DNA of 6,639 bases. Source: JAYEMH01 sp034717985 [NCBI: Candidatus Ratteibacteria bacterium] (lineage in GTDB: Bacteria > CAZDME01 > JAYEMH01). Of this stretch, positions 1 through 6,639 are shown one piece after another (the first letter of the stretch is position 1; each line of letters begins with the position of its first letter). Under the pieces are notes generated by a model. The model ran no database searches and had not been told where the DNA came from. It saw nothing but the letters and a program-made list of their open reading frames with translations. Made by a program: the position numbers and the translations under genes. The stretch covers positions 1 to 6,639 of the forward strand of contig JAYEMH010000049.1 in assembly GCA_034717985.1 (NCBI GenBank). The letters run 5' to 3'.

Positions 1-660
1 CATCGCTAAAATATATTCGTTCCAGACAGTTAATGAGTTGAATATTACCACTACCGCTATCGCCGGGCGGGCCAGCGGTAAAGCTACCCGCCAGTAAATT
101 CCAAATTTGGAACAGCCGTCAATCCGGGCCGCATCCTCTAAGTCCTCGGGGATTCGTTCAAAAAAAGTCTTGAATAAAAATATAGCTAAAGGCAGGCCCC
201 CGTTTATTAAAGGAAGGATATAGCCGATGCGGGTATTAGCCAGACCCAGTTTCATTAACAGAAGATAAAGAGCGATAATCGCTCCGGGAACCGGTATGAG
301 CATGGTGGCAATCAATAAAAAGAAAAAGAAATTTCTCCCCGGGAATTTCAACCGGGCTAAAGCATAGGCCGCCATCGAGCCGATAATAACAATGCCGGCG
401 ACTACTACGACGGTGTACAAAATGCTGTTAAAAAAATATGTCCCGAAATGTCCCTTTGTCCAGGCGATATAGTAATTTATAAAATTGAATTGCCGGGGGA
501 TTAAACTCATATCTTCGAAAATTGTCTGATTGGTTTTTAAACTGGCGGAAAGCGTCCAGACCAAGGGAAAAAGACAGGCTATGGCGACAACAAGCAAAAT
601 AATCTGGATGCCAAGCTGGTTCAAAAAACTTTTTATTTTATACTCTAAAGAAATCTTCAT
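1..660 (-). CDS. MalG-like sugar ABC transporter permease (partial, C-terminus outside window)
   Basis: This is the inner-membrane permease partner of a carbohydrate ABC importer of the CUT1 (MalG/UgpE-like) type. I translated it by hand: it opens with ATG at 660 (MKISLEYKIK), reads 220 codons without a stop and leaves the window at position 1. Hydrophobic segments lie near residues 17-39, 78-100, 110-134 and 146-165. The EAA loop that docks on the ATPase is clear at about 174-199 (EDAARIDGC, followed by LPLARP). The last visible residues, VWNEYILAM, match the conserved W-N-E-(F/Y) stretch of MalG proteins, so roughly 50-60 residues should be missing. An in-frame stop lies one codon upstream of the ATG, which fixes the start. 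No convincing Shine-Dalgarno sequence sits at normal distance; the leader is repeat-like sequence. It follows the MalF-like gene after an unusually long gap of about 310 bp. Family certain; sugar unknown. Confidence 0.93.
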   Translation of the reverse strand, partial: MKISLEYKIKSFLNQLGIQIILLVVAIACLFPLVWTLSASLKTNQTIFEDMSLIPRQFNFINYYIAWTKGHFGTYFFNSILYTVVVVAGIVIIGSMAAYALARLKFPGRNFFFFLLIATMLIPVPGAIIALYLLLMKLGLANTRIGYILPLINGGLPLAIFLFKTFFERIPEDLEDAARIDGCSKFGIYWRVALPLARPAIAVVVIFNSLTVWNEYILAM

Positions 661-696
661 TATTTAATTCGTGCCAATCCGTCCCTTTAAATCTAT

Positions 697-780
697 ACCA
701 CAGAGTCACAAAGACACCAAGCACACAAAGCTGTAATAAAACCATTCTTTTTTATCTCTTTGCGTCTCTATGCGCTGGTT
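697..780. repeat. Imperfect palindrome, CACAGAG / GCAAAGAG type
   Basis: The left arm CACAAAGACACCAAG (about 707-721) and the reverse complement of the right arm, CATAGAGACGCAAAG (about 758-772), agree at 11 of 15 positions. Most differences are transitions, which G-U pairs would tolerate on one strand. The A/T-rich loop lies at about 731-750. It lies upstream of the MalG-like start and would be transcribed in that gene's leader if the operon is read through. Its role is unknown; it is more likely a dispersed repeat than a regulatory site. Confidence 0.55.
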
Positions 781-855
781 AGATTCTTTTCCTGTGTTTA
801 TTTTTTCGTTTTTTTCTTTCCCCTTTTTTCCTTATTTTTTTGGCTCCCTATTAGC

Positions 856-875
856 GGGACGGGCATGCCCGTCCC
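856..875. repeat. Perfect 20-bp GC-rich palindrome
   Basis: GGGACGGGCA is followed directly by its exact reverse complement TGCCCGTCCC. The flanks add partial symmetry (TTAGC on the left, CCTACA on the right). It stands out as very GC-rich inside an AT-rich spacer. As RNA it could fold only with a few central bases sacrificed as a loop. No long U run follows immediately on either strand (the minus strand continues with GCTAATAGGG), so I do not call it an intrinsic terminator. It is best described as a short palindromic repeat. Confidence 0.8.
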
Positions 876-970
876 CTACATATTTTTTAATTCTTTTTAA
901 TCCTGTAAATCCTGTCAGAAACTTTCTATCTTTATTTTTGCATTTTTTTTCTTTTCTGTGGTTCGGGGTT

Positions 971-1882
971 TCAAAAATGAGGTTTGAATTTTCTGGAAAT
1001 TTTAATTTGAATTAACGAAAAGAAAAGAAGTATTAAACCGAAAAAAATGCCCTGGGAGCAGGCATAACCAAAACGCTGGTTGTTTAGAATATTGCTGATT
1101 ATCCGGGTAATCGGAACTTCGGTATGATATCCGGGACCGCCGCCAGTGGTGGCCACGATGATATCGTAAATCTGCATCGTGCCTAAAATGGTAAGAATAA
1201 GCACGACCACAAAAACCGGTATCATCAAAGGAAAAGTAATCTTTCGAAATGTATGCCATAAATTCGCGCCGTCAACCCGAGCCGCCTCATAAAGTGGACG
1301 CGGAATACTCTGGAGTCCAGCCAGCATTATCACAAATCCCCAGCCAAATCCTTTCCACATATGAACTATTGCCACCGCCGTTAAAGCTGATTCGGGCCGG
1401 GCTAACCAGGGACGGATTATTTCAGAAAAACCAACCAAACTCATAAAATGATTCAACAATCCGTGCTTGTCAAAAATCCAGGTCCAGATTAAACCAACCA
1501 CAATTCCCGATAAAACCGGCGGTAAATAAAAAACCACCCGGTAAAATTTCCCGCCTTTGATATCACGATCACAGGCCAGAGCCAGAATTAAAGCCAGGCC
1601 ATTCTGCACGGTTAGAGCTAACAAGGTAATATAGCCGGCCTGGCCCAGCGATTTCCACCAGATAGGATTGCTAAAAATGATATCTTTGTAATTCCATAAA
1701 CCAACAAACTTTTTGGCTATCCCGATGCCGCTCCAGCTAAAAAAACTAAGCCGGACCATACTCAAAAAGGGATAAATGCTAAGGACTACAAAAAGGGTTA
1801 AAGCCGGCAGAATAAAAAGGTAATTTGTTAACAGCGCCTTTAACTTGTATTTTCTGGAGATTTTTTTAGCGGGCTTCCGCAT
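971..1882 (-). CDS. MalF-like sugar ABC transporter permease
   Basis: This 303-residue integral membrane protein is the MalF/UgpA-type permease of a CUT1 carbohydrate importer, forming half of the transmembrane channel. A basic N-terminus (residues 1-16) precedes about six hydrophobic segments near 19-41, 83-105, 117-137, 167-190, 220-240 and 276-296. The EAA motif that contacts the ATPase is at about 198-222 (YEAARVDGANLW, then ITFPLMIP). The TTGGGPG turn at 245-251 is typical of MalF-like permeases. Length is normal for the shorter MalF homologues, which lack the large periplasmic loop of E. coli MalF. The ATG at 1882 lies inside the end of the binding-protein gene, giving a 17-bp overlap that suggests translational coupling. 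An AGGAG (complement of 1896-1900) sits 13 bases upstream, rather far for a ribosome binding site. Its partner permease follows only after the repeat-filled spacer. Confidence 0.95.
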   Translation of the reverse strand: MRKPAKKISRKYKLKALLTNYLFILPALTLFVVLSIYPFLSMVRLSFFSWSGIGIAKKFVGLWNYKDIIFSNPIWWKSLGQAGYITLLALTVQNGLALILALACDRDIKGGKFYRVVFYLPPVLSGIVVGLIWTWIFDKHGLLNHFMSLVGFSEIIRPWLARPESALTAVAIVHMWKGFGWGFVIMLAGLQSIPRPLYEAARVDGANLWHTFRKITFPLMIPVFVVVLILTILGTMQIYDIIVATTGGGPGYHTEVPITRIISNILNNQRFGYACSQGIFFGLILLFFSLIQIKISRKFKPHF

Positions 1883-3167
1883 CCTGCCTTTTTTTCTCCT
1901 CTCTTATCTTTACCTCTTGAATTTCTTTGGCTAACTGCCGGGGAGTCTTTTCTCCGATAACAATTGATTGAATCCCCTTGTTCATAGTTTCGCGGACTAA
2001 AGGAAATTCAGTTACCGGCCAGATGTTTGGATGGGTTACGATATCCATATCATTGGCAAATTCGGCCAGAATTGAGGGAATCGCCTCTAAACTTTTTTGA
2101 TTGGCCGGGAGATTGAGCGTCTTCTCTGACAGATAGGTCTGTTGAGGAGCGGCGGTCAGCCACTTAAGAAATTCAACCGCCTGTTTAGTTTTTGCGGATT
2201 TTTTATTAACCATAAAAGATGAACCGGCGCCGCCCCAGATACGCATCGAATTTTCATCAGAGATAAACGGGGGAGGAAAAACGCCATAATCCAATTCCGG
2301 ATTCATTTCTTTATAAACATTTACACACCAGGAACCGTTAAAAGCCATAGCGGCTTTTTCGGTGGCAAAAAGGCGTTCCGCGGTTTTGTTTACCATAATC
2401 ACAATACCGTCATATAACAAACCCGCATCTTCCATTGTTTTGAAAAGTGAAAACACCTTTATCCATTCCGGATCGGTATAAGGGACATCGCCTCGAAAGG
2501 TGGCGAAAACCTTTTCCTCACCCATTAAATTCATCGCCCAATCCAGGGTTAAAGATTCAATCATCCATATTTCTCCCCAGCCGCTGACAAAACCATCGAT
2601 GCCGGCCTTTTTTAATTTTTTGGCCACATTGATAAACTCCCACCAGCTTCTGGGCGGCTGCTCCGGATTCAGACCTGCCTTTTGGAAAAGCTTTTTGTTA
2701 TAGACCATCTGAATATTGGTAACATCCAGCGGCACCCCATAAATACCCGATTTTATTTCAAACCTATTTCCCGGTTCGAATTCGTTGACCGCTAAAGCTC
2801 GCGGGAAAAACCTATTGCGCCATTGGCCGACGTTGGCATTCATCTCATCGGTTAAATCAAGAACATAACCGGCTTTGACAAAAAGGGCAAAAACTTCTTT
2901 TTCCCCTAAGATTCCATAGATATCCGGGAGAGTATCCGTCTGAGCCGCCGCCTTTATTTTCTGAGAGTAGGCATCAGAAGGGGCATATAGACAAAATTTT
3001 GTTTTCACTCCGGTTATCTTTTCATATTTGTTACCAAGCTCCGCAAAGGTTTCCTGCCGGTCGGTCATCCAGTGCCAAACGACAATTTCCTCTTTAATCT
3101 CTGCTTTCTTCCGGCCGCACCCGCCGATAAGCAGTCCGAGAATTAAAAGTAGTATAATCTTTTTCAT
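1866..3167 (-). CDS. Extracellular sugar-binding lipoprotein of an ABC importer
   Basis: This 433-residue protein is a solute-binding protein of the extracellular family 1 type (MalE/UgpB-like), which captures a sugar or oligosaccharide outside the membrane and delivers it to the permeases encoded next. A lipoprotein signal is visible: MKK, a hydrophobic stretch at residues 4-14, then the lipobox LIGGC with the lipidated Cys at 17. Typical family stretches follow: LPDIYG (80-85), GIYGVPLDVTNIQMVYNKKL (141-160), AMAFNGSW (273-280) and WGGAGSSFMVNKKS (311-324). The C-terminus is highly charged (about 414-433, rich in Lys, Glu and Arg) and overlaps the MalF-like gene. The start is supported by a strong AGGGAGG site six bases upstream. 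Trp and aromatic residues are frequent, as is common in carbohydrate binders, but the ligand cannot be deduced. The family call is firm. Confidence 0.94.
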   Translation of the reverse strand: MKKIILLLILGLLIGGCGRKKAEIKEEIVVWHWMTDRQETFAELGNKYEKITGVKTKFCLYAPSDAYSQKIKAAAQTDTLPDIYGILGEKEVFALFVKAGYVLDLTDEMNANVGQWRNRFFPRALAVNEFEPGNRFEIKSGIYGVPLDVTNIQMVYNKKLFQKAGLNPEQPPRSWWEFINVAKKLKKAGIDGFVSGWGEIWMIESLTLDWAMNLMGEEKVFATFRGDVPYTDPEWIKVFSLFKTMEDAGLLYDGIVIMVNKTAERLFATEKAAMAFNGSWCVNVYKEMNPELDYGVFPPPFISDENSMRIWGGAGSSFMVNKKSAKTKQAVEFLKWLTAAPQQTYLSEKTLNLPANQKSLEAIPSILAEFANDMDIVTHPNIWPVTEFPLVRETMNKGIQSIVIGEKTPRQLAKEIQEVKIREEKKRQDAEAR

Positions 3168-3173
3168 TTTCTA

Positions 3174-3180
3174 CCTCCCT
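3174..3180 (-). promoter_or_regulatory. Strong ribosome binding site of the sugar-binding lipoprotein gene
   Basis: On the minus strand the sequence reads AGGGAGG, then TAGAAA, then ATG at 3167. This near-perfect Shine-Dalgarno match with a six-base spacer is the best in the window and fixes the start. The abundant binding protein of an importer often has stronger translation signals than its permeases, which fits here. Confidence 0.85.
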
Positions 3181-3186
3181 TTAGAT

Positions 3187-3250
3187 AGTTTACCGGTTCT
3201 CCGGTTTGCCAGTTCACCGGCGAACAGGCTAACGGGTTAACCAGTTAACA
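3187..3250. repeat. ACCGGTT-type imperfect palindrome between etfA and the lipoprotein gene
   Basis: The left arm (about 3188-3215: GTTTACCGGTTCTCCGGTTT and onward to GCCAGTTC) resembles the reverse complement of the right arm (about 3221-3248: GTTAACTGGTTAACCCGTTA and onward to GCCTGTTC) at roughly 20 of 28 positions, around a short centre ACCGGCG. Within each arm, GGTT-like and AACC-like units recur every 7-10 bases, so it is also a degenerate tandem repeat. It fills almost the whole 77-bp gap. The right arm reaches the etfA stop codon (3245-3247). Confidence 0.7.
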
Positions 3251-4435
3251 ATTTACTTCTTTTAATTTGTTTATCAACAGCGGCACGATTTCAAAAAGGT
3301 CGCCGACAAGGCCATAATTAGCCGCTTTAAAAATTGGCGCCTGGGGATCTTTATTTACCGCCACGATAATCTTAGAACTTTGCATACCGGCTAAATGCTG
3401 AATCTGGCCGGAGATTCCGCAGGCAATGTAGATATTCGGACAAACAGTTTTTCCCGTCTGGCCGACCTGATGAGAATAAGGTATCCAGCCGGCATCTACC
3501 ACACTGCGCGAAGCCCCAACAGCCCCGCCCAGGACTTTAGACAAATCTTCGATTAACTTAAAATTTTTGGCCTCGCCTAAACCGCGCCCCCCGGAAACAA
3601 TAATATTCGCTTCGGTCAGATTTACTTTTTGAGTCAGGTCTTCAACCATATTCAGCACTTTGGTTTCGCCCGAAATATCCAGCCCATCGATATTTTTCCT
3701 TATTATTCTGCCTTTCCGGTTTTTATCAAATTCGGCTTTTTTCATTACTTTATGACGAACGGTAGACATCTGGGGACGCTGCTCCGGGCAGATAATGGTA
3801 GCCATAATATTTCCCCCGAAAGCCGGCCGGGTTTGCAAAAGAATTTTCTTCTCCGGATTAACAGCTAAACCGGTGCAATCGGCGGTTAGCCCGGTTCTAA
3901 GACGGGCTGCTACCTTGGGAATCAGACTGCGCCCGATGGCGGTCGCCCCGGCCAGAAAAATCTCCGGCTTTTCTTCTTTTATCAAATGGACTAAAATTCT
4001 GCTAAAAGGTTCGTCCCGGAAACTTTCAAGTTCTTTATCTTCGGCTACAAAAACCTTATCGGCTCCATAACCAATAAGGCTGGAAGATAAAGAATCAACC
4101 TGACTGCCAATCAGCACCGCCGATAAATCCGAATTTAGCTCATCGGCTAATTTTCTTCCTTCTCCCAGGAGCTCATAAACAACCGGCATAATTTCTCCCC
4201 GGCGGGATTCAGCGAAAACCCAAACGCCTTTATAACTTTGCTTATCGGCAATTTCTTCCTTTTTAACATCCATGATAATCGCCCCAAATTTACAGGCTTC
4301 AACACAAGCGCCGCAAAGATTACACTGCGGCAGAATCCGCGCCTTCTTATCAACCATTTCAATCGCCCCGTATGGACAGGCCGAAAGGCACAGTTTACAT
4401 CCGGTGCATTTATCTTCAATTATTTTTATAGCCAC
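3245..4435 (-). CDS. etfA: Electron transfer flavoprotein alpha subunit with N-terminal 2[4Fe-4S] ferredoxin domain
   Basis: EtfA pairs with EtfB to shuttle electrons to or from acyl-CoA dehydrogenases through FAD. At 396 residues it is some 60 longer than plain EtfA because of an N-terminal ferredoxin domain: C10-x2-C13-x2-C16-x3-C20-P and C38-x2-C41-x2-C44-x3-C48, two complete [4Fe-4S] ligand sets. The second lacks the usual Pro after the last Cys (Lys49). The ETF alpha/beta nucleotide-binding fold starts near residue 69 (KGVWVFAE). The C-terminal FAD domain has GGRGLG (282-287), GASR (307-310), HQVGQTG (322-328) and the EtfA signature from I335 to N361 (IYIACGISGQIQH, then VAVN), followed by KDPQAPIF. 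The start is GTG, with GAGG seven bases upstream. EtfA proteins with such a ferredoxin domain are known in bifurcating systems, for example CarE of Acetobacterium and LctC-type lactate dehydrogenase ETFs. It follows etfB by 132 bp, occupied by a large palindrome. The stop codon lies in a repeat element. Confidence 0.96.
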   Translation of the reverse strand: MAIKIIEDKCTGCKLCLSACPYGAIEMVDKKARILPQCNLCGACVEACKFGAIIMDVKKEEIADKQSYKGVWVFAESRRGEIMPVVYELLGEGRKLADELNSDLSAVLIGSQVDSLSSSLIGYGADKVFVAEDKELESFRDEPFSRILVHLIKEEKPEIFLAGATAIGRSLIPKVAARLRTGLTADCTGLAVNPEKKILLQTRPAFGGNIMATIICPEQRPQMSTVRHKVMKKAEFDKNRKGRIIRKNIDGLDISGETKVLNMVEDLTQKVNLTEANIIVSGGRGLGEAKNFKLIEDLSKVLGGAVGASRSVVDAGWIPYSHQVGQTGKTVCPNIYIACGISGQIQHLAGMQSSKIIVAVNKDPQAPIFKAANYGLVGDLFEIVPLLINKLKEVNC

Positions 4436-4453
4436 AACCTATCCTCGTAAAAT

Positions 4454-4558
4454 AAAAAATCAGCGTAAAACGTAAAGCTGAAAATGTAAAACCATAATTC
4501 AAAATTTAAAACTTTTGAATTTTAAGCTATGGTTTTTCATTTTACGTTTTGATTTTTT
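4454..4558. repeat. 105-bp AT-rich palindromic element between etfB and etfA
   Basis: Four exact pairing blocks are nested: AAAAAATCA (4454-4462) with TGATTTTTT (4550-4558); AAAACGTAAA (4467-4476) with TTTACGTTTT (4541-4550, sharing one base with the first block); AAAACCATA (4488-4496) with TATGGTTTT (4528-4536); and TTCAAAA (4498-4504) with TTTTGAA (4513-4519), leaving an eight-base loop. The left arm carries extra short segments (GCGT at 4463 and about GCTGA at 4477), so the arms differ by small insertions. A transcript from either strand could form a long hairpin edged by a U run. Because it is AT-rich and lies inside an apparent operon, I call it a repeat rather than a terminator. Confidence 0.8.
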
Positions 4559-4567
4559 CGCTATTGT

Positions 4568-5359
4568 TTATACCATCTTCGTCTCTTTTAACTTCTCCGC
4601 TAATTTCTCCACCTGCTCCTCAGGAGTCCCTTCTATTATTTCCCCGTCAGTTCTCGCTTCAGGAGTAAATATCTTGATTACCAGAGTGGGAGAGCCGTCA
4701 AGACCGATTCTTTTTTCATCCAATTTTAAATCTGAAGCCGTCCATCTGATAATTTCCTCCTTTTTTGCCCGCAGCATCCCTTTAAACGAAGGAAGTCGGG
4801 GCTCATTTATTTCTTTAACCACAGTAATAAGTGCCGGCAAACTTGTTTCCACCACCTCATAACCCTCTTCGAGCATCCTTTCTACTCTGAGATATTTAGC
4901 CTCCGGTTTAATTTCTTCTATTTTCCGGACATAGGCAATATGCGGTATCCCTAAAGTTTCGGCAATTCCCGGGCCAACCTGGGCGGTGTCCCCATCCATA
5001 GCTTGCTTTCCGCAAATAATTAAATCGAATTGTCCGTATTTCTTTAAACCCTGAGCCAGGATATAGGAGGTAGCCAGGGTGTCGGAGCCGGCAACAGCTC
5101 TATCGCTAATTAAAATTCCGTCGTCAACACCTAAGGAAACTGCTTCCCGAAGAGCCGCCTCTGCCTGAGGCGGTCCCATACTAATGGCCGTAACCTTTCC
5201 CGTCATTTTTTCCTTGAGCCTTAAAGCCTCCTCCATGGCATAGGTGTCAAAAGGATTGATGATACCGGGAATGCCTTCCCGGATCAAGGTATTGGTTTCC
5301 TGATTAATCTTTACGTCCGCATTTTCCGGAACCTGTTTGATACAGACAACTATATTCAC
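4568..5359 (-). CDS. etfB: Electron transfer flavoprotein beta subunit
   Basis: EtfB forms the heterodimeric ETF with EtfA and binds a second nucleotide: AMP in classical ETFs, or the bifurcating FAD in bifurcating ones. The 263-residue length is normal. The N-terminus MNIVVCIKQVPE and NPFDTYAMEEALRLKE (35-50) are typical. Residues 86-99 (DRAVAGSDTLATSY) and 116-130 (CGKQAMDGDTAQVGP) belong to the nucleotide pocket. The reading DGDTAQVGP resembles clostridial and Acidaminococcus bifurcating ETFs as I recall them, not the DDDCNQTGQ form of mammalian AMP-binding ETF. EINEPRLPSFKGMLRAKK (183-200) is the ETF-beta signature and includes the loop that docks on the dehydrogenase. The start is GTG with AGGA eight bases upstream; no better start is apparent. 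It lies 114 bp after the acyl-CoA dehydrogenase gene. Confidence 0.96.
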   Translation of the reverse strand: MNIVVCIKQVPENADVKINQETNTLIREGIPGIINPFDTYAMEEALRLKEKMTGKVTAISMGPPQAEAALREAVSLGVDDGILISDRAVAGSDTLATSYILAQGLKKYGQFDLIICGKQAMDGDTAQVGPGIAETLGIPHIAYVRKIEEIKPEAKYLRVERMLEEGYEVVETSLPALITVVKEINEPRLPSFKGMLRAKKEEIIRWTASDLKLDEKRIGLDGSPTLVIKIFTPEARTDGEIIEGTPEEQVEKLAEKLKETKMV

Positions 5360-5386
5360 TTCTGAATTCCTATTAACTAATAGATA

Positions 5387-5473
5387 AGAAAGAAGGGAAA
5401 CGGCAGATGGGAAACGGAAAGCCTAATTTTTGTCTTTTACCATCTTCCTTCTTCCGTCTACCTTTTTCCTTTT
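5387..5473. repeat. Purine/pyrimidine-asymmetric imperfect palindrome between the dehydrogenase gene and etfB
   Basis: The left part (about 5387-5420) is almost all purine on the plus strand and contains GGGAAACGG twice (5395-5403 and 5409-5417). The right part (about 5434-5473) is almost all pyrimidine (CATCTTCCTTCTTCCGTCTA and onward). The reverse complement of the right part (GGTAGACGGAAGAAGGAAGA then TGG) resembles the left part, so a long imperfect hairpin is possible. It fills most of the 114-bp gap. No promoter was recognised here. Confidence 0.6.
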
Positions 5474-6631
5474 TTATCTCTTCTTGGCCATCTCTTTAAT
5501 TAAATTTAAAGCTATAATGTTCCGTTGAATTTGATTCGTTCCTTCATAAATCTGGGTAATCTTGGCATCGCGAAACATTTTCTCCACCGGATACTCCTTC
5601 ATATACCCATAACCGCCAAAAATCTGCACCGCATCGGTTGTTACTTTCATAGCGGTATCGGAAGCAAACACCTTAGCCATAGCTGAATCTTTGGAGATAT
5701 TTTTTTCTCCGCGGTCAATCATTCGCGCCGTGCTATAGACCAAAGCCCGGGCCGCTTCGGTAAGAGTAGCCATATCAGCCAGCATATGCTGAATGGCCTG
5801 AAAAGAAGAAATGTATTGTCCAAATTGCTTTCGCTCCCGGCTGTAATTAAGAGCCGCATTCAAGGCTCCGTCAGCAATCCCGACTGCCTGAGCGCCAATG
5901 CCCGGACGGGTAACATCAAAGGTTTTCATGGCAATAACGAAACCCATTCCTTCACGAGACAAAAGATTTTCGCCGGATATTTTACAATCATTAAGAATTA
6001 ATTCACGGGTGGCAGAGGAGCGAATGCCTAATTTGTTCTCTTTTTTTCCGAAATCAAATCCGGGTGTTCCCTTCTCGACAATGAAAGCCGAGGCGCCGCG
6101 AGTACCCTTAGCTTTATTAGTCATGGCAAAGATAACATAGATATCCGCTTCTCCCCCATTGGTAATCCATTGCTTGGTTCCGTTTAAAACATAGCTGTCA
6201 CCTTCTTTACGGGCAGTCATCGCTATAGCCGCCGCATCGCTTCCGGCATCAGGTTCGGTTAAGGCAAAGGCCCCTAATTTTTCCCCGCAAGCTAACGGCG
6301 GTATAAACTTCTTTTTCTGCTCTTCACTTCCAAAAATCAAAATAGGGTAGGCGCCCAGACCATTGGCCGCATAACTTACCGCTACCCCGGCGCAAACTTT
6401 ACTCAACTCTTCTACCACCAAACACTGTTCCAAACAGCCGCCGCCGGTCCCCCCATATTCCTGAGGCAGATAAACGCTGAACAGGTCAGCCTGAGCTAAA
6501 ACCTTCATTAACTCGTATGGAAATTCTCCCTTTTCGTCCAATTCGGCTGCTACCGGAGCAATTTTCTCCTCGGCAATCTTTCGGGTTAAATCTTTAATCA
6601 TATTTTGCTCTTCGGATAAATTATAATTCAT
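5474..6631 (-). CDS. Acyl-CoA dehydrogenase (FAD-dependent, ETF-linked)
   Basis: This enzyme interconverts an acyl-CoA and its 2,3-enoyl-CoA using FAD, exchanging electrons with the ETF encoded next. It has 385 residues, the usual size for short/medium-chain enzymes such as butyryl-CoA dehydrogenase. The helical N-terminal domain begins [14 protein letters not shown]. Family signature 1 is at about 123-135 ([13 protein letters not shown]) and the FAD-contacting WITNGG is at 155-160. RERKQFGQ (265-272) and signature 2 ([13 protein letters not shown] to FRDAK, 336-357) follow. [11 protein letters not shown] (361-371) places the catalytic base at Glu363, the position used by short- and medium-chain dehydrogenases. 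The TRPG at 241-244 replaces the more usual R-(I/V). The ATG at 6631 has GGGAAGGA directly abutting it, an unusually short spacing; the window ends there, so upstream signals are unseen. Substrate could be butyryl/crotonyl-, aryl-acrylyl- or other acyl-CoA; the sequence does not decide. Confidence 0.95.
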
Positions 6632-6639
6632 TCCTTCCC

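What the first reader, a model, noticed from the sequence alone, without database searches (positions are those of the whole stretch)
661..5473. Four consecutive spacers each hold a different imperfect palindromic element
Gaps 661-970, 3168-3244, 4436-4567 and 5360-5473 are all largely palindromic or repeat-like, yet their sequences are unrelated (CACAGAG type, ACCGGTT type, AAAACGTAAA type, GGGAAACGG type). Finding this in every real gap between genes suggests many coexisting families of small non-autonomous palindromic elements that occupy intergenic DNA. They may be mobile, or they may be a general mode of spacer evolution by hairpin templating. Their arms differ by indels and transitions, as expected if they decay independently but keep pairing.
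Basis: seen in the sequence. Interest (0 to 1): 0.6.

Follow-up and report, generated by a model that had tools for sequence, protein, structure and literature searches.

The report
Repeated-word palindromes inserted between operon genes
Four gaps between neighbouring genes are filled by different, decayed palindromes, each built from short repeated "words" of seven or eight bases, and comparison with related operons suggests that at least two of them are inserted DNA that pushed apart genes which normally touch.

Summary
All four gaps are self-complementary beyond dinucleotide shuffles, but only gap 3 clearly folds better than shuffled sequence. Gap 1 is a composite of a CACAGAG octad palindrome, a GTAG...CTAC hairpin and an AATCCTGT array. 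In relatives, etfB-etfA nearly abut in 30 of 32 loci and acd-etfB in 21 of 23; in the window these junctions are 132 and 114 bp and mostly palindrome. Both long etfB-etfA relatives carry other word palindromes. Many such families occur elsewhere, often nested, swapped between orthologous spacers, one dispersed within a genome, one shared across bacterial phyla and phage contigs. Best reading: small non-autonomous hairpin elements, seeded by dispersal and remodelled by slippage and arm templating; the enzyme is unknown. Precedents exist (Geobacter metallireducens paired octa/heptanucleotide sites, Xanthomonas GGGAATC, REPs), so this is a new variant of a known kind. The window's genome is not held, so copy number at home is untested.

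The parts
690..785 (.). Gap 1, CACAGAG-type octad palindrome (words CACAGAG T CACAAAG A CACCAAG CA CACAAAG; other arm CTCTTTG C GTCTCTA)
   Evidence: Self-reverse-complement 48, reached by 2 of 1000 shuffles of 690-790 and 7 of 1000 of the whole gap; profile of 121 CACAGAG arms has its three best window hits here: 1.0 at 706, -7.2 at 698, -19.4 at 747; only the first exceeds the maximum of 40 Markov controls (-5.0; mean -18.6)
853..879 (-). Gap 1, GTAG...CTAC-type hairpin around the perfect 20-bp palindrome GGGACGGGCATGCCCGTCCC (856-875), REP-like
   Evidence: Sequence; 850-885 folds better than shuffles, 1 of 300
899..916 (.). Gap 1, AATCCTGT-A-AATCCTGT-C array of a 9-nt word, one arm only
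   Evidence: Sequence; a similar array in 25 IMG/VR stretches, three pairs of which are duplicates; 8 of 28 occurrences have an inverted word upstream
3188..3249 (.). Gap 2, octad palindrome (GTTNACCG words), reaching 5 bases into the end of etfA
   Evidence: 0 of 1000 shuffles; lag 8 z 6.5
4454..4565 (.). Gap 3, AT-rich heptad palindrome (ACGTAAA words) between etfB and etfA
   Evidence: 0 of 1000 shuffles; lag 7 z 4.5, lag 14 z 4.0; MFE z -5.2; in relatives this junction is -4 to 32 nt in 30 of 32 loci
5386..5471 (.). Gap 4, purine-rich heptad palindrome (AAACGGN, AGATGGN words) between acd and etfB
   Evidence: 4 of 1000 shuffles; lag 7 z 7.5, lag 14 z 6.0; in relatives this junction is -4 to 23 nt in 21 of 23 loci
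1..660 (-). Context: sugar ABC permease (MalG type), 3' end outside the window
   Evidence: PF00528
971..1882 (-). Context: sugar ABC permease (MalF type)
   Evidence: PF00528
1866..3167 (-). Context: solute-binding protein; overlaps malF by 17 bases, the only junction without an element
   Evidence: PF13416, PF01547
3245..4435 (-). Context: EtfA with N-terminal ferredoxin domain
   Evidence: PF01012, PF00766, PF00037
4568..5359 (-). Context: EtfB
   Evidence: PF01012
5474..6631 (-). Context: acyl-CoA dehydrogenase
   Evidence: PF00441, PF02771, PF02770

Best explanation
Each gap holds one or more small insertion elements of one structural class, here called word palindromes: two inverted arms, each a short degenerate tandem array of one 7-9-nt word, around a variable loop. 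Steps that are shown: the architecture; strong expansion of two normally tight operon junctions; different families at orthologous spacers elsewhere; dispersal of one family within one other genome. Steps that are inferred: a hairpin copy lands in non-essential junction DNA (carried by an unidentified enzyme or as a single-stranded replication by-product), later elements land in its loop or flank (nesting), and replication slippage by whole words plus template switching between the arms then changes word number and partly homogenises the arms while they drift. They are mainly selfish or neutral spacer DNA, tolerated where translation signals remain: before malE (GGGAGG) and etfA (GAGGA) a ribosome-binding stretch lies outside the palindrome; before malG none is evident and before etfB only a weak AGGA.
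For: Self-complementarity and 7-8-nt periodicity in all four gaps. Tight junctions in relatives: etfB-etfA -4 to 32 nt in 30 of 32 loci (28 of 30 after removing two genomes counted twice), acd-etfB -4 to 23 nt in 21 of 23 (20 of 22), against 132 and 114 bp here. Both long etfB-etfA exceptions are other word palindromes (L006 0 of 1000 shuffles, lag 9 z 5.3; L230 0 of 1000, lag 8 z 3.9). Outside the window, 33 of 38 periodic spacers (of 293 examined) have period 7 or 8. Same class, many words, nested; L131 has five word palindromes with four different outer words. Dispersal: G094 has 50 matches of the CACAGAG word pair; of 10 loop matches aligned, 7 share both arms and loop in unrelated flanks, one has lost the right arm, one the left, one both. 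Turnover: L090/L111 (85-90% identical) gain or lack CACAGAG pieces in both directions; L112/L115 (68-75% identical) hold the same element with different word number at one spacer, different families at the next, and a CACAGAG shell around a CGCGAAG core only in L112 at another. Patchy sharing: three-word CACAGAG grammar with up to one mismatch in 14 of 247 and 4 of 249 genomes of two other phyla, with 0 hits of the reversed pattern; 68 IMG/VR stretches against 0 for the reversed pattern. Slippage: L154 carries a 12-base internal duplication. Window ribosome-binding stretches.
Against: No genome is held for the window, so home copy number is unknown. MFE does not support gaps 1 and 4. Linker covariation is marginal: 19 of 37 complementary against 12.9 expected, 122 of 5000 permutations; in G094 alone 2 of 5 against 1.6. 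34 of 59 distinct palindromic stretches in the IMG/VR loci, 7 of 10 in the Sumerlaeota-phylum loci and 6 of 7 in the EtfA-relative loci were not periodic at the threshold, so other palindrome types are at least as common. No target duplication is visible in G094. Y1 transposases are not associated: present in 9 of 11 CACAGAG-positive and 7 of 11 other genomes, absent from the richest, G094. One of four long junctions in relatives (L228) is not palindromic by the test (151 of 1000) and another (L221) only modestly (22 of 1000), neither word-periodic. G531 has 12 CACAGAG matches but its 218 kb scanned gave one palindrome, not of this type. Strict triple-word patterns for the words of gaps 2-4 are rare.
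Confidence: 0.6

Rival explanations
1. Purely local origin: each spacer makes its own palindrome by slippage of 7-8-nt units and template switching in hairpins on the lagging strand, with no moving element.
For: Different words in every gap; unit-number change at an orthologous spacer; period 7-8 dominates among periodic spacers, which matches the idea, reported in PMC4679880, that 7 nt is the polymerase contact length; template switching at imperfect inverted repeats is established (starts of abstracts of PMC7202029 and PMC3820800 in the listing).
Against: The same word recurs in separate spacers of one contig and across phyla; G094 copies share loops as well as words; tight junctions leave little spacer DNA to start from.
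Confidence: 0.25
2. Paired binding sites for a nucleoid or global regulator protein, as proposed for Geobacter metallireducens.
For: Same layout, paired tandem octa/heptanucleotides on opposite strands (PMC2700814, passages); the CACAGAG family often keeps 8 then 9 spacing with free linkers and loops.
Against: Four different words in four junctions of one run of genes; families swap between orthologous spacers; no protein identified here.
Confidence: 0.1
3. Ordinary terminators, attenuators or chance low-complexity sequence.
For: All genes run one way and hairpins can stop transcription; gap 1 is rich in T runs; MFE is unremarkable for gaps 1 and 4.
Against: None of 10 terminator-like matches lies in the four gaps, and 10 is the shuffled level (mean 9.5); no Rfam match reaches a gathering score (5 weak microRNA-family matches only); 0-7 of 1000 shuffles reach the self-complementarity.
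Confidence: 0.05

Closest known systems
Geobacter metallireducens 'predicted global regulator binding sites' classes 1-3 (Aklujkar 2009, PMC2700814; passages seen)
   Same: Pairs on opposite strands, each site three to five tandem repeats of 7-9 nt, variable distance (stated for classes 1 and 2), several to many places; class 2, TCTCCGTS[Y], read on the other strand contains ACGGAGA, i.e. the CACGGAG octad (my reading).
   Different: Described in one genome as possible protein sites; no insertion into tight junctions, nesting, turnover or cross-phylum word sharing in the passages seen. Its class 4 is based on a pentanucleotide.
Xanthomonas GGGAATC heptamer repeats (Rehm 2015, PMC4692102; passages seen)
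   Same: Intergenic heptads; 70 and 75 convergent inverted pairs in two genomes.
   Different: One word per genome group, interpreted as G-quadruplex DNA; the similar Nostoc repeats rarely pair.
TAACTGA heptamer repeats of Beggiatoaceae and Cyanobacteria (MacGregor 2015, PMC4679880; passages seen)
   Same: Intergenic heptads with patchy distribution; horizontal transfer suggested without mechanism.
   Different: Direct repeats; one indirect repeat against 169 direct sets in the main genome.
GTAG-tagged REP elements (Di Nocera 2013, PMC3733652; abstract and one section read)
   Same: Piece 853-879 is a short perfect palindrome beside GTAG, in a spacer.
   Different: The other pieces are longer, imperfect and built of words; copy number untested.

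Membership tests
Paired tandem octa/heptanucleotide sites (G. metallireducens type) | Tandem 7-8-nt units | tested here: met
   Lag 8 in gap 2, lag 7 in gaps 3 and 4, lag 8 in gap 1, the last less clear
Paired tandem octa/heptanucleotide sites (G. metallireducens type) | Two sites on opposite strands | tested here: met
   Self-reverse-complement above shuffles in all four gaps
Paired tandem octa/heptanucleotide sites (G. metallireducens type) | Multicopy in its genome | not testable with these tools
   No genome held for the window
GTAG REP (piece 853-879 only) | Palindromic stem of 6-13 bp with unpaired GTAG at one end | tested here: inconclusive
   Arms of 10 bp and GTAG present, but the other flank can partly pair with it (TAGC against CTA; sequence)
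GTAG REP (piece 853-879 only) | High copy number | not testable with these tools
   No own genome; 0 matches of the exact pattern in IMG/VR and 0 in the 264 loci held at that time
MITE | Terminal inverted repeats | tested here: met
   Inverted arms in window and in G094 copies
MITE | Target-site duplication | tested here: inconclusive
   None seen by eye in the G094 copies; not testable for the window
MITE | Conserved internal sequence tied to a parent transposon | tested here: inconclusive
   In G094 some copies share a loop, others have unrelated loops; a parent transposon was not sought
RAYT-mobilised element | Y1 transposase in the genome | tested here: not met
   For the CACAGAG family, not for the window: no match in the richest genome G094 (draft assembly); 9 of 11 positive and 7 of 11 other genomes have one

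The most novel reading that the evidence does not exclude
Word palindromes are one unrecognised class of genetic element that spans bacterial phyla and their phages: hairpins written in a 7-9-nt word grammar, spread by a dedicated but unknown DNA- or RNA-templated activity that lays down tandem words on both arms, and responsible for much of the spacer DNA in the genomes that carry them.
Probability: 0.25. Interest if true: 0.85.

Novelty: new variant of a known kind. Interest (0 to 1): 0.55.

Why it matters
If general, much intergenic DNA in some uncultured bacteria and phages is neither ancestral spacer nor regulatory sequence but layers of tiny palindromic insertions with a common 7-9-nt grammar. 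The tight acd-etfB-etfA junctions give a clean comparison of filled and empty sites, and the sharing of words such as CACAGAG across phyla poses a direct question: which enzyme or process copies them.

Tried and rejected
The ACCGGTT word is rare in the Sumerlaeota-phylum genomes and near control level (15 of 40 genomes with one mismatch allowed); strict triple-word patterns for gap 2 and gap 3 words and a two-word pattern for gap 4 found 1, 3 and 2 IMG/VR stretches. Of these, the L130, L133, L134 and L135 arrays are one-armed: no palindrome was called there. No plasmid hit for the L022 element. Terminators, Rfam RNAs and Y1 transposases rejected as explanations. The ORF mask evidently missed the L006 etfB-etfA palindrome, so its 0 of 32 for the EtfA-relative loci is an undercount. 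The reversed control is not clean (36 hits against 181): long CACAGAG arrays can themselves match the reversed pattern, which I infer from the pattern and did not check hit by hit; the longer patterns gave 0. In one search, 37 of 46 pairs with one-base linkers on both sides were used; 9 were dropped, and a few rows are overlapping readings of one element. In one search, 36 loci were given: for etfB-etfA 32 were measured, three (L009, L010, L012) dropped because the match began inside EtfA and one (L001) was off the stretch; for acd-etfB 23 were measured; L004/L020 and L018/L220 are the same genomes twice; 20 of the further full-length EtfA places were fetched, not all. The IMG/VR loci were chosen because they contain CACAGAG or other word patterns, several are near-identical contigs, and five were hand-picked for one row, so their rates are not unbiased; most G092, G094, G338 and G531 stretches were also chosen around CACAGAG hits. 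Papers: nine searches found no paper describing the general class; the held library is open-access only.
Full report
What is there. The window holds six genes on the minus strand, in order of transcription acyl-CoA dehydrogenase, etfB, ferredoxin-etfA, sugar-binding protein, two ABC permeases. All four gaps align with their own reverse complement better than dinucleotide shuffles: 7, 0, 0 and 4 of 1000 shuffles reach the observed score, with arm identities of 71-82%. By folding energy only gap 3 stands out (0 of 300 shuffles); gaps 2, 1 and 4 are reached by 16, 32 and 91 of 300. So these are decayed palindromes rather than strong hairpins. In the coding controls one stretch near 3986-4117 reached z 4.0-4.6, so single values of that size can occur without such an element.

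The hidden common design. Self-matching at fixed offset shows that the arms are tandem arrays of short words: gap 2 lag 8 (z 6.5), gap 4 lag 7 (7.5) and 14 (6.0), gap 3 lag 7 (4.5) and 14 (4.0), gap 1 lag 8 (4.3, with lag 4 at 4.2 and lag 9 at 4.0); a repeat of the test put gap 1 at lag 10 (z 3.9). Gap 1 is a composite: a CACAGAG octad palindrome at 690-785, a perfect 20-bp palindrome beside GTAG at 856-875, and the array AATCCTGT-A-AATCCTGT-C at 899-916. A profile of 121 CACAGAG arms from other genomes puts its three best window hits in gap 1; the top one, 1.0, exceeds the maximum of 40 Markov controls (-5.0), the second and third do not.

They look like insertions. The window's genome is not held, so I used relatives found by EtfA. 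Among loci with measurable junctions, etfB-etfA is -4 to 32 nt in 30 of 32 and acd-etfB is -4 to 23 nt in 21 of 23 (two genomes are in the first count twice, one in the second). In the window the same junctions are 132 and 114 bp. The two long etfB-etfA junctions in relatives are both other word palindromes: L006 (Sumerlaeota record) with a GGTCCCTGT nonamer and L230 with a CCCTCTCC-like octad (0 of 1000 shuffles each; lag 9 z 5.3 and lag 8 z 3.9). Of the two long acd-etfB junctions one is modestly self-complementary (22 of 1000) and one is not (151 of 1000). Gaps 1 and 2 could not be compared in this way.

The class elsewhere. Starting from one pattern in IMG/VR (68 stretches; 0 for the reversed pattern), a de novo scan found palindromes built of many different words: CGTGAAT, GGAATTGA, ACGCGAAG, AGCTGCA, CGGCTTT, GGGACCA, GCATCAG, and in contigs found by the other patterns AGTTCTC, GGTCGTT, AGTAACA. 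Of 59 distinct palindromic stretches in L062-L135, 25 were periodic: lag 7 twelve times, lag 8 five, lag 9 four, others four; 34 were not. In the Sumerlaeota-phylum loci 3 of 10 were periodic and in the EtfA-relative loci 1 of 7. In 293 spacers outside the window 38 were periodic, 33 with period 7 or 8 (many loci were chosen for their content). All four of four window spacers were both palindromic and periodic, against 3 of 105, 1 of 65 and 0 of 45 in three cellular genomes (its 0 of 32 in EtfA-relative loci misses the L006 case). Elements nest: CACAGAG arms around CGCGAAG, ATGGGAA or AAATTGC cores; a GTAG...CTAC palindrome just before an AATCCTGT array in 3 of 35 occurrences, on two contigs, as in gap 1.

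Dispersal, turnover, sharing. In the Sumerlaeota-phylum genome G094 the CACAGAG word pair matches 50 times. Five further copies are 90-93% identical over 89-110 bp on other contigs. Of 10 loop matches aligned, 7 share both arms and loop in unrelated flanks, without visible target duplication; one has a 12-base internal duplication; one lacks the right arm, one the left, one both; other G094 copies have the same arms around unrelated loops. Orthologous spacers of related contigs differ: L090 and L111 each carry CACAGAG pieces that the other lacks; L112, which encodes a tail sheath and so is phage-like, and its relative L115 share an AATTGAGG element with different unit number, hold different families in the next spacer, and differ in an outer CACAGAG shell around a CGCGAAG core further on. 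The three-word CACAGAG grammar (8 then 9 spacing, up to one mismatch) is patchy: 14 of 247 genomes in the phylum of a Spirochaetales record and 4 of 249 in that of a Candidatus Frackibacter record, with 0 reversed-pattern hits.

Mechanism. Shown: class architecture, expansion of normally tight junctions, turnover, intragenomic dispersal of one family. Inferred: hairpin-shaped copies are moved or laid down by an unidentified activity, then altered by slippage in whole words and by template switching between arms. A dependence on Y1 (REP-type) transposases is not supported: 9 of 11 CACAGAG-positive and 7 of 11 other genomes have one, and the richest has none (draft genomes). Arm-to-arm templating has weak support: linker bases are complementary in 19 of 37 pairs against 12.9 expected (122 of 5000 permutations). 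Terminators are not supported, and no Rfam match reaches its gathering score.

Known relatives. The nearest description is Aklujkar 2009 (PMC2700814, passages): in Geobacter metallireducens, paired sites on opposite strands built of tandem octa- or heptanucleotides, at 24, 21 and 8 places, suggested to bind regulators; class 2 (TCTCCGTS[Y]) reads as the CACGGAG octad on the other strand. Rehm 2015 (PMC4692102, passages) reports 70 and 75 inverted GGGAATC pairs in two Xanthomonas. MacGregor 2015 (PMC4679880, passages) reports patchy TAACTGA heptads, suggests horizontal transfer, and cites Mrazek 2007 (not seen) for heptads as the most abundant long simple repeats in most genomes and for 7 nt as a possible polymerase contact length. 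Subirana 2019 (PMC6749651, passages) mentions heptamer-derived satellites and possible transposition. GTAG REPs: PMC3733652, abstract and one section. A Bacteroides fragilis paper (PMC3090145, one passage) happens to print a primer with the CTCTGTGTTCTCTGTGGTG string beside an invertible promoter, without comment on a repeat in that passage. Nine searches of the held library found no paper on the general class. Hence a new variant of a known kind, with the cross-phylum word sharing as the open and most interesting part.

Noticed in passing
L143, L146, L152: Tiny perfect palindromes of the type TCCGCCTCAGGCGGA sit inside the arms of CACAGAG elements in genome G094, as if inserted there.
   Followed up: no
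L006 2367-2485: The etfB-etfA junction of a Sumerlaeota contig carries a different 9-nt word palindrome at the position corresponding to window gap 3.
   Followed up: yes
L228 acd-etfB junction (103 nt); L230 etfB-etfA junction (97 nt): Two further expanded junctions: L230 is a CCCTCTCC-type palindrome; L228 reads like a fragment of another dispersed element (resemblance recalled, not searched) and is not self-complementary by the test.
   Followed up: partly
L251, L256 and window 853-916: A GTAG...CTAC palindrome lies shortly before an AATCCTGT array in each, a recurrent composite.
   Followed up: partly
L176-L195 (genome G531): Five of 45 spacers are heptad-periodic without being counted as palindromic, so one-armed word arrays exist too.
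   Followed up: no
window 3986-4117: A coding stretch of etfA is unusually self-complementary (z 4.0-4.6 in the genic control).
   Followed up: no
PMC3090145 (Bacteroides fragilis, BF2782 invertible promoter): A published primer there contains CTCTGTGTTCTCTGTGGTG, the CACAGAG word pair with its usual outer end, so the family may also occur in Bacteroidota.
   Followed up: no
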